Assembly: GCA_013360945.1 (NCBI GenBank)
Contig: JABWAQ010000001.1
Span: forward strand, 1-64,000
Length of the DNA: 64,000 nt
Reading direction: 5' to 3'
Source of the DNA: Candidatus Brocadia sp.
Lineage (GTDB): Bacteria > Planctomycetota > Brocadiia > Brocadiales > Brocadiaceae
The notes under the pieces: model-generated
Seen by the model: only the letters and a program-made list of their open reading frames with translations
What the model was told of the DNA's origin: nothing
Database searches by the model: none
Part shown: one piece after another, positions 1 through 64,000 of the stretch
Layout of the letters: every line of letters starts with the position of its first letter
How positions within the stretch are numbered: position 1 is the first letter of the stretch
Translations under genes and position numbers: made by a program

Positions 1-54
1 GGTGTTTTTATTCTCAAAATACCTTGAAATCACTTGGAGATTCTACCATTTCTG

Positions 55-98
55 GCCTAATCCTGCAACAAGGCTTCGCCTTGTTTGCAGGATTTAGG
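55..98. repeat. Imperfect palindrome downstream of purM
   Basis: Two arms of about 20 nt pair around a TTC loop, with core TCCTGCAACAAGGC against GCCTTGTTTGCAGGA. Only two single-base bulges interrupt the stem. It lies 3' of the leftward purM gene but has no T-run on that strand. It reads more like an intergenic palindromic repeat or a processing hairpin than a classical intrinsic terminator. Confidence 0.6.
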
Positions 99-155
99 TT
101 ATACCTTTTTCAAAACTATCCATATCGATATTCATAAGGGATTAAGCAAGTTCTT

Positions 156-1226
156 TCACACAATCTGTACAATCCTATCTCCTCTCGTAACCTGACCAAT
201 AACCGTTCCCGGTTCTCCTGCGTGCCGGAGATCATTTAAGACAGTATCCACATTTGATCCGGATACGATTAATACCATGCCAATGCCCATATTAAATACA
301 CGGAACATTTCCTGATCATTAACGTCGCCAACATCTTGAATAATCTTAAATATCTTCGGCAGGTCCCACCTGCTTCGATCCAAAGTAACGGCACAGCCGT
401 CAGGGAGGATGCGCGGTATATTATCCAGGAGCCCGCCACCGGTAATATGTGCCATCCCCTTTACGATTTTTTTTGTTTTATGTTTAGTTAATACATTCAG
501 GACAGGTTTCACGTATATCTTAGTTGGCCGTATCAGTTCTTCACCTAAAGTGGTATTTAATCCGTATTGAACTAGTCTTTGGGTTATCTTCATCCTTGTC
601 TTATCAAAGAAAACCTTCCTTACGAGAGAAAATCCATTGCTATGGATGCCACTTGAACTCAATCCAATCACCATATCCCCGGGCTTTATTGTATTGCCAT
701 TGATAATTTTATCTTTTTCTACAACACCCACTACAAAACCAGCGATGTCATATTCACCTTCGTGGTAAAATCCCGGCATCTCCGGCGTTTCGCCGCCAAT
801 GAGGGCACAACCTGCCTGGCGACATCCCTCTGCAATACCATCTATTACCTCATGCAGTACCTTTGGTACAATCTTGCTGCTCGCCAGATAGTCCAGGAAA
901 AATAAGGGCTCGGCTCCCAATACGATGATATCATTGACGCACATGGCTACCAGATCGATTCCGATGGTATCATGCTTGTTCATCATGAAGGCGATCTTCA
1001 ATTTTGTACCTACACCGTCAGTAGAGGAAACAAGCACAGGCTGACGATATTTCTTCAATCGGGAGTTTAAAGCGAATAAACCCCCGAAGCCGTCAGGATT
1101 TTCAATCACCCGCTGGCTGAAGGTCGTTTGCATCTTTGAGTAAATATCAGTTGTAAACTGACCTTTTGTGTCAATATCAACGCCTGCATCCCTGTAAGAA
1201 AGTCCCTTTTTTGTTTTTTTTGTCAT
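156..1226 (-). CDS. purM: Phosphoribosylformylglycinamidine cyclo-ligase
   Basis: AIR synthetase, the fifth step of purine synthesis: ATP-dependent ring closure of FGAM to aminoimidazole ribonucleotide in the cytosol. The 356 residues match the usual family length. The family signature DGVGTKLK is near residues 70-77, followed by the VNDI segment, GGETPEMPG and the C-terminal HITGGGLLDNIPR motif. The ATG at 1226 gives an N-terminus beginning before the conserved SYRDAGVDI block, as expected. It stands alone here; the purN gene is about 25 kb away, so purine genes are scattered. Nothing looks broken. Identification is firm. Confidence 0.97.
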   Translation of the reverse strand: MTKKTKKGLSYRDAGVDIDTKGQFTTDIYSKMQTTFSQRVIENPDGFGGLFALNSRLKKYRQPVLVSSTDGVGTKLKIAFMMNKHDTIGIDLVAMCVNDIIVLGAEPLFFLDYLASSKIVPKVLHEVIDGIAEGCRQAGCALIGGETPEMPGFYHEGEYDIAGFVVGVVEKDKIINGNTIKPGDMVIGLSSSGIHSNGFSLVRKVFFDKTRMKITQRLVQYGLNTTLGEELIRPTKIYVKPVLNVLTKHKTKKIVKGMAHITGGGLLDNIPRILPDGCAVTLDRSRWDLPKIFKIIQDVGDVNDQEMFRVFNMGIGMVLIVSGSNVDTVLNDLRHAGEPGTVIGQVTRGDRIVQIV

Positions 1227-1246
1227 AGGTTATCCATGATAAAGTA

Positions 1247-1273
1247 AGGGTAAACGGTTATTCACCCCTACGA
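1247..1273. repeat. GTAGGGGTGAA-type short palindrome
   Basis: Read on the minus strand this is GTAGGGGTGAA, a short loop, then TTTACCCTTAC, a stem with two mismatches. The same GTAGGGGCGAA / TTCGCCC theme recurs inside argC at 48414-48437. It therefore looks like one member of a dispersed palindromic repeat family rather than a gene-specific signal. Confidence 0.5.
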
Positions 1274-1325
1274 TAATTTAAATTAATATTTTTTTCTCTG
1301 CGATGTCTGTGGCTTCGTGATTTAT

Positions 1326-2333
1326 TTATTTCTTCCATGAAGGTTTTATTGAACCTACTCTCCCTTTACAAAAACCCAGGCACATACCATATATGTAGGC
1401 GAATTCACGCACGATAGGCAAGATTGTCAGTAAGGGCAGCGTTTTTAAAAAACCCGGGTCGCCATTTCTTACCATGACAATAGCGCCTAACGGAACATAC
1501 AAAATAGTTAATGAACTTAATAAAATCAGGAAAATTAAGCACGGTATAAGAAATACCTTCGTACCGAATGGTATCGTTCCCAAAAATGTCAAAAGACTTA
1601 TAAAAAGCGCCATAAATAGCAGGGGCCGTATCCAAAGGTTTATACGGAATGGTATCTGTTCCCGGAATTTCATGCCCATAGCGTATCCCCAGTAAAATTT
1701 TCTCCTCCAAATACCTGACCATGTGTCTGGATATTGGGTACTCACAATATTTTTAGGATCATAAACAACCTTGCCCAGCTTACCTAATTTCCAGCCTAAT
1801 TCTGAGTCCTCACTCCACCACGAATTTTCATTGAAACCGCCTGATTTTAACAGCGCTTCTTTAAGGACGGCGGAATTCACGCCGGACAACTTGTTAGGGA
1901 TCAAAGATTTTTTAAATACACCATTCAAAATTTGATCCAAAATACCGGCGGCATGAGAAAGCGGCTTATCCTTATTATTGGCCTGATAAGCGCCGCCAAC
2001 TGCAACAACGCCTTGCTGTTCAAAACATGATGTAAATCTTTGTATCCAATTGGAAGGCACAATGGTGTCGGCGTCCGTTGTGATGATGACATTGCCTGTG
2101 GCCTTTTGTAATCCGGAGTTTAAGGCCGCTGCCCTTCCGCCATTCTTTTTACGTTTAATCAAAAGTATGCCTTTGTCTAAAAATTTCTCGACGTTCTGAG
2201 ACGTACGATCGGCCGAGGCGTCGTCAATGACAATAATTTCCGTATTAGTATCAGGAAGTGAAGTGAGGGAATTCAGACAGGATGATATGGCTTGCTCCTC
2301 ATTATAAGCAGGAACAAGAATGGAAAATTTCAT
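1326..2333 (-). CDS. Membrane-anchored family 2 glycosyltransferase
   Basis: Inverting GT-A glycosyltransferase, likely transferring a sugar to a polysaccharide or lipid carrier at the inner membrane. The N-terminal LVPAYNEE strand, the nucleotide-binding IDDAS (residues 36-40), the metal-binding TTDADT (85-90) and the catalytic-loop SEDSELGW (174-181) are all present. About 80 residues of hydrophobic C-terminus (roughly 232-315) suggest two or three membrane helices. The ATG at 2333 is preceded by AGAGGGA at good spacing. The radical SAM gene ends 12 bp upstream on the same strand, so the two are probably co-transcribed. Donor and acceptor cannot be told from sequence. Confidence 0.9.
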   Translation of the reverse strand: MKFSILVPAYNEEQAISSCLNSLTSLPDTNTEIIVIDDASADRTSQNVEKFLDKGILLIKRKKNGGRAAALNSGLQKATGNVIITTDADTIVPSNWIQRFTSCFEQQGVVAVGGAYQANNKDKPLSHAAGILDQILNGVFKKSLIPNKLSGVNSAVLKEALLKSGGFNENSWWSEDSELGWKLGKLGKVVYDPKNIVSTQYPDTWSGIWRRKFYWGYAMGMKFREQIPFRINLWIRPLLFMALFISLLTFLGTIPFGTKVFLIPCLIFLILLSSLTILYVPLGAIVMVRNGDPGFLKTLPLLTILPIVREFAYIYGMCLGFCKGRVGSIKPSWKK

Positions 2334-2345
2334 CAGAAATTCCCT

Positions 2346-3767
2346 CTAAAAAAGCTTCCTGAACATGGCCTTTAAGGAATCAAGGGAACCCAATTGGCGT
2401 ATGTTTTTTAAAATAAAGCGGGGTGTCAGAAAAAATTCAAAATTGGCGCGGCGAACGGCATTTTCAAGATCTGCCTTGCTAAGATGCGGATAGGCAATAT
2501 TGGCCTCCCTGGCAACATTGACAGGTTTATAGTCTCCATAAACGAAGAGTTTGTTTTCCTTAGCGATCTTATAAAACTCTGTGCCGGGAAAAGGGTTGGC
2601 GATGTTATACATGACCTGGTCTACCTTGAGCCGTTTGACATCTTCCCTGTTCTTTTTCATGGTATCCATTGTCTCCAATGGCGAAGCGCCAAACATGATA
2701 TTGATCTTTGCATGAATACCGTATTTCCTGACTAATTTTATGGCCTCCTCATTCCTCATAACGTCGATATCTTTCTTTATGTAATCCAATATTTCCTGGT
2801 TAAATGATTCGACGCCGAGATCGATAAACTTGCAATGCGCAGCCGCCATTGCCTTCACAATAGGTTCATTCAGATGGTCTGACCTTGCAGAGCAGCCCCA
2901 CACGATATCCAGATCTTTAATACCTTCACAAATACTGACCGTCCGCTCTTCACCCCAAACAAACTGATCGTCCTGCACGTTTACGGCCTTATAACCCAGG
3001 GATTTCAGCAATTTGAATTCCTCAATAATATTTTCGGGCGACCTCTTTCTTACCGGCGGCTTCTTCCCTGAATAGTGTTTATATTCCAGTTCCCTTGAAA
3101 AACTCAGGGAAGAAGGAACACAATAGATACACCGATACGAGCAGCCACGTGACGTGCAGACGGCCGTGAATGGCCTTTTCCCTAATTTAGGATTGTAATA
3201 GACATCCCTTTCTTCCAGAAGATGTCTGGCAGGGAAGGGGAGTATGTCCAGATCTTCTACCGGTTCTCTGTTAACATTATGAATGATTTTACCATTGCCG
3301 AAAAAAGAGACACTTTCTATACCTTTCATATTTGATTTTGACTCTAAGGCCTTCACGAGCTCAGGCATGGTGTATTCAGGTTCACCCCTTACAACATAGG
3401 TATTGTCATCTATCACAAACTCTGCGGGTCTATCGGACGGTGCAGGGCCGAAAAATATAATCGGCACATTCCCTCTTACCTGACGAATATCTTTGAGTGC
3501 CTGAAAATCGGTGTTTTGGGAGAGATTGACAGAATAGAAGCAATAGACATCGCTCAGGTCTTCTCTTAAAAATGCAAGGAAATGCCCCCGATCCCACTTT
3601 TTAATCGTCGTTTCAATGTATTTAACTTCGTAACCTTCTTTCTCCAGGACGGCGGCAGCACTCAGGAGAAAGATGTTTGGGACATAATAGAGCAGGTATG
3701 CGCAGCCGGCAACCCGTTCGGGGATCTTTCCATCAGTAGGGGGTGGTACGAGAAAGGTAATCTTCAT
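2346..3767 (-). CDS. B12-binding-type radical SAM protein
   Basis: 473 residues with a Rossmann-like N-terminal half (about 1-190) of the cobalamin-binding radical SAM type, then a radical SAM barrel. The 4Fe-4S motif CxxxCxxC is C209-SYR-C213-IY-C216, followed by VDQVMYNIANPFPGTEF and a helical tail. The cobalamin-ligand DxHxxG motif is not clear, as is common in this superfamily. Enzymes of this class methylate or rearrange hopanoids, antibiotics, lipids or sugars. The downstream glycosyltransferase suggests a role in modifying a membrane or surface glycan or lipid, but the substrate is unknown. Confidence 0.85.
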   Translation of the reverse strand: MKITFLVPPPTDGKIPERVAGCAYLLYYVPNIFLLSAAAVLEKEGYEVKYIETTIKKWDRGHFLAFLREDLSDVYCFYSVNLSQNTDFQALKDIRQVRGNVPIIFFGPAPSDRPAEFVIDDNTYVVRGEPEYTMPELVKALESKSNMKGIESVSFFGNGKIIHNVNREPVEDLDILPFPARHLLEERDVYYNPKLGKRPFTAVCTSRGCSYRCIYCVPSSLSFSRELEYKHYSGKKPPVRKRSPENIIEEFKLLKSLGYKAVNVQDDQFVWGEERTVSICEGIKDLDIVWGCSARSDHLNEPIVKAMAAAHCKFIDLGVESFNQEILDYIKKDIDVMRNEEAIKLVRKYGIHAKINIMFGASPLETMDTMKKNREDVKRLKVDQVMYNIANPFPGTEFYKIAKENKLFVYGDYKPVNVAREANIAYPHLSKADLENAVRRANFEFFLTPRFILKNIRQLGSLDSLKAMFRKLF

Positions 3768-3772
3768 AAGAG

Positions 3773-3966
3773 TTATTTTTCTTTCTTCTTGATTCTCTTC
3801 AGTCTTTTAACATCTATCAAATCTTGATCTCTTCCTGTAAAACATCCAAATCGCCCGTTGCCCTTGGTCTCGAATGTGCTGCTACTGCATGGGCGCCGAC
3901 TACTACATACTTAACTTTGTGACAGCTTAACAATCTTAAGAACTCTCTGTAATCGCTGCTCATGCA
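3773..3966 (-). pseudogene. Internally deleted nucleotidyltransferase (DUF6036/MNT-like)
   Basis: On the minus strand one frame reads DYREFLRLLSCHKVKYVVVG and then AHAVAAHSRPRATGDLDVL, the N-terminal nucleotidyltransferase signature (VGxHAV plus RxTxDLD). The reading then passes directly, with a frame change, into TGRDQDLIDVKRLKRI, a typical C-terminus of the same family, and stops at 3773. The middle of the protein is missing, so this is a dead copy with an internal deletion plus a frameshift. Such proteins pair with the small upstream gene at 3911-4105, which overlaps its start. Confidence 0.7.
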
Positions 3967-4105
3967 GATTCGTTCCTTGCACTTCGTAAAAATTTTTCAT
4001 GATTTGCTCCATAGCGTCTATTTTCTGTTTTATGGATTTGGATGCCCAATATCTCAAGGCATCCTCCTCCTGTTTTTTAGCGTCTGTTAGTCTGTATTTT
4101 TTCAT
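3911..4105 (-). CDS. Small conserved protein paired with nucleotidyltransferase remnant
   Basis: 64 residues, charged and predicted helical (MKKYRLTDAKKQEEDALRYW at the start, ending HEQRLQRVLKIVKLSQS). It resembles small proteins encoded just ahead of DUF6036-type nucleotidyltransferases, in toxin-antitoxin-like pairs. The following nucleotidyltransferase overlaps it and is decayed, so this gene may be a surviving partner without a target. No catalytic motif is visible. The MITE-like element at 4152-4273 lies immediately upstream and may have separated it from its native promoter. Confidence 0.5.
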   Translation of the reverse strand: MKKYRLTDAKKQEEDALRYWASKSIKQKIDAMEQIMKNFYEVQGTNLHEQRLQRVLKIVKLSQS

Positions 4106-4151
4106 ACCTTTTTCTAATCCAGCTTCGTATTCTTTTTTGTAGTACAGTCAA

Positions 4152-4273
4152 GTAGGATGGGTTAGGCTTGTCCTGAGTTTGTCGAATGGACGAAGCAAAC
4201 CCATCATTACCATTCCTTGTTCGTTGATAAAAGCACGTTTTTTGTTGGGTGCGTTCTGCTTCATCCAACCTAC
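4152..4273. mobile_element. MITE-like element with TCAA target duplication
   Basis: A 122-bp non-coding element starts GTAGGATGGGTT and ends CATCCAACCTAC; these ends are imperfect terminal inverted repeats (GTAGGATGGG against GTAGGTTGGA). It is flanked on both sides by TCAA (4148-4151 and 4274-4277), which fits a 4-bp target-site duplication. It codes for nothing of its own. Its ends resemble the widespread GTAGGTTGGGT...ACCCAACCTAC intergenic repeats found in other bacteria. Confidence 0.6.
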
Positions 4274-4283
4274 TCAACTATCT

Positions 4284-4628
4284 TCATTTTATACAAAATA
4301 ACTTCTTTAGTTTATTATTGACTTCACCTAGAATTCTCGGTGATAATTCTCCCAATTCACGTTGACAGAGTGAAGTTGTTACAGTCATAAGGCGATGCAA
4401 TCGCAAAGTTGAAGCTACTTTTAAACCTGTTCCATTAAAGTCTTCGTGTGATGTATCGATTATTAAATCTGTTTCGAGTAAATCTAATGGAATTCTGCTA
4501 CTTATAAACGCAAGTATAACGTGAGAGTGTAAACCAATTGGGTTCGTCAAACATACTGCTGGCCGTACTTTTGATGTTGAAAGATCGTCAAAAGGAAAAT
4601 TGACTAATACTACTTTACCCCTAGTCAT
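4284..4628 (-). CDS. PemK/MazF-type endoribonuclease toxin
   Basis: Type II toxin of the MazF/PemK/CcdB fold, expected to cleave mRNA. The protein starts MTRGKVVLVNFPFDDLSTSK and continues with RPAVCL (the strand and Arg that follow it in the family), LAFISSRIP and KVASTLRLHRL, all in family order. An upstream ATG at 4643 exists, but the ATG at 4628 gives the typical start and overlaps the antitoxin stop, suggesting translational coupling. It forms an operon with the antitoxin at 4621-4869. The MITE-like element lies just downstream. Confidence 0.85.
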   Translation of the reverse strand: MTRGKVVLVNFPFDDLSTSKVRPAVCLTNPIGLHSHVILAFISSRIPLDLLETDLIIDTSHEDFNGTGLKVASTLRLHRLMTVTTSLCQRELGELSPRILGEVNNKLKKLFCIK

Positions 4629-4869
4629 GAAATGGTTTCCCATCAGAAGAATTGTAAATATCCTCTTCCGGTTCTTTCAAAAAATCGAAAGCATTACTAA
4701 CACTTGCCAACTTGAGCCATTCCTTTTCATCCATGTTCATTTCTTCTAGCAATAATATAATAACACGAACTTTTTTTGGACCAACAACTGGTAATGGTTC
4801 ATCTAATACAAGTTGCCTTTTTTCATCAATAGTGGCGGTTGTTTCAATGGCTTTTTCTAATTTGTCCAT
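4621..4869 (-). CDS. Antitoxin of the PemK-like module
   Basis: 82 residues beginning MDKLEKAIETTATIDEKRQL. The segment LVLDEPLPVVGPKKVRVIIL is typical of small antitoxins encoded ahead of PemK/MazF-like toxins in cyanobacteria and other bacteria. The C-terminus (EWLKLASVSNAFDFLKEPEEDIY) is acidic and likely binds and blocks the toxin. Gene order antitoxin then toxin, with an 8-nt overlap, is classical. No clear HTH is seen, so autoregulation would depend on the N-terminal strand motif. Start ATG at 4869. Confidence 0.75.
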   Translation of the reverse strand: MDKLEKAIETTATIDEKRQLVLDEPLPVVGPKKVRVIILLLEEMNMDEKEWLKLASVSNAFDFLKEPEEDIYNSSDGKPFHD

Positions 4870-5134
4870 GATATATACTTCCCATATTTTATGTCACAAA
4901 GAACCGCAATTTGGACGTGAGTCCACAGCTTTAATTAATGTCTAGCACTGAGTCAATCACTGATTTTCATCATAGGCGATCTCATTTAAAATATTTTAAT
5001 CCCCAGAAAGATGAGCATGCAGATTGAAAAATATATCACGACTGTCTTAAATTTACAAGGTAATAGAACTACGAAACCTTATAGGAGAGGGCGACTCGCA
5101 CAAAATGAGAAAAATTAAGGCAACAAACATATTT

Positions 5135-5854
5135 TTACGATCCTTGCGTCTTTACAAGCAAATCAACGATAAGCCTGAATTCATCACTAGTGAACCAATC
5201 TTTTTGAAATTCTTTTCTTGCCAGCACACGCATGTCGACAACACAATCTTCCCAACCCCGCCTGGATTTTCGCTCTAAAAGTATCCTGCCCATTTCATGA
5301 CATACAAGGCATTTCTCTACCATGATCTGAGCAGCGACATCGTCCCGCATCATTTTTCCTCTTTCGGAAAGATATTCCGTAAGCACGGGAATGTCTTCAT
5401 CCAGAAATAATTCAGGTGCATTTTCACGCATCCGTAGCACAGTTTCCTGCCACTCTTCTCTTGTCTTGTTTTGCTTCAGTATCCTGCTTATCGTATGACA
5501 CCTTGTGCAACGGTCAATAAAAAGTACCTGGACGTCAGCATATTTTTTCGTTTGAGAGGTTGCAACGATGGTTTCCTTTCTTCCATGAACAATTTCATCA
5601 ACTATCTTTGCACCCTCTTCTGTTGTAATCCATAACGGGCTTTTTTCCATCATCCGGGTGATACAAATTTTCCATTCATTTTCCGTTTTTGGCTCTGCAA
5701 ATATCCGCTCAAGAGTATGACATTTTGAGCATTTTTCTTCATACAAAAACTGCGGCGCCTTATATTGAAATTTTTCCTGAGGTTCTTGTGTTTGACCATA
5801 GCTTAAGGAAGCTGACAGACATACGATTAATAACAACGAAAAATACTTTATCAT
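5135..5854 (-). CDS. Periplasmic triheme cytochrome c
   Basis: A secreted c-type cytochrome with three CxxCH motifs (CSKCH, CTRCH, CLVCH), each at the start of a similar block of about 65 residues of the form EW..C..RM. The protein appears to be a triplicated monohaem unit like the haem domains of quinohaemoprotein amine dehydrogenase. The ATG at 5854 is preferred over one 51 nt upstream. It follows GGAAAG at good spacing and puts a clean signal peptide (MIKYFSLLLIVCLSASLSYG) at the N-terminus. Such carriers fit anammox electron transfer in the anammoxosome or periplasm. It stands alone, so its partner is unknown. Confidence 0.85.
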   Translation of the reverse strand: MIKYFSLLLIVCLSASLSYGQTQEPQEKFQYKAPQFLYEEKCSKCHTLERIFAEPKTENEWKICITRMMEKSPLWITTEEGAKIVDEIVHGRKETIVATSQTKKYADVQVLFIDRCTRCHTISRILKQNKTREEWQETVLRMRENAPELFLDEDIPVLTEYLSERGKMMRDDVAAQIMVEKCLVCHEMGRILLERKSRRGWEDCVVDMRVLARKEFQKDWFTSDEFRLIVDLLVKTQGS

Positions 5855-6163
5855 AAAATCTTTCCGAAAATGTAAAAATATTTCTATTAAGCGCTTATCC
5901 ACCATGCATATCAGGTTTCTATGATAATAGCTTTTTATAGAGTAAATATAAGCCTTTCAGGGAATATTAGCAAGACAAAAACCGGGTTTGTTGCAGAATA
6001 AATAGTAAATATTTTTTCCGGATTTTTATTGACCCCACGAAAATATATTTTTATAAAAGAGTCTGTATAGGCTTAATTGTGTATGGGCCGTGAAATTCCT
6101 GAATGGAAAAAACGAGTAAAGAAAAGTAGCGGGTAGTGTACACGTGGAATTGGAGAAAAAGAA

Positions 6164-6778
6164 ATGGGCTTTTACGTATGGCTTATGAATAGACTGACAG
6201 TTTTTTTGACCCTGGTGGTATGCATTTTGTGCTTCGGGTGTAAAACGATTTCCACAAGCGTAACTAATATAGACATAGATACTTCTTCCCGTGATATAAA
6301 GACCCTGGCAGTGATGCGCTTTGATGACAAACTTATCCAGGACAAGGAAGTGACGGGGTTTTTCATGAAAACAATGAGTAATCCGGATGCGGGGGAGATG
6401 CTTGCTGATATGATGACTCATGAGTTGTCAAAATGGGATAAATATGAAATTTTACCGCGTTCTGAGGTCAGGGATAAGATAAGGGGTGGCGGTGACGAGG
6501 AAGAGGAACTGGTCAGGCGGGGTGATTACAAAGCCCTGGGAAAGTTATTAAAGGTAGATGCCGTGATTATGGGTAAGATACGTGCCTTTGATCTATCAAG
6601 AATGATAGCATACGAACGGGGTGATGTATCTTTTACGGCAGAATGTATCGATACACAAAATGGTAAGGTTCTGTGGTTTTTGGAAGTGAATGAAACTGCG
6701 CCTTATAAGGACGAAATTGAAGTAGCGGGCAAAGTCATCAGGGATGCGGTCGAAAGACTTAAAAAAGAGGCGGAATAA
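6164..6778 (+). CDS. GNA1162/CsgG-like lipoprotein
   Basis: 204-residue envelope lipoprotein. A hydrophobic signal segment ends in the lipobox LCFGC, lipidated Cys26. The body has features of the LpoB/CsgG/GNA1162 group: KTLAVMRFDD, an ADMMTHELSKWDKYEILPRS segment, and the GKLLKVDAVIMGKIRAF strand. These proteins assemble or activate envelope machines; the exact partner is unknown. GGAG lies 8 nt before ATG 6164, which is why that start is preferred over the Met seven residues in. It is monocistronic, divergent from the triheme cytochrome gene. Its stop codon abuts a perfect palindrome. Confidence 0.7.
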   Translation: MGFYVWLMNRLTVFLTLVVCILCFGCKTISTSVTNIDIDTSSRDIKTLAVMRFDDKLIQDKEVTGFFMKTMSNPDAGEMLADMMTHELSKWDKYEILPRSEVRDKIRGGGDEEEELVRRGDYKALGKLLKVDAVIMGKIRAFDLSRMIAYERGDVSFTAECIDTQNGKVLWFLEVNETAPYKDEIEVAGKVIRDAVERLKKEAE

Positions 6779-6808
6779 TGTAGAGACGTATTGCATACGT
6801 CTCTACAT
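6778..6808. repeat. Perfect TGTAGAGACGTAT palindrome
   Basis: Fourteen-base perfect arms (ATGTAGAGACGTAT / ATACGTCTCTACAT) around TGC. This is the GTAGAGACG...CGTCTCTAC intergenic repeat known from many bacterial genomes. It begins at the last base of the lipoprotein stop codon, so it can also act as a 3' hairpin for that transcript and for the convergent small gene at 6820-6984. Confidence 0.75.
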
Positions 6809-6819
6809 AAAAGGATAGA

Positions 6820-6984
6820 TTATTCTTTTTTTGCACACTTACAAACCACACCCTCTTTGATCTCTGTATTGCAATTTCCACATCGAAAACAATATTTTTC
6901 CTCGTCCCAGTAGGTTTTCAGCGTATGACTTTCATCAAAAAATACCCCTTTGGGGTTCTTCCCCCAATACCCGACTCTTTTCAT
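6820..6984 (-). CDS. Small zinc-ribbon protein
   Basis: A 54-residue gene (MKRVGYWGKNPKGVFFDES at the start). It carries a CFRCGNC pair and a later CKC, a likely one-zinc ribbon of the C-x2-C ... C-x-C type. GAAAGGAG lies upstream of ATG 6984 at reasonable spacing, supporting real translation. No family is recognised. Just upstream on the same strand is the frameshifted small membrane gene of the kinase/receiver cluster, so the two may share a transcript. Confidence 0.6.
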   Translation of the reverse strand: MKRVGYWGKNPKGVFFDESHTLKTYWDEEKYCFRCGNCNTEIKEGVVCKCAKKE

Positions 6985-6999
6985 TGCATTTTCTCCTTT

Positions 7000-7190
7000 C
7001 TATAGTTGTATTTTGCTCAGTTGCACCAATCGCCAGCCTGTCAAAAATACCCATGAAGCGAAGGCAATTAAAATTAATGCTGAAAGCTCACGGCTGGCCA
7101 GCGAAATGAACAATAAAGGTAACAAATCAATATCGCTGGCGCATAAACCATAGCGCCGATGCCGCCTATTTTCAGGAGTTCTTGATTCAT
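7000..7190 (-). pseudogene. Frameshifted small membrane protein
   Basis: The ATG at 7190 overlaps the receiver gene's stop codon as ATGA, classical coupling. That frame gives MNQELLKIGGIGAMVYAPAI and stops after 38 codons. A second frame then gives a convincing continuation, LLPLLFISLASRELSALILI followed by AFASWVFLTGWRLVQL, ending at 7000. Together they make a two-helix membrane protein of about 62 residues, so either a frameshift mutation or a sequencing error splits it. Function unknown. Confidence 0.45.
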
Positions 7191-7555
7191 TTGTTATTTT
7201 CGAGTCTTTTTGCTATCTCACCCAGAAATTTTTCTTTGTTAAACGGTTTCTCCAGGAATGAGACATTTCCTAATGCTTGAAAACACCGATACGTCTTTTC
7301 GTCGAGTGCGGAGGCCATAATGATGGGAACACTCCTATATCGGCTATCCTTCCTCAGCATTGCAAAAACCCTGTCACCCGTGACCCCTTCCATCAGGATA
7401 TCCAGGATCACCAAATCATATTTCTTCTCTTTTGTCTTTTTGAGTCCCTCGTCCGCATTCGATGCAAGGGTGACGGTAAAAGGCTCTCCTTGTAGCATGT
7501 CCTTATAAAATTCCTGCATTTCCAGATCGTCTTCAATAATTAATAACTCCTTCAT
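7187..7555 (-). CDS. Single-domain response regulator (receiver)
   Basis: CheY-like receiver of 122 residues with no output domain. The acidic pair is at E8-D9-D10, the phospho-acceptor is D52 (VILDILM), and the conserved Lys is in FLEKPFNK near residue 102. It probably relays phosphate from the GAF-PAS kinase encoded 46 bp upstream (7602-9173) to another protein or a phosphorelay. The order macro-domain, kinase, receiver, small membrane protein looks like one operon. No DNA-binding domain is present, so its effect is by protein contact. Confidence 0.92.
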   Translation of the reverse strand: MKELLIIEDDLEMQEFYKDMLQGEPFTVTLASNADEGLKKTKEKKYDLVILDILMEGVTGDRVFAMLRKDSRYRSVPIIMASALDEKTYRCFQALGNVSFLEKPFNKEKFLGEIAKRLENNK

Positions 7556-7601
7556 TTCTTCTCAACTCCTTTGAAAAGATTGTGCGAATTGAAAAATCTA
7601 A

Positions 7602-9173
7602 CTAACGGTCTCCTGCTATAGGCAAGGTGAATTTAAACTGCGATCCCTTCCCCCTTCCTTCAGACTCAGCCCAAATCCTGCCTTTATGCATCTGTGCAAT
7701 ATTCTTGCAGATAGCAAGACCAACCCCTGACCCGTACGCCGAAGGTGTTTCCTTGTAAAACTTTTCAAATACTCGTTTTTTTGTCTCGTCATCCAGTCCC
7801 CGCCCCGTGTCTTCCACCGTTAGCTCCACTGTATTTGAGAATACCCTTGCTGATATACTAATTCTCCCCTGTTCCGTAAACTTTATGGCATTATCCACCA
7901 GGTGGGTCATCAAATGGTGGATCTTATCGCGGTCTGCTTTAATAAGGGGGATATTTGTGGGTAGCTGGCGTATGAGGATGTTCCTTTTTTTGCTGGCGCT
8001 ATCCGTCATTTCGCTGATAATCTGTTCCACTAATTCAACGATTGAAATATCGGATAGTTGTAGCGGTTCCATTCCCGATTCCAACTTAGATATATCGAGG
8101 ATGTTTTTGATAGCATTCTTCAAGCGATTGATATTATTTCTCAGGATTTCATGGATTTGAGAACCTCTTCCTAATACACTATCATTTCCTGTCTTGATAG
8201 AACGTTCGAACATGTCAATAGCCATCTCTATTTTGGCAACGGGGGTCTTTAGTTCATGTGTAACATCACGGATCAGATTATCCTTTAATTCTTCCAATTT
8301 CTTTCTTCCGGTAATGTCGCGGCAGAAACCCTCGATTCCAATTATGGTATTACCCTCCTTCATGGGGAGCACTTCGAGAGATAGCCATATGATTTGACCG
8401 TTTTTGTGAACGACTCGAAACTCAATATCCATTGCACTGCTATTTTCTCCGTTCAATACCAGGAGTATCTCGTGTTGTACCCTTTCCCGATCTTCCACAT
8501 GACACAAGGAGAGCCCATAGCCCCGATTTTCGTAAAATTGTTTTACCGGATACCCTGTTGTCTTTTCAACGGAGGGGCTCATCAGAGAAAATTCTCCATC
8601 CTTTGCGCATTCAAAGATAATATCCGGTGAACTCTCAATAACTGTTCTATATTTTTCCTCTGCCTCCTTAATTTTGTTGAAGAGCCGCGTATTCTCAATT
8701 GCCATAGCCAATTGAGGGGCAATTTGTGAAAAAAAACCGATATGTCTCTTTGAATAATAACCCTTCCGCTTGATCCCGAAATTTACACTGCCTATTACGT
8801 TTCCTTTATACTCAAGTGGAAACCCCAGCCTTGAACGGATACCTTCTTTAAACAATACGGTATCCGTAAGAAATTGGCCTTTCGACGTATCGTCCACGAT
8901 TACCGGCTCGCGAAATTGCACCACCCGTTTCATCAGACTTCCTTCCATGGGATAGAAAACGCCTTCTTTAAGCGCCGTATATTCGTAGTCTTTTGATAGC
9001 ACAAAGTTCTCATATAAGTTATTATCCTCGGTAATCAGGGTAACGCTTAATCGATCAAAGTCAATTACTTTGGATAATTCCCTGCTCATTGTTTGGTAAA
9101 CTTCCCGAATATCCAGGCTGGAAAAGATAATTCGGTTAATAGTAAGAACAATCTCTTTTTTGTTGATGAACAC
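7602..9173 (-). CDS. GAF-PAS sensor histidine kinase
   Basis: 523-residue cytosolic kinase without membrane helices. Order: GAF domain (about 15-165), PAS/PAC (about 175-295, EEKYRTVIESSPDIIFE), HisKA with the H-box DVTHELKTP near residue 305, then HATPase_c with N-box (HLVDNAIKF), G1 (DTGRGL) and G2 (GSGVGLAI). All catalytic boxes are intact. The GAF domain probably binds a small ligand or cofactor. It follows the macro-domain gene by 7 bp and precedes a stand-alone receiver, which is its likely partner. Confidence 0.93.
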   Translation of the reverse strand: MFINKKEIVLTINRIIFSSLDIREVYQTMSRELSKVIDFDRLSVTLITEDNNLYENFVLSKDYEYTALKEGVFYPMEGSLMKRVVQFREPVIVDDTSKGQFLTDTVLFKEGIRSRLGFPLEYKGNVIGSVNFGIKRKGYYSKRHIGFFSQIAPQLAMAIENTRLFNKIKEAEEKYRTVIESSPDIIFECAKDGEFSLMSPSVEKTTGYPVKQFYENRGYGLSLCHVEDRERVQHEILLVLNGENSSAMDIEFRVVHKNGQIIWLSLEVLPMKEGNTIIGIEGFCRDITGRKKLEELKDNLIRDVTHELKTPVAKIEMAIDMFERSIKTGNDSVLGRGSQIHEILRNNINRLKNAIKNILDISKLESGMEPLQLSDISIVELVEQIISEMTDSASKKRNILIRQLPTNIPLIKADRDKIHHLMTHLVDNAIKFTEQGRISISARVFSNTVELTVEDTGRGLDDETKKRVFEKFYKETPSAYGSGVGLAICKNIAQMHKGRIWAESEGRGKGSQFKFTLPIAGDR

Positions 9174-9180
9174 GTTTTTG

Positions 9181-9729
9181 TTATTTCTTGAGTTCCTGTA
9201 AAATTTTTTCGTAAGTCCGGTATGCCTTCAAATCAAAGAGCACAAAGCGCACGAGCCCGATATCCGTATGAGTTTTTAAATAGTCTATCACTGTTTTTAA
9301 GGCCGTTATCGCAGCTTCGCTCATTGGATATCCATAAGCGCCTGTGCTTATGGATGGAAATGCCACACTCTTCAGTTTGTATTGAGAGGCAAGATTCAGG
9401 CTGTTTTTGTAAGCGCTGGCCAGGAGCTCTGCTTCATGCCGTTTGCCCCCTGAGTAGATGGGCCCTACCGTATGAATTACATACCGCGCCTTCAGGTTTC
9501 CTCCCGTGGTAATGCGTGCCTCTCCGGTTGGACACCCTCCCAGTTTCCTGCATTCTTCCAGTATTTTAGGCCCTCCTGCCCTGTGAATTGCCCCATCTAC
9601 CCCACCGCCACCCAGAAGGCTTGTGTTTGCCGCATTGACAATGGCGTCTGTTTCCTGCTTTGTAATATCACCCTCAATAAGTTCTAAAACAGATTGGTTA
9701 ATAGGAATTTTTAGCATGTTTTGCACCAA
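9181..9729 (-). CDS. Macro domain ADP-ribose hydrolase
   Basis: 182-residue stand-alone macro domain of the YmdB/MacroD type, which removes ADP-ribose from proteins or deacetylates O-acetyl-ADP-ribose. Visible are GDITKQETDAIVNAANTSL, the glycine-rich GGGGVDGAIHRAGG loop with the catalytic Asp, and the second loop SISTGAYGYP. It heads a probable operon with a histidine kinase only 7 bp downstream. That is an unusual pairing and may link NAD or ADP-ribose signalling to the phosphorelay. Its upstream region carries a 14-bp tandem duplication. Confidence 0.92.
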   Translation of the reverse strand: MVQNMLKIPINQSVLELIEGDITKQETDAIVNAANTSLLGGGGVDGAIHRAGGPKILEECRKLGGCPTGEARITTGGNLKARYVIHTVGPIYSGGKRHEAELLASAYKNSLNLASQYKLKSVAFPSISTGAYGYPMSEAAITALKTVIDYLKTHTDIGLVRFVLFDLKAYRTYEKILQELKK

Positions 9730-9743
9730 ATATAAATTAAGTG

Positions 9744-9771
9744 CACGATGGATACTTCACGATGGATACTT
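9744..9771. repeat. Perfect 14-bp tandem duplication
   Basis: CACGATGGATACTT occurs twice in immediate succession, 15 nt upstream of the macro-domain start. It may be a recent slippage event or a paired protein-binding site in the promoter of the macro/kinase operon. Confidence 0.8.
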
Positions 9772-10008
9772 TTAGTTTTAAATAACCTGTTTAAAGGTAA
9801 TTGTCAAGCACAAACTGGGTTCTCAATATAAAGTCCTTGAAATTTTAATAGTCGTATGAAATAATTTGACGTTCATTAGTAGGGGTGCGATGTATTATGC
9901 CCCTTGTGACTGGTACCTTCATGGCAATCGATGGTTACGAAGGCTTAATTAAAGGTGTACCGAATCGTTGTCAAAATAGCGGTTGATTACATAAGGATAA
10001 TAAAAATT

Positions 10009-10641
10009 ATGGACGTGAGAGAAGCCATTTACAAACGCCGCAGTATCCGGAGGTTCAAGCCTGATCCTGTATCCGATGAATTGATACTGCAACTATTAGA
10101 TAGCGCACGGCTTGCCCCATCAGGTTCCAACACACAGCCATGGCGATTTGTTGTTGTAAAAGATGCCGAAACAAGACAAAAATTACAAGCGGCCTCATAT
10201 AATCAACGTCATGTTGGCCAAGCCCCGGTAATTATTGCCTGTTGCGCGGACGTCACGGCATTTGGTGAATTTCCGGAACGGATTGAAGAACTCATTGCTG
10301 CTGGTGCATTACCGGCAAAAACCCGTGAGGTCTTTGTTCCGTCATTAAAAAAGGGGGGGATGAGCACCGATATGAAATGGCATCTCCTGATTGCTGCGAC
10401 AGGGAATACGGATATTGCTGTTGAACATATGGTTCTTCAGGCAGTGGAATTGGGGCTGGGGACGTGTTGGGTGCGATGGTTTGATGATAATAAGGTCAAG
10501 GAGATACTCGGAATCCCAAAAAACATAGAGATTATCGCGCTGATTCCCATAGGCTATCCGGCCGAAGAACCGCCTCAAAGGCCCAGATTTGCTCTCGAGA
10601 AGATTGTTTATTATGAAAAATATGGGATAAAGGAAGGCTAA
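10009..10641 (+). CDS. Nitroreductase-family flavoprotein
   Basis: FMN-dependent oxidoreductase of the nitroreductase fold, 210 residues from the preferred start. MDVREAIYKRRSIRRFKPDP opens the protein, followed by LLDSARLAPSGSNTQPWRFV (FMN phosphate and ribityl contacts) and the C-terminal ELGLGTCWVRWFD. Residues encoded upstream of ATG 10009 are not family-like, and AAGGAT lies before that ATG. Substrates range from nitroaromatics and flavins to iodotyrosine-like compounds; the true one is unknown. It is convergent with the ammonium sensor kinase, ending 20 bp from it. Confidence 0.9.
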   Translation: MDVREAIYKRRSIRRFKPDPVSDELILQLLDSARLAPSGSNTQPWRFVVVKDAETRQKLQAASYNQRHVGQAPVIIACCADVTAFGEFPERIEELIAAGALPAKTREVFVPSLKKGGMSTDMKWHLLIAATGNTDIAVEHMVLQAVELGLGTCWVRWFDDNKVKEILGIPKNIEIIALIPIGYPAEEPPQRPRFALEKIVYYEKYGIKEG

Positions 10642-10661
10642 TCATCAATAGCCAGGATGGA

Positions 10662-12698
10662 TTATTTGCGCGGTTTTAAGGGTAGCGTAAAGGTGAAGGC
10701 GCTCCCTTTCCCATACTCGCTCTTTACCCATATCTTGCCGCCATGCAGTTCCACCAGACGTTTTGTAAGCGTCAGGCCCAGTCCTGTTCCTTCATACCGG
10801 CGCGCATATGAGGCATCTACTTGGCGAAAAGCCTCAAATATTTTATCCATATCCTCGGATTTTATCCCAATACCTGTATCAATTATGGTAATCTGGACGT
10901 ACTGATCCACCAGCCTTGCGTTGATTGTTACTCTGCCATTTTCAGGTGTAAATTTGACGGCGTTGGATAGCAGATTAAACATAATCTGTTTAAATTTTAC
11001 TTTATCTGCCGTTATCGGGGGTATATCTTCATGGATGTTGGTGTTTATGGTAATGCCTTTCTTGTTAGAAAATCCCACAATCGTATTTAATACCTCGATT
11101 GTTGCATCTCCAATTGAAAACTCTTCATGCTGAAGCTCTAATTTCCCAGCCTCAATCTTTGAAAGGTCCAGGATGCTATTAATCATATTGAGCAAGTGTT
11201 GTCCGCTGCTATGGATATCGCCCACGTATTCTTTTTGCTCGGCATTAAGAGCGCCGCTAATTTCATCCCTTAAAACCTCGGCAAAACCGATGATGGCATT
11301 CAGCGGAGTGCGGAGTTCGTGTGACATGGTCGCCAAAAACTCTGATTTCAGTCTGTTGGCCTTTTCAAGTGCGATATTCGCCTGCTGAAGGTCTTCGGTT
11401 CTCTCTGTAACCCTTTTCTCCAACAGAACGTTCAGGTCCTGGAGTCTTGTAATGCGCATAAAATCAAGCCATGAAGCCACGTCTTCGTATTCGGCGACGT
11501 TAAGCCCTCTCTTTTCTTCCGCCGGGCTTACACGGATACCTACGATCTTCTTAAGACACCAGAAAAAAAGCATTCCCAGCCCAAATGACCATGCAAAGGC
11601 TACCCCGGCACCCACTGCCTGGATGCCAAGCTGGTGCAACCGGCTGCCACTTTCTACCAGGAGGGTTGATTTTTCAGCAAAGACAGCAACGCAGAGAGTG
11701 CCAATAAATCCGCCAATGCCGTGAACGGAAACGGCTGCGACAGGGTCATCGACCTTTAACACCTTTTCAATAAAGTCCTGGGCCAGGATTGATATTATAC
11801 CGGCAATTAAACCAATATAAACTGCACCATCCGGGCTTACCCTGTTTGAGCCTGCCGTTACAGCTACCAGACCGGCCAGTATGGCTGTAAAGAATTTCCC
11901 GGCGTCCAGTTTCCTTTCCATTACGTAATTGAACAAGAGTGCTGAAGCCCCAGAGGCTGCTGGCGCCATGTTTGTATTGGTAATAACAAGACCGATATTC
12001 GCGCTAGCCCGTAAAAGGCTTCCGCCATTAAATCCAAACCACCCAAACCACAAAAAAAAGGTCCCAATTGTAGCTAGCGGAATATTATGCAACCCCATTC
12101 GATTTGAAGAACCATCGGGATTATATTTACCAATCCTTGGACCCACAACAATAGCCCCTGCCAGGGCAAACCATCCGCCAACAGAATGCACCACGGTAGA
12201 ACCTGCAAAATCAATAAATCCTAATTTTCCCAGCCAACCTGATTGGTCTGGACAAAAGAGATCCCCCCATGTCCAATGACCGAAAATCGGGTAGATAATG
12301 CCCGTCACAAATACAACCCCCATGACATTGGAAATAAAGTTCGAACGTTCTGATATTGCGCCTGTCATAATGGTAGCGGCAGTAGCAGCAAAGACTAATT
12401 GAAAAAAGAAAAAACTAAAAGCCAGATTTCCCATATGCGTCATTACATCCCTGGCAAAAAAATGATCCATCCCAATCCATCCATCAAGGCTTTTGCCAAA
12501 CATAAAACCAAATCCGACTGTGTAAAATACCAGAGAGGCTACGACGGTAACCATAAGGTTTTTGATGGAAACGCTAATAGCATTCTTGGATTGCGCAAAT
12601 CCTGCTTCATAGGAGGTAAAGCCAAGCTGCATGAAGAATACCATGCACGCCGCTGCCATGACCCAGATATGATTAATGCTTATTTGAACGCTTTCCAT
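10662..12698 (-). CDS. Ammonium-sensing Amt-histidine kinase fusion
   Basis: 678 residues. Residues 1 to about 395 are an Amt/Rh ammonium transporter of roughly 11 helices, then a linker and coiled coil ([20 protein letters not shown]), then HisKA ([18 protein letters not shown], His near 465) and a full HATPase_c ([21 protein letters not shown]). The twin pore histidines are kept ([10 protein letters not shown] and [10 protein letters not shown]). The architecture is that of Ks-Amt5, the Kuenenia sensor that binds ammonium tightly and signals instead of transporting. No dedicated receiver gene is adjacent. It lies 18 bp after the PilZ-like membrane gene, so both are probably co-transcribed. 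Confidence 0.95.
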
Positions 12699-12716
12699 TA
12701 TTTTATCTGTGATTTT

Positions 12717-14135
12717 TTATGTTAACGAAGGAGATTGTGTTACTATACTGTCAATTTGATTCTGTTCATTATATTTCCCGTTTTCAGGAATTGCCTGTAA
12801 TCCAATGATCTGTTGCGGCCCATCAACGATTCGTTTGATCATGAATCTCTTTATTCTCAGGAAATAATCTATGATAAAATTGGCTTCTAATGGTTCCGCC
12901 GGCGGTGTACCCTGTAATATGACAATTTGTCCCACATTTAATGGAAAATGACCCTCTGTTTTTAAAGAGATGCTTTCACGGGCATAATCACAGATGGATG
13001 CACCGATAATAGTTTTACAATCTTCCGAACAAACGTTCAATGACGGCTGCTTCCATTCGCAGGGTTGACGTGGAAATTTTCGCCGGTCAATTGCAGACGG
13101 CATGTTATTTTTTTGCGTATGAAGCACTTCGAAAACATGTTTAAACCATGAAGCGTGGGAATTGAATATATCTTTTACAATGCGGTTGCGGTCTGCTATC
13201 CGAGCCTCTATATGAAACAAGTCTACGTTAGACGTTAGCCACAATTTCATGAAATGATCTTCGAGTATCTCAAATGGCCTTCCGTTGGGTTGCATCTGAA
13301 ATTTGAAGACAGGCATATTAGCGCCAACGCACAAATTCGATGAATGTTGGTTCGCGCTTCGTCCAAAGGTATATGGTTGAAAATGAACGGTGTTATCTAC
13401 AATCATCATCCAGCAGGTGGGATTATGCGTATAAAACCTAACGGCGGGTTCGACATCCGGATAGTTCCGGATCCTGTCAAAGGCATGGGTAAAGTCACTG
13501 TACAATCGCTGATGGAAGAAGGGATCTGCCGGGTGTGTTATAGATCTATCGGTATTAATAATCTTAGCAGCCTCAGGAGCGGTGCTTTCAAGGAATGTTC
13601 TAAAGACCGCTGTATCCCGGAACACGTCAAGGAGAAGTATCTTGATATCAAGCCCCCCGGCGATCTTTCCACTCAGTGTGGAAAGCAATTCATCAAGGTG
13701 GACATTCTCCGAGAATGTGATACCAAGAAGCCATACCCTTTTCTCAGCGTTTTCTACCGCATCATAAATGTCGCCTCTAACGTCCTTACGGGAACAATAG
13801 AGGTTCGTTAGCCCGCAGTTCGCCGCCGCGCTGATGAGTTGGTTGGTAGTTTGCAAAGACTTTTCCAGGGAATTTCTGTTGTCATCAATAAGCTGGTGCG
13901 TGGCTTGAAGGGTCTCTTTTAAAATGCTTCTTATATGCCCAAAGATTTCCCACCATAAATATGCATACTCCATGATGTGTACACACATTATGGCGCTGAA
14001 GACGAGAAGCAGATGCTTCACTATTTCCGGTATATTATGCCAGTAACGTGGCAATAAAATATTCAGAGCAACTGCGGAAAGAAAGAAGATACATGCGATT
14101 ACCATCCGGATAAAAGGCCTTGGTATTTTACGCAT
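12717..14135 (-). CDS. Membrane protein with PLD-like and PilZ-like domains
   Basis: 472 residues. Two N-terminal membrane helices (about 8-60) precede a coiled segment (HQLIDDNRNSLEKSLQTTNQ). A phospholipase-D-like region follows (AEKRVWLLGITFS, GGLDIKILLLD, WMMIVDNTVHFQPY) without an HKD catalytic motif. The C-terminal part starts with RRKFPR, the RxxxR motif of PilZ domains. The second PilZ motif (D/N-x-S-x-x-G) is degenerate, DYARES, so c-di-GMP binding is uncertain. It precedes the ammonium sensor kinase by 18 bp, and may couple ammonium sensing to c-di-GMP or membrane behaviour. That link is inferred from neighbourhood only. Confidence 0.65.
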   Translation of the reverse strand: MRKIPRPFIRMVIACIFFLSAVALNILLPRYWHNIPEIVKHLLLVFSAIMCVHIMEYAYLWWEIFGHIRSILKETLQATHQLIDDNRNSLEKSLQTTNQLISAAANCGLTNLYCSRKDVRGDIYDAVENAEKRVWLLGITFSENVHLDELLSTLSGKIAGGLDIKILLLDVFRDTAVFRTFLESTAPEAAKIINTDRSITHPADPFFHQRLYSDFTHAFDRIRNYPDVEPAVRFYTHNPTCWMMIVDNTVHFQPYTFGRSANQHSSNLCVGANMPVFKFQMQPNGRPFEILEDHFMKLWLTSNVDLFHIEARIADRNRIVKDIFNSHASWFKHVFEVLHTQKNNMPSAIDRRKFPRQPCEWKQPSLNVCSEDCKTIIGASICDYARESISLKTEGHFPLNVGQIVILQGTPPAEPLEANFIIDYFLRIKRFMIKRIVDGPQQIIGLQAIPENGKYNEQNQIDSIVTQSPSLT

Positions 14136-14443
14136 CGTTCGTTACCTCCACAGGCTATAGTTTCGGCGCATACAAAGAATACGGTGATCTTAAATTGCCG
14201 GATTCAGGCAAAAAATAACCAGCTTATCTGCAGCTACAACGGGTAATTTTGCGATCCATTTATATGAATTCTACTATAAAATTTGTTTTTTTCAAAACTC
14301 ATTTTCAAAGGGTGGCGTATGTAAATCGCCTGGCTCTTTATCAAATAAGGAGGTAAATGATAGTGAGCGCGATAAAAAAAAGGAGGCATGTCCCTCATAT
14401 AGCGGCCATTCAGGATTGCCTCCGGCAAGGCTAAAGCCTTGAC
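14136..14443. other. Intergenic stretch without a supported gene
   Basis: About 300 bases between the secreted-protein gene and the PilZ-like gene. It contains a short hairpin CAAGGCT-AA-AGCCTTG at 14426-14441 just 3' of the leftward secreted-protein gene, without a T-run. A short open frame here (14234-14428) has no ribosome site and no protein-like composition. It most likely contains the promoter of the PilZ-like/Amt kinase operon. Confidence 0.5.
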
Positions 14444-15079
14444 CTATTCATTTTGTTTTTTTTGCGGGGTTAAAAGTTTTGTGGGTTCTGGGACAGGTTT
14501 TAAGCTGAGATTGTCGTACCATCCTGCCACGCGTCCATGCATCCAATCCTGACGTGTTTCTGTAAAGATGGTGATTACATCTTTCGATGGGATGATCATA
14601 AGAGAAAATTCCATCCAGGATGAGACGGCATTGCCACTGATATAATTTTTATTTATAGCGGTAAAAGCAAGCGCCGGATTCCAGGAACTGTCCAGGATGC
14701 CGATAATGGCCGCATCCCCAATATCATCTCCATAAAATGACATGTGACCGGTTAAAATATAAGGAGTATTCAGGATTACCCTGACTTCCTGGTAGATGCC
14801 TCCCCGTGCAGTTCCGCTGGAGACAACCTGCTGTGCCAGGGCAAAGAAGCCGCTCGTCGTAGGTGGTGTAGGATTTCCAATCGTACCGGGAAAAGCAATG
14901 GTGACATGCGTGGGTGATTCTACGGGAGCGCCATCACCGTCCCATGGATAGGTCTCCCAGTACTTCCAACCCGTAATGTCTCCTGTTTCAAAATCGCCAT
15001 TCTTAAGCAACTCCGCAGCAGTCAATGAGCGTAATAGAAGTAAGCTTAAGATTATAAATGTAAGAAAAATGCGTCTCAT
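14444..15079 (-). CDS. Secreted carbohydrate-binding-like protein
   Basis: 211 residues with a clear signal peptide (MRRIFLTFIILSLLLLRSLT, cleavage near AA-EL). Mature text ELLKNGDFETGDITGWKYWE is the usual start of galactose-binding-like/CBM domains, followed by a beta-rich body ending in WYDNLSLKPVPEP. It has no catalytic motif and no membrane anchor. The C-terminal PVPEP is reminiscent of PEP-CTERM context, but the hydrophobic anchor is absent. A role in binding extracellular glycan is plausible. It lies 16 bp after the PDZ/TPR lipoprotein gene. Confidence 0.65.
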   Translation of the reverse strand: MRRIFLTFIILSLLLLRSLTAAELLKNGDFETGDITGWKYWETYPWDGDGAPVESPTHVTIAFPGTIGNPTPPTTSGFFALAQQVVSSGTARGGIYQEVRVILNTPYILTGHMSFYGDDIGDAAIIGILDSSWNPALAFTAINKNYISGNAVSSWMEFSLMIIPSKDVITIFTETRQDWMHGRVAGWYDNLSLKPVPEPTKLLTPQKKQNE

Positions 15080-15095
15080 GTAAATTGAACGTCGT

Positions 15096-16124
15096 TCATT
15101 TTCGTTTTGGTTTTAATCTTTTGTATGTTGCGTATTCCTCATCGGCCTCTTCTTTCATGCCCTTTTTATCATATACAATGCTGAGGTTAAAATGGGCAAT
15201 AGCACAATTTGGGTCTGCTTCAATGGCCTTTTTATATTCTTCTATTGCCTCATCATACATACCCTTTCGAAGGTAAAGATCGCCTATTTCATTGTGTATA
15301 TCAGGGGTATTCGAACTGAGTTTATTTGCAGAAGATTCTTTCTCCTCCATGGCCGGCTTCTTATCTTTTCTAAAGGATTCGGACCCTGACGATACAACCG
15401 GTCTTCGTTCCGTTACCGGTACGGATACGGTTATCTTCTTTATTTCTCCTGCACGGAGGATGCTGAGTTCTGTTTCATTGCCGGCGGTTCTTTCCACCAT
15501 TTGTTTTAGAAGGTTTTTGTTTTCAACTTTTTCACTATTCCATTCTGTAATGAGGTCTTCCGTCTTAATGCCGGCATTTTCCGCAACACTTCCGGGCAGG
15601 ACATTAACAACAATGACACCGTTTTGCGCCCTTTTCAATCCAAACCACTCCCTGCTTTCTTTCGTAAGATTACATACCAACAGTCCCAGTGGGTTGTGGG
15701 ATTCCAAAAATATAATTGCTGTGCCTTTGCACCACGATGTATATCCTATACCATAATTGGTTCCACCTAATTCTCCGTAACCTTGCCATGATTTTGAAGC
15801 CCCCGTGTCATACTGAACATTAATTACTGCCTGAGCGCCTACAGCGCGGGCTTTTTCTTTTATTTTATAGGCCAGAATGTCATGTCCTGAAAAACCAAAA
15901 TCGCCAAGACTAACCTCGCCCATTTTTTTGTAGGTAACATCGATGTCCCCTGCGCACACAAATATTTTTTCCGCATTCTGCATATCAGAGGGTTGTATAC
16001 CCTTTTTGGGTTCAAGGGTCGACTCCTCCTTCTTAAAAGGGGATGCTTTTTTAAAGTACCCATTGGAACCACAGCCTGTTACGAAAATAACGAGAGCAAT
16101 AAAGATAAGCGTTTTGGTGTTCAT
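15096..16124 (-). CDS. Lipoprotein with PDZ and TPR domains
   Basis: 342 residues. The lipobox VTGC predicts lipidation at Cys18. A YbjQ/DUF4156-like domain follows (DVTYKKMGEVSLGDFGF to VGAQAVINVQYD). A PDZ domain comes next (about 160-250, GVIVVNVLPGSVAENAGI), and two TPR units close the protein (GDLYLRKGMYDEAIEEYKKA; IAHFNLSIVYDKKGMKEEAD). It looks like an envelope scaffold that collects peptides or protein partners; the target is unknown. The PGPGW-type membrane gene starts just upstream on the same strand, so an envelope-related operon is likely. Confidence 0.8.
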   Translation of the reverse strand: MNTKTLIFIALVIFVTGCGSNGYFKKASPFKKEESTLEPKKGIQPSDMQNAEKIFVCAGDIDVTYKKMGEVSLGDFGFSGHDILAYKIKEKARAVGAQAVINVQYDTGASKSWQGYGELGGTNYGIGYTSWCKGTAIIFLESHNPLGLLVCNLTKESREWFGLKRAQNGVIVVNVLPGSVAENAGIKTEDLITEWNSEKVENKNLLKQMVERTAGNETELSILRAGEIKKITVSVPVTERRPVVSSGSESFRKDKKPAMEEKESSANKLSSNTPDIHNEIGDLYLRKGMYDEAIEEYKKAIEADPNCAIAHFNLSIVYDKKGMKEEADEEYATYKRLKPKRK

Positions 16125-16130
16125 TCTTTC

Positions 16131-16379
16131 CTATATCTTCTTTCTTTTCAACTTTGCCTTTATTTTTGATTCAATCTTGACAATATACCGATGGTAAAAA
16201 CGTGTCTTCTTTAACTTTGCAACAAGAATGGACTTTCCAGGAAAACTCGTGACATACAATCCAGCTAAGATTGTAAACAGTCCCGGACCGGGTGTAAAAA
16301 TCATCATACAACCAATAATGATAAGACAGATACCACCGGTATTTTTCGCAACAGTCTTCACCGTCTTTTTCATCCGCAT
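16131..16379 (-). CDS. PGPGW-family small membrane protein
   Basis: 82 residues with two membrane helices around the loop FTPGPGLF, the hallmark of the PGPGW transmembrane family, then a strongly basic tail (KIESKIKAKLKRKKI) that should lie in the cytosol. Function is unknown across the family. Its start overlaps the end of the U32 gene by 10 nt, indicating co-translation. Confidence 0.75.
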   Translation of the reverse strand: MRMKKTVKTVAKNTGGICLIIIGCMMIFTPGPGLFTILAGLYVTSFPGKSILVAKLKKTRFYHRYIVKIESKIKAKLKRKKI

Positions 16380-17611
16380 TTCCTGAGCATAAAATATTTA
16401 TGTACCGGACGCGATACCTTTACCATGACCTTTTGTCCGACGTGGGCGGTTTCAATGGGTTCGTCGTATTCGTTTCTAAGGTCCAACAATACCTGGCTAA
16501 AGTCTTCACATAAACGCCTTCCCATTATTTCTACCGGGGTGTTACCCAAAATCCTGTTTTTTACCAGTATCTCAGCCACTTCATCGGAAAGGACATTGCT
16601 GATCACACCGAGATAATCATATTCTTTAATAGAGAAATTTCCGGGATGCGTTGTCTGGCTGTTATACCCCTGATTTCCGAAAAAGAATCCGGTCCCGTAT
16701 TCCCTGTGGCTAACCTTTTCAAGCTCAGACAGCCATCTTTGATCGAATACGTATCCATGCGGGTCAGCAAAGTAGCGATCCAACGCCTCCCGATATACCC
16801 TTGTTACAGCGGCAACATAATACTGGCTCTTCATACGTCCTTCGATTTTCCATGCAGTAGTGCCGGCACGTGCCAATTCCGGAATATGTTGAATCATACA
16901 AAGGTCTTTGGAACTCAGGATGAACGTGCCGCTTTCATCTTCCATAATGGGATAGGTTTCATCCGGTCGTTTTTCCTCCTTCAGGACGTATTGCCATCGG
17001 CATGAATGGGAGCAGTCTCCCAGATTTGCATGCCGGTTCGCCATGAAACTACTCAGGAGACAACGTCCGGAATATGACATACACATGGCGCCATGTACAA
17101 ATACCTCAGTTTCCCCGTGTGAATTGTCTGTGATTTCCCGAATTTCACCCAGGGTCAATTCCCTGGCAAGGATTACCCGCTTCACGCCTTGCTGTCGCCA
17201 GAACTCAGCAGATTTCCCATTGGTGGTATTCGCCTGTGTACTGAGGTGAATTGGAATATGCGGGACAATTTCCTTTACCGTTAGGAGAATACCCGGGTCT
17301 GAAACGATTACGGCATCTACCGGGATTTCTGCAAGTTTTTTCAGATAAGGACGTATACCGGAAACATGGTAATTACGGGCAAAGATATTCATGGTAATAT
17401 AAATTTTTTTCCCCCGCTCGTGAACCCAGTCAGTGGCCTCTTTGATTTCCTGTAATGTCAGATTGGTAGCGCCCATACGCAGGTTAAAACCCTCTCCGCC
17501 TACATAGGCAGCGTCGGCGCCGAATTCAATCGCCGTTTTGAGTTTTTCAACGTCCCCCGCTGGCGCAACCAGCTCAGGTTTCCTGAATGATGTGTTGTTT
17601 GTTTGTGCCAT
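16370..17611 (-). CDS. Peptidase U32 family protein (TrhP/RlhA-like)
   Basis: 413 residues. The N-terminal PELVAPAGDVEKLKTAIEFG starts the TIM-barrel. The U32 signature EVFVHGAMCMSYSGRCLLSS supplies two of the conserved cysteines, followed by GDCSHSCRW. Despite the name, studied members are not proteases. They are Fe-S proteins that hydroxylate RNA (TrhP on tRNA, RlhA on 23S rRNA) or ubiquinone. Length and the C-terminal strand domain (IETAHVGQKVMVKVSRPVHK) fit the tRNA-type TrhP best; which substrate is used here is not certain. Confidence 0.85.
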   Translation of the reverse strand: MAQTNNTSFRKPELVAPAGDVEKLKTAIEFGADAAYVGGEGFNLRMGATNLTLQEIKEATDWVHERGKKIYITMNIFARNYHVSGIRPYLKKLAEIPVDAVIVSDPGILLTVKEIVPHIPIHLSTQANTTNGKSAEFWRQQGVKRVILARELTLGEIREITDNSHGETEVFVHGAMCMSYSGRCLLSSFMANRHANLGDCSHSCRWQYVLKEEKRPDETYPIMEDESGTFILSSKDLCMIQHIPELARAGTTAWKIEGRMKSQYYVAAVTRVYREALDRYFADPHGYVFDQRWLSELEKVSHREYGTGFFFGNQGYNSQTTHPGNFSIKEYDYLGVISNVLSDEVAEILVKNRILGNTPVEIMGRRLCEDFSQVLLDLRNEYDEPIETAHVGQKVMVKVSRPVHKYFMLRKCG

Positions 17612-17663
17612 AAGGTAATTTTTATTATAAATCAGACAACGGGTTTAGCGTTTAAAGCGGTTA

Positions 17664-18077
17664 TTATCTTTTAATTCTGTCTAAATAATCCTGCAATATT
17701 AATTGGGCGGCAATCATGTCTACCCGTTCCTTTCGTTTTTTTCTGGAAAGGTCTCCTTCCAGCATGGCTCTGTGCGCACGTACCGTACTGAGCCGTTCAT
17801 CAATGGTGTTTATTGGGATGCCCGTATGTTTTTTTAACAAATCAACAAAGGAAAGGACGGCATGAGCCTTTTCCCCTAACGAATTATTCATGTGTTTGGG
17901 TAATCCGACAACAATCTCTGTCGCCTCTTTTTCCCGCACAATATTTGTTATCTTTTGTAATGCCTCCGGGACATTGGTATATTCAATGGTTGGCAATCCT
18001 TGCGCAATAATCCCGAGCGGGTCGCTTATCGCTACCCCAATTCTCTTTTCGCCGTAATCGATCCCCATGATACGCAT
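17664..18077 (-). CDS. ruvX: RuvX/YqgF pre-16S rRNA nuclease
   Basis: RNase-H-fold nuclease that matures the 5' end of 16S rRNA; also annotated as a Holliday-junction resolvase-like protein. From ATG 18077 it is 137 residues, the normal length, starting MRIMGIDYGEKRIGVAISDP with the catalytic Asp in GIDYG. VVGLPKHMN and the second acidic site IDERLST follow. Longer upstream in-frame sequence is translation of an intergenic repeat (18090-18195) and is not part of the protein. Confidence 0.92.
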   Translation of the reverse strand: MRIMGIDYGEKRIGVAISDPLGIIAQGLPTIEYTNVPEALQKITNIVREKEATEIVVGLPKHMNNSLGEKAHAVLSFVDLLKKHTGIPINTIDERLSTVRAHRAMLEGDLSRKKRKERVDMIAAQLILQDYLDRIKR

Positions 18078-18089
18078 AATTAAATGTAT

Positions 18090-18195
18090 AGGAATTTCAA
18101 ACCGAAGATTTCCTCTCCAGAAAGAGGGGATTAAAAGGGTGCGTACCTGTGCCATAACACACCCACCGGCCCCTCTTGAAAGAGGGAAGGTCTAA
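18090..18195. repeat. Intergenic inverted repeat, CCCCTCTT family
   Basis: On the minus strand two related hairpin halves surround the text ACGCACCC. One is CCCTCTTTCAAGAGGGG and the other CCCCTCTTTCTGGAGAGG. This is the common CCCCTCTTGAGAGGGG type of dispersed repeat. It sits in the leader of ruvX, and its reading frame happens to stay open into ruvX. Confidence 0.55.
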
Positions 18196-18238
18196 AAGTT
18201 ACCGCCAAAGGCAGCCACAATAAAATGTTGCAAGAATT

Positions 18239-19576
18239 TTATGAGTATCCGAGGCACAGCAGGAAAATCCCGGTGCCAATAGGCATAAGTAAATTATCCA
18301 ATGACCTCAATGGCAATGACTCAATTATACTGGAAAATGACGCGGCGAGTACCGCTGGGAAAAGGGGCAGATAAATACATCCACAAAAAAAAGCCACAAG
18401 CCAGGCAGCCAAAGAACCTTCGATACTTTTTTTCATGTTATAAGGAATTCTGTGATTGCCGATGCCCCTGCCAACTACCGTAGCGGCCGTATCGGCAAAG
18501 GCAACAATCCAAATAACGGTATTTGCTATGATAGCAGGAAAAAGCAGTAAGGATAGGATAGCGCCCAGAACCAACGTTACCGGACCAAATGCAAAACCAC
18601 GTTCCTCCGGCTTGCGGATACTTGACCTGGTTATGCTGCCAAGCAGGGGAAGCGAATACCCATTGACCCGCAGACACTCGGAGATCATATAAACAATCAA
18701 TAAGGAAAAAAGCACGATGAGCGTCGTGTTGTGAACGAAAATTGAAAACAGGGGGACAAATGCAATGAGGATATGTAAGCATTTCCTCCTGATTTCCTGA
18801 TACCAGGAGTGGGTAAATTGTTTGCGCATACCTGCAAACAGGGTCTTATAGGTATCGGCATCTTCGATATCCATGATATCCAGCATCTCCGATAAGTCCC
18901 TGCTGTCGATTAAGTACCGTGCCTGCTGCCGTACGGTATAATGCGCATTGACGCCGATATTAATACCCGCTTTATACATGATATCAAGGTTGTTGCGATC
19001 GTCCACGAGGACTACCGTATTCTGCCATGCAAGACGGGTTTCACGTAATATCTCTTCAATGAGATCTCTCTTCCCTGTGGATCTGGAAAGCTGTCCTGAC
19101 ACATCGCCGGTTAATTGCTCATTCTCTGTGTTGATTTCTACCCCATATCCGTTATTTGCCGATAATCTGGTTGCAAGGTCTTTTACAAACAGATCCGGCA
19201 CGCCACTGCTCATAAGAATCACCAGATAGCCATGATTCCGCAATGTCTCAATGGTTTCCCTTGCGTGCTTTATCAGGGGGATATTTTTATAAACCATTCG
19301 GGCATGTTCAAGCGTAACACCTTCGAAACTTGCATATACCCGCGTAATCAACTCATGGATAGATATTTTATTCATATTAAAAAGAAGGCACAGTATTGCC
19401 GTTCGTATATATACCAATATCCCGAGTGAACGTGCCAGGTGTAAAATAAATTGTCCTTTAAACAGGACGCCATCTACGTCCATTATTATGAGTTTTTTTA
19501 TCCCCGCGTGTGAAGATGTGGAAGCAGGGGGGGTAATTTGGTTACGGTTATACTGCGATATGGGTATATTTATCAT
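18239..19576 (-). CDS. HAD phosphatase fused to SEC59/VTE5-type polyprenol kinase domain
   Basis: 445 residues. The N-terminal HAD phosphatase/SerB-like domain (about 25-245) shows motif I MDVDGVLF, motif II LMSSGV and motif IV VLVDDRNN. The C-terminal half (about 260-445) is a polytopic membrane domain of the dolichol kinase/phytol kinase/CTP-transferase superfamily, with FADTAATVVGRGIG and the signature KKSIEGSLA. Such kinases phosphorylate isoprenoid alcohols using CTP. The fusion suggests that a phosphorylated lipid intermediate is made and dephosphorylated by one polypeptide, or that the HAD part recycles a product. This is inference; I know of no characterised protein with this order. 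Confidence 0.75.
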   Translation of the reverse strand: MINIPISQYNRNQITPPASTSSHAGIKKLIIMDVDGVLFKGQFILHLARSLGILVYIRTAILCLLFNMNKISIHELITRVYASFEGVTLEHARMVYKNIPLIKHARETIETLRNHGYLVILMSSGVPDLFVKDLATRLSANNGYGVEINTENEQLTGDVSGQLSRSTGKRDLIEEILRETRLAWQNTVVLVDDRNNLDIMYKAGINIGVNAHYTVRQQARYLIDSRDLSEMLDIMDIEDADTYKTLFAGMRKQFTHSWYQEIRRKCLHILIAFVPLFSIFVHNTTLIVLFSLLIVYMISECLRVNGYSLPLLGSITRSSIRKPEERGFAFGPVTLVLGAILSLLLFPAIIANTVIWIVAFADTAATVVGRGIGNHRIPYNMKKSIEGSLAAWLVAFFCGCIYLPLFPAVLAASFSSIIESLPLRSLDNLLMPIGTGIFLLCLGYS

Positions 19577-19598
19577 GTACTTCCTGAGATGTTGCGAA

Positions 19599-19841
19599 TC
19601 AAAACATTCCCCCCACTATCCGTTTAACAACACCTAAGCCAATAAATACAATCACAGGGGAAAAATCTATGCCTCTGATGGGAGGAATGAATTTCCGTAC
19701 AGGATTCAATACGGGGTCGGTAATTTTATAAAGAAATTGTATGACCTGATTGTAAGGATTGTGTGGTACCCATGAGAGTACGATTCTGATGAGCAGTGCA
19801 ATTTCATAAAGGCTAATGAGTTTACCGAGAAGCTCTCCCAT
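19599..19841 (-). CDS. YggT family membrane protein
   Basis: 80 residues with two helices and the family signature RIVLSWVPHNPYN followed by ITDPVLNPVRKFIPPIRGID. YggT proteins sit in the inner membrane and have been linked to osmotic stress and cell-division neighbourhoods. It starts at ATG 19841 and lies 22 bp upstream of the HAD/SEC59 fusion, so probably they share a transcript. The usual proC/yggS neighbours are absent. Confidence 0.85.
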   Translation of the reverse strand: MGELLGKLISLYEIALLIRIVLSWVPHNPYNQVIQFLYKITDPVLNPVRKFIPPIRGIDFSPVIVFIGLGVVKRIVGGMF

Positions 19842-20135
19842 GTAAAGACTCCTTTTTAAACAGAAAAGAATAGATTTTTACCCGATTCCAATACCCAAAT
19901 GGAAGAAATTTTAACACAGCTCAATACAGAGAGCAACAAAAATAAAGAGTAGGCACAGGCGGCGGATATGATTGCTTGAAATACGGGATACGACTTGATA
20001 AAATTTTATTGATTTTACCGTGATTTCCAAAGAGGGTGTGCTGCTACCAACCTTTTCCTTGGCGGTAACTAAACATCTGTTAGGAAATTTTACTATGAAA
20101 ACGTGGCGCGGACTTCGTTGTGAGCGCTCATTCGG

Positions 20136-20741
20136 ATGGCAAATTTTTTAGAGGAAAATGAATTGAAGATCGGGGGCAATGCCATAGGCATTAAGGCGAT
20201 TACACACATTATTCTGGACGAAATCCTCTCGGTGCTCGAAAAGATTGAGGAGAGGCCGTATGAGGATTTGATTTCATCTATTCTTAAGGCAAAAAACGTA
20301 TTTGTTACAGGTCAGGGACGATCGGGACTGGTGTCACGTACCTTTGCCATGAGGCTTACCCATATCGGTTTGAATGCTTACTGCGTTGGCGATGCTACAA
20401 CCCCAAATATCGACAGGGGAGATTTGCTGATAGCCTGCAGCAGTTCGGGTAGCACCCACATTACCCGTTATATTGCCGGATTGGCAAAAAAAGCCAGTGC
20501 GACCGTAGTGGCGGTAACCTCCCACAAAAACTCCCCGCTTGCCGGACAGGCGGATATTATTGTTGAATTGCCTGTGCAGGAAGTGAGTACCGATTATAAA
20601 AATGACGGGTCGATTCAATTCCGCAGCACACTTTTTGAACAGGCGTGCCTGGTGTATTTAGACGGAGTAATTCTTTCGCTGGTAAAGAGGCTGAACAGCT
20701 CCGAGAATGAAATGCACAGGAGACATTCCAATTTAGAGTAG
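20136..20741 (+). CDS. hxlB: 6-phospho-3-hexuloisomerase
   Basis: SIS-domain isomerase of the ribulose monophosphate pathway, interconverting 3-hexulose-6-phosphate and fructose-6-phosphate. The 201 residues match the family, with NVFVTGQGRSGLVSRTFAMR and LIACSSSGSTHITR, the sugar-phosphate loops. The partner hexulose-phosphate synthase (hxlA) is not in this window. The gene may serve pentose supply (reverse RuMP direction) or formaldehyde handling in this autotroph. No convincing Shine-Dalgarno is seen, so the start could shift by a few codons. Confidence 0.88.
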   Translation: MANFLEENELKIGGNAIGIKAITHIILDEILSVLEKIEERPYEDLISSILKAKNVFVTGQGRSGLVSRTFAMRLTHIGLNAYCVGDATTPNIDRGDLLIACSSSGSTHITRYIAGLAKKASATVVAVTSHKNSPLAGQADIIVELPVQEVSTDYKNDGSIQFRSTLFEQACLVYLDGVILSLVKRLNSSENEMHRRHSNLE

Positions 20742-20951
20742 GGCCGAAGTATTTGCGCGGATCAAACGCACCCCTAAATCTTTCGGCCGGATATTCACGA
20801 CAGAACGCTGAAACCCACTATCTGCGACTTCCCTCGTAAGAACAAGCAACGCTCGGGACTGTAATAAGACAGGCCTGAGAATTCGGCATAACTATTGCGA
20901 TTATTCCTTCCATTTGAATAACACTAAAATAAACCAGTGGGTATGCAATAC

Positions 20952-21230
20952 ATGAAAAGAGCCTTTTTAACAATATTTGTTAATTTTATTACGCCATTTG
21001 TCGTTATTTCACATGGTTCTGCTAAATAAACGAAAGAAGGTGGTTGCATTCCACATTCGCGGAGTCAAAAATTGGATGCCTCTAAAAGGTTTAAGGTTGT
21101 ATTAGACTATTAGACGGTGAAGCGGTTTTAGACAAAGAAACAGGTCTTGTGTGGGGAAAATCATCAGAGGTTATACAAATACATATGAAGGTGAGAGGAA
21201 GGATGAGAGGGTCGCCTGTTAAATATTCGC
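20952..21230 (+). pseudogene. DUF1566 (Lcl C-terminal-like) secreted protein, broken
   Basis: Starting at 20952 the text gives a signal peptide (MKRAFLTIFVNFITPFVVIS) followed by a TAA stop. Beyond it, the reading continues into RFKVVLD and then DGEAVLDKETGLVWGKS, the opening block of DUF1566 domains. The two parts are separated by a perfect 8-bp tandem duplication, TATTAGAC twice at 21100-21115. Deleting one copy restores the frame RFKVVLDGEAVLDKETGLVW. The coding text ends at the group II intron fragment. This is a dead gene with a nonsense codon and a slippage frameshift. Confidence 0.65.
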
Positions 21231-21440
21231 GTGCCCGGCGAAGGGTAGCGTTTCTAACGGGTGGAAGTCCAATCATGGTAAAAGCCAAAGCCAGGTAGCG
21301 TGTATGGCAGGGGGATATGGAAATATACCTTCTGAAGCCCATCGATAAAGTCTGCAATAAGGCAGACAAGAGGGTGGCGGATGAGTCCGTAGTAGTGAAG
21401 ATGGTAAGGACAGCATAACCTGACCGGAGCGAAGGAACCC
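21231..21440 (+). mobile_element. 5' fragment of a group II intron
   Basis: Starts GTGCCCGGCGAAGGGTAGCG, close to the GTGYG 5' end of group II introns. It continues with AACGGGTGGAAGTCC, then ACCTTCTGAAGCCCATCGAT and GGATGAGTCCGTAGTAGTGA, text of the kind seen in domain I to IV regions ahead of intron-encoded reverse transcriptases. No reverse transcriptase and no domain V (GAGC...GUUC type) hairpin follow, so the element is truncated and probably immobile. The 3' edge is not defined. It abuts the DUF1566 pseudogene and may have inserted into it. Confidence 0.6.
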
Positions 21441-21501
21441 TGCTGTACGACTACGGATAAAAATACTTAATATTTTACCTTTTCATTTAAGGAGATGTAA
21501 T

Positions 21502-21966
21502 GTGTTGTGTTCATTAAATAGACAAGGGCAATGGGAAGAAGCTATTGCGCAACTTGAGCAAGAACGAAGGGTATATGTGGCAGAACTACTGAAGGAAACA
21601 CCTGAGGCTACTATCAGAGAAATATTATCCACACTTCAGAAATTGACAGTGCGTGAAGCAGGCTTTTTTGTTATAGGTGGTAACGACGATGACAAGGCAT
21701 TTGATTATTTACAAAAACAATTCCCTGACAAAGAGCCTCTTGAATCAATGATAGGCTCATTTATAACAGTTAATCTCAAAATCTTCAACTTTATAATTTC
21801 GGACGTCCTGGACAACGGAGCTTTGGTAAAATTTGATCTTTCTCACGGGTTTCCACAAGACTTAGCGGCTCGATGTGACTCATATAAATTTTTCAGAACC
21901 GAATCAGGCATGAAGTTTCTTTGTCAACAAATGAAGTGGACTTCTTTAGATATAACAAAGGGATGA
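21502..21966 (+). CDS. Hypothetical protein
   Basis: 154 residues, not recognised. GTG 21502 is chosen because TTAAGGAG lies 7 nt upstream. An ATG two bases earlier is out of frame and closes after five codons. The N-terminal half is predicted helical (WEEAIAQLEQERRVYVAELL), and there is an acidic segment (FFVIGGNDDDKAFDYLQKQF). No signal peptide, membrane segment or metal motif is seen. It follows the group II intron fragment, so it may be a fragment or passenger of the same accessory patch. Confidence 0.5.
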   Translation: MLCSLNRQGQWEEAIAQLEQERRVYVAELLKETPEATIREILSTLQKLTVREAGFFVIGGNDDDKAFDYLQKQFPDKEPLESMIGSFITVNLKIFNFIISDVLDNGALVKFDLSHGFPQDLAARCDSYKFFRTESGMKFLCQQMKWTSLDITKG

Positions 21967-22081
21967 ACCAGATTTGATCTCTTGATTACAAATGGAGACG
22001 GACAATATTTTGTTTGATAAAAACTTCCTAAAAAAGATGTTTTTATGGAATCAATGTTATAAGAGGGGCGTCTTTGAATGG

Positions 22082-22282
22082 TTACTTATGTCCTTCTAAA
22101 TATTTTCTAATCGCTAATTGTGCAATAGCAAATTCTTCGATTTTTCTTACCCTTTGCAAAACATGGTGCCAGTCCTCCGTCGTACCAGAAAGCCCTTCTT
22201 CTTTGATATTCTGTTCCAATTTTTTTAAATCCAACTCCAGTAAATCGAGTCTGTTTTTGAAATCTTTCACGGTGTTCTCCAT
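22082..22282 (-). CDS. Small coiled-coil protein
   Basis: 66 residues (MENTVKDFKNRLDLLELDLK at the start) with heptad-like Leu/Ile spacing, then WHHVLQRVRKIEEFAIAQLA. No family known to me. Amino-acid composition is protein-like and the length is typical for small helical regulators or antitoxin-like proteins. It may be a real gene on its own transcript between repeat-rich spacers; support is composition only. Confidence 0.45.
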   Translation of the reverse strand: MENTVKDFKNRLDLLELDLKKLEQNIKEEGLSGTTEDWHHVLQRVRKIEEFAIAQLAIRKYLEGHK

Positions 22283-22295
22283 TTATTTGTGCTGT

Positions 22296-22330
22296 TCAAT
22301 TTAACGTAAAGGCGCAAAGGCCGCAAAGTT
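22296..22330. repeat. Degenerate GCAAAGNCGCAAAG repeat
   Basis: Text of the form AACGTAAAGGCGCAAAGGCCGCAAAG has an opposing CTTTGCGTCTTTGCGG at 22465-22480. It is a decayed relative of the CCACAAAGACACAAAG palindrome at 54248-54316, bracketing about 130 bases of non-coding DNA. Confidence 0.5.
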
Positions 22331-22498
22331 CTAAATCAATTGCAGATTAAAAGTTTAAGTTAAACACTGACAAACAAGTTGGTCAGCGCCACCCTAAGAC
22401 CCGCATAAATAAAAGAAAATTCCTATGCAATCAACGTAAATCTTACAACCCACAACTTTCAAATTTCTTTGCGTCTTTGCGGTGAACTGTCTTGTATT

Positions 22499-23239
22499 TT
22501 ACGGGATTTTTTTTGCTGACTTATCATGTTCTTGATAAAGGGAAAATTCGTCTTTTGCCTTATCCGTCCAACCCTTTGCCGTGTAAGAAATGCCAAGCTT
22601 TTGATGTATTTCCTTGTCTTTTGGTTTATAAACCATGGCTTTTTTGAATTCGCCGATCGCATCATCAATCGACCCATTCGAGAAGTATGAAAATCCGAGA
22701 TTATAATGGATGGATGCCTTTTGTTTTGTCTTTGTTTCAGGGATGAGTTCCAGGGCCTTTTGATACTGAGGGATGGCCTCACGGTGTAATCCCTTGCAAC
22801 GATAAGCGTAACCGAGATTATAACGGGCCTCGACCGAGTTTGGATTTTGAGAAATGGCCGTTTGAAAGGCGCAGATGGCCTCATCCAGTAAACCCATGTC
22901 CCGGTAGAGCAAACCCTGATAATAGTAAAGATCGGGATAATTCTTATCTTTTTCCAATAACGTATTAAATGCTGCGAGGGCCTCGGAATAATTTCCTTGA
23001 TTTCCGCACGTCAGTGCAAATTGAAATAAGTCATTGTTGCTCAAGGTTCTTAGTTTTTCATTCAATTGTTGAATGTTTAATTTCTGGAAACTTTGAGGGT
23101 CGTTCACGGTTTTATCATTATTAATACCATCTGATTTATAAATAATCCCTACTTTTGTGGATGTGGTATCGTCCCTGCTACAACCCAGCATGAAAGATAC
23201 GGGGAGAAGACCCATAAGAATTGCAACATAATATTTCAT
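22499..23239 (-). CDS. TPR lipoprotein
   Basis: 246 residues. The signal peptide ends in FMLGC (lipidated Cys20). The body has about five TPR units between residues 70 and 235 (for example YYYQGLLYRDMGLLDEAICA and RYNLGYAYRCKGLHREAIPQ). TPR lipoproteins scaffold envelope or secretion complexes; the partner is not evident here. It is monocistronic. Confidence 0.85.
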   Translation of the reverse strand: MKYYVAILMGLLPVSFMLGCSRDDTTSTKVGIIYKSDGINNDKTVNDPQSFQKLNIQQLNEKLRTLSNNDLFQFALTCGNQGNYSEALAAFNTLLEKDKNYPDLYYYQGLLYRDMGLLDEAICAFQTAISQNPNSVEARYNLGYAYRCKGLHREAIPQYQKALELIPETKTKQKASIHYNLGFSYFSNGSIDDAIGEFKKAMVYKPKDKEIHQKLGISYTAKGWTDKAKDEFSLYQEHDKSAKKIP

Positions 23240-23379
23240 GATAAAAGACCTTTCTAAAATTCATAGAATATGTACACGCGTTATTTTATCAGGGTAAAAG
23301 AATTACTCAAAATTTGCAAGAAAAATAAAAGGAGTGTCAATTGTTGGCGCTTGTTTTTGGGGGGGGTGTCGGGTATCTT

Positions 23380-23547
23380 CGGGGCGATTAAAAGTTCTTT
23401 AACACCAAGCCAATTAGCCATGGCAAATGGACTGTCCATGATGAGTTGTGCCTGGCTAAATACCCGTTCTCCAGTCCCCTTGAGTTCTTCTTCTGTTATT
23501 CCTGCACGGAAAAGTTTTGTACCTCATTCATAACGGCCTTTACAGTG
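23380..23547 (-). pseudogene. Fragment of an M16 zinc peptidase
   Basis: On the minus strand TVKAVMNEVQ in one frame is continued, after a frameshift, by AGITEEELKGTGERVFSQAQ and LIMDSPFAMANWLGVKELL. This matches the C-terminal part of M16 peptidases (GVTEEELxxAK...SxxxRxxRLGxQELL). Nothing of the HxxEH catalytic half is nearby. This is a short, frameshifted remnant. Confidence 0.45.
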
Positions 23548-24102
23548 CATGTACATTGGCTGGTTTAAAAGAGGTTATAAAAGAATATTTACACTGTATT
23601 CTTTATAATACATGAATTTTAATGAGAAAGGTTTGAAAATACCAGATAACTTTATTTAATGACCTTCTGATTGTGAAAAAGCGTAATTGTATGTAATTTA
23701 AGGAATGATGATAGAGCAAATTGTAAAATAAGTTTCATATATGCAAACTTAGATAGTTGTCGCATCTATTCACAAAACGTAAATCAAGTGTTTTGGTATT
23801 TTTGCTAAGTCATTGTTGTTAAAGCAATAAGATCGTGTTTTATTTAAGAATAATTTTTTTGGGAATAACATTTGTGAATATTTGTTTCCCGTCTTGAAAT
23901 AATACAGAATTGACTCTTTGTTTTAAAATCTTCATGAATCTCTCGTATTCCTTTCATTCTACAGGACGATCTCTTTTACCCCCCCATCTTTGCCCGTTCA
24001 GATGAGATATAGTTTATTTATGAATAGTAGTTAAAGCCGGATAGATGAATAGGTAGTGCATGTATAAGTATTTTATGACATTTTTAATTATGGGTGAAAA
24101 AA
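23548..24102. other. AT-rich intergenic region upstream of sbtA
   Basis: About 550 bases, very A+T rich, with no frame that looks like protein. Its right part must carry the sbtA promoter. No confident operator or riboswitch was recognised. Confidence 0.4.
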
Positions 24103-25095
24103 ATGGACGTTGATCTTATTGTAAATAATTTGGTGCACCCTCCCGTTCTCTTCTTTTTTCTTGGAATGATTGCGTCATTTTGCAAATCAGACCTGAAGAT
24201 TCCCGATCCTTTACCCAAGCTTTTTTCGTTGTATTTATTGCTTGCCATAGGATTCCATGGGGGGGTTGAATTGCGTAAGACCGGAATTACCCATGAAGTG
24301 GTATTGGCCCTGTCTGCTGCCATGTTCATGGCTGTTGTTGTGCCACTCTATGCGTTCTTTATTTTAAGAATCAAATTGGATGTTTACAACGCTGCGGCAA
24401 TTGCCGCAACCTACGGTTCCATAAGCGCGGTGACCTACATTACGGCGGTAACTTTTCTTCAAACTTTGGGTCTCGAACCCGGGGGTTACATGATAGCTGC
24501 CTTGGCACTTATGGAATCGCCGGCAATTGTTGTTGGTATTATCCTGGTAAGGATATTTGCACCCAAGAAAGCGGGTGAAGAAAATGGATTTTCCTGGTCT
24601 GAAGTCTTTCGGGAGGCATTCCTGAATGGTTCTGTATTGCTGATAACCGGTAGTCTCTTGATAGGATTGGCTTCCGGAGAAGAGGGGTGGGATACGTTAA
24701 AGCCTTTTACCAAGGATATCTTTAAAGGTATGCTCAGTTTTTTTCTCCTTGACATGGGGCTTTTGGCGGCAAAGAGGATTGGTGATGTAAAAAGTGCTGG
24801 ATTTTTTTTACCCCCTTTTGCTATATTGATGCCGTTGTTTAATGGGTGCATCGGTATCGTGATGGCAAGATTTATTGGTTTGCAGCCGGAAAATGCCCTT
24901 ATGCTTTCTGTACTTTGCGCCAGTGCCTCATACATTGCGGTTCCCGCTGCCATGAGATTGTCGGTTCCCGAGGCAAATCCAAGTTTGTTTGTCCCCATGT
25001 CGTTAGCGATTACGTTTCCGTTTAACATTATCATAGGGATACCATTGTACTATTATTTAATAAAGAGGGTTAATGCGTTAATTCCAGCACTTTAG
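24103..25095 (+). CDS. sbtA: Sodium-dependent bicarbonate transporter SbtA
   Basis: About 330 residues and ten or so membrane helices, of the SbtA (DUF897) family: FFFLGMIASFCKSDLKIPDP and FSLYLLLAIGFHGGVELRKT near the start, the repeat GYMIAALALMESPAIVVGII, and the second-half inverted repeat ending AVPAAMRLSVPEANPSLFVP. It imports bicarbonate with sodium. In an autotroph fixing CO2 (acetyl-CoA pathway in anammox) this would supply inorganic carbon. ATG 24103, six bases after GGGTGA, is preferred over GTG at 24094. The PII-like sbtB follows by 11 bp. Confidence 0.92.
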   Translation: MDVDLIVNNLVHPPVLFFFLGMIASFCKSDLKIPDPLPKLFSLYLLLAIGFHGGVELRKTGITHEVVLALSAAMFMAVVVPLYAFFILRIKLDVYNAAAIAATYGSISAVTYITAVTFLQTLGLEPGGYMIAALALMESPAIVVGIILVRIFAPKKAGEENGFSWSEVFREAFLNGSVLLITGSLLIGLASGEEGWDTLKPFTKDIFKGMLSFFLLDMGLLAAKRIGDVKSAGFFLPPFAILMPLFNGCIGIVMARFIGLQPENALMLSVLCASASYIAVPAAMRLSVPEANPSLFVPMSLAITFPFNIIIGIPLYYYLIKRVNALIPAL

Positions 25096-25106
25096 GGGTA
25101 AAAATT

Positions 25107-25403
25107 ATGAAACCAGCATCAAAAGTAGAAATAATAATCGATTCTCTTGAAGTTAAACGTGTCGTTAAGTTTCTTGATGAGATAGGGGTGTCTGGCTATA
25201 GCATTATTAATGATGTAATTGGAAAAGGCCATAGAGGTGAAAGGTCTGGGTTTGAATTAACCGATCTCTTTAAAAATAGTTACATCATGGTAGTATGCGA
25301 TGAAAAAGAAATGCACAAGATCGTAGAGGCGATACGGCCGATTATTAAGAAGTTTGGCGGTGTGTGCATCGTTTCCGATGTTGTGATGAGGATACATAGG
25401 TAA
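25107..25403 (+). CDS. sbtB: PII-like bicarbonate regulator SbtB
   Basis: 98-residue PII-fold protein with a T-loop-like GKGHRGERSGFELTDLFKNS stretch and the strand KFGGVCIVSDV. In cyanobacteria SbtB binds cAMP/AMP/ATP and gates SbtA. Its position directly after sbtA makes the same job very likely here. The C-terminal CxxxxC redox extension of some cyanobacterial SbtB proteins is absent. Confidence 0.88.
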   Translation: MKPASKVEIIIDSLEVKRVVKFLDEIGVSGYSIINDVIGKGHRGERSGFELTDLFKNSYIMVVCDEKEMHKIVEAIRPIIKKFGGVCIVSDVVMRIHR

Positions 25404-25507
25404 TAAAAGTGCCTGCATCCTTATTTCACAGATATATGGTCCATGCAGCCTACAATATTTTTATCAGGGTTTTTCGTGGCTTGTGGTAATTTTTTCTGAT
25501 TCAAAAG

Positions 25508-26146
25508 TCAGGTGTTGTTCAAGGGTTTAAGAATTCTTACCTTTCTGCCCTCGATTTTTAGTCTCCCCTCCGCAAAGAGACGTATTGCCTCCGGATACGC
25601 CACGCACTCTTCTTTAAAAACCCGTGCAGCAAGGGTTTCTGGTGTGTCGTCATCAAAGACAGGGACAGCCCTTTGAATGATAATGGGTCCGTTATCGTAC
25701 GCGTTATCGGCAAAATGCACCGTACATCCGGAAACCTTTGTGCCATAATTGATGACAGCCTCGTGCACCTTTCTGCCGTAATAATTGTGACCGCAAAAGG
25801 CGGGGATAAGGCCAGGATGAATATTCATAACCCTGCCTTCATATTTTTCAGGGATTTTGTAAAAATGAACGAATCCCGCAAGGGCAACAAGGTCAATGGG
25901 ATGCTTGTCCAATTCATCGGTAATGGCGCGACAAAAGGCATCCACATCACGGTAATTTGAATACGGGACGACAGCAGTGGGGATGTTGTGTTTTTTTGCC
26001 CGATCCAGGCCAATTACATTCGGTTTGCTGCTAATTACGATTTGGATGGCGGCAGGCAACTTCCCCGCTTCTATTTGATCGATAAAATTTTGCAGGGTAT
26101 TGCCACTACCGGAAATGAGCGCCCCTAAATTTATTTTTTTTATCAT
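25508..26146 (-). CDS. purN: Phosphoribosylglycinamide formyltransferase
   Basis: GAR transformylase: transfers a formyl group from 10-formyl-THF to GAR in purine synthesis. About 212 residues. The substrate loop LISGSGNTLQNFID is near the start. The catalytic NIHPGLIP (Asn-His pair) is present, here followed by AFCGHNYYG rather than the more common AFxGxxAxG. The strand VSGCTVHFAD(N) carries the third catalytic residue, Asp. ATG 26146 is used, since the preceding in-frame initiator is a TTG three codons up. It is divergent from hemL. Confidence 0.92.
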   Translation of the reverse strand: MIKKINLGALISGSGNTLQNFIDQIEAGKLPAAIQIVISSKPNVIGLDRAKKHNIPTAVVPYSNYRDVDAFCRAITDELDKHPIDLVALAGFVHFYKIPEKYEGRVMNIHPGLIPAFCGHNYYGRKVHEAVINYGTKVSGCTVHFADNAYDNGPIIIQRAVPVFDDDTPETLAARVFKEECVAYPEAIRLFAEGRLKIEGRKVRILKPLNNT

Positions 26147-26265
26147 AAAAATCAAGCAAACATATTGACAACGAATTTATGATTTGCTATCATGCTCATC
26201 TTCGTGATTGTGAAGAAACATTTGATAGAGTATACCGTAACATAGAATATAGAAATAGATTTTGC

Positions 26266-27558
26266 ATGTCAAAGATAATTACTGAAAAATCAAAAAAGGC
26301 TTTTGCCGAGGCACAAAATTTTATACCGGGTGGTGTTAATAGCCCTGTCAGGGCCTTTGGCGCGGTAGGGGGTACCCCAATATTTATAAAGTCAGGTTCG
26401 GGTTGTTATTTGACGGATGTTGACGGTAATAGGTACGTGGATTACGTTGGTTCTTGGGGGCCGCTTATCCTGGGGCATGCTGATCCAAGGGTGGTAAAAA
26501 GGATTAACGAAGCAGTTACCAATGGGACGAGTTACGGCGCTCCAACAGAGTTGGAGATAAAACTGGCACAACTCATCGGGGAGGCCATGCCTTCCATTGA
26601 AAAGGTAAGGATGGTCAACTCAGGCACAGAGGCCACGATGAGCGCTATCCGTGTGGCAAGGGGATTTACCAGGCGTGATGCGGTAATTAAGTTTGAGGGT
26701 TGTTATCATGGACATGTGGATAGCATGCTGATTCAGGCAGGTTCGGGCGCGACAACGTTAGGGACACCCACCAGTCCGGGTATCCCGCAGGATTTTGTCA
26801 AGCACACCATTTCTCTTCCCTATAATGATACAGATGCGGTACATGAGATTTGCGCAAAACGAGGAAAGGACATTGCCTGTGTCATTGTTGAAGCAGTTGC
26901 CGGTAATATGGGGGTTGTGCCGCCTAAGAAAGGTTATTTGGAGGGGTTGAGAGAGATAACAGAAAAACATGGTATTGTGCTGATATTTGACGAAGTAATG
27001 ACTGGCTTCAGGGTTGCACACGGTGGAGTACAGTCGCTTTATCATATTACGCCCGACTTAACCACATTAGGAAAGATTATTGGCGGTGGTCTTCCCGTTG
27101 GGGCGTATGGTGGGAAGAAAGAGATTATGGACAGCATCTCTCCTGTGGGTCCTATATATCAGGCTGGTACGTTATCAGGCAATCCCGTGGCTATGACCGC
27201 CGGTATCGCCACGTTGGAAATACTCAGAGACAACGCTATTTATAAAACCCTGGAGGAGAAGTCAAAGCGGCTGGCTGCCGGTATGGAAAAGGCATGTAAG
27301 GATACCGGAGTGCCTGCGTATCATACCCGTGTAGGTTCAATGTTGTGTACCTTTTTCACCGATCAACCGGTTACCGATTATACCACCGCTATGAAAAGTG
27401 ACACAAGACGGTATGCAAAGTTCTTCCACGGCATGCTGGAAAGAGGATTTTATTTTGCGCCATCACAGTTTGAAGCGGTTTTTGTGTCCACAGCGCATGG
27501 TGAAAAGGAAATTGATGCAACCATTGATGCGTTTAAGGATGTAATGAAAGGTTTTTAA
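26266..27558 (+). CDS. hemL: Glutamate-1-semialdehyde 2,1-aminomutase
   Basis: PLP enzyme of the C5 route to 5-aminolevulinate, feeding haem and corrinoid synthesis, a heavy demand in cytochrome-rich anammox cells. About 430 residues from ATG 26266. Upstream in-frame sequence is unrelated, and [20 protein letters not shown] starts the family-like text. Visible are [37 protein letters not shown] and the PLP lysine in [16 protein letters not shown]. Divergent from purN with about 120 bp between starts. It precedes the PhoU-like gene by 6 bp. Confidence 0.96.
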
Positions 27559-27564
27559 AATAAT

Positions 27565-28194
27565 ATGGCAATCGCAGGCAGAGACGAAAGCTTAAAGGCT
27601 TTATTGGATCGTATCAGAAAAATGTACTACAGGACAGAGTCAATTTTGATTCTTTGTATGGATGGTTTTATGAAACATAAGATCGCATCGATTGACGAGG
27701 CAAAGAAGATAAACAAGGCCATTTATGAGGAAGAGAATGAATTGATACGTCTGCTCAGCAGTAAGGCAGCGGAGCCTGAAATGGACAAGGAGTTGATAAA
27801 ATCCCTGATGGCGGTCGTAGGTCATATTGAAATGGCAACGAATGGGCTGGATGGTATTCTTCAAAATATAAAGAATAAAGTGGCTGGAGGGATACTGTTC
27901 AGCGATAAGGGTGTAAATGAGATATCCCAGCTCTTTAAAGAGACTCTTGATATGTTAAAGACTGCTGGCGATATTATCTTGACTAAAAATGAAGTCCTTA
28001 AGAGATATATCGACGATAAATATAAAAGCTTCAATCAAATCGCCGATACGTATTCTGAAGAGCATAATGACCGATTAATTAAGGGTATATGTCAACCCCA
28101 AAGCTCCTCGCTGTATTTGAATATTGTCGATTCTCTGTCGAAGGTTGTTTGGCATGTGAAGCTAGCCACTGATAGACTTTTTGAAAGAAAATAA
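27565..28194 (+). CDS. PhoU-like helical protein
   Basis: 209 residues, almost all helical. The text resembles the PhoU/DUF47 fold: EENELIRLLSSKAAEPEMDK, VGHIEMATNGLDGILQNIKN and a second similar bundle ending in HVKLATDRLFERK. PhoU proteins bind metals and control phosphate uptake. The classical E/D-x3-D metal motifs are not clearly conserved, so the family call is tentative. It ends about 230 bp before the ATP synthase cluster and starts 6 bp after hemL. Confidence 0.5.
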   Translation: MAIAGRDESLKALLDRIRKMYYRTESILILCMDGFMKHKIASIDEAKKINKAIYEEENELIRLLSSKAAEPEMDKELIKSLMAVVGHIEMATNGLDGILQNIKNKVAGGILFSDKGVNEISQLFKETLDMLKTAGDIILTKNEVLKRYIDDKYKSFNQIADTYSEEHNDRLIKGICQPQSSSLYLNIVDSLSKVVWHVKLATDRLFERK

Positions 28195-28425
28195 CGGCTT
28201 ACACTTGTTTTTTTTGATCTTTTCTCTTTGTGTAACACACTTCGGAAAAGAAATAGTGCAAAATATAAAACAAAGACAAAATTTATACTTTCTGGCAGTA
28301 TCGCATTGAAAAAAGGATAGCAAAGACAGGTTTTCCCTGAAATTAAGTTGTTTTTTAAAAAAGGAATGTAAGTTGTGAAAAATCGTTGTGGTGTAAAAAC
28401 AAATAGTTAATAGGGTGTTAATATT

Positions 28426-28659
28426 TTGCTTTTCAACAAAAACAAAAATGAGGCATATCGTATTATAGGGTCAGTTGGAAGCTTTGGTTTTACGACGGCA
28501 GGCGCCATGGCTGGCGGATATTTTTTAGGCAGTTATTTGGATAAAAAATTTAACACCACCCCGTGGTGTATGTTGTCTTTGATGATGCTGGGGATTGTAG
28601 GAAGTTTTATAGAATTATTTAAGTTGATAAAGAAGTTGTCCAGAGAAAACAATAGATAA
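28426..28659 (+). CDS. atpZ: AtpZ-like ATP synthase gene cluster protein
   Basis: 77 residues, two membrane helices, with GGYFLGSYLDKKFNTTPWCM, the block typical of the AtpZ/AtpI family (ATPase_gene1). These proteins help c-ring assembly and may move divalent ions. The start is TTG 28426; no strong ribosome site is visible. It opens the F-ATPase cluster. The GGDEF regulator begins 31 bp downstream. Confidence 0.75.
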   Translation: MLFNKNKNEAYRIIGSVGSFGFTTAGAMAGGYFLGSYLDKKFNTTPWCMLSLMMLGIVGSFIELFKLIKKLSRENNR

Positions 28660-28690
28660 CTGTGTAATTCATTGAATGTGCCAATAAATC

Positions 28691-29764
28691 ATGATAAACG
28701 AGAAGGATTTAGAAATATTAATTGTTGGAGATGACCTTGCCATTGCGGCTGATGTGGAGCGTATCCTTAAAAAGGGTGGATACCGGAGTTCTTCCGTTCG
28801 CAAAGGCAAAGAGGCTATCGACTATCTGAGCAGAAATAAAGATAAATCGATGATTGTTATTAGTGATAGTGATATGCCGGAAATGAATGGTTTCCAGCTT
28901 TGTCAACAGATCAAGATGAACGGCGACCCTGAAGAAATACCGGTTGTTCTTCTTGTTTTATTTTCCAGCCCAGATGCTTTGATTAAATGTTTCCAATGTG
29001 GGGCTGATAGTTTTATCCCTAAACCACTTGACGGGGAGGTTCTTTTATCCCGGCTACATTATATCCTCAAAAACAATAAATTAAGAAAAGAATCAAAAAA
29101 CCGGTTTAACATGGAGGTTTTTTGTGGCGAGCAGATGCAGTATATCAATACGAACAGTATGCAGACCGCAGACATCCTTTTTTCTACGTATGATGCCTTT
29201 GCGCAAAAGAATCGCGAACTTGGACAGATATCAAGCGAATTAAATAAATTAAGAGAAAGAGAGGCAAAGCTAAGTGGTCTGTCTTTCAAAGACGAACTGA
29301 CCGATACCTTCAACAGAAAGGTGTTTATCGCCCTTACTGAGCAACAATTGAAAGTCGCAAATCGCACAAAAAGGGAGATGTCTCTTTTCACTTTTGATAT
29401 AGATAGTTTAAAGTTGATTAATGACACTATGGGACATAAGACGGGTGATGAGGCATTGAAGCATGTTGCCGCTGTCTTAAAAAGAACTTTTCGGCAGGCA
29501 GATATCATTGGCCGTATTGGTGGAGATGAGTTTGCCGCACTGTTGATAGAAGCGAAGAAGGACAGCGAGAAGAATATTTCTGATCGTTTGAAGAAAAATC
29601 TTGCGGATTATATTGTAGAGGAATCTCTCCGTTACAAATTGTCAATAACTATTGCTAGTGTAAGTTACGATCCCGAATATCATTGTACTATTGATGAACT
29701 CCTGAGCTGGGCTGATACGCTCATGTCTAATCAAAGGCGGGGAAATACAGGAATGAGTGATTAG
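28691..29764 (+). CDS. Receiver-GGDEF diguanylate cyclase
   Basis: 357 residues. Receiver domain (about 8-125) with the acceptor Asp in MIVISDSDMPEMNGFQ and the Lys in FIPKPLDGE. A helical linker (about 130-195) leads to a GGDEF domain (about 200-350) with an intact GGDEF active site in GRIGGDEFAALL. The RQAD five residues before it is a complete RxxD inhibitory site, so the enzyme should make c-di-GMP with product feedback. It sits between the atpZ-like and atpI-like genes, in the same direction with short gaps. That placement is most unusual. It suggests c-di-GMP output tied to ATP synthase expression. Confidence 0.92.
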   Translation: MINEKDLEILIVGDDLAIAADVERILKKGGYRSSSVRKGKEAIDYLSRNKDKSMIVISDSDMPEMNGFQLCQQIKMNGDPEEIPVVLLVLFSSPDALIKCFQCGADSFIPKPLDGEVLLSRLHYILKNNKLRKESKNRFNMEVFCGEQMQYINTNSMQTADILFSTYDAFAQKNRELGQISSELNKLREREAKLSGLSFKDELTDTFNRKVFIALTEQQLKVANRTKREMSLFTFDIDSLKLINDTMGHKTGDEALKHVAAVLKRTFRQADIIGRIGGDEFAALLIEAKKDSEKNISDRLKKNLADYIVEESLRYKLSITIASVSYDPEYHCTIDELLSWADTLMSNQRRGNTGMSD

Positions 29765-29849
29765 CATTGGGGCAAATTAATAATTTCGTAACGGTATTAA
29801 TTTTATCGACCGGCAGATGTTGGCCGCGACGGTGGTATTGTGGTAGTTT

Positions 29850-30290
29850 ATGGATAATTTCATCCCAAAAGGCAATATAGAATCGCCTTCATTGTTTGAC
29901 GAAGGTTTTCCTGGCCGGGTGTTCAGGACATCGGTTCTTTTATCGTTGATTTTGATTGCCGGTTCATTGTCGTATATGTCCTATATCCTAACAATAAGCC
30001 TTGCCATAGGATGTTTTACCAGTATTACTTTATTCAAGACGACCTTGTGGGCGATACAATATGCAGTGCGGCATAAGAGAGAGAAAATTAAGGGTTTTTT
30101 CCTTAAAATAAGCTTCTTGAAGTATTTTATCATAGGAACAATGTTGCTTTCTGCCTGCCTGCTCCTGGAGATTAATGTTGTCGCTATGTCACTTGGGTTA
30201 AGCATCGTAGTGACAGTAATTATTATGAAGGTGGGGAGCAGATTGTTTGTAAATTATTTGAACAAGTCGATTAAAGTGCCAAAATATTGA
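29850..30290 (+). CDS. atpI: AtpI-like membrane protein
   Basis: 146 residues with four predicted membrane helices: FRTSVLLSLILIAGSLSYMS, ILTISLAIGCFTSITLFKTT, FIIGTMLLSACLLLEINVVA and LGLSIVVTVIIMKVGSRLF. Position directly before atpB and size match the AtpI/AtpR assembly factor slot, although the sequence itself is not strongly diagnostic. Confidence 0.65.
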   Translation: MDNFIPKGNIESPSLFDEGFPGRVFRTSVLLSLILIAGSLSYMSYILTISLAIGCFTSITLFKTTLWAIQYAVRHKREKIKGFFLKISFLKYFIIGTMLLSACLLLEINVVAMSLGLSIVVTVIIMKVGSRLFVNYLNKSIKVPKY

Positions 30291-30335
30291 GGTATGTTTC
30301 TTGATTTTATAAACAAGAAAGGAGTGCAGTTCTAG

Positions 30336-31124
30336 ATGTCTGCTGGTGGAGGAAGTGAAGGCACAACAGAATTACCGTCGTTTGTAGATTTAGTGCCTAT
30401 TAATGTCCATAGTCAATTTTTGGGATTAACGAAGCACGAATGGGTGCCCATTATCATGTCTGCGACATTAATTATCTTTTTGGGCATATTTTCTATTGTT
30501 GCCACAAGGAGGTTAAAAAAAATGCCGGGAGGGCTTCAGTCATTCCTGGAAATAATCGTGGAGGGGCTTGAGGGTTTTACCAGATCGCAGATGGGGCGTG
30601 TTGCAGAACGATTTGTTCCGTTTATAGGGACGTTCTTTATCTATATATTTGCGATGAATATGATGGGGCAGATACCCTTCTTTCATTCACCCACGAGCAA
30701 TTTGAATACAACGATTGCCCTGGCGTTAATCGTTTTTTTTGTTACCCAATATCAGGGTATAAAGAATAATGGAATCTTCGGTTATCTCAGGCATATGGCC
30801 GGGAAACCGCTCTGGCTTGCCCCGCTCACCTTTCCATTGCACATCATGCAGGAGGTGCTTTCCCGCCCCCTGTCGCTCTCCATGCGTCTCTTCGGTAATA
30901 TTATGGGGGAGGATACGGTTATTGCTATATTCATTGGGTTTTCACCTTTTTTGTTTGGACTTATCCCGGTTCCGATACACCTGCCCATGGTCTTTCTTGC
31001 CTTGCTGGGAAGCACCATTCAGGCCATGATATTTTCTCTGCTCGCAAGTTTTTATATCGCCGGCGCCATCGGAGTGCATGAAGAAGAAGATGAGCATCGC
31101 CACCATCATCATCATTCAAAATAA
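30336..31124 (+). CDS. atpB: F-type ATP synthase subunit a
   Basis: 262 residues of the stator channel subunit, with EVLSRPLSLSMRLFGNIMGE holding the essential Arg in the RLFGN block, plus five or so helices (AMNMMGQIPFFHSP). AGGAG precedes ATG 30336. A natural histidine- and acid-rich C-terminal tail (HEEEDEHRHHHHHSK) extends past the usual end; it could bind metal or help assembly. Confidence 0.95.
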   Translation: MSAGGGSEGTTELPSFVDLVPINVHSQFLGLTKHEWVPIIMSATLIIFLGIFSIVATRRLKKMPGGLQSFLEIIVEGLEGFTRSQMGRVAERFVPFIGTFFIYIFAMNMMGQIPFFHSPTSNLNTTIALALIVFFVTQYQGIKNNGIFGYLRHMAGKPLWLAPLTFPLHIMQEVLSRPLSLSMRLFGNIMGEDTVIAIFIGFSPFLFGLIPVPIHLPMVFLALLGSTIQAMIFSLLASFYIAGAIGVHEEEDEHRHHHHHSK

Positions 31125-31224
31125 ATGAAAAATTGCGTTAATAAGAAGATTTATTATTAATAGAGATACATTAAAAATATTGTAACTACGTCCGTTTTTT
31201 AATTTTTTGAAAGGGGGGGAGGGT

Positions 31225-31548
31225 ATGAGTTATTTTTCTGTATTGGTGATTGGAATATCGGTGATTGTTATAGCCATCTTTGGCTGTGCCTTGGCGCAGG
31301 CAAAGGTGGTTCAGAGTTCTGTTGAGGGGATGGCACGGCAGCCGGCAGTCTCAGGTAAGATACAGCTCGCCATGATTATTGGTCTGGCGTTTGTCGAATC
31401 CCTGACGATTTATTCATTAATGCTGTCGTTCATCTTACTTGGTAAGCTCCCGCCAACACAAGATGTGCTTGAGATTTTTAGGCAATCCCCAAAACAGGAA
31501 CTCCTATCTTCAGCTAACGAGCATATCCGCTCAGTTGTGAAAAATTGA
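31225..31548 (+). CDS. atpE: F-type ATP synthase subunit c (copy 1, with C-terminal extension)
   Basis: Rotor ring subunit with two helices. ATG 31225 (MSYFSVLVIG) is preferred; a TTG at 31207 lies within the ribosome site. TM1 holds GCALAQAKVV and TM2 the ion-binding [14 protein letters not shown] (Glu), with the RQP loop MARQPAVSGKI between. The pattern Q in TM1 plus ES and Y in TM2 resembles sodium-binding c subunits, but residue 67-equivalent is Leu, so H+ or Na+ use is undecided. A tail of about 30 residues (TQDVLEIFRQSPKQELLSSA) beyond TM2 is not present in copy 2. Confidence 0.93.
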   Translation: MSYFSVLVIGISVIVIAIFGCALAQAKVVQSSVEGMARQPAVSGKIQLAMIIGLAFVESLTIYSLMLSFILLGKLPPTQDVLEIFRQSPKQELLSSANEHIRSVVKN

Positions 31549-31569
31549 GAAACATAACCGTTTAAATTT

Positions 31570-31600
31570 GCTCGTTCCCAAACAGGGTTTGGGAACGAGC
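31570..31600. repeat. Perfect palindrome between the two atpE genes
   Basis: Arms GCTCGTTCCCAAAC and GTTTGGGAACGAGC (14 bp, perfect) flank AGG. No T-run follows. This is the GCTCGTTCCCA / TGGGAACGAGC repeat type. Inside the operon it could partly terminate or protect upstream mRNA and so set different levels of the two c subunits. Confidence 0.8.
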
Positions 31601-31680
31601 ATTGTGTGGCCCGGTGTAGTATTGGCCGGTGAAATTGTGTACCTAATATTAAAAAAAATGTTTGAAAGGAGGAAGTAGCC

Positions 31681-31953
31681 GTGATTTATTTTGCATTGTT
31701 GACAATAGCGGTGGCTATGTTGGCTGTTGCAGCCTTTGGTTGTGGTCTCGGACAGGGAATCGCAGTTTTTGGCGCTGCCAGCGGCATGGCAAGACAACCC
31801 GAGATGGCAGGGAAGATACAGCTTGTTATGTTTGTTGGTTTGGCATTTATTGAATCGTTAACCATTTACTCCTTGATGGTGTCCTTTATTTTGTTGGGGA
31901 AACTGCCCAAGACAGAGGCTATCCTTGAGGTAATTCAACACGCCGTTAAATAG
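31681..31953 (+). CDS. atpE: F-type ATP synthase subunit c (copy 2)
   Basis: 90 residues of the canonical length. AAAGGAGG precedes GTG 31681. TM1 text [20 protein letters not shown] and TM2 text [20 protein letters not shown] keep the same Gln, Glu-Ser and Tyr as copy 1. The copies share the loop MARQP and most of TM2 but differ throughout TM1 and in the C-terminal tail, so they are diverged paralogues, not a recent duplication. A hetero-oligomeric or exchangeable c-ring is possible. Confidence 0.95.
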
Positions 31954-31971
31954 GCGTGGGAGGTGACTTAA

Positions 31972-32481
31972 TTGGATATCTTAAATACCCTGGGTGTTAA
32001 TGTTAAGGCCGTTATTATACAGGCCGTCGGTTTTCTCATACTGCTCTTCGTCCTCAAAAAATATCTTTTTGGCAAGATATCTAATATGATAAAAGAGCGA
32101 AGCGAAGGAATTAAGAGTATCTATGCAAAGATTGAAGACGAAAGAGCAGAGGCAGAACGGCTGAAAAGTGAGTTTCAGAAGAAGCTTTTTGATGCGGAAG
32201 CAGATGCGACAAAGAGAATTCAGGAAGCCATTAATGAAGGGAATCGGATCAGCGAAGGGATTATCAAGCACTCGCATGAAGCGGCTGAGGAATTGATGGC
32301 AAAGGCGCGGGAAGTAATCGAGCAGGAAAGGAAGAAGGCCATTGCCGAAATCAGGGATCAGGTGGTAACCCTTTCCATGTTAGCTTCTTCCAGGATTATT
32401 CAACAATCAATAAGTTCGCAGACGGCAGAAAAGCTCGTCGACGGCGTTATTGAAGAAATAGGGGAATTGCGTGTTAGATAA
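31972..32481 (+). CDS. atpF: F-type ATP synthase subunit b
   Basis: Peripheral stalk subunit, 169 residues: one N-terminal membrane helix (VIIQAVGFLILLFVLKKYLF) followed by a long charged helix (ERAEAERLKSEFQKKLFDAE). Starts at TTG 31972 after GGGAGGTGA. It overlaps atpH by 11 nt, so the stalk subunits are translationally coupled. Confidence 0.94.
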   Translation: MDILNTLGVNVKAVIIQAVGFLILLFVLKKYLFGKISNMIKERSEGIKSIYAKIEDERAEAERLKSEFQKKLFDAEADATKRIQEAINEGNRISEGIIKHSHEAAEELMAKAREVIEQERKKAIAEIRDQVVTLSMLASSRIIQQSISSQTAEKLVDGVIEEIGELRVR

Positions 32482-33019
32482 GAGTAATGCAATTACATTC
32501 ATTGGCGCCCTTTTAGAAGTAGCTTCAAAAAAGGGGAGGTTTGAACAGATTGAAAAAGATTTGGAACTGGTAAGTGATGTAATAACAAGACATGCAAAAC
32601 TAAAGACAGTGCTGTTTCATCCTTCAATTACACGGGATGATAAGAAGCATTTGATAAAAAAGGTACTTGGCGAATCCGTTTCAGAACTCATGAGAAACTT
32701 CTTATGTATGTTGGTGGATCGAAGGAAAGAAGAACTCCTGGAGTTCATTCCTGATGTATATAAAGACGTGATTTATGAAAAGAAGGACATTGTAAAGGCA
32801 AGGGTGCAAACCGCCTTTCCCTTAACCGGGGAACGATTGAGTGAGTTCAAGAAAAGATTACATAACGTTGCAGGTAAAACCGTTGAATTAGAAATTGTTC
32901 ATAACCCTGAAATTCTTGGGGGGATGATTATTCAAGTTGGAAATACCATGATAGACGGAAGTGTTGTGAACCGATTAAAAAACCTCAAAACCAGACTTCT
33001 GTCAATACAAACTGCATAG
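32471..33019 (+). CDS. atpH: F-type ATP synthase subunit delta
   Basis: 182 residues, the family length. GTG 32471 start, overlapping atpF. The C-terminal signature VELEIVHNPEILGGMIIQVG followed by DGSVVNRLKNLKTRL is typical of OSCP/delta. It connects the b stalk to the alpha/beta head. Confidence 0.94.
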   Translation: MLDKSNAITFIGALLEVASKKGRFEQIEKDLELVSDVITRHAKLKTVLFHPSITRDDKKHLIKKVLGESVSELMRNFLCMLVDRRKEELLEFIPDVYKDVIYEKKDIVKARVQTAFPLTGERLSEFKKRLHNVAGKTVELEIVHNPEILGGMIIQVGNTMIDGSVVNRLKNLKTRLLSIQTA

Positions 33020-33065
33020 GTTGGCAGTTTAAGAATTTCCATTTTTTTATAGGAGTTTGAAGGAT

Positions 33066-34580
33066 ATGGCAATAGCAACTTCTGATATTGCTTCGATTAT
33101 AAAAAAAGAGATCGAAGGTTATGAAGAAAAACTGAAGTTAGAGAATGTGGGACATGTTATGCAGGTGGGTGACGGTGTAGCGCGTATCTACGGCCTGGAT
33201 GCCTGTATGTCCAGCGAATTACTGGAGTTTCCAGAGAACGTATACGGCATTGCCATGAACCTGGAAGAAGATAGTGTCGGCGCGATCTTGCTCGGTTCTG
33301 ACGAAAAGATCAAGGAAGGAGACGTTGTAAAAACAACAGGGAAGATTGTGCAGGTGCCTGTCGGCAAGGCTTTATTAGGCCGTGTCGTGAATGCATTGGG
33401 TCAGCCTATTGATGGAAAAGGACCTATTGTGGCAGACCAATACAGGCCAATTGAAGGATCCTCTCCCAACGTGGTTGAGAGACAGCCGGTGAAAGAGCCT
33501 TTACAGACGGGCATTAAGGCGATAGACGCCATGATACCTATCGGCAGGGGACAGCGGGAACTTATCATCGGTGACAGACAGACCGGAAAAACGGCCATTC
33601 TGATTGATACCATAATTAATCAGCGTGAAGCGGATGTTTATTGTATTTATGTGGCAATTGGTCAAAAAATGTCCACGGTGTTAGATGTTGTTAAAACGCT
33701 GGAAGAGCATAAGGTTCTCGACATAAGCATTGTAGTAGTGGCATCTGCATCCGATCCGGCCCCGCTTCAATACATGGCGCCATATGCCGGATGCGCTATG
33801 GGGGAATATTTCAGGGATAACGGCATGCATGCCGTGATTATGTATGACGATCTGTATAAACACGCCATTGCGTATCGTCAGATTTCCCTGTTATTGAGGC
33901 GTCCACCAGGTCGTGAAGCATTTCCGGGGGATATTTTTAACCTCCATTCCCGTCTCCTGGAAAGGGCAGCCAAACTGAGTAATGAACTCGGCGGCGGTTC
34001 TTTAACTGCGCTTCCTGTGGTGGAAACGCAGGGTGGTGATTATTCAGCCTACATTCCTACGAACGTTATTTCTATTACGGATGGTCAGATCTACCTGGAA
34101 GGTGATTTGTTTAACGCAGGCATACGTCCTGCTATTTCTGTGGGATTGTCGGTATCCAGGGTGGGCGGAAATGCACAGATTCCTGCCATGAAAAAGGTTG
34201 CCGGTACGTTGCGTTTGACACTGGCCCAATACAGAGAATTGGCCTCTTTTGCCCAGTTCGGCTCCGAGCTTGATAAATTTACTCAGGCACAGCTGGCAAA
34301 GGGTAGCAGGCTGGTAGAAGTGTTGAAACAGCCGCAGTATGCGCCAGTTCCGGTTGAAGATCAGATTATGGCAATCTTTGCGGGTATTAATGGATACCTG
34401 GATGATATTGCCGTTGATAAGGTTCGGTTGTTTGAGAAGGAATTTCTGAAGTTTATGAAGGAAAAATATGGTTCTATTGGCATTGAGGTCAGGGAAAAGA
34501 AAAAACTCGATCCGGAAATAACTCAGAAATTGGAAAATGCAATTAAGGAATTCAAACAAATCTTTGCGAAAAAGGTCTAG
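33066..34580 (+). CDS. atpA: F-type ATP synthase subunit alpha
   Basis: 504 residues from ATG 33066, with AGGAG about 10 nt upstream; an in-frame TTG at 33057 is too close to the ribosome site. Visible: P-loop [10 protein letters not shown], the catalytic-interface Arg region ([20 protein letters not shown]), and the usual N-terminal crown domain. Regulatory/non-catalytic nucleotide site of the head. Confidence 0.97.
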
Positions 34581-34583
34581 CAC

Positions 34584-35462
34584 ATGTTGAGCACACGAGA
34601 AATTAAACTGCGTATTAAGGGTGTCACCAGCATTAAACAAATTACCCGTGCTATGGAAATGGTGGCGGCAAGCAGATTGAAGAAGGTTGAGTCCAGGGTC
34701 TTATCATCACGAACATATACCGAAAAGATGCATGGAGTTTTAAGCCGTCTCATTTCTTGCAAACCACACGAAGAGTCTCATCCGTGGTTTACAGACAAAG
34801 AGCATATGGCTGACAATGTCAAAATTGTTCTGATTACAGGGGATAAAGGGCTCTGTGGGGCTTACAATAACAATATCATCAAGAAAACAGTGGAATTCAT
34901 TCAGCAAAATGCCAGTAAAAAGCCGAAATTGATTTTGCTCGGTAAAAAAGGAAACTTTTATTTTTCCAAAGGAAATTATGCACATGCAAAGGAAAGATAC
35001 ATTCCGGAGCCGGTAGAGAAATTTGGGTATAATAAGGTGCAGGCATTAGCTGCGCAATTGTTTGATGGATATGAGAAAGGCGATTTTGGAGAGCTGCATG
35101 TATTTTTTACTAAATTTCATACGGTAATGCAATCATTTCCCACGAGTATCCGTTTGCTGCCTTTGCAAAAAGATACGTTTGATTTAAAAGGAAAATTGGT
35201 AGGCGAGTACATCATAGAGCCTTCGGTAGACCAGATACTCAATCACCTCTTCCCCAAATATATTGAAACGCAGCTCTATCAGTGTATTTTAGAATCACTG
35301 ACGTCTGAGTTTGCAGCCAGGCGGGTGGCAATGATTGCAGCAACCGAAAATGCCGGCGAGATGATCGAGGAATTGGTCAGTTCATACAACAAGGCCAGGC
35401 AGGAGGTAATAACCAAGGAATTGTTAGAGGTGGTTTCTGGCGCAGAGGCGCTGGTTCGGTAA
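34584..35462 (+). CDS. atpG: F-type ATP synthase subunit gamma
   Basis: 292-residue central rotor shaft: N-terminal TREIKLRIKGVTSIKQITRA and MEMVAASRLKKVESRV helix, GDKGLCGAYNNNI, and C-terminal MIAATENAGEMIEELVSSYN with ARQEVITKELLEVVSGAEAL, all diagnostic. It follows atpA by 3 bp. Confidence 0.96.
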   Translation: MLSTREIKLRIKGVTSIKQITRAMEMVAASRLKKVESRVLSSRTYTEKMHGVLSRLISCKPHEESHPWFTDKEHMADNVKIVLITGDKGLCGAYNNNIIKKTVEFIQQNASKKPKLILLGKKGNFYFSKGNYAHAKERYIPEPVEKFGYNKVQALAAQLFDGYEKGDFGELHVFFTKFHTVMQSFPTSIRLLPLQKDTFDLKGKLVGEYIIEPSVDQILNHLFPKYIETQLYQCILESLTSEFAARRVAMIAATENAGEMIEELVSSYNKARQEVITKELLEVVSGAEALVR

Positions 35463-35484
35463 GGCAATCAATACGATAGGATAA

Positions 35485-36975
<1,491 letters not shown>

Positions 36976-36977
36976 TC

Positions 36978-37382
36978 ATGGAAAAAACATTTGACTTTGA
37001 GATTATTACGCCTGAGAGGGTTGTTTGTCATGGAACTGTTCAGAGCATTTCTGCTGATGGGACTGAAGGGGCGTTTGGCATACTTGCCCACCATGCAGCA
37101 CTGATGACAGAACTGCTGACGTGTATTATTATGGTTGAAGACTCTGGTGGTAAGACAATGCGTTTTGCGATTGAAGGTGGATTTTTAGAGGTTGTTGCCA
37201 ATCGTGTAACAGTGCTTACCGATACCTGCCTTAAAGAGGGCGAGGTGGATATCGAAAATGCACGTGCTGAAAAAGATGCGGCAGAGAAGGCGTTAACAAA
37301 GGTGGGAAGCGCCGAAGAGAAAGAAAGGGCACAGGCCGCCCTCAGGCGGGCAGATACATGGCTTAAGCTGGCCAATTGGTAG
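36978..37382 (+). CDS. atpC: F-type ATP synthase subunit epsilon
   Basis: 134 residues: beta-sandwich with FGILAHHAALMTELLTC and the C-terminal two-helix arm (ARAEKDAAEKALTKVGSAEE). It starts 2 bp after atpD and closes the cluster before a strong terminator. Confidence 0.93.
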   Translation: MEKTFDFEIITPERVVCHGTVQSISADGTEGAFGILAHHAALMTELLTCIIMVEDSGGKTMRFAIEGGFLEVVANRVTVLTDTCLKEGEVDIENARAEKDAAEKALTKVGSAEEKERAQAALRRADTWLKLANW

Positions 37383-37404
37383 AAACTATTCTCTGAAATA
37401 CGAT

Positions 37405-37457
37405 ATCCCCTTGGTTTTCCACCGGTTGAAATGGGAATGCAAGGGGATTTTTTTGTT
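37405..37457 (+). terminator. Intrinsic terminator of the atp cluster
   Basis: ATCCCCTTG pairs with CAAGGGGAT (9 bp) across a 26-base loop and is followed by TTTTTTGTTTT. It ends the ATP synthase transcript 23 bp after atpC. Confidence 0.85.
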
Positions 37458-37581
37458 TTATCTCTTTAAAAAGGATAGTATGAAGGTTTTTGATTTTGTA
37501 TAATACCCACACAAAACGGGGTTAGGCAAGCATTCAGACTTAAAGCGCCCCAGGTATGTACAGAAGCGGCATGGAGGTCAT

Positions 37582-37689
37582 ATGCAAACAGCAAGTATAC
37601 GATACAACTATCATGGCTATCCGCAACTTCCGGAGAACAACGGGATGTTTTCGAAAGCCTTCACGTATTTCTTGGACTATCATAATTAA
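37582..37689 (+). CDS. Possible 35-residue small protein upstream of rfbB
   Basis: ATG 37582 is preceded by GGAGGT at 5-6 nt, one of the best ribosome sites in this region. It encodes MQTASIRYNYHGYPQLPENN and 15 more residues, stopping 19 bp before the rfbB start. No family recognised. It may be a real micro-protein, a leader peptide, or the end of an older gene. Confidence 0.35.
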   Translation: MQTASIRYNYHGYPQLPENNGMFSKAFTYFLDYHN

Positions 37690-37708
37690 CTGATTGAATA
37701 GGTGGAAT

Positions 37709-38734
37709 ATGTCTATGCTTATAACAGGTGGTGCGGGATTTATTGGAAGTCACTTTGTCAGCCGAATGATTCGTCAGGGCCGGCACGTGGTAGTGCTTGA
37801 TAAATTGACCTATGCAGGAAATCTTGAAAACCTGAAAGATGTTATTGAAGCTGCAAAGACGTCGCAACAGTTTAAGTTCTATAAGGGCGACATCTGTAAT
37901 CAGGAACTGGTGGATCATATCCTGTCAGAGGAAGGTATTGACACGATCGTCAACTTTGCGGCGGAATCGCATGTCGACCGAAGCATTAGTAGCGCGAGCA
38001 GCTTCATTGATACGGATATGAAGGGCGTTCTTGTCCTGCTTGAGGCATCGAGGCGTTTTAGTATAAAGAAGTTTATTCAGATTTCTACAGACGAGGTCTA
38101 TGGGACGGCCCATCACGGTTTCTTTAAGGAGACGGATGCTTTAAATCCCAGCAATCCGTATTCTGCCAGCAAGGCGGGTGGTGACAGGCTTGCTTATGCC
38201 TATTGGGTAACTTACAAGTTACCAATCATTATTACCAGGGCATCCAACAACTACGGCCCTAATCAACACCCGGAGAAATTCATTCCCCTTTTTATCACGA
38301 ATGCGCTGGAAGACAAAAAACTTCCCTTGTATGGTGATGGAAAGCAGGTGAGAGATTGGATCCATGTCGATGATCATTGTGCAGCTATCGATTTTCTTAT
38401 AGCGCACGGGAGGGATGGTGAGGTATATAACATCGGAGGAGGGAACGAACGGTATAATATTGATACTGCGTATCTCATCCTGGATGAGCTTAAGAAACCA
38501 AGATCGTTGATAGAACACGTGAAAGACAGGGAAGGGCACGACAGACGCTACGCCCTTGATTGTTCAAAGCTCGTGTCTTTGGGTTGGAAGGCAAAAATAA
38601 AATTTGAAGACGGCCTTAAAGATACGGTACAATGGTACAAGAATAATGAGGCATGGTGGAGGCGGATAAAAAACGGTGAATTTATGGAGTATTACAACAA
38701 GCAATACAGTCACCGGTTTGCAACAAACTCTTAA
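37709..38734 (+). CDS. rfbB: dTDP-glucose 4,6-dehydratase
   Basis: Short-chain dehydrogenase superfamily enzyme making dTDP-4-keto-6-deoxyglucose for rhamnose and other deoxysugars. MSMLITGGAGFIGSHFV (NAD site), FAAESHVDRSI, STDEVYG, the catalytic YSASK and GDGKQVRDWIHVDDHC are all present. ATG 37709 follows AGGTGG; an upstream TTG at 37694 is less likely. Length 341 is standard. rfbA, C and D are not nearby. Confidence 0.94.
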   Translation: MSMLITGGAGFIGSHFVSRMIRQGRHVVVLDKLTYAGNLENLKDVIEAAKTSQQFKFYKGDICNQELVDHILSEEGIDTIVNFAAESHVDRSISSASSFIDTDMKGVLVLLEASRRFSIKKFIQISTDEVYGTAHHGFFKETDALNPSNPYSASKAGGDRLAYAYWVTYKLPIIITRASNNYGPNQHPEKFIPLFITNALEDKKLPLYGDGKQVRDWIHVDDHCAAIDFLIAHGRDGEVYNIGGGNERYNIDTAYLILDELKKPRSLIEHVKDREGHDRRYALDCSKLVSLGWKAKIKFEDGLKDTVQWYKNNEAWWRRIKNGEFMEYYNKQYSHRFATNS

Positions 38735-38746
38735 ACAACGTATTTG

Positions 38747-39217
38747 ATGAAAAAGGTATATCTTATGTTGCATACGATAATTTCTAAAGATTTAAGATGG
38801 GTTGTGAATTTAAGAATAAAGGCAAAACAGGTGCATGCATCTGTTCATAACTTTAAGGAAACACATAAATCTTTTTTCATGAAATGTGCCCTCACATTTA
38901 TGTCTGTGAAAATAGGGCTCATCCTCCTTGCAACATTATCGACAATGACCTTTTTCCTGAGATATGTAACACCATATCTTGCAGACGAAATGTCAAAGAC
39001 GAAGGCGCTCCTCTTTGCCTCTCCCCTGACAATGATAATCATGTTGAAGTTGTACTTTATAGGGAAGATGTTAATGACGTATGACCGGTCCAGGGCAATG
39101 ATTATAGCGACGTTCAATGTCTTGTTATTAAAAGATGGGCAAGGTATGCGCCATATCGGAGAGGTTTTACCGTCAGGGTTATCCCCGCTTTCCTTGGAGA
39201 AGGCTGGAAATAGGTAA
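38747..39217 (+). CDS. Hypothetical two-helix membrane protein
   Basis: About 156 residues, with membrane segments MKCALTFMSVKIGLILLATL and KALLFASPLTMIIMLKLYFI. The N-terminus is basic. No family recognised. It follows rfbB by 12 bp and may be co-transcribed; its end overlaps non-coding sequence 3' of the convergent tsaB. Confidence 0.5.
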   Translation: MKKVYLMLHTIISKDLRWVVNLRIKAKQVHASVHNFKETHKSFFMKCALTFMSVKIGLILLATLSTMTFFLRYVTPYLADEMSKTKALLFASPLTMIIMLKLYFIGKMLMTYDRSRAMIIATFNVLLLKDGQGMRHIGEVLPSGLSPLSLEKAGNR

Positions 39218-39300
39218 AGAAGCAGTACAGATTTCTATTTCAAAAAAATTTCGAACTGGCAGCGCGATCATCCCGGTTGCACAGAAAATTTTCCGAAGGT

Positions 39301-40134
39301 CTATTTCTTTCCTTCCCGCTTTTCAATCGCCTCAGCCTGCCGTAAATACAGCGGCAATAATTTATCTATATCGCATCGATGCCCCGATTCGAACATCCCT
39401 TCTCCTAATAAGGCAACGTGCTCTGCCGTGGGTGTTGCATGCTCTTCTTTGTCAATAAAAATGTCCTTTTGATGAAATATCTTCTTGTAAGGTGGAACGC
39501 CGTCCCCGAAAATAATTACCGGACGTGGAAGGATTGACACAAGTTTTTCAGGCTGAATAACCAGAAATTCAGATACCCTTTTCTGCCAAATACCTTCCAA
39601 TTCCTGTTCATGATAGTTAATGGCAAGCTTATAGATACATGCGTAGACGTGATTTCGTCTTGCATCAAAGACAGGACAAATATAGTATTCCGACAGCAAA
39701 CCATTTTTATGAAGTGGGTCTTTTGCCTCTCCTTTATCCTGGGGAGAGGAAGGTCGGAAATTTTTTGGGTATATTTTTTCATTATTCCCACCTTGCGAAG
39801 GAGGGGAAATTGGAGGGGGAATTGGGTTGTAGTTTTCAGCGATAATATCGAATACGGGCACGTCAATAACGGGTTTATTTAAAACATAGGCCAGCGTCTT
39901 TGCACAGGTCACTCCTACCCGCAGTCCTGTATATGAACCCGGTCCCACGTCCACGGCGATAAGGTCTATGTCCTTTGGCTCCCATCCGATTTCATGAAAG
40001 ATGCCCTTGATGGCAGGAATCAATTCCTTGCCGTGCTGCATATCCCCAAAATTCTTTGCGGTGACGATGCGTTTGTCCTGACAAACGGCAACTCCACCAA
40101 TATTTCCGGATGTTTCTATCCCGATTACTTTCAT
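39301..40134 (-). CDS. tsaB: tRNA t6A threonylcarbamoyl complex protein TsaB
   Basis: Actin-fold partner of TsaD in making N6-threonylcarbamoyladenosine at tRNA position 37. The N-terminus MKVIGIETSGNIGGVAVCQD and the signature AVDVGPGSYTGLRVGVTCAK are intact. At 277 residues it is longer than usual (about 230). The extra 45 or so residues (about 108-150; NPIPPPISPPSQGG onward) are low-complexity and are encoded by repeat-like DNA in frame (39718-39830), which probably forms a surface loop. The reading frame remains open and the gene is likely functional. Confidence 0.9.
   Translation of the reverse strand: MKVIGIETSGNIGGVAVCQDKRIVTAKNFGDMQHGKELIPAIKGIFHEIGWEPKDIDLIAVDVGPGSYTGLRVGVTCAKTLAYVLNKPVIDVPVFDIIAENYNPIPPPISPPSQGGNNEKIYPKNFRPSSPQDKGEAKDPLHKNGLLSEYYICPVFDARRNHVYACIYKLAINYHEQELEGIWQKRVSEFLVIQPEKLVSILPRPVIIFGDGVPPYKKIFHQKDIFIDKEEHATPTAEHVALLGEGMFESGHRCDIDKLLPLYLRQAEAIEKREGKK
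39718..39830. repeat. Repeat-like insertion inside tsaB
   Basis: On the plus strand this stretch reads CTTTTGCCTCTCCTTTATCC, and later CCCACCTTGCGAAGGAGGGG followed by AATTGGAGGGGGAATTGGG. These are the purine-rich hairpin texts typical of dispersed CCCCCTCCTT...AAGGAGGGGG repeats. They interrupt the actin-fold core of TsaB in frame. Confidence 0.5.
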
Positions 40135-40238
40135 AGGTTATTCGTTGTTAAAATGCATATTATTTTGAAAATTTAAGTTATAATCTCCCTTCCTTTCTTC
40201 CTCTGCAAGACAGGGATGAATAGGTGGTCTTTCGCTAA

Positions 40239-40667
40239 TTACTTGGCGATGTCTCTGACAGTGTCCTTGAGTTTGTCCAGTGATTTCATGCCTGTGCCCT
40301 TGTTCTTGCCGATGAAAGGACACCCAGGAAACCTGACGATTTCAAAGACAGACCTGTCAATGGCAGTCGTCTGCCACCATCTCAAACAGCCTGGATTTCG
40401 GTTTTTCCTTCTGCCTTGCTGTTAGGGATTTTCTTCCCAGGACATTATAGTAGGGCAAGCGTCTCCGCTCGTCATCATAACTCAGGTATTCCATGTTTAA
40501 AGGCACGCCAATCTCAAATACAGGGATGTGCAAGGATTTTTCAATGTTCCCGTACGGAAGGAGTTCGTATGACGACCGGAGTTAACCCTGCCGGCCCTTT
40601 ATCTGATTAAGTTCACGATGTTATGATAGCGATCAAATAACTCATGGAGGCTCCCGTCGTGCATCAT
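40239..40667 (-). pseudogene. Heavily decayed coding remnant of unknown family
   Basis: Three successive frames each give protein-like text. MMHDGSLHELFDRYHNIVNL, then SYELLPYGNIEKSLHIPVFE with VPLNMEYLSYDDERRRLPYY and NVLGRKSLTARQKE, then DRSVFEIVRFPGCPFIGKNK with GTGMKSLDKLKDTVRDIAK and a stop at 40239. Stops and frame changes separate them, so this is a dead gene of at least 140 codons. I do not recognise the family. It lies in the gap between tsaB and the LamG-like gene. Confidence 0.55.
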
Positions 40668-40678
40668 TATACTACGCA

Positions 40679-41368
40679 CTACTTCATCTCCTGCAGCACC
40701 AGGTCATCAAAATATGTGTAGGAATCCGATTTTGTCCAGAGTCCTGCACTCCCGATGCCGTAGGTCTCATCTGATACTTCAAACACCTTTGCATTATTGA
40801 AAAAACATTGAATCTTGTCAGCCTTGCAAACAACTTTTAATAAGTGCCACTCGTTCGAAGTAACCTTTGTGTTTTTGTCGGCAATCTGTCTTCGGCTCCC
40901 GTTAATCACCGTATATAAACGGACGTTATTTTCTAAGGCATTTGCTATAAGCACATAATAGTTGTTATTATCTTTGTATCTGAATACCAGCCCTCCGGCC
41001 TGGTCAACCTTCCCGCTAATAGCCCTGAATCTTACGAATGCCATAAAGTCTTTATACGAGACGCCATCCAGTATCAAGAGTGGGAAACGATAGTCCGTGT
41101 CATCCAGTCTGGTCTGTACAACCACATTATCGGCTGATGGGGCGTGTTCAATCTTCTTAACTATCCAATGTCCTGATTCCCCCTTTCCTGTAAGGGCATT
41201 TTGAAATCCCGCCGGCAATTCATCAATTTTGTTGTCATCAAAATAATATTCCTTTCTTTCCCCCAGGATTTCCGCGGTTGAAAGCTTCTGTCCCTGTTGT
41301 GCGTGTGCATAACTTAATACTAACGAACTCATTAAAGAAACGGTAATCATTACAAATAATTTTTTCAT
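40679..41368 (-). CDS. Secreted LamG/DUF1080-like protein
   Basis: 229 residues. A signal peptide ends near AHA-QQG. The body is a concanavalin-like sandwich: FRAISGKVDQAGGLVFRYKD, NNYYVLIANALENNVRLYTV, EWHLLKVVCKADKIQCFFNN and AGLWTKSDSYTYFDDLVLQE, as in DUF1080 / family-16-glycosidase-like and 3-keto-disaccharide hydrolase-like proteins. Catalytic residues are not evident; it could be a periplasmic or surface glycan-binding protein. Confidence 0.7.
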   Translation of the reverse strand: MKKLFVMITVSLMSSLVLSYAHAQQGQKLSTAEILGERKEYYFDDNKIDELPAGFQNALTGKGESGHWIVKKIEHAPSADNVVVQTRLDDTDYRFPLLILDGVSYKDFMAFVRFRAISGKVDQAGGLVFRYKDNNNYYVLIANALENNVRLYTVINGSRRQIADKNTKVTSNEWHLLKVVCKADKIQCFFNNAKVFEVSDETYGIGSAGLWTKSDSYTYFDDLVLQEMK

Positions 41369-42360
41369 AAAGTTAACCTCGTTTTAAGAAATGTTAAATT
41401 AGACCTTCATCGATTCAATATACAGCGGCGAGTTTCATCGCTTTACAAACACGGCTTGAAATTCCTTAACGTTTAAGTAGATTTTTCGTTTCACTCAGAA
41501 TAACATTTGATGGTATTTCTTCGTCATTCCGTGGAAGTGAAGCGACTGAAGAATCCTGATAGTAGAATTTCTGCTCGTTTGTCTCTTTAATTAAATTTCA
41601 GAAATCCTCCTTCCTCTCAATGATTTAACATTGCCGGTAAATCGTAATATAATTACTGATGAAACCGAATAAAAGGGATGCAGAATAGCTTCCGCAGGGT
41701 TGTCCTCTTCTATTTTCTCCCTGACCATAACCGTGAGTGGCCTGGTTTGCTCACGGATTTTGCCCATTCTTCCATAGATAGCCGCTGAAGTCTTGTATAC
41801 GAAGACTCCCGGACATGTGATACGGATGTTGCAGATCACTCATGGTCAGAATAAAAGCATAATAACAAACTACTCATAATTACAAACAAATTTTTATAAT
41901 TATGCCTCCTGTTTTAATGTGGTTTCTTTTCTTTCACAAATTGTCAACAAGAAGACAAAAGAATCGGAAATTAGGATGATGGTAAAAATCTTTTATCTGA
42001 TATGCCTTATGCATGACAGGAAATTTTTTGAATGGTTTTGACCACTTCGCTAACTATTGCTTTAATGAATTATTTGACACGATCAAAGGAAAGGCATGTC
42101 TGTCAAATTGACACACAATCGACAATCGTTTCAACAAGACTACTGTCATAATGACATGTTGATATGGGGGGATGTTTAGTCTATTTTCCTTTTTCCACGC
42201 ATGTGTGTTGTATTTGTTTGATGCACAAGAAGTTAGAATTGGGTGAATAATTCATGCCGGAAAGATACAATCTTGTGTATCGGCATCAATTTTGCTCTTA
42301 CCAAACTAAATGAACACAGTCTTTATTCATGGATAAAAAAATTTTGGAGGATACGGAGAA
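41369..42360. other. Long non-coding region upstream of groL
   Basis: Nearly 1 kb without a supported gene. At 41480-41580 lies repeat-like text (TTTTCGTTTCACTCAGAATA, CGTCATTCCGTGGAAGTGAA, GCGACTGAAGAATCC) of a dispersed intergenic family. A leftward open frame at 41591-41839 (82 codons) has no recognisable family and is doubtful. The right 260 bases hold a pair of palindromes (42101-42156) and the groL promoter. No CIRCE element (TTAGCACTC-N9-GAGTGCTAA) was found. Confidence 0.55.
42101..42156. promoter_or_regulatory. Paired TGTCA/TGACA palindromes upstream of groL
   Basis: TGTCAAATTGACA (42101-42113) and TGTCATAATGACA (42144-42156) are each perfect 6-bp inverted repeats around one base. 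They share TGTCA-N3-TGACA and are centred 43 bp apart, close to four helical turns. That geometry is what a dimeric regulator binding two sites on the same DNA face would need. The regulator is unknown. They lie 205-260 bp before the groL start. Confidence 0.55.
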
Positions 42361-43998
42361 ATGTCGGCAAAAAAGATTATATTTGATTATGACGCATTGG
42401 AAACCGTTAAGCTTGGCGTAAAACAACTGGCGGATGCAGTAAAGGTAACGTTGGGGCCGAGGGGGCGCAATGTCGTCATTCAAAAAAGCTTTGGTTCACC
42501 GGCCATCACAAAGGACGGGGTTACCGTTGCCAAGGAAGTCGAACTATCAGACCATATGCAAAATATTGGCGCACAGATGGTAAAATCCGTTGCATCGAAA
42601 ACCAGTGACGTTGCAGGCGATGGTACCACAACTGCTACCGTACTGGCGGAAGCCATATTTATTGAAGGACTGAAAAATGTAACGGCCGGTGCTAATGCAA
42701 TGGCGCTCAAACGTGGTGTTGATAAGGCTGTCGAAGCGGTGACAAAAAAGTTAAAGGAAATGAGTATACCCACGAAAGGACGAAAGGAGATTGAACAGGT
42801 TGCCACCGTTGCCTCAAATTATGATACCGAGATTGGAAAGATCATTGCCGATGCCATGGAGAAGGTTGGAAAGGATGGTGTTATAACGGTGGAAGAAGGC
42901 AAGAGCCTTCAAACCGAAGCGAAATGGATTGAAGGTCTGCAGTTTGATAAAGGTTATTTATCACCATATTTTGTTACGAATCCCAATACGATGCAATGCG
43001 TGTTGGAAGACGCCTATATTTTAATCCATGAGAAAAAAATTACTACTGCCAAGGTGTTGATATCCATATTAGAAAAGGTTTCACAAACGGGAAAACCTCT
43101 CCTGATCATCGCTGAGGATATAGAAGGGGAGGCATTGACCCTCCTGGTGGTAAATAAACTGCGTGGGGCTCTAAAATGCGCAGCCGTAAAGGCGCCCGGA
43201 TTCGGAGATAAACGCAAGGCTATGTTGGAAGATATTGCTATCCTTACTGGTGGCCAGGCGGTCTTTGAAGACCTTGGTATTAATATGGAATCATTCCAGC
43301 TCAAAGATCTTGGCCGGGCGAAGAAAATCGAAATCGATAAGGAGAATACGATTATCATTGAAGGGGCAGGGGATAGTAAAAAGATAAAAGCCCGTATCGA
43401 ACAGATAAAAAAAGAGATTTCCATTACCACTTCAGATTATGACCGTGAAAAACTCCAGGAAAGGCTGGCAAAGATGGCTGGCGGTGTAGTTCAGATTAAT
43501 GTGGGTGCTGCCACCGAAAGTGAGATGAAGGAAAAGAAGGCACGCGTGGAAGACGCCCTCCATGCTACCCGCGCGGCTGTTGAAGAAGGCATTCTGCCTG
43601 GTGGGGGTGTTGCGCTTTTAAGATGTATCCCGACTTTGGATGCGCTCAAACTTGCCGGGGACGAGGCTGTAGGCGTTGATATCGCCCGCAGGGCACTGAG
43701 GGCGCCTTTACGGCAGATTGCTGCAAATGCCGGGGTGAACGCCGCCATTGTGGTACATAAGGTGGAAACTGCAAAAGGGAATGAAGGTTATGATGCCAGT
43801 GCAGACCGCTATTGTGATATGGTCAGCGAAGGTATCATCGATCCGACGAAGGTGGTCAGGACGGCGCTGCAAAATGCCGCCAGCATATCCACGTTACTTC
43901 TCACTACGGATGCCATTGTGGGTAAGATACCGGAAAAGAAAAAGATGCCTCCTATGCCGCCGGGTGGTGGATACGGTGGATACGGAGATATGTATTAA
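42361..43998 (+). CDS. groL: 60 kDa chaperonin GroEL
   Basis: Protein-folding chaperonin, 545 residues. [41 protein letters not shown] (ATP Asp), [10 protein letters not shown] and the apical domain are intact. GGAGGATACGGAGAA precedes ATG. The tail is [11 protein letters not shown] instead of the usual GGM repeats. groES is not upstream, so its co-chaperonin must be encoded elsewhere. Single-gene control probably uses the palindrome pair. A terminator follows. Confidence 0.97.
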
Positions 43999-44039
43999 TA
44001 ATAAATTTTATAAATTCATGATTTTGCATTTTTTAATAA

Positions 44040-44069
44040 AAAACCCTGCACATGTGCGGGGTTTTTTAT
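44040..44069 (+). terminator. Intrinsic terminator of groL
   Basis: AACCCTGCACA pairs with TGTGCGGGGTT, with one G-T pair, and is followed by TTTT. It lies 40 bp after the groL stop. Confidence 0.8.
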
Positions 44070-44201
44070 TAACTACTTTACGATCCATAGGTCTTTTTGC
44101 ATGAGCTAAAAGTATAATACTCTTAAACCTCTTGCACTTGAAAATGAAAATTGTTATAGTACTCTTGTTTTCTGTGAAATACGGAGGTAAATACGTTTAA
44201 G

Positions 44202-44657
44202 ATGTCGGCAAATTATAACAGTATTAATTATAAGGTTGATGCAAAAGAGAATAAACTGGAAAAACTCTTTACAGAAATTTTTACCTTTAACAAAAATATT
44301 CCTGCCAACCCATCAACTCCATGGCAACCTCCCACTGACGTCTATGAAACTCCTGATGATGTGGTGGTAAAGATGTCCTTGCCTGGCACCAAACCAGAGG
44401 ATATTCATGTCTCCTTTTCTGATGAAATCCTTACTATCCGCGGTTTTATGACGGATATCTCATCACATGAAAAGGTATGTTTTTATCAGGTTGAAATCCG
44501 TTATGGGTACTTCGAAAGGAATATATTTATTCCCAAACCTGTTGATACGGATAAGATACAAGCTGCGTATAAGGACGGTTTTCTCCAAATCATCTTGCCC
44601 AAAGCAAAGCAACCACCGTCAACGAAGCTTTCCATAAAAATTAAATTTCATCAATAA
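44202..44657 (+). CDS. Hsp20-family small heat shock protein
   Basis: 151 residues with an alpha-crystallin domain: PPTDVYETPDDVVVKMSLPG, KPEDIHVSFSDEILTIRG, YGYFERNIFIPKPVDTDKIQ and AAYKDGFLQIILPKA. It holds unfolding proteins during stress. GGAGG lies rather far upstream of ATG 44202 (about 14 nt). Between groL and lon, so it belongs to a stress-protein group, probably transcribed separately because of the groL terminator. Confidence 0.93.
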   Translation: MSANYNSINYKVDAKENKLEKLFTEIFTFNKNIPANPSTPWQPPTDVYETPDDVVVKMSLPGTKPEDIHVSFSDEILTIRGFMTDISSHEKVCFYQVEIRYGYFERNIFIPKPVDTDKIQAAYKDGFLQIILPKAKQPPSTKLSIKIKFHQ

Positions 44658-44754
44658 TTTTATCATACAAGGAATTTCATTTTGTTCATGCGGTTTTTAG
44701 TGTGGATGGACAAACTGAGTTTGTCTGTGTCTAATGTGAAGGTATTTTTTTGTA

Positions 44755-47211
44755 ATGGTGCAAGATCATATGACAAATCATGAAGGCAAAGACCCATCAG
44801 AGGCTAAAGACACCGAAGTTATTGTGTCTAACACAGAGGACAATGACAAGGCAGATAAGTTAAAGATACCGATAGAAATGCCCGTCCTTCCGGTCAGGGA
44901 TACGGTAGTTTTTCCCGGTATGGTGGCTGCTTTGAGTGTTGTAACCGAAAGAGATATTAAACTTTTGAATCATGTCCTTGCAGCGAACCGGTTTCTGGCG
45001 CTTGTGGCACAAAAGGACAAAGAACTCAAGGTTGTAAACCCATCAGCGTTGTATGATTATGCCACAGCGGCCGTTGTGCTCCAGATGATTCGCATGCCTG
45101 ATAATTCTGCAAAGATGCTGGTACAAGGTGTTAGCAGGATCAAGCTGGATGAATACATCCAAACAGAACCTTATTATAAGGCCAAGGTCACTGTTCTTGA
45201 AGATATTATTGAAAATGATATGGAAACCGAGGCCCTGGCGAGAAATGCCGCAGATCAGTTTATCCGTATGATATCCATGGCGCCGTCCTTGCCCGAAGAG
45301 CTGAAAATAGCAATTGTCAACGTAGACAGTCCAAGCCGTCTGGCTGATATGATCGCATCCCACCTGAACATCGGTATACCGGAAAAACAACAAGTACTTG
45401 AGGCTTTCAATGTAAAGGTCCGTTTACAAAGGGTAACCGCTTTGATTACCAGCGAAATGGAAGTGCTGGAAATGGCCACGAAGATACAGTCTCAGGTAAA
45501 AAATGAAATGGAGAAGGGGCAAAGGGAATATTATCTGAGACAGCAACTGAAGGCAATCCAGGAAGAATTAGGCGAGGGAGACGAGCGTGCCGTTGAGGTC
45601 AAGGAACTAACCAAGAAGATCGAAGAGGCTAAAATGCCTCCCGAAGCCAAAAAAGAGGCTGAACGGGAACTGAGTCGGCTTGCCAAAATGCCTTCTGCCT
45701 CTGCGGAATATACCGTCTCAAGGACGTATTTAGATTTACTGGTTGCTCTCCCATGGGCGATTACCACAACGGATAACCTGGATATTCAAATGGCTCGCAA
45801 GGCACTGGATGAAGACCATTACGATCTGGAAAAGGTCAAAGAGAGGATTTTGGAATACCTGGCGGTTCGAAAATTAAAACAGGATATGAAGGGACCTATT
45901 TTGTGCTTTGTTGGTCCACCCGGCACCGGCAAGACTTCTGTGGGGATGTCGATTGCACGTGCTATCGGCCGAAAGTTCGTCCGCGTGTCGCTGGGCGGGG
46001 TACGGGATGAAGCAGAAATTAGAGGACATCGGCGTACGTACATTGGCGCTTTGCCTGGACGCATTATTCAAGGGCTGCGAAAGGTGGGGTCAAACAACCC
46101 GGTATTCATGCTGGATGAGATTGACAAACTGGGCGCTGATTTTCGTGGTGACCCAGCGGCGGCGCTGTTAGAGGTATTAGATCCGGAACAAAATCACGCT
46201 TTCGCAGACCATTACCTGGACGTACCATTTGACCTCTCCAAGGTAATGTTCATTACCACGGCGAATCTCCTGGACCCCATCCCGCCCGCGCTGAAGGACC
46301 GGATGGAGGTACTCGAGCTTCCCGGATATACTGCAGAGGAAAAGGTTTTCATCGTGAAACAGTTTACAATACCCAAAGAATTAAAGGAACACGGACTCAC
46401 GAAAGAGCAAATTAGCATTGAGGATGACGCTATCGGGACAATCATCAGTGATTACACACGCGAGGCAGGTATCCGTAATCTTGAACGCGAAATTGCCCAC
46501 ATTTGCCGCAGAGTGGCCAAAGACATCGCATCGGGTGAAAAAAAATCTGTGATCGTAACAACCGATCGGTTGCATAATTTGTTGGGACCTATCAAATTTT
46601 TCTCAGAGGCTGCTGAACGGACATCTGAGGCCGGTGTAGCCACGGGTCTTGCCTGGACACAGGCTGGCGGTGATATCCTCTTTATTGAAGCCACCTCCAT
46701 GCCTGGTACGGGAAAACTGTTGTTGACCGGACAATTGGGTGAAGTCATGAAGGAATCGGCCCAGGCGGCCATGAGCTATATTCGGGCCAAATTAACGAAG
46801 CTGGGAATTACCTTCAAGGATTTTAATAAATATGATTTCCACATCCACATCCCTGCAGGCGCTATTCCCAAGGACGGGCCTTCTGCCGGTGTAACGATGG
46901 CTATGGCGCTGATCTCCCTGTTAAAGGAAACACCCATTCTTTCCAACGTGGCCATGACGGGAGAGATTACCCTGCGCGGACGTGTACTGCCTGTGGGTGG
47001 TATTAAAGAGAAGGTGCTTGCGGCCAAACGTGCAGGGATCACCACGGTTATCTTGCCAAAGCGGAATGAAAAAGACCTGGTCGAAGTGCCTGAAAATGCC
47101 AAAAAAGAGATGAAGTTCGTATTTGTAGAGAAGGTAGACGAGATGTTGCCCATTGTCTTTGGAACAAAAGAGCCGGCAGTGAAAAAGAAAAGGATTTTTA
47201 GTAAGGCTTAG
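44755..47211 (+). CDS. lon: ATP-dependent protease Lon
   Basis: 818 residues: N-terminal substrate domain, coiled segment ([20 protein letters not shown]), AAA+ Walker [12 protein letters not shown], Walker [11 protein letters not shown], and the protease Ser in [14 protein letters not shown] with Lys in [14 protein letters not shown]. All are intact. ATG 44755 starts an acidic extension before the domain; MTNHEGKD five codons in is an alternative. Confidence 0.96.
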
Positions 47212-47275
47212 TATAATAATGCAGGCCACCAAGACACTAAGCCACAAAAAAAAATTTAATTGAGGCAGTTCATAC

Positions 47276-47503
47276 ATGGATATGGCAATTAAAAAAAAGG
47301 CTAAGGAAGCGATTGAAACTCTTTCTGATAAAAAGGCCCGTGTTGCCCTGGATTTCATCAATTATCTCAGGGAAAGAGAGGAATGGGAGGCAACGGATGA
47401 ACTTCTTTCTGATGAAAAGCTTTTGATAGACTACAAAGCAGCGAGGGAAGAAATTAAGAAAGGTAATACGGTAAAATGGAAAAATATCAAGAGAAATGTT
47501 TGA
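47276..47503 (+). CDS. Orphan DUF2281-like antitoxin
   Basis: 75 residues (MDMAIKKKAKEAIETLSDKK at the start) with the block RVALDFINYLREREEWEATD, typical of small antitoxins. The C-terminus (AAREEIKKGNTVKWKNIKRN) would be the toxin-binding part. No toxin gene follows, so it is either an orphan or works against a toxin elsewhere. GAGG lies upstream of ATG. Confidence 0.6.
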   Translation: MDMAIKKKAKEAIETLSDKKARVALDFINYLREREEWEATDELLSDEKLLIDYKAAREEIKKGNTVKWKNIKRNV

Positions 47504-47648
47504 GAATGTCTTATAGATGAATTTTGATAAAATCCTATTGTAATCATGGATGAGGTAAATTGGTTCGGGTTGATTACCATGGATGAAAAGAAGTTCCTGT
47601 CGGTATTGTTTTTTAAGTTCATCTGGATTCGGGTTGGGAGACACAACT

Positions 47649-48695
47649 GTGTTAAAAGTCGGAATAATTGGCGCTACGGCGTATACCAGCCTTGAGCTCA
47701 TAAAAATCCTCCTGCGCCATCCGGAGGTAAAGATTACCTATCTCGGCGTGCGCCGGACTGACCATCCCAGGATATCGGACATATTTCCAGCCTTAAAGAA
47801 TCTGCTTGATTTGCCATGTGAGACCATTGAGCAGAAAGAAGTCCCGGAAAATCTTGACCTCGTCTTTATTACACTACCGCCAACCATCTCTATGCAATAT
47901 GTTCCTCTCTTTTTACAAAAGGGCATCAAGGTCATTGATTTCAGCGCCGATTACCGTTTCCGTGACAAATCACTGTATGAACGGTGGTATAAGACGCAAC
48001 ATACGGACAATAAGGGAATAGAAACAGCCGTGTATGGACTTCCGGAGCTTTTTCGGGAGGAAATCAAACAAACTAGCCTGGTAGGTAATCCGGGCTGTTA
48101 TACCACTGCAACAATATTGGCCTTGGCGCCGCTGCTCAAGAATGGGCTCATATTTTCAGACGACATTATTGTTGATGCCAAGTCAGGTGTATCCGGGCGC
48201 GGACGTGAGCCCAGGGAGGACACGCACTATTGTGAATGTAATGAGAACATCGAGGCATATAGTATCGGAGGGCATCGCCACAGCCCGGAGATCGAACATA
48301 TCCTCTCCATCAAGACCAACCAGAAGGTATCCATCCAGTTTGTACCCCATCTTATCCCCATGAATCGCGGTATCCTGTGTACCGTTTATGCCAAGCCAAA
48401 ACATGGAAAGACTGTAGGGGCGAATGACTATTCGCCCTTCAATGATAATGAGGTACACAAACTCTACAAGGAATTTTACGGCACAGAACCCTTTATTCGT
48501 TTGAAAGAAGGCCATGAAACGCCCAGGACAAAAGAGGTAATATTCACCAACTTTTGTGATATTGCCACGAAGGTCACCGAAAACCGCATCATCATCCTTT
48601 CTGCCATCGATAACCTCATCAAAGGCGCTTCCGGCCAGGCAGTGCAGAATATGAATGTGATGTGCGGCTTTGATGAGAAGGCGGGGCTGCTATAG
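47649..48695 (+). CDS. argC: N-acetyl-gamma-glutamyl-phosphate reductase
   Basis: Third step of arginine biosynthesis, NADPH-dependent. GTG 47649 (VLKVGIIGATAYTSLELIKI) follows GGGAGA and gives about 348 residues; an upstream ATG encodes unrelated text. The catalytic Cys is in LVGNPGCYTTATILAL and GGHRHSPEIEH follows. In the C-terminal region an insertion (KTVGANDYSPFNDN) coincides with a palindromic repeat in the DNA (48414-48437); the frame stays open. Confidence 0.94.
   Translation: MLKVGIIGATAYTSLELIKILLRHPEVKITYLGVRRTDHPRISDIFPALKNLLDLPCETIEQKEVPENLDLVFITLPPTISMQYVPLFLQKGIKVIDFSADYRFRDKSLYERWYKTQHTDNKGIETAVYGLPELFREEIKQTSLVGNPGCYTTATILALAPLLKNGLIFSDDIIVDAKSGVSGRGREPREDTHYCECNENIEAYSIGGHRHSPEIEHILSIKTNQKVSIQFVPHLIPMNRGILCTVYAKPKHGKTVGANDYSPFNDNEVHKLYKEFYGTEPFIRLKEGHETPRTKEVIFTNFCDIATKVTENRIIILSAIDNLIKGASGQAVQNMNVMCGFDEKAGLL
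48414..48437. repeat. GTAGGGGCGAAT palindrome inside argC
   Basis: GTAGGGGCGAAT-GACT-ATTCGCCC has a perfect 8-bp stem. It belongs to the same repeat type as the copy at 1247-1273, here lying in the coding frame of argC. Confidence 0.6.
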
Positions 48696-48898
48696 TACTG
48701 TTGCAACCACAGATTGCTCAAATGATACAGAGAATAAATTGATTTTTACCGGGTATCCAAGATAATTAAAAATACCAAAAGGTTATTGACCTCTCCTAGC
48801 CCGACTTTCGCAATTCACGCCCAAAAAAGGTTATTTTTGGGCATAAATCCCCGTAAAATCCTTGATATTCAAGGGGTGAATTTTTAAAACGGCTTGTA

Positions 48899-49110
48899 GT
48901 GCCAACCTATACTATTGACGTCTTCACGGTAGCGTGCGAAAATGTTGGCATGTTTTTACGAGAAAAAACACGGACAAAAGACGGGAAAGCCCACCGTTAT
49001 TGGAGTGTAGTAGAGAACCGCCGGGTCAGCGGGGGAAGAGTGATACAACGTCAGGTTCTCTATTTTGCTAAGACCCACAATAAATGACTCAGAAATTCTC
49101 AGATTAAGTG
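48899..49110 (+). pseudogene. IS1634-like transposase N-terminal fragment
   Basis: Residues FLREKTRTKDGKAHRYWSVV and ENRRVSGGRVIQRQVLYF are the standard opening of IS1634-family transposases. The frame then breaks. The expected continuation (TINDSEIL) is readable one frame over, after which the similarity ends. No DDE catalytic text remains. A hairpin GCCCAAAAAAGG/TTTTTGGGC region (48819-48842) may belong to the element's left end. Confidence 0.7.
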
Positions 49111-49470
49111 GTATTTTGAAAGCGGAGCAAAATCGTTTTGAGGAGATATACGGCATCAAGGAATGAGGAGTTAATTCGGTCATAACAATGTCGATGGTGT
49201 TGAAATTTTTTTTGCAACGGAAACACCTGGCGAGATTGGTTTTTGGGTTGGTAGCGGTGTGAAAATCGGAGCAGAGCGGGCAGAGGAAACGGAAATAGCC
49301 TTCGGAGGTTTTCTCTGAGGCCATGTGGAAGACACTGATAAGCAGAGACTCGTTGAGAGCAGGGATGCGGTTGTAGCATTTTTTAGTATTTCTTGTTTCT
49401 GGGACGGGAATGCCGAGATGGAGCCTCTGTGCCCCATGAGGAGGGAGAGTTTTTAGGCGAAGGCCATGAA
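49103..49470 (-). pseudogene. Zinc-finger protein of a transposon, frameshifted
   Basis: Minus-strand text MASEKTSEGYFRFLCPLCSD followed by FHTATNPKTNLARCFRCKKN carries a CPLC...CFRC zinc ribbon of CHC2-like type. The expected C-terminus (NSSFLDAVYLLKTILLRFQN) is found one frame over, so the gene is frameshifted. It lies just downstream of the transposase remnant and was probably part of the same element. Confidence 0.55.
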
Positions 49471-49479
49471 TGGCCAGGG

Positions 49480-49962
49480 TCAGTCTGAGAGGAGTTGGTG
49501 GTAATCAATGCCTTTGGCTTGAGCCGAGAGGAGTTTGCGGTGTTTTTGAGTGATAACGTCAAGGTAGTTGTGTTTTGGTTTTGAAGGGGAAGCAACGGGA
49601 ATTTCAGCGCCCTGATCACGGAGATAGAGAGAGCCTGAGCCGAGATATTCGCCGTGTGGGGAATAAATCCAGAGCTTCTGGAGATCGCCATAGGGGTCGT
49701 AACGGACTTCAACCTTATCGCCCCTGAGTTTTGGGTCAACACGGTAGAGCTGGTTGTCGATGCGGATATCGGCAACGGTTCTGGTAATGTGTTTCATGAA
49801 GAACTCCATGGCAGCATCCATATCGACGTGCCGTACAAGGGTAAGCCCCTGGTCGTAGCGTTGTTTTGGAGACTGATTGGTTTCGGAGTAGTAGACTTTT
49901 GCGTTGCCCGGATGGAGAAGTTTGCACCAGAATAAAGCCCATTTTTCGTCTTTCGATTTCAT
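49480..49962 (-). pseudogene. Internally deleted Mu-type transposase
   Basis: The first residues (EKWALFWCKLLHP) look like a Mu-like/rve transposase N-terminus. The text then jumps to its C-terminal beta-barrel region (RVDPKLRGDKVEVRYDPYGD, LQKLWIYSPHGEYLGSGSLY). The DDE catalytic core of about 250 residues is missing. It is open but cannot be active. AAGGAGGTG upstream of ATG shows an old translation start. Confidence 0.6.
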
Positions 49963-50319
49963 GTTTCACCTCCTTTGTTGAATGTTGGAGGTGATTATAA
50001 CTCAGGACCACGGGAGACAAGTTGCCAGGTCGGGGAAAAATGAAAAGCCAAAAAGGTTGCGATATACCGGCTCCGCGTGAAACAACCGAAGGGCATGCTG
50101 GAGGAGGGTATTTTTGAGTGAGCCGAAAAAGCTCAACCACATCCAAACGGTTGAGCCTGCAAGCATGCGATCGTCTATTTCCTGCCTGCTTTAACTTCAC
50201 GGCGCAAACAAAGATTGCAGAGATTGCAAGAATACGATAAAATCCTTGTTTTCCAGGATTTCTGTGTGCTTCTGGTGGTGAAGTATTTTAATAAATTCAT
50301 TGAACAGGAGGTTGATATT

Positions 50320-51081
50320 GTGAAGTGCCTTAAAGTGATTTTTAATCGTTTTCTCGTATCATTATTTTTTGTTGCTTTGTTTTCTCAATGGTCTTTCGGG
50401 AATGATTTACCCTCGCACGCAGAACTCCAGGAAACTCTCAGGGCTGTAGTGAAGGAGAATAATGGTGGATTTGGCTTTCATATGTGGGCAACAGTGGTAG
50501 ACCGTGACGGCGTGGTGAAGGCGGTGGTATTTTCCGGAAAAGACAGAGGTGATCAATGGCCAGGCAGTCGTGTTATATCAGCTCAAAAGGCCAATACCGC
50601 AAACGCATTCAGTCTGCCTGGATTTGCGTTGTCGACCGCAAATCTCTTTTCTGCAGTGCAGCCGGGCGGTAGTTTGTTTGGATTACAGGAGAGTAATCCG
50701 GTTTCTCCAGAGGAAGCGTATGAAGGTTCTTCCGAAAAATACGGTACGGAAAAAGACCCTCTGGTGGGACATAAAATAGGCGGAGTCAATGTGTTTGGGG
50801 GAGGTTTGGCTTTGTATAACAGTGAGGGAAGGCTTGTGGGGGCGTTGGGCGTTAGCGGCGATAGCTCTTGCGCAGATCACAATATTGCATGGAAGGTGCG
50901 GCATAGGCTGCAGTTGGATTACGTCCCTGCCGGGATTAGCCCATCAAAAGATGATAATATTGTCTATGATATTGCCACTGGAATCAGTGCGAGTGGCTGG
51001 GGCCATCCGCAATGCTCTCCGGAAGCGGCCAAAATTGCCCAGGAATTTCCCAAAACGTATCCGGTAAGGAAACGAAAATAA
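50320..51081 (+). CDS. GlcG/HbpS-family periplasmic haem-binding-like protein
   Basis: 253 residues with an N-terminal signal peptide (VKCLKVIFNRFLVSLFFVAL). GTG 50320 is chosen: AGGAGGTTGATATT lies just upstream, and earlier in-frame text is unrelated. The body fits the GlcG/HbpS fold: WATVVDRDGVVKAVVFSGKD, GGLALYNSEGRLVGALGVSG and SSCADHNIAWKVRHRL. HbpS binds haem and senses redox stress; here it could sense or carry haem in the periplasm. It lies just after the transposon remnants. Confidence 0.75.
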   Translation: MKCLKVIFNRFLVSLFFVALFSQWSFGNDLPSHAELQETLRAVVKENNGGFGFHMWATVVDRDGVVKAVVFSGKDRGDQWPGSRVISAQKANTANAFSLPGFALSTANLFSAVQPGGSLFGLQESNPVSPEEAYEGSSEKYGTEKDPLVGHKIGGVNVFGGGLALYNSEGRLVGALGVSGDSSCADHNIAWKVRHRLQLDYVPAGISPSKDDNIVYDIATGISASGWGHPQCSPEAAKIAQEFPKTYPVRKRK

Positions 51082-51199
51082 TGAGCAGATACAAATATGT
51101 TGAAATACGTGAAATGAGATGATAATATGTGTAAAATAGTTTTACAATTTTACTATGAGGCAAAGTTTTTTTTAATAGGAGTTAGGGAAATCCCATAAA

Positions 51200-51469
51200 A
51201 TGAAGACATTGACGATATCTCAAAAAGGGCAAGTTGCCATACCGAAAGAGATCAGGGATACATTGCATATAAAGGCAGGAGACCAGCTGACTTTTCGGGT
51301 TAAGAAGGGAAAAATTATCTTAGAGCCGGCAGTGAATATCCCACGTTCGCAGGCATGGTTTTGGACTTCCGAAGTGCAAAAGAAGGTGAAGAAGGCTGAT
51401 AAAAACTATAAAGGTGACAATTTTAAAACATATGAAATAGATACATTTGTTAAGGAACTCAAAGATTGA
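51200..51469 (+). CDS. AbrB/SpoVT-family antitoxin
   Basis: 89 residues. The N-terminal swapped-hairpin DNA-binding domain (KTLTISQKGQVAIPKEIRDT and LHIKAGDQLTFRVKKGKIIL) is typical of MazE/AbrB antitoxins. The C-terminal helix (EVQKKVKKADKNYKGDNF) should bind the toxin. The toxin gene overlaps its stop by four bases. Confidence 0.85.
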   Translation: MKTLTISQKGQVAIPKEIRDTLHIKAGDQLTFRVKKGKIILEPAVNIPRSQAWFWTSEVQKKVKKADKNYKGDNFKTYEIDTFVKELKD

Positions 51470-51729
51470 GCAGATATCTTATTGCTGTCGAACCAGAATT
51501 TTTCCTCCAATGTGATGACCTGCCAAACGAAATCAAAAAGAAGTTTAAAAAGCAATTAATCTTTCTGAAAGAAAATCCTAAACACAATTCATTGCAAATA
51601 CACCGGCTCGAAGGATCTGACTTCTGGGAGTTTTATGTAGACAAAGGGTATCGGTGTGTATTTAAACAAGAAGGAAATGTGTATAAACTTTATTATGTAG
51701 GTACACACGATATAATTGATAACTTTTAG
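51466..51729 (+). CDS. RelE-family toxin
   Basis: 87 residues, starting at TTG 51466, which overlaps the antitoxin stop (TTGA). RelE/ParE fold: FFLQCDDLPNEIKKKFKKQL, HRLEGSDFWEFYVDKGYRCV and YKLYYVGTHDI. It probably cleaves mRNA at the ribosome. It pairs with the AbrB-type antitoxin. Confidence 0.85.
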   Translation: MSRYLIAVEPEFFLQCDDLPNEIKKKFKKQLIFLKENPKHNSLQIHRLEGSDFWEFYVDKGYRCVFKQEGNVYKLYYVGTHDIIDNF

Positions 51730-51857
51730 CAGATTATGGCTATCCTCTTTCACAGCAAGAGACCGAGGAGAAGGCAGTCAGCTTTTTTATGACGATGAGA
51801 AATTATTCAATATGGTGTCCCTGGAAGTAACGAAAATGAAAGAGGAGACAATTTTGT

Positions 51858-53324
51858 ATGCCGATTGAAAATGTTTTATTATGGGTTGCGATTTTGATAT
51901 TTGTGAGCGTAGTTTCAAGCAAGCTTTCCGACAAGTTTGGAATCCCTATCTTGTTGCTATTTTTGACAATCGGGATGCTTGCCGGCTCAGAAGGAATAGG
52001 TGGGATTTATTTTGATAATGCGAAGTTAGCCAAATCTATTGGTGTTGTTGCCCTCATCTTTATTATTTTTTCCGGGGGATTTGATACCAACTGGAAAGAC
52101 ACCAGATCCGTCATTTTGCCCGGGGCCGTTCTTTCGACGGCAGGGGTTGTAATGACAGCAATCTTTACGGGGTTCTTTGCCGTTTATATCCTGAAATTAT
52201 CTCTTTTGGAAGGAATGCTGCTTGGTTCCATAGTTTCTTCAACTGATGCCCCTGCTGTATTCAGTATTTTAAGGTCTAAACGAATAAGCCTGAAGCAGCC
52301 TTTGAAGCCGCTGCTTGAGTTTGAGTCTGGCAGTAATGATCCGATGGCCATTTTTTTGACTGTCGGATTTATCAGCGTCCTGACGGTGGAAAACATGGCT
52401 ATCACTGCCTTGATCCCCAGATTTATGCTGGATATGAGTGTGGGAGCCCTCACAGGTTATCTCATGGCGAAATTTATCGTAATCTTCATCAACCGTCTGA
52501 AGCTTGGATATGAAGGACTCTATCCGGTAATAATGATTTCATTCGTGCTGCTTACGTACGTAATTGCGGTCTTTCTGAAAGGTAACGGAATCCTTGCGGT
52601 ATATCTTGCCGGTTTGATGCTGGGGAAGGCAAAGTTTCCAAATAAAAAGATGATCATGAGATTTCACGAGGGTTTGGCCTGGCTTGCGCAAATTGTAATG
52701 TTTATAATCTTAGGCTTGCTTGTTTTTCCTTCGCATATCGTTCCCCTGATAGGGACAGGATTTATGCTAACGTTTTTTCTCATGGTAATTGCCCGTCCTG
52801 TTAGCGTATTGTTGTGCCTGTTGCCGTTTAACATGAATATGCGAAAGAAAGCTATGGTTGCCTGGGTTGGTCTTCGGGGATCGGTGCCGATTATCCTGGC
52901 GACATTTCCTTTTATGGCAGGTATCCCGCAAGCGGATACGATCTTTAATATCGTATTTTTCATCGTTATTGCTTCAGTCTTTATTCAGGGAACATCTATT
53001 CCAATCCTTTCCAAAATACTGAAGCTGGACGTTCCCCTGGCTAACAAGATGAATTATCCCATTGAATTTGAAAAGACAGCGGCTTTCGATGCCGAAATGA
53101 TAGATGTTATTGTTCCATTTGACTCGGAAGTAGTGGGTAAGAGGATTAGCGATTTAGACATTCCGGAAAAATGTCTTATCATGCTTATTAGTCGGGCTGG
53201 TAAATTTGTTATACCATCAGGAGATATGGTTATAGAAAGCAGTGATGTTTTATTGGTACTTGCAAATACGGCTGATTTTTTAGTTTTTCAACAAATGTTG
53301 TCGCGTCTTAAAAAAGAAGGGTAA
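51858..53324 (+). CDS. CPA1-type K+(Na+)/H+ antiporter with TrkA-C domain
   Basis: 488 residues: about 12 helices (GMLAGSEGIGGIYFDNAKLA, the essential-acid helix SSTDAPAVFSILRSK, LLEFESGSNDPMAIFLTVGF), then a C-terminal RCK/TrkA-C domain (about 400-488, VVGKRISDLDIPEKCLIMLI). This layout is that of CvrA/NhaP2, which exports K+ in exchange for H+. The acidic residues needed for transport are present. Ligand gating by the RCK domain is likely. Monocistronic. Confidence 0.9.
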   Translation: MPIENVLLWVAILIFVSVVSSKLSDKFGIPILLLFLTIGMLAGSEGIGGIYFDNAKLAKSIGVVALIFIIFSGGFDTNWKDTRSVILPGAVLSTAGVVMTAIFTGFFAVYILKLSLLEGMLLGSIVSSTDAPAVFSILRSKRISLKQPLKPLLEFESGSNDPMAIFLTVGFISVLTVENMAITALIPRFMLDMSVGALTGYLMAKFIVIFINRLKLGYEGLYPVIMISFVLLTYVIAVFLKGNGILAVYLAGLMLGKAKFPNKKMIMRFHEGLAWLAQIVMFIILGLLVFPSHIVPLIGTGFMLTFFLMVIARPVSVLLCLLPFNMNMRKKAMVAWVGLRGSVPIILATFPFMAGIPQADTIFNIVFFIVIASVFIQGTSIPILSKILKLDVPLANKMNYPIEFEKTAAFDAEMIDVIVPFDSEVVGKRISDLDIPEKCLIMLISRAGKFVIPSGDMVIESSDVLLVLANTADFLVFQQMLSRLKKEG

Positions 53325-53397
53325 CGGTGTTCAGGGTAAGGTCTTTACAGTCTGTCCGGGAATGTGGCGTCCAAGTTTTCCCTTTCATTTATTTCAC

Positions 53398-53529
53398 TTA
53401 CATATCCTCAATTGTAACGTCTTTAAATAAATCTCTGCGTTCTTTTGTATAGTCACCCTCTCCCTTTTCATAAAGAAGCATAAACTTGGTAGCAGCGTGA
53501 CAAACACCATCACCACTAATTGAAGTCAT
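53398..53529 (-). CDS. Possible 43-residue small protein
   Basis: A minus-strand frame reads MTSISGDGVCHAATKFMLLY and EKGEGDYTKERRDLFKDVTI to a stop at 53398. Composition is protein-like. A start at ATG 53529 is possible but lacks a clear ribosome site; it may also be the remaining C-terminus of a larger gene. It is in the spacer ahead of higBA. Confidence 0.3.
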   Translation of the reverse strand: MTSISGDGVCHAATKFMLLYEKGEGDYTKERRDLFKDVTIEDM

Positions 53530-53580
53530 CAGGCAAGTCGCTCAATTGAGATGCTAGGGTATCGACAATATTAATGACGC

Positions 53581-53609
53581 TTGACAATATTATCGGATTG
53601 CGTTAATAT
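53581..53609 (+). promoter_or_regulatory. Sigma70 promoter of higBA, leaderless
   Basis: TTGACA (53581-53586), 17 bases, TAATAT (53604-53609): a near-consensus housekeeping promoter. The higB ATG begins at 53616, six bases after the -10 box, so transcription should start at the ATG and give a leaderless mRNA. GACAATATTA occurs twice (around 53563 and 53583), and these repeats overlap the -35. They are likely the HigA operator. Confidence 0.75.
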
Positions 53610-53615
53610 TGGTGC

Positions 53616-53897
53616 ATGATAAAGGGCTTCCGATGCAAAGAGACTGAAAATATCTTTCTAAGACAGCATTCAACTAAGTTGCCTGTAAATATTCAGCGAA
53701 TAGCCCTTCGAAAACTTCTTTTGCTTGACGCAGCCGAAAAGATGGAGGATCTGCGTATCCCTCCAGGGAACCGATTAGAAAAACTTTTCGGCAGTCGCAT
53801 GGGGCAGCACAGTATCCGTATAAACGATCAGTGGCGTATTTGTTTCCGCTGGTCAGAAGGCGATGCTTATGACGTGGAAATAGTTGATTATCATTAG
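53616..53897 (+). CDS. higB: HigB-type toxin
   Basis: 93-residue RelE-superfamily toxin: KETENIFLRQHSTKLPVNIQ, RIPPGNRLEKLFGSRMGQHS, IRINDQWRICFRWSEGDAYD and VEIVDYH, the classical host-inhibition-of-growth B pattern. Gene order toxin before antitoxin is typical for HigBA. There is no ribosome site before ATG 53616, in keeping with leaderless translation. Confidence 0.92.
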   Translation: MIKGFRCKETENIFLRQHSTKLPVNIQRIALRKLLLLDAAEKMEDLRIPPGNRLEKLFGSRMGQHSIRINDQWRICFRWSEGDAYDVEIVDYH

Positions 53898-53909
53898 GAG
53901 GTTGTTAGT

Positions 53910-54203
53910 ATGAAAGTAAAAAAGATACCACCCATTCATCCGGGAGAAATCCTTATGGAGGAGTTTCTCAAACCATTGGGAATCAGCCAGTATAAATTAG
54001 CTAAAGACATTAATGTCCCGCCCCGACGTATTAACGAGATAGTTCATGGCAAACGTTCAATCAGTGCTAATACTGCTTTGAGGCTATCGCGTTATTTTAA
54101 TCTCTCAGAAAGATTTTGGCTGAACCTGCAGTCAAGATATGATTTAGAGGTTGAAAAGGATAAGCTCAATGATCGCATCGAGTCGGAAGTCAAAGCCTTG
54201 TGA
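53910..54203 (+). CDS. higA: HigA-type XRE antitoxin
   Basis: 97 residues: IPPIHPGEILMEEFLKPLGI, then an HTH (SQYKLAKDINVPPRRINEIV, HGKRSISANTALRLSRYF) and SERFWLNLQSRYDLE. It binds HigB and represses the shared promoter. AGGAGG lies 8 nt before ATG 53910, unlike the leaderless higB, so more antitoxin may be made per transcript. Confidence 0.93.
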   Translation: MKVKKIPPIHPGEILMEEFLKPLGISQYKLAKDINVPPRRINEIVHGKRSISANTALRLSRYFNLSERFWLNLQSRYDLEVEKDKLNDRIESEVKAL

Positions 54204-54247
54204 TATGTTTACTATATCGAAATTATCAGTTTCGGTAAGTTCTTGAG

Positions 54248-54316
54248 AACCACAAAGACACAAAGAGCACAAAGAAAAGAATTTAGACTTTTTGTGCCCT
54301 TTGCGTCTTTGTGGTT
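54248..54316. repeat. CCACAAAGACACAAAG palindromic repeat
   Basis: Left arm AACCACAAAGACACAAAG onward pairs with CTTTGCGTCTTTGTGGTT, about 25 of 27 positions. This ACAAAGACACAAAG / CTTTGTGTCTTTGTGG type occurs widely in environmental bacteria. Relatives stand at 22296-22480. It sits between higA and the ABC exporter and could form a strong hairpin. Confidence 0.75.
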
Positions 54317-54388
54317 AAATACCTTTTGACTGTAACTCTGCTGCGCTGTAGTAATAAAATTTGTTTTCGGCATAATGGAAATAAACCC

Positions 54389-56158
54389 ATGTCTAAAGTT
54401 TTTGTAAACCCTGCATTAAAAAAATTTCTTTCCTACGTAAAGCCTTACCGTCGGTTGATTATGATAGCCACCTTTTGCGGGCTATTGAAATACAACCTCC
54501 CGTTAATATTCCCGTGGGTTTTTAAAGACGTGATCGATCATTTGTTGTCGCCGTCTTCCTATGATGCCACGAAATTACATTACACTATGCTGGCCATGAT
54601 TGGGCTCTATGTGTTTTGGGCGATGGTTACCTATTTCCGATCGTCCTGTGCAGATCAGGCGGGCCAAAGGCTTGTTTTTGACCTGCGGCATGAGTTGTAT
54701 GTCCATCTCCAGCGGATGTCACTGAGTTTTTATGAAAAACGGCAGGTAGGATCGGTCGCATCGCGTCTCCTGGGAGATATCGCGGTTGCTCAAAACTTTG
54801 TGGGCGCTGCATTTACCAATACGGTCATGGATGCAAGCTCCCTATTTTTGATCGCCTTTCTCCTTTTCCACATGAATTGGCGGTTGGCGCTGGTATCAAT
54901 TGCTATTTTACCCTTTTATGTGATATTGAATAAGTATTTCAAATCTAAGATTGTGAAAACCAGCAAACTTGCACGGCAAAAGATGGAAGAGATCTCCGGG
55001 AATGTTCATGAAAAGCTGGGAGGCATTTCCATCATACAATCTTACACACGTGAGAAGGCTGAGGAAAAACACTTCTTTCAGGATAACCGGGAATACTTAT
55101 TCTATCAATTGAGACATGTACAACATAACGCTACAGCCCAGGCGTTAATAGGTTTTTTGACTTCCATTGCACCGGTTCTCGTGGTCTGGTTCGGGGCTAT
55201 GCAGGTCATTTATGGCCGCCTTACGGTTGGTGAGCTGGCTGCATTTTACGCCTATCTGGGCATGTTTTATAATCCACTGAACCGTCTCACGGAACTCAAT
55301 ATCCTTCTGGCTAATTCTCAATCGGCTATGGAAAGGATTTTTGAGGTATTTAACACTTCTCCAGAGATTGTGGACAGGCCTACCGCTCAGGAATTCGGAT
55401 CTGTCAAGGGCGAGGTAAAATTCATGAATGTCCATTTTGCCTATGAAATGCCAAAAACTGTCCTGAGAGCGATCAATTTGCATATACCGGCCGGTTGCAC
55501 AGTGGCATTGGTGGGACCAAGTGGCGCTGGTAAATCTACGTTTGTAAAACTTATCCCAAGATTTTATGATGTCTCCGCAGGGATAATCACTATCGACGGC
55601 TGGGATATCCGGGATTTCAAACTCAGTTGTTTAAGAAGGCACATTGCCACCGTGCCTCAGGAGCCCATCTTATTTTCTGGCACGGTTCACGAAAATATCC
55701 TGTTCGGTAAGCCAGGCGCTACTGAAAAAGACGTCCAGGCCGCAGCCATTTCTGCCAACGCCCATGATTTTATTTGCAAACTGCCAAAGGGTTATCAAAC
55801 GGAAATCGGCGAAGGTGGCATGAAACTTTCAGGAGGACAGAGGCAGCGTATTGCCCTGGCTCGAGCCTTTTTAAAAAATGCGCCTATTTTAATTTTAGAT
55901 GAAGCGACTTCATCCTTGGATTCCAAGACGGAAAATCTGATCCAGGAGGCATTAAAACGATTAATGAAAGGGAGAACGACTATAATCATAGCCCACCGGC
56001 TTTCTACAATTCAATCGGCAGATATGATTGTCGTCTTTAATAACGGTGAGATTGTAGAGGCAGGTAACCACCAGGAACTGCTACAACATTCGTATGGTCT
56101 TTACCGGCAATTGTATGAGGAACAGTTTCATAAGAAGTTTGCCATGACGATCGAATAA
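54389..56158 (+). CDS. MsbA-type ABC exporter
   Basis: 589 residues: six-helix transmembrane domain (about 10-330) fused to an ATPase (about 345-585) with Walker A GPSGAGKST, Q-loop VPQEPILFSG, signature LSGGQRQRIALARAF and Walker B ILILDEATSSLD. A homodimeric flippase of lipid A-like lipids, lipids or drugs. ATG 54389 (MSKVFVNPALKKFLSYVKPY) is the sensible start; upstream in-frame text lies in the repeat/spacer. The XPF nuclease follows 23 bp later. Confidence 0.92.
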   Translation: MSKVFVNPALKKFLSYVKPYRRLIMIATFCGLLKYNLPLIFPWVFKDVIDHLLSPSSYDATKLHYTMLAMIGLYVFWAMVTYFRSSCADQAGQRLVFDLRHELYVHLQRMSLSFYEKRQVGSVASRLLGDIAVAQNFVGAAFTNTVMDASSLFLIAFLLFHMNWRLALVSIAILPFYVILNKYFKSKIVKTSKLARQKMEEISGNVHEKLGGISIIQSYTREKAEEKHFFQDNREYLFYQLRHVQHNATAQALIGFLTSIAPVLVVWFGAMQVIYGRLTVGELAAFYAYLGMFYNPLNRLTELNILLANSQSAMERIFEVFNTSPEIVDRPTAQEFGSVKGEVKFMNVHFAYEMPKTVLRAINLHIPAGCTVALVGPSGAGKSTFVKLIPRFYDVSAGIITIDGWDIRDFKLSCLRRHIATVPQEPILFSGTVHENILFGKPGATEKDVQAAAISANAHDFICKLPKGYQTEIGEGGMKLSGGQRQRIALARAFLKNAPILILDEATSSLDSKTENLIQEALKRLMKGRTTIIIAHRLSTIQSADMIVVFNNGEIVEAGNHQELLQHSYGLYRQLYEEQFHKKFAMTIE

Positions 56159-56181
56159 CGGAGAAATTTGAGGTTTTTGCT

Positions 56182-56814
56182 ATGGGTATCATCATAGAGG
56201 TTGACTATCGAGAAAGAAACGCCGGGATTATAGAGATACTCCGTGCCAAAGAGGATATTATTGTGGAAGAAAAGAAATTATCCATGGGTGATTACCTCAT
56301 CAACAAACGCATTACCGTTGAACGAAAGACGACAAAAGACTTCGTTATGTCCATCATTGATGGGCGGTTGTTTACTCAGGCATCATGTTTGAAACGGCAT
56401 GCGGAAATACCGTTTATGGTGATAGAAGGTGTAAATTTGTTTTGTACCGGTTATGAGATTGACCCTCAAGCAATCAAGGGAGCGATCGTCTCAATGTCTG
56501 TCTCCTGGCAAATACCCATAATCTTTTCAAAAGCCCCTCATGGTACGGCAGAGATATTGATAATGGCGGGGATTCATGATGTCAGGTACTGTGACGATAT
56601 ATTGAAAAGGATGGGCAGAAAGCCCAAACGTATGCAGACACGGAAATTATACCTGCTTCAGGGATTGCCAGGTATTGGGCCAATGATGGCGAAAAGGATG
56701 TTGGCACATTTTGGGAGTGTAGAGAAGGTCTTTACTGCCGATGAGCAGGAACTTGTAAGCGTGGAAGGCATTGGCGCGAAGAAGGCGGCTAAAATTCGTG
56801 AAATCATTAAGTAG
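56182..56814 (+). CDS. XPF/Hef-type ERCC4 nuclease
   Basis: 210 residues. The ERCC4 nuclease domain (about 1-130) has the full active site GDYLINKRITVERKTTKDF (GDY, then V-ERK-x3-D), the hallmark of XPF/MUS81/Hef. A C-terminal tandem helix-hairpin-helix (about 155-210; LLQGLPGIGPMMAKRMLAHF, VEGIGAKKAAKIREII) binds branched DNA. This type of stand-alone structure-specific nuclease is typical of archaea and eukaryotes and rare in bacteria. It probably cuts flaps or forks in repair. Follows an ABC exporter without a clear link. Confidence 0.88.
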   Translation: MGIIIEVDYRERNAGIIEILRAKEDIIVEEKKLSMGDYLINKRITVERKTTKDFVMSIIDGRLFTQASCLKRHAEIPFMVIEGVNLFCTGYEIDPQAIKGAIVSMSVSWQIPIIFSKAPHGTAEILIMAGIHDVRYCDDILKRMGRKPKRMQTRKLYLLQGLPGIGPMMAKRMLAHFGSVEKVFTADEQELVSVEGIGAKKAAKIREIIK

Positions 56815-56941
56815 GGTATTTTTAATTATCATGATGTACAAGGTAAAGGTGTTAGCCCCGATGGCTACAGGAATAGCCTTTGCTCAGGAGTTGATATATT
56901 TTAATTGCAAAAAAACAGGAGTAGATGTATAAAAATTACCT

Positions 56942-59815
56942 ATGATAAATGAAATATTAACAAAGAGATTTCTTGTGATTGCTTTAGGCGCTAAAGATGC
57001 CGAATATTCTCCTTTCCGGGATTATGTTGCCCATGCGGGCTATGATGTTTCTTTCGTTTCTGACGAAAGAGACTTCTATGGGCTATTGGAGGGTAAGAAA
57101 TGTTTCGATGTAATTTTAGTAGATATGGAGTGTGAACCCGATAAACAGATCGCTACGGTTCAAAGCGTGAAAAAGTATTATCCTCACACGGTGGTAGTTC
57201 CTATCATAAATGAAAGCGGGATGGATACTTCATTAGAAATGGGGATGTCGAATCTGGGCTTTTATGATCATATAACGAAACCCATTCATTGGGATAGTAT
57301 AAAGGCGGTACTGAACAGAGTATCCCAGAAGATTGATACCGATCGTATGTTGAAGAGGATGGAGCAGGAACGAGAGATCATTCTGAATATAAACCGTCTG
57401 GTGCTTTCTCACATGAGTTACAAGGATTTTTGCAATGCGTTATGCCTTGAACTCAGAAAGATTATAGACTTTGACTATTTTAGTTTGGTATCGAGGATGG
57501 AATCTTCAGGTGAATACTATACGTATGTATTGGATTTAATGCAAAATATCCACAAATTTCATAGAGGTAATGAATTGAAAACAGCCGTGGAAAGTTTTCT
57601 CTTTAATGATGTATCAAAGTCCAATAAGATCATTATTAATAACGAAACGCATAAAACTGGGGATAATGATAAAAGTCCCGTATTGTATGACGGCGCCAAA
57701 TCTTACATGGTTTACCCGCTCTTTATCAATAATACCTTAATTGGTTGTATAAATATTCTGAGTAAGAATTATGCACGTTTTTCTGAAATCCATAGTAATC
57801 TTATAGATCAGGTATCGGCGCAAATTACGGTTACATTAATGAACGCAATGTTGTTGGACAGCCTTACCGCGTCGGAAGAGAAATACAGGGATTTGGTTGA
57901 GAATGCGCCAGAGATTATATTCAAGATGGATAGTCACGGAAAGTTTCTGCATGTTAATAAATTGGGATTAGAGATTCTTGGGTATAGCGCGAAAGAAATG
58001 ACCTCGATGTATCTATTTGATCTTGTTGCTGACGAGCAGAGGACTATGATTAAGGGTCAATATGACACCACGGTTAACTCGCGGAAGGATAATAATTTGG
58101 TTATGACCTTGTTAACAAAGAATGGCAAACGATTGGATGCGGAAATAAAATGCTCTATCCAGTACGATACTATTCTGAATGATTATATGGTCAGGGCCTT
58201 TGTTCGTGATGTAACAGAGCGACGCGTATTAGAAAAAAGGATATTTGAATATCAGGAACGTTTAAGGGGTTCATTAAAAGAGAAATCGCAGAAGTTGAGT
58301 GAAACCGAAAAAGAAATGTATAATCAAAGAAAATTCCTGGATGCCCTGATACAAAATACCAATGTGTATGTAGTCACGATAACTTCCAGGGGAGAAATTG
58401 TGTTCGTGAACCGTGCTATGGAGAAGGGATTTGGCTACACGATAGATGATGTCCTTGGGAAATCTGTGGTCGATGTTTTTATTCCACAGGATAAAATAGA
58501 AGAATTGTTCGATGACATACAGATGCTCTTAAGTGGAAACAAGGGTGAACAGATCGAGATACCCTTTGCATCACGGGATCATCAGGTTAGAGATATTTTA
58601 TGGATTGTGACATATCTTAAGGATGAATGGAATGCAATCTCGAACATTAACTTATTTGGTTACGATATTACTGAGCAAAAGATATTGAAGGAACAACTTG
58701 TCCAGGCTGAAAAGATGAGTAGCGTTGGGACGATGATTTCAGGGGTAGCTCATGAACTCAATAATCCCTTGTCGATTATCGTAAATTTCAGTGAGCTTAT
58801 GATGATGTGTGATAACCTATCAAAGAGCGCAGCGAATCGATTGCGGCATATAATGGATGCATCCCAGCGCTGTACCCGTATTGTGGAGAACTTACTCACG
58901 TTTGCAACAAAACGAAAAACCGTCAGAAAGGGGCAATACGTTAGCATTAACGATGTTCTAAAAGATGCCCTCGAATTAAAAATCAACGACCTTCGGGTTA
59001 ACAACATTGAGGTCGGACAATCACTTTCCCAAACCTTGCCCAGGACACTGGCTGATCGGGTGCAGCTTATGCAAGTCTTTATCAATCTTATTAATAATGC
59101 CTACGATGCGATGAAATATGCGCATGGGAAGGGGGTTTTAACTATTCGTACGCTTCAAAGGGGAGATAAGATTGTTGTAGAATTTGAGGATAACGGGCCG
59201 GGTATTCTTGAGCCAGAAAAATTGTTTACTCCCTTTTACACAACGAAAGAGGTTGGAAAAGGTACGGGTTTAGGTTTGGCTGTAAGTTATGGTATTATAA
59301 AAGAACATGGCGGGACAATTGTTGGCAAAAATTGTCAGAAAGGTGCCATTTTTACTGTTACGCTTCCTATCAAGGTTCAGGCAAACAAAGAGGTCAAATT
59401 TCCTGTAAAAAAGGATTATAATTTGAGGGGTTTACGCATATTGTTAGTAGAAGATGAGGTAGGTATTGCAGAATCCTGTAACGAATTGTTGACGGCGAAA
59501 GGTTGTAATGCAACATCTGTATTCAGTGCAAGAGATGCGATGCAGGCTTTTCAGGAGGAGCAATTTGATATAGTTATTATGGACTTGAAAATGCCAGGGG
59601 AAGTATCTGGAATCCAGTTTTATGAATGGATGATGAGTAATATACCTGCTTTGAAAGAGAAGGTAATCTTGATGACTGGGGACACTCTTTCCCCTGAATT
59701 TAAGACATTTATTGAGAAGAGCAGGGTGCCTGTTATTCCAAAACCATTCCGTTTTAATACTTTCCTTGAAAAGATAGGTCTAACCGCAAAAAAGGCGGGA
59801 TTAATCCAAGTGTGA
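56942..59815 (+). CDS. Hybrid sensor histidine kinase (REC-GAF-PAS-PAS-HK-REC)
   Basis: 957 residues, cytosolic. N-terminal receiver-like domain (about 10-125; acceptor region FDVILVDMECEPD, Lys in ITKPIH, but the upstream acidic pair is weak), GAF (about 150-300), PAS (about 315-430), second PAS (about 465-580), HisKA (MSSVGTMISGVAHELNNPLS, His near 610), HATPase_c (FINLINNAYDAM, DNGPGI, GKGTGLGLAV) and a C-terminal receiver (ILLVEDEVGIAE, VIMDLKMPGEV, IPKPFRF). NtrB-like kinase core. A phosphorelay partner is not adjacent; the NtrC-type regulator at 63363 is the nearest candidate. Confidence 0.92.
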   Translation: MINEILTKRFLVIALGAKDAEYSPFRDYVAHAGYDVSFVSDERDFYGLLEGKKCFDVILVDMECEPDKQIATVQSVKKYYPHTVVVPIINESGMDTSLEMGMSNLGFYDHITKPIHWDSIKAVLNRVSQKIDTDRMLKRMEQEREIILNINRLVLSHMSYKDFCNALCLELRKIIDFDYFSLVSRMESSGEYYTYVLDLMQNIHKFHRGNELKTAVESFLFNDVSKSNKIIINNETHKTGDNDKSPVLYDGAKSYMVYPLFINNTLIGCINILSKNYARFSEIHSNLIDQVSAQITVTLMNAMLLDSLTASEEKYRDLVENAPEIIFKMDSHGKFLHVNKLGLEILGYSAKEMTSMYLFDLVADEQRTMIKGQYDTTVNSRKDNNLVMTLLTKNGKRLDAEIKCSIQYDTILNDYMVRAFVRDVTERRVLEKRIFEYQERLRGSLKEKSQKLSETEKEMYNQRKFLDALIQNTNVYVVTITSRGEIVFVNRAMEKGFGYTIDDVLGKSVVDVFIPQDKIEELFDDIQMLLSGNKGEQIEIPFASRDHQVRDILWIVTYLKDEWNAISNINLFGYDITEQKILKEQLVQAEKMSSVGTMISGVAHELNNPLSIIVNFSELMMMCDNLSKSAANRLRHIMDASQRCTRIVENLLTFATKRKTVRKGQYVSINDVLKDALELKINDLRVNNIEVGQSLSQTLPRTLADRVQLMQVFINLINNAYDAMKYAHGKGVLTIRTLQRGDKIVVEFEDNGPGILEPEKLFTPFYTTKEVGKGTGLGLAVSYGIIKEHGGTIVGKNCQKGAIFTVTLPIKVQANKEVKFPVKKDYNLRGLRILLVEDEVGIAESCNELLTAKGCNATSVFSARDAMQAFQEEQFDIVIMDLKMPGEVSGIQFYEWMMSNIPALKEKVILMTGDTLSPEFKTFIEKSRVPVIPKPFRFNTFLEKIGLTAKKAGLIQV

Positions 59816-59823
59816 TAATTGAT

Positions 59824-60870
59824 CTAGTACCTTCTTGTGCTGATTCGCTGTCTCCATATTTTTTTAACTAGTCCATCGTCGTCTTCATCATAAATTTCTC
59901 CTACGACTTCTTCTAAAATATCTTCTAATGTTATGATGCCAATAGTTTGAATACCTTGACGTACTATGGCCATGTGGATACGATTTTCTTGAAAATTTTT
60001 GAGTATTTTGAGAATAGACTCGTTATCCTCCACAAAATACGGTTTACGGAGCAAATTGTTTAAAGAAAATTCTGTTCTGGTGGTCATCATAGCTATGAAT
60101 TCTTTTGTGTGAAGAATGCCGATTACCTGTGGTTCAGTTTCATCCAAAAGGACAGGAAGTCTCGTGTGTCCACAGTCATTGATAATCTTTAAGATGTCTT
60201 CTTTATTCATAGAACTATAAACCGTAATTGCCTTGGGAAAAGGGAGCATAACTTCCGACGCTTTTTTAAAGCGCAGTGCAAACAGATTCAAAATGTAATC
60301 CCTGTGAAAAGGGCGGAGTGAGCCGAGAGATAGTTCTGATACACCTTCTTCCAGGGAAGGAATGCGGTGAATACCTATCAGCGAAAGTAGTTTTACCGTT
60401 GATTGCTCAAGGATATGGACGACAGGCGTAGCGATCTTTGTCAAAATGGTTAACAAATGACTAGAGGCTAAAGAGACATCTTCCGGGTGGCGGATCGCAA
60501 TGGCTTTGGGTACCAACTCACCAATGACAACAGTGAAAAAGCTGAATGGGATAACAAAGAGCGCGATTCCAAGAATTTCAACAAATGTTCCTGAGACGCC
60601 TAAAAGTTTACTGAGATATGGAAGGATAGATTCTTGTACTTCTACGCCGCCTACTGCCGCAGATAATGTTCCGATCAGTGTAATGCCCACCTGGATAACA
60701 GCAAAGGTTCTTTCCGGGCGTGCCCTTAAATTAATAAATCTTTTGGCTGCGGTATTGCCTTTAGAAGCCATATCTCGTAATAATGGAACATTGGCAGAGG
60801 CGAGCGCCATTTCAATACATGAAAACAAGCCATTAAATAGAAGCAATATGATTATTATTATCCATTCCAT
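59824..60870 (-). CDS. CNNM/HlyC-type membrane protein with CBS domains
   Basis: 348 residues: DUF21/CNNM membrane domain (about 1-150; IIILLLFNGLFSCIEMALAS, VGITLIGTLSAAVGGVEVQE), a CBS pair (about 200-320, ending MAIVRQGIQTIGIITLEDIL EEVVGEI), and no C-terminal CorC_HlyC domain. Related proteins (MpfA, CorB/C) export Mg2+ or other divalent ions, with CBS sensing of nucleotides. The short C-terminus is a variant. Confidence 0.85.
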   Translation of the reverse strand: MEWIIIIILLLFNGLFSCIEMALASANVPLLRDMASKGNTAAKRFINLRARPERTFAVIQVGITLIGTLSAAVGGVEVQESILPYLSKLLGVSGTFVEILGIALFVIPFSFFTVVIGELVPKAIAIRHPEDVSLASSHLLTILTKIATPVVHILEQSTVKLLSLIGIHRIPSLEEGVSELSLGSLRPFHRDYILNLFALRFKKASEVMLPFPKAITVYSSMNKEDILKIINDCGHTRLPVLLDETEPQVIGILHTKEFIAMMTTRTEFSLNNLLRKPYFVEDNESILKILKNFQENRIHMAIVRQGIQTIGIITLEDILEEVVGEIYDEDDDGLVKKIWRQRISTRRY

Positions 60871-61339
60871 AAAGCATCAAATCGCAAGTGATACTCGATT
60901 ATATCTCTTCCTTTGCATAGAAAGAGAAAGAGGTAACAAATCTTTTTAAATAATGTATTAGTTGACCTCATAGTTACTTAAGGTCTCATAGAGGCACATA
61001 GAAATGTCTATGTTTGAACACCTAATTCTGTTTTTATATTAATACTAAATAATCTATGTATTTAATTCAATAAAGTAATTCTAAAAAGGATTAAAATTTT
61101 TTGAGAATATGCCGATATATATGATAACATTGCATCAATGGACAATAATTTTATAAGGCATAATTTTATCGTAGGTTAAATAAGTCTCTTTCTGAGAGAA
61201 ATTCCCTGGTTGGAAATGTTAAAGTATTTAAAGGTAATCGTTGCCTTTGAAGGAATAAATTGGAAGTCAGTTGACGCATACCGTAATAGAATTTATCATC
61301 GTTACAAGTAAGGTAGTTATTTAATTTAGGAGATTTAAA
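60871..61339. other. AT-rich spacer upstream of the FlgM-like gene
   Basis: About 470 bases. No protein-like frame is evident. A hairpin-like CATAGAGGCACATAGAAATG TCTATG text lies near 60990. The main content is the sigma28 promoter match at 61092-61118. Confidence 0.45.
61092..61118 (+). promoter_or_regulatory. Sigma28 (FliA) promoter match
   Basis: TAAAATTT, exactly 11 bases, then GCCGATAT. The FliA consensus is TAAAGTTT-N11-GCCGATAA, so 14 of 16 positions match with perfect spacing. It points toward the flgM-like gene 222 bp downstream. This is the expected control: FlgM inhibits FliA and is itself made from a FliA promoter. Confidence 0.65.
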
Positions 61340-61666
61340 ATGCCAATAGAAGATATTTCAAAAATCTCTTTACATCACGGTGTAACTAATACTAACCGTA
61401 TTGGGGAAAATCAGCCACACATGAAGATAAAAGAGAACGAACGACTTATTCAGAGGGAACTTGATTCAGTGGATATCTCCAAAGAAGCGCGGGACCTTGA
61501 GCAGACGATTAGCACTATGAAGGCCAGAATACGCGAAATGCCTGATGTAATGGCTGCAAAGATGGAGGAAATTAAAGTAAAATTAAAAGATGGTTTCTAT
61601 GACAGACCGGAAGTGATTGAACAGGTGGCAAAAAAGGTTATTGATGCTTTTAGTATTAAAAAGTAA
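61340..61666 (+). CDS. FlgM-like anti-sigma28 factor
   Basis: 108 residues; the C-terminal half DSVDISKEARDLEQTISTMK, ARIREMPDVMAAKMEEIKVK and DGFYDRPEVIEQVAKKVIDA matches FlgM, which holds FliA in check until the flagellar hook is done. The N-terminal half is disordered, as normal. AGGAG precedes ATG. Together with the upstream sigma28-like promoter this suggests a functional flagellar checkpoint, although no other flagellar gene is in the window. Confidence 0.8.
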   Translation: MPIEDISKISLHHGVTNTNRIGENQPHMKIKENERLIQRELDSVDISKEARDLEQTISTMKARIREMPDVMAAKMEEIKVKLKDGFYDRPEVIEQVAKKVIDAFSIKK

Positions 61667-61677
61667 GAGTTGTAATT

Positions 61678-61881
61678 ATGTTGAACAACAAGGCGGAAAA
61701 TATTCACGGGGTCAGGAAACGATTTATCGGTGTTAAGTTTGATTGCTGCCAGGTATATACTCGGGTTTATATTAACAAGGAAGAAACCGCGTACGAAGGA
61801 AGATGCCCGAAATGTCTGCGAAAAATTGGTATTAAAGTACACAGGGATGGTTTAAATTGTAGATTTTTTTCAGCACTTTAA
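61678..61881 (+). CDS. Small cysteine-rich protein
   Basis: 67 residues with a CC pair (VKFDCCQVYTRVYINKEET) and a CPKC (GRCPKCLRKIGIKVHRDGLN), a possible zinc ribbon, ending CRFFSAL. Starts 12 bp after the FlgM-like gene and should be co-transcribed. Family known only as conserved hypothetical to me. A strong terminator follows. Confidence 0.65.
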   Translation: MLNNKAENIHGVRKRFIGVKFDCCQVYTRVYINKEETAYEGRCPKCLRKIGIKVHRDGLNCRFFSAL

Positions 61882-61924
61882 TTTTCATTTATATTTGTTT
61901 TGGCGGTTATGGTAGCCTTAAAAG

Positions 61925-61971
61925 CCTGTCAATTTGTATGATATTGAAGTACAAATTAACAGGTTTTTTTA
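61925..61971 (+). terminator. Intrinsic terminator after the small cysteine-rich gene
   Basis: CCTGTCAATTTGTA pairs with TACAAATTAACAGG (one mismatch) and is followed by TTTTTTT. It ends the flgM-like operon. Confidence 0.85.
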
Positions 61972-62019
61972 TTTGTGTTAGGCACATCCTGACGAAATAA
62001 CTTTTTGGTAGTGATAATA

Positions 62020-63201
62020 ATGCGTTGGAAACTATATCAAAAATTACTGGCGTCATTGGTCGTCTTTTTAATTGCTATTGTAAGCGGTGCATATGGGAAT
62101 GACCGAAAGTTGAAACTTGTTGTTTTCCCTTTTAAAAACAATTGGGATTCAAAATGTTCTATCCAAGGAATTGAAGATATAATGCGGAGCGAATTAATTC
62201 GCTCTGGATATTGTACGGTGGCAGAGCAAGAGCGTACCTATGAGTTTATGAAAGAGGCTGTGCTGTACAATTTTATTAAAATTGATGATGTGAATGTAGA
62301 AACTGCCTTATCTAAGGCAAATATTGTCGATCTGTTTGCTAAGGTTGATCTGAAGGTCACCATTCGGTCGGCGGAAAGGTTGAAAGCAGATTTTGCAATT
62401 AAAGGGACGCTTAATCACTTTGGGGATAAGTTTCGGACAGATATAGAAGTTTTTAATGTAAGGGCAAAGGAAACGTTATGTGCGTTGGTGGGAGAGTGTG
62501 AATCAAAGGAGAAAATCCCTGAGATGATAGAGCAGCTTTCGGAACAAATCGTTAATGTTTGTAGAGGTGCAAATGTACAGAAGGAAATTGATCATATACA
62601 AAGCGGTTATCAACAAGGAAGCTTAACCTATGAAGAGACGTCTGATAAATTAAAAAGTCTATGTTCCGATATACCAGGGTCGCTTCCAGTTCACTGTGCC
62701 CTATTTTCACACTATTTGAGACATCAAAAAATGAGGGATAGTTTGATTGAAGAAGGTGAAGAGATAATAAATTTGTTTAATCCCGATAACGATGAAGATA
62801 TCAGGTATGTGTCCTTTTCAGGTATAGATCCTTTTCATGAACTGGCGAATGTTTATAGCGCAATGGGAAGGTTAGATAATGCAATAGAAGTTTATAATCG
62901 AGCAATCAAAATATATCCCATGAATCATATAAAGTACTACAAGCAGTTAGGAGCATTATATAAACTTGAAGGTAAAAGTGAATTGGCAATTAATGCTTTT
63001 AAGCAGATATTAAGTTCCAATCCTGCAGATTGTGAGACAAGATTAAACCTTGCCTCTGTGTATGAGGCTAAAGGTGATATATCAAGTGCCATTGAGCAAT
63101 ATCAGTATTGCCTGAAATACACTAAAGATAGAAAAGAAAGCTCGGATGTAAAAGAAATAATTATACGGCTACAATCAAAAAGAGGTATGAAAGAGAAATA
63201 A
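62020..63201 (+). CDS. Secreted CsgG-like/TPR protein
   Basis: 393 residues from ATG 62020, which gives a signal peptide (MRWKLYQKLLASLVVFLIAI, cleavage near AYG). An N-terminal beta-alpha domain KLKLVVFPFKNN and MRSELIRSGYCTVAEQERTY resembles CsgG/curli-assembly and DUF-type lipoprotein domains. At least three C-terminal TPRs follow (for example ANVYSAMGRLDNAIEVYNRA; LASVYEAKGDISSAIEQYQY). It is probably periplasmic and scaffolds an envelope machine. The NtrC-family gene follows 160 bp later. Confidence 0.75.
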   Translation: MRWKLYQKLLASLVVFLIAIVSGAYGNDRKLKLVVFPFKNNWDSKCSIQGIEDIMRSELIRSGYCTVAEQERTYEFMKEAVLYNFIKIDDVNVETALSKANIVDLFAKVDLKVTIRSAERLKADFAIKGTLNHFGDKFRTDIEVFNVRAKETLCALVGECESKEKIPEMIEQLSEQIVNVCRGANVQKEIDHIQSGYQQGSLTYEETSDKLKSLCSDIPGSLPVHCALFSHYLRHQKMRDSLIEEGEEIINLFNPDNDEDIRYVSFSGIDPFHELANVYSAMGRLDNAIEVYNRAIKIYPMNHIKYYKQLGALYKLEGKSELAINAFKQILSSNPADCETRLNLASVYEAKGDISSAIEQYQYCLKYTKDRKESSDVKEIIIRLQSKRGMKEK

Positions 63202-63208
63202 ATTTGTT

Positions 63209-63222
63209 GGTATATTGTTTGC
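63209..63222 (+). promoter_or_regulatory. Weak sigma54-like element
   Basis: TTGGTA-N6-TTTGC with the core spacing GG-N10-GC, compared with TGGCAC-N5-TTGC. It lies about 140 bp before the NtrC-type gene, in a direction that would drive it. Only the GG/GC cores match, so this is a weak candidate. Confidence 0.3.
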
Positions 63223-63362
63223 CATTGAATAGTAAAAGTTTTATCAGCTATAAACTGTTGAATTATTCGACTTATTATGGTAACTTTTTGTGTGATTTGT
63301 TTAAAAGTTAAACGTTTTAGAAATATTAGGAAGTTGTTTATGCACAAAAAGGAGGATACTAA

Positions 63363-64000
63363 ATGTCACCGAAGGCAATAATTCTTGTTGTGGACGATGA
63401 GGAAACGATTCGGTTTTCAATAAAAGAGTTTTTGGTGGGACAAAGTTATGAGGTTATTGTTGCGGAAACTTGTGAGCAAGCATTAGAGAAGATAAATGAA
63501 TTCATGCCGGATTTGGTACTATTGGACTTAAAGCTGCCCAACATGGGCGGTATAGAGCTCCTTGAAAAAGTAAAAGCTAAAGAACCTAATGCCTTAATGA
63601 TTGTTATGACGGGGTATGGCAGTGTTGACTCAGCAGTAGAGGCAATGAAGATTGGTGCTTATGACTATTTGGAGAAACCTTTTAAGACCGAATACTTAAA
63701 GTTAGTGATTGAAAAGGCCCTGAGTACACAAGCCCTCAGGAGGGAAGTGCTTGAATTAAGGGCGCAGCAATGGACTTTTGCTGATGAGCCGGGTGGTGTA
63801 ATTATTGGGAATAGTCAGCAGATGAAAGAGGTGTATAGCCTTATCAGACAGGTAGCAAAGAGTCCATCAACAACAGTATTGATACAAGGAGAAAGTGGGA
63901 CAGGAAAGGAGCTGGTTGCTCGGGCTATTCATCATTTAAGCTCACGGAAGAACTGTCGTTTCGTAGATATTAATTGTGCTGCATTGACAGAGAGCCTTCT
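63363..64000 (+). CDS. NtrC-family sigma54-dependent response regulator (partial)
   Basis: ATG 63363 after AAGGAGG. Truncated by the window end after about 212 codons. Receiver domain ([10 protein letters not shown]; acceptor in [12 protein letters not shown]; Lys in YLEKPFK), then the start of an AAA+ sigma54-activating domain with [20 protein letters not shown] and Walker [13 protein letters not shown]-binding Fis domain should follow beyond the window. It may be served by the hybrid kinase at 56942-59815. Confidence 0.95.

Follow-up and report, generated by a model that had tools for sequence, protein, structure and literature searches.

A rare WspR-like receiver-GGDEF gene between atpZ and atpI in an anammox ATP synthase cluster, within an F0 block of apparently mosaic ancestry

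WspR from the Wsp system of Pseudomonas combines a receiver, a stalk and a GGDEF domain with an RxxD site, and its regulation is possible without phosphorylation (PMC2270323). The F-ATPase-1 cluster of Candidatus Kuenenia stuttgartiensis (kuste3787-3796) consists of an atpZ-like gene, an unknown ORF (atpI) and the genes for subunits a, c, c, b, delta, alpha, gamma, beta and epsilon (PMC2936114). A diguanylate cyclase in an ATP synthase operon is a link that does not appear in the titles and abstract openings of the literature searched. The window (the whole 64,000-nt stretch of Candidatus Brocadia sp. DNA analysed here) has the atp gene order and the two c subunits of the Kuenenia cluster, in which, however, no diguanylate cyclase gene separates the first two genes (PMC2936114). 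In the window, a gene for a WspR-like receiver-GGDEF protein, a putative diguanylate cyclase (DGC), is found at this position (Table 1).

All genes of the string are located on the plus strand, and subunit c2 is followed by atpF, H, A, G, D and C. The layout described in the first-pass annotation was recovered throughout: the DGC gene lies between the atpZ-like gene and atpI/atpB, the gaps before and after it measure 31 bp (28660-28690) and 85 bp, and the GGDEF motif (residues 277-281 of the translation) has an RxxD motif (RQAD, 268-271) five residues upstream. The atpI-like gene has no Pfam match and is the positional equivalent of the unknown ORF of Kuenenia cluster 1 (PMC2936114).

Table 1. 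Features of the atp locus in the window.
Feature	Position	Strand	Remarks
PhoU-like protein gene (209 aa)	27565..28194	+	usually precedes atpZ across the family; just outside the imported block (putative)
AT-rich leader before atpZ	28195..28425	+	231 nt; left edge of the putative imported block
atpZ-like (ATPase_gene1)	28426..28659	+	PF09527, E 1.6e-13
WspR-like receiver-GGDEF protein, putative diguanylate cyclase (DGC), 357 aa	28691..29764	+	PF00072, PF00990
Spacer DGC-atpI, 85 nt	29765..29849	+	conserved with G019: 77% over 84 nt
atpI-like membrane protein gene	29850..30290	+	assigned by position and conservation
atpB (subunit a)	30336..31124	+	PF00119, E 2e-53
Extra subunit c (c1, 107 aa)	31225..31548	+	PF00137
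Subunit c (c2, 90 aa)	31681..31953	+	PF00137
atpF	31972..32481	+	right edge of the putative imported block inside, near 32100

The distribution of the DGC was analyzed in 33 genomes of the family, one genome per species; genus codes are those given by the tool, with g1 being the window's own genus and g10 the genus of G019. An ortholog was found in two of these genomes, the window's own and G019 (77% identity). Besides these two, only Kuenenia-like paralogues in G040 and G041 passed E 1e-45 in the family search. A profile search in 392 genomes of the phylum yielded no further orthologs, and a scan of genome contigs added none, revealing only more distant or partial homologues. No ortholog was found in ten genomes of the same genus; in the nine same-genus genomes in which a typical F-type cluster was found, atpZ and atpI overlap, touch, or lie a few to tens of bases apart. 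The two genes are adjacent or nearly so at all other readable junctions in the family, with the exception of G047, which carries a PhoU-like gene there amid dispersed repeats. In G019, a contig carrying atpZ breaks off within the DGC gene downstream of it; the rest of the C-terminus opens the next contig, followed by a homologous spacer and atpI. The two contigs abut within the gene in the same frame, so that the G019 copy, though interrupted by a contig break, has the arrangement of the window, with atpZ before and the spacer and atpI after. In two other g10 genomes, G044 and G045, a spacer of 17 nt separates atpZ from atpI and there is no DGC; G044 and G019 share the same sequence as far as the insertion point (GATAGATAGCTTTTCGGCTTATT), so G044 represents a good empty site. 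Absence of the gene from the same place in relatives, which the first-pass annotation had named as grounds for rejecting its own proposal, is thus largely what we observed. The DGC occupies this place in only two of the 33 genomes, and is a real but rare, recently moved WspR-like gene that is not among the conserved genes of the atp operon. A conserved role argued from synteny was ruled out, as nearly all relatives lack the gene.

The paralogues in G040 and G041 form tandem pairs of full-length proteins (37–39% identity) and adjoin genes for CheB, a CheA-receiver hybrid, HD-GYP and CheW, plus an MCP gene in G041 (names read from the translations, with no profile search behind them). They share this chemosensory setting with CheA and CheB with WspR, and their location in a Wsp-like cluster suggests that the window DGC may stem from a cluster of this type. 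Linkage to a CheA-type kinase is seen for these paralogues only. In contrast to WspR, the window gene has atp genes on both sides and no adjoining kinase, the sole kinase among the window ORFs scanned being a hybrid at 56942-59815, 27 kb from the DGC.

Comparison with relatives indicates a mosaic ancestry for about 3.9 kb that include the leader, atpZ, the DGC gene, atpI, atpB, the extra subunit c, the second c and half of atpF. The PurN, HemL, PhoU-like, AtpH and AtpA proteins have their highest identity to g1 (AtpH and AtpA about equally to g6), whereas AtpZ, AtpI, AtpB, c1 and mostly c2 are nearest to g10. For example, the PhoU-like protein is 77% identical to its counterpart in G008 from the window's genus vs. 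59% in G019; the atpZ-like protein shows 79% identity to G019, G043 and G046 vs. 62–74% to g1, the atpI-like protein 77% to G019 vs. 54–63% to g1, and AtpB 88% to G019 vs. 79–83% to g1. Synonymous divergence (dS) between the window and G019 is 0.30 for the DGC, 0.38–0.53 for atpZ, I, B, c1 and c2, and 0.61 for atpF, as against approximately 1.0 for hemL and phoU and 1.07–1.52 for atpH, A, G and D. It is low again in atpC (0.46), which means that exchange was more complex than the transfer of a single block. Nucleotide identity to G019 and G044 drops from 86–95% to 65% at about position 32100, within atpF. At the left edge, the 231-nt leader matches the leaders found at the same place in G014, G016, G023 and G043 (g10, g7 and g5), whereas the g1 genomes have 3–9 nt there.

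Phylogenetic tests separate the same segments. In the tree of atpZ, atpI and atpB the window groups with G019 and G044 (SH-aLRT 92), and its placement with g1, g2, g4 and g6 is rejected (p-AU 1.4e-5). For purN, hemL and phoU, in turn, placement of the window with g10 is rejected (p-AU 5.5e-5), and for atpH and atpA its union with G019 and G044 is weakly rejected (p-AU 0.026) and that with G043 and G045 rejected (p-AU 0.002). Two further AU tests were set aside: the one joining the window to g1 for the F0 block (p = 3e-10), as G005 and G008 already break g1 there, and the one joining it to g10 for atpH and atpA, as g10 is not one clade. A block that is g10-like (dS 0.3–0.6) between g1-like flanks points to the entry of about 3.9 kb into the window species by homologous recombination. 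The c1 copy is present in G019, G043–G045, G014, G016, G020, G040 and G041 and was not found in the g1 loci of the relatives examined; we conclude that the import would have brought both the DGC and the second subunit c into a genus in which, among the genomes read, neither is otherwise seen. Over most of the block the window is about as close to G019 as to G044, yet of these two only G019 has the DGC, so there must have been either additional exchange or a precise loss.

Both domains of the DGC were recognized far beyond chance, Response_reg (PF00072) at residues 9-122 (E 6e-20) and GGDEF (PF00990) at residues 200-350 (E 3e-31), the latter with an intact GG[DE]EF and a score of 108.8 bits compared to a curated cut-off of 23.8. 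An AlphaFold2 model based on six sequences (pLDDT 77, pTM 0.45) comprises a (beta-alpha)5 receiver, a beta hairpin (139-154), a helix (157-195) and a GGDEF fold, in line with the receiver-stalk-GGDEF architecture of the WspR type; the low pTM makes the domain arrangement uncertain. The domain order and the RxxD I-site are common to both proteins, whereas the hairpin before the stalk helix distinguishes the window protein from WspR. Foldseek with this model retrieved full-length WspR on top (3i5a, 3bre), followed by PleD and DgcR, and the best sequence match among solved structures is PleD (1.6e-24).

The catalytic residues of PleD from Caulobacter are matched in the window protein by GGDEF and by D236, K241, N244 and D253, which are invariant among the aligned paralogues and align to PleD D327, K332, N335 and D344, the metal and guanine contacts. 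Unlike PleD, the window protein has one receiver instead of two and lacks the AKxxGRN motif, which in PleD contains the C-terminal phosphate-binding Lys and Arg (K442/R446). Its C-terminus reads ADTLMSNQRRGNTGMSD, with the Lys replaced and GRN absent; the paralogues are likewise without GRN. The receiver retains the phospho-Asp D59 and K111, but unlike WspR it is devoid of one acidic residue and of the switch Thr/Ser: G13 takes the place of the first acidic-pocket residue, which is E in G019 and in the paralogues, and the switch position is V89 (V in G019 too). Given G13, V89 and the missing AKxxGRN ending, catalysis is likely, though not certain, and phospho-control is doubtful; loss of the K442/R446 equivalent may even have left the enzyme inactive. 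The earlier description as a full diguanylate cyclase is thus borne out for the domains, but not for the last-helix motif ADxxxYxAKxxGRN, which is missing, nor for the receiver pocket with its two substitutions.

The most plausible scenario, to which we assign a probability of roughly 0.68, is that an orphan WspR/PleD-type DGC was imported with the F0 block, is co-transcribed with the atp genes and feeds the c-di-GMP pool. The domains, the position, the rarity of the gene, the mosaic make-up of the block and the residual selection were established computationally; co-transcription, enzyme activity and its output are inferred. The gene would have been inserted between atpZ and atpI in a lineage of the anammox family related to G019, and would then have been imported, together with the block of F0 genes, to the window species by homologous recombination. 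The gene and the ATP synthase genes probably share a transcript that starts from the leader upstream of atpZ, in which the operon's own promoter likely sits, so the level of the protein would follow atp expression. The isolating promoter or terminator that would have spoken against a shared transcript gave no signal above chance on either flank of the gene, with counts near those of shuffled sequences, such scans being weak tests; no terminator was found in the 85-nt spacer, and an Rfam search of 27500-31300 had no matches up to E 1. The enzyme would probably contribute to the general pool of c-di-GMP that the PilZ proteins of the cell sense, with product inhibition at the RxxD site and with weak or no phospho-control because of the damaged receiver pocket. 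The genome has 13 GGDEF and eight PilZ matches, so c-di-GMP signalling probably exists in this organism without the window DGC. The DGC more likely rides on the expression of the atp cluster than controls ATP synthesis.

An unlikely scenario, yet the best surviving competitor, is that the gene only hitch-hikes in the F0 block and is becoming a non-functional pseudogene. Among residues invariant in four paralogues, the window copy departs at 12, including the acidic-pocket change E13G, and the G019 copy at four; this difference is suggestive only (two-sided sign test, approximately 0.08). The dN/dS ratio of the DGC (0.29–0.46) is higher than that of most atp genes, and the substitutions and this ratio are signs of relaxed constraint in the window protein. 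No clear Shine-Dalgarno sequence was found before the window gene, which may therefore be poorly translated, whereas the G019 copy has a clear one (GAGGAAG). However, the reading frame has stayed open over 357 codons despite 16% nucleotide divergence from G019, and the differences between the two copies are distributed over codon positions as 37/45/80 (chi-square of about 19), a third-position excess showing that some selection has acted on the frame since the copies diverged. Moreover, GGDEF, IND, the metal Asp and RxxD are all intact in the alignment with the paralogues.

Much less probable is a dedicated regulator, that is, c-di-GMP made at the locus acting on ATP synthase or its expression and thereby coupling energy status to sessile life, in agreement with the first-pass suggestion that c-di-GMP is tied to ATP synthase output. 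The shared operon and strand, the short gaps and the retention of the gene in two distinct species with the above codon-position bias would fit such a role. Since c-di-GMP binds F1-like bacterial export ATPases such as FliI (PMC4591828), a direct action on ATP synthase is possible by analogy. On the other hand, the ten same-genus genomes and most of the rest of the family run the same ATPase without this DGC gene, the presence of the gene tracks a horizontally moved F0 block, and its protein bears signs of relaxed constraint with an eroded receiver pocket and C-terminal motif. What stands of the original proposal is the DGC in the atp string, also found in G019, while nothing that we found points to c-di-GMP controlling ATP synthase. 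We give just as little credence to the idea that the F0 block and the DGC are a selected cassette that wires c-di-GMP to ATP synthase expression or to the F-type ATPase and spreads between anammox genera by recombination. A chimeric assembly or bin of a g1 genome and a g10-like genome, in line with the 5.3% contamination of G000 and with the different closest relatives of block and flanks, is highly improbable, as the 137-kb contig is g1-like on both sides of the block, g1 and g10 sequences at the right edge are well under 85% identical and thus too divergent for an assembler switch, and the atpZ-DGC-atpI order was found independently in G019.

If the DGC is expressed with ATP synthase, a signal for sessility would be made in step with the energy machinery, which is relevant to anammox biofilms. 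More firmly, anammox genera appear to have exchanged a portion of an ATP synthase operon (subunits a, c and a second c) along with a signalling gene, a caution against inferring function from operon position alone.

Several additional features of these loci were observed. The PhoU-like gene is located directly 5' of atpZ in most of the family and could connect phosphate status with ATP synthase; PF01895 (PhoU) is matched by 13 of 18 family members of this protein (best E 1.4e-6). It occurs twice in G045 (locus L186) and three times in G047 (locus L190), where one copy lies between atpZ and atpI. In L190, intergenic short palindromic dispersed repeats (GCCGAAGGC..CCTAATTTA) surround the atpZ insertion site (3049-3619 and 4527-4900); the G047 junction repeat (GTCGCCGAAGGCCTAATTTA), searched with 3 mismatches allowed, has no occurrence in the window. 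The c1 and c2 proteins differ in length (107 and 90 aa) and both retain the glutamate motif (FVES/FIES), so a mixed c-ring is possible; such a pair of c genes is known in Kuenenia (PMC2936114) and absent from the other g1 loci read. A genome from another family of the order has a second atp cluster (L066, G035:C68) with atpD-atpC before atpZ-atpI-atpB-c, whose atpZ, atpI and atpB are 74–86% identical to those of the window, suggesting wider gene exchange or misbinning. Finally, a bicarbonate transporter of the SbtA type (PF05982, E 2e-122) and, after it, a 98-aa ORF for its putative PII-like partner SbtB are encoded at positions 24094-25403, and this transporter region beside purN is kept in several g1 genomes.
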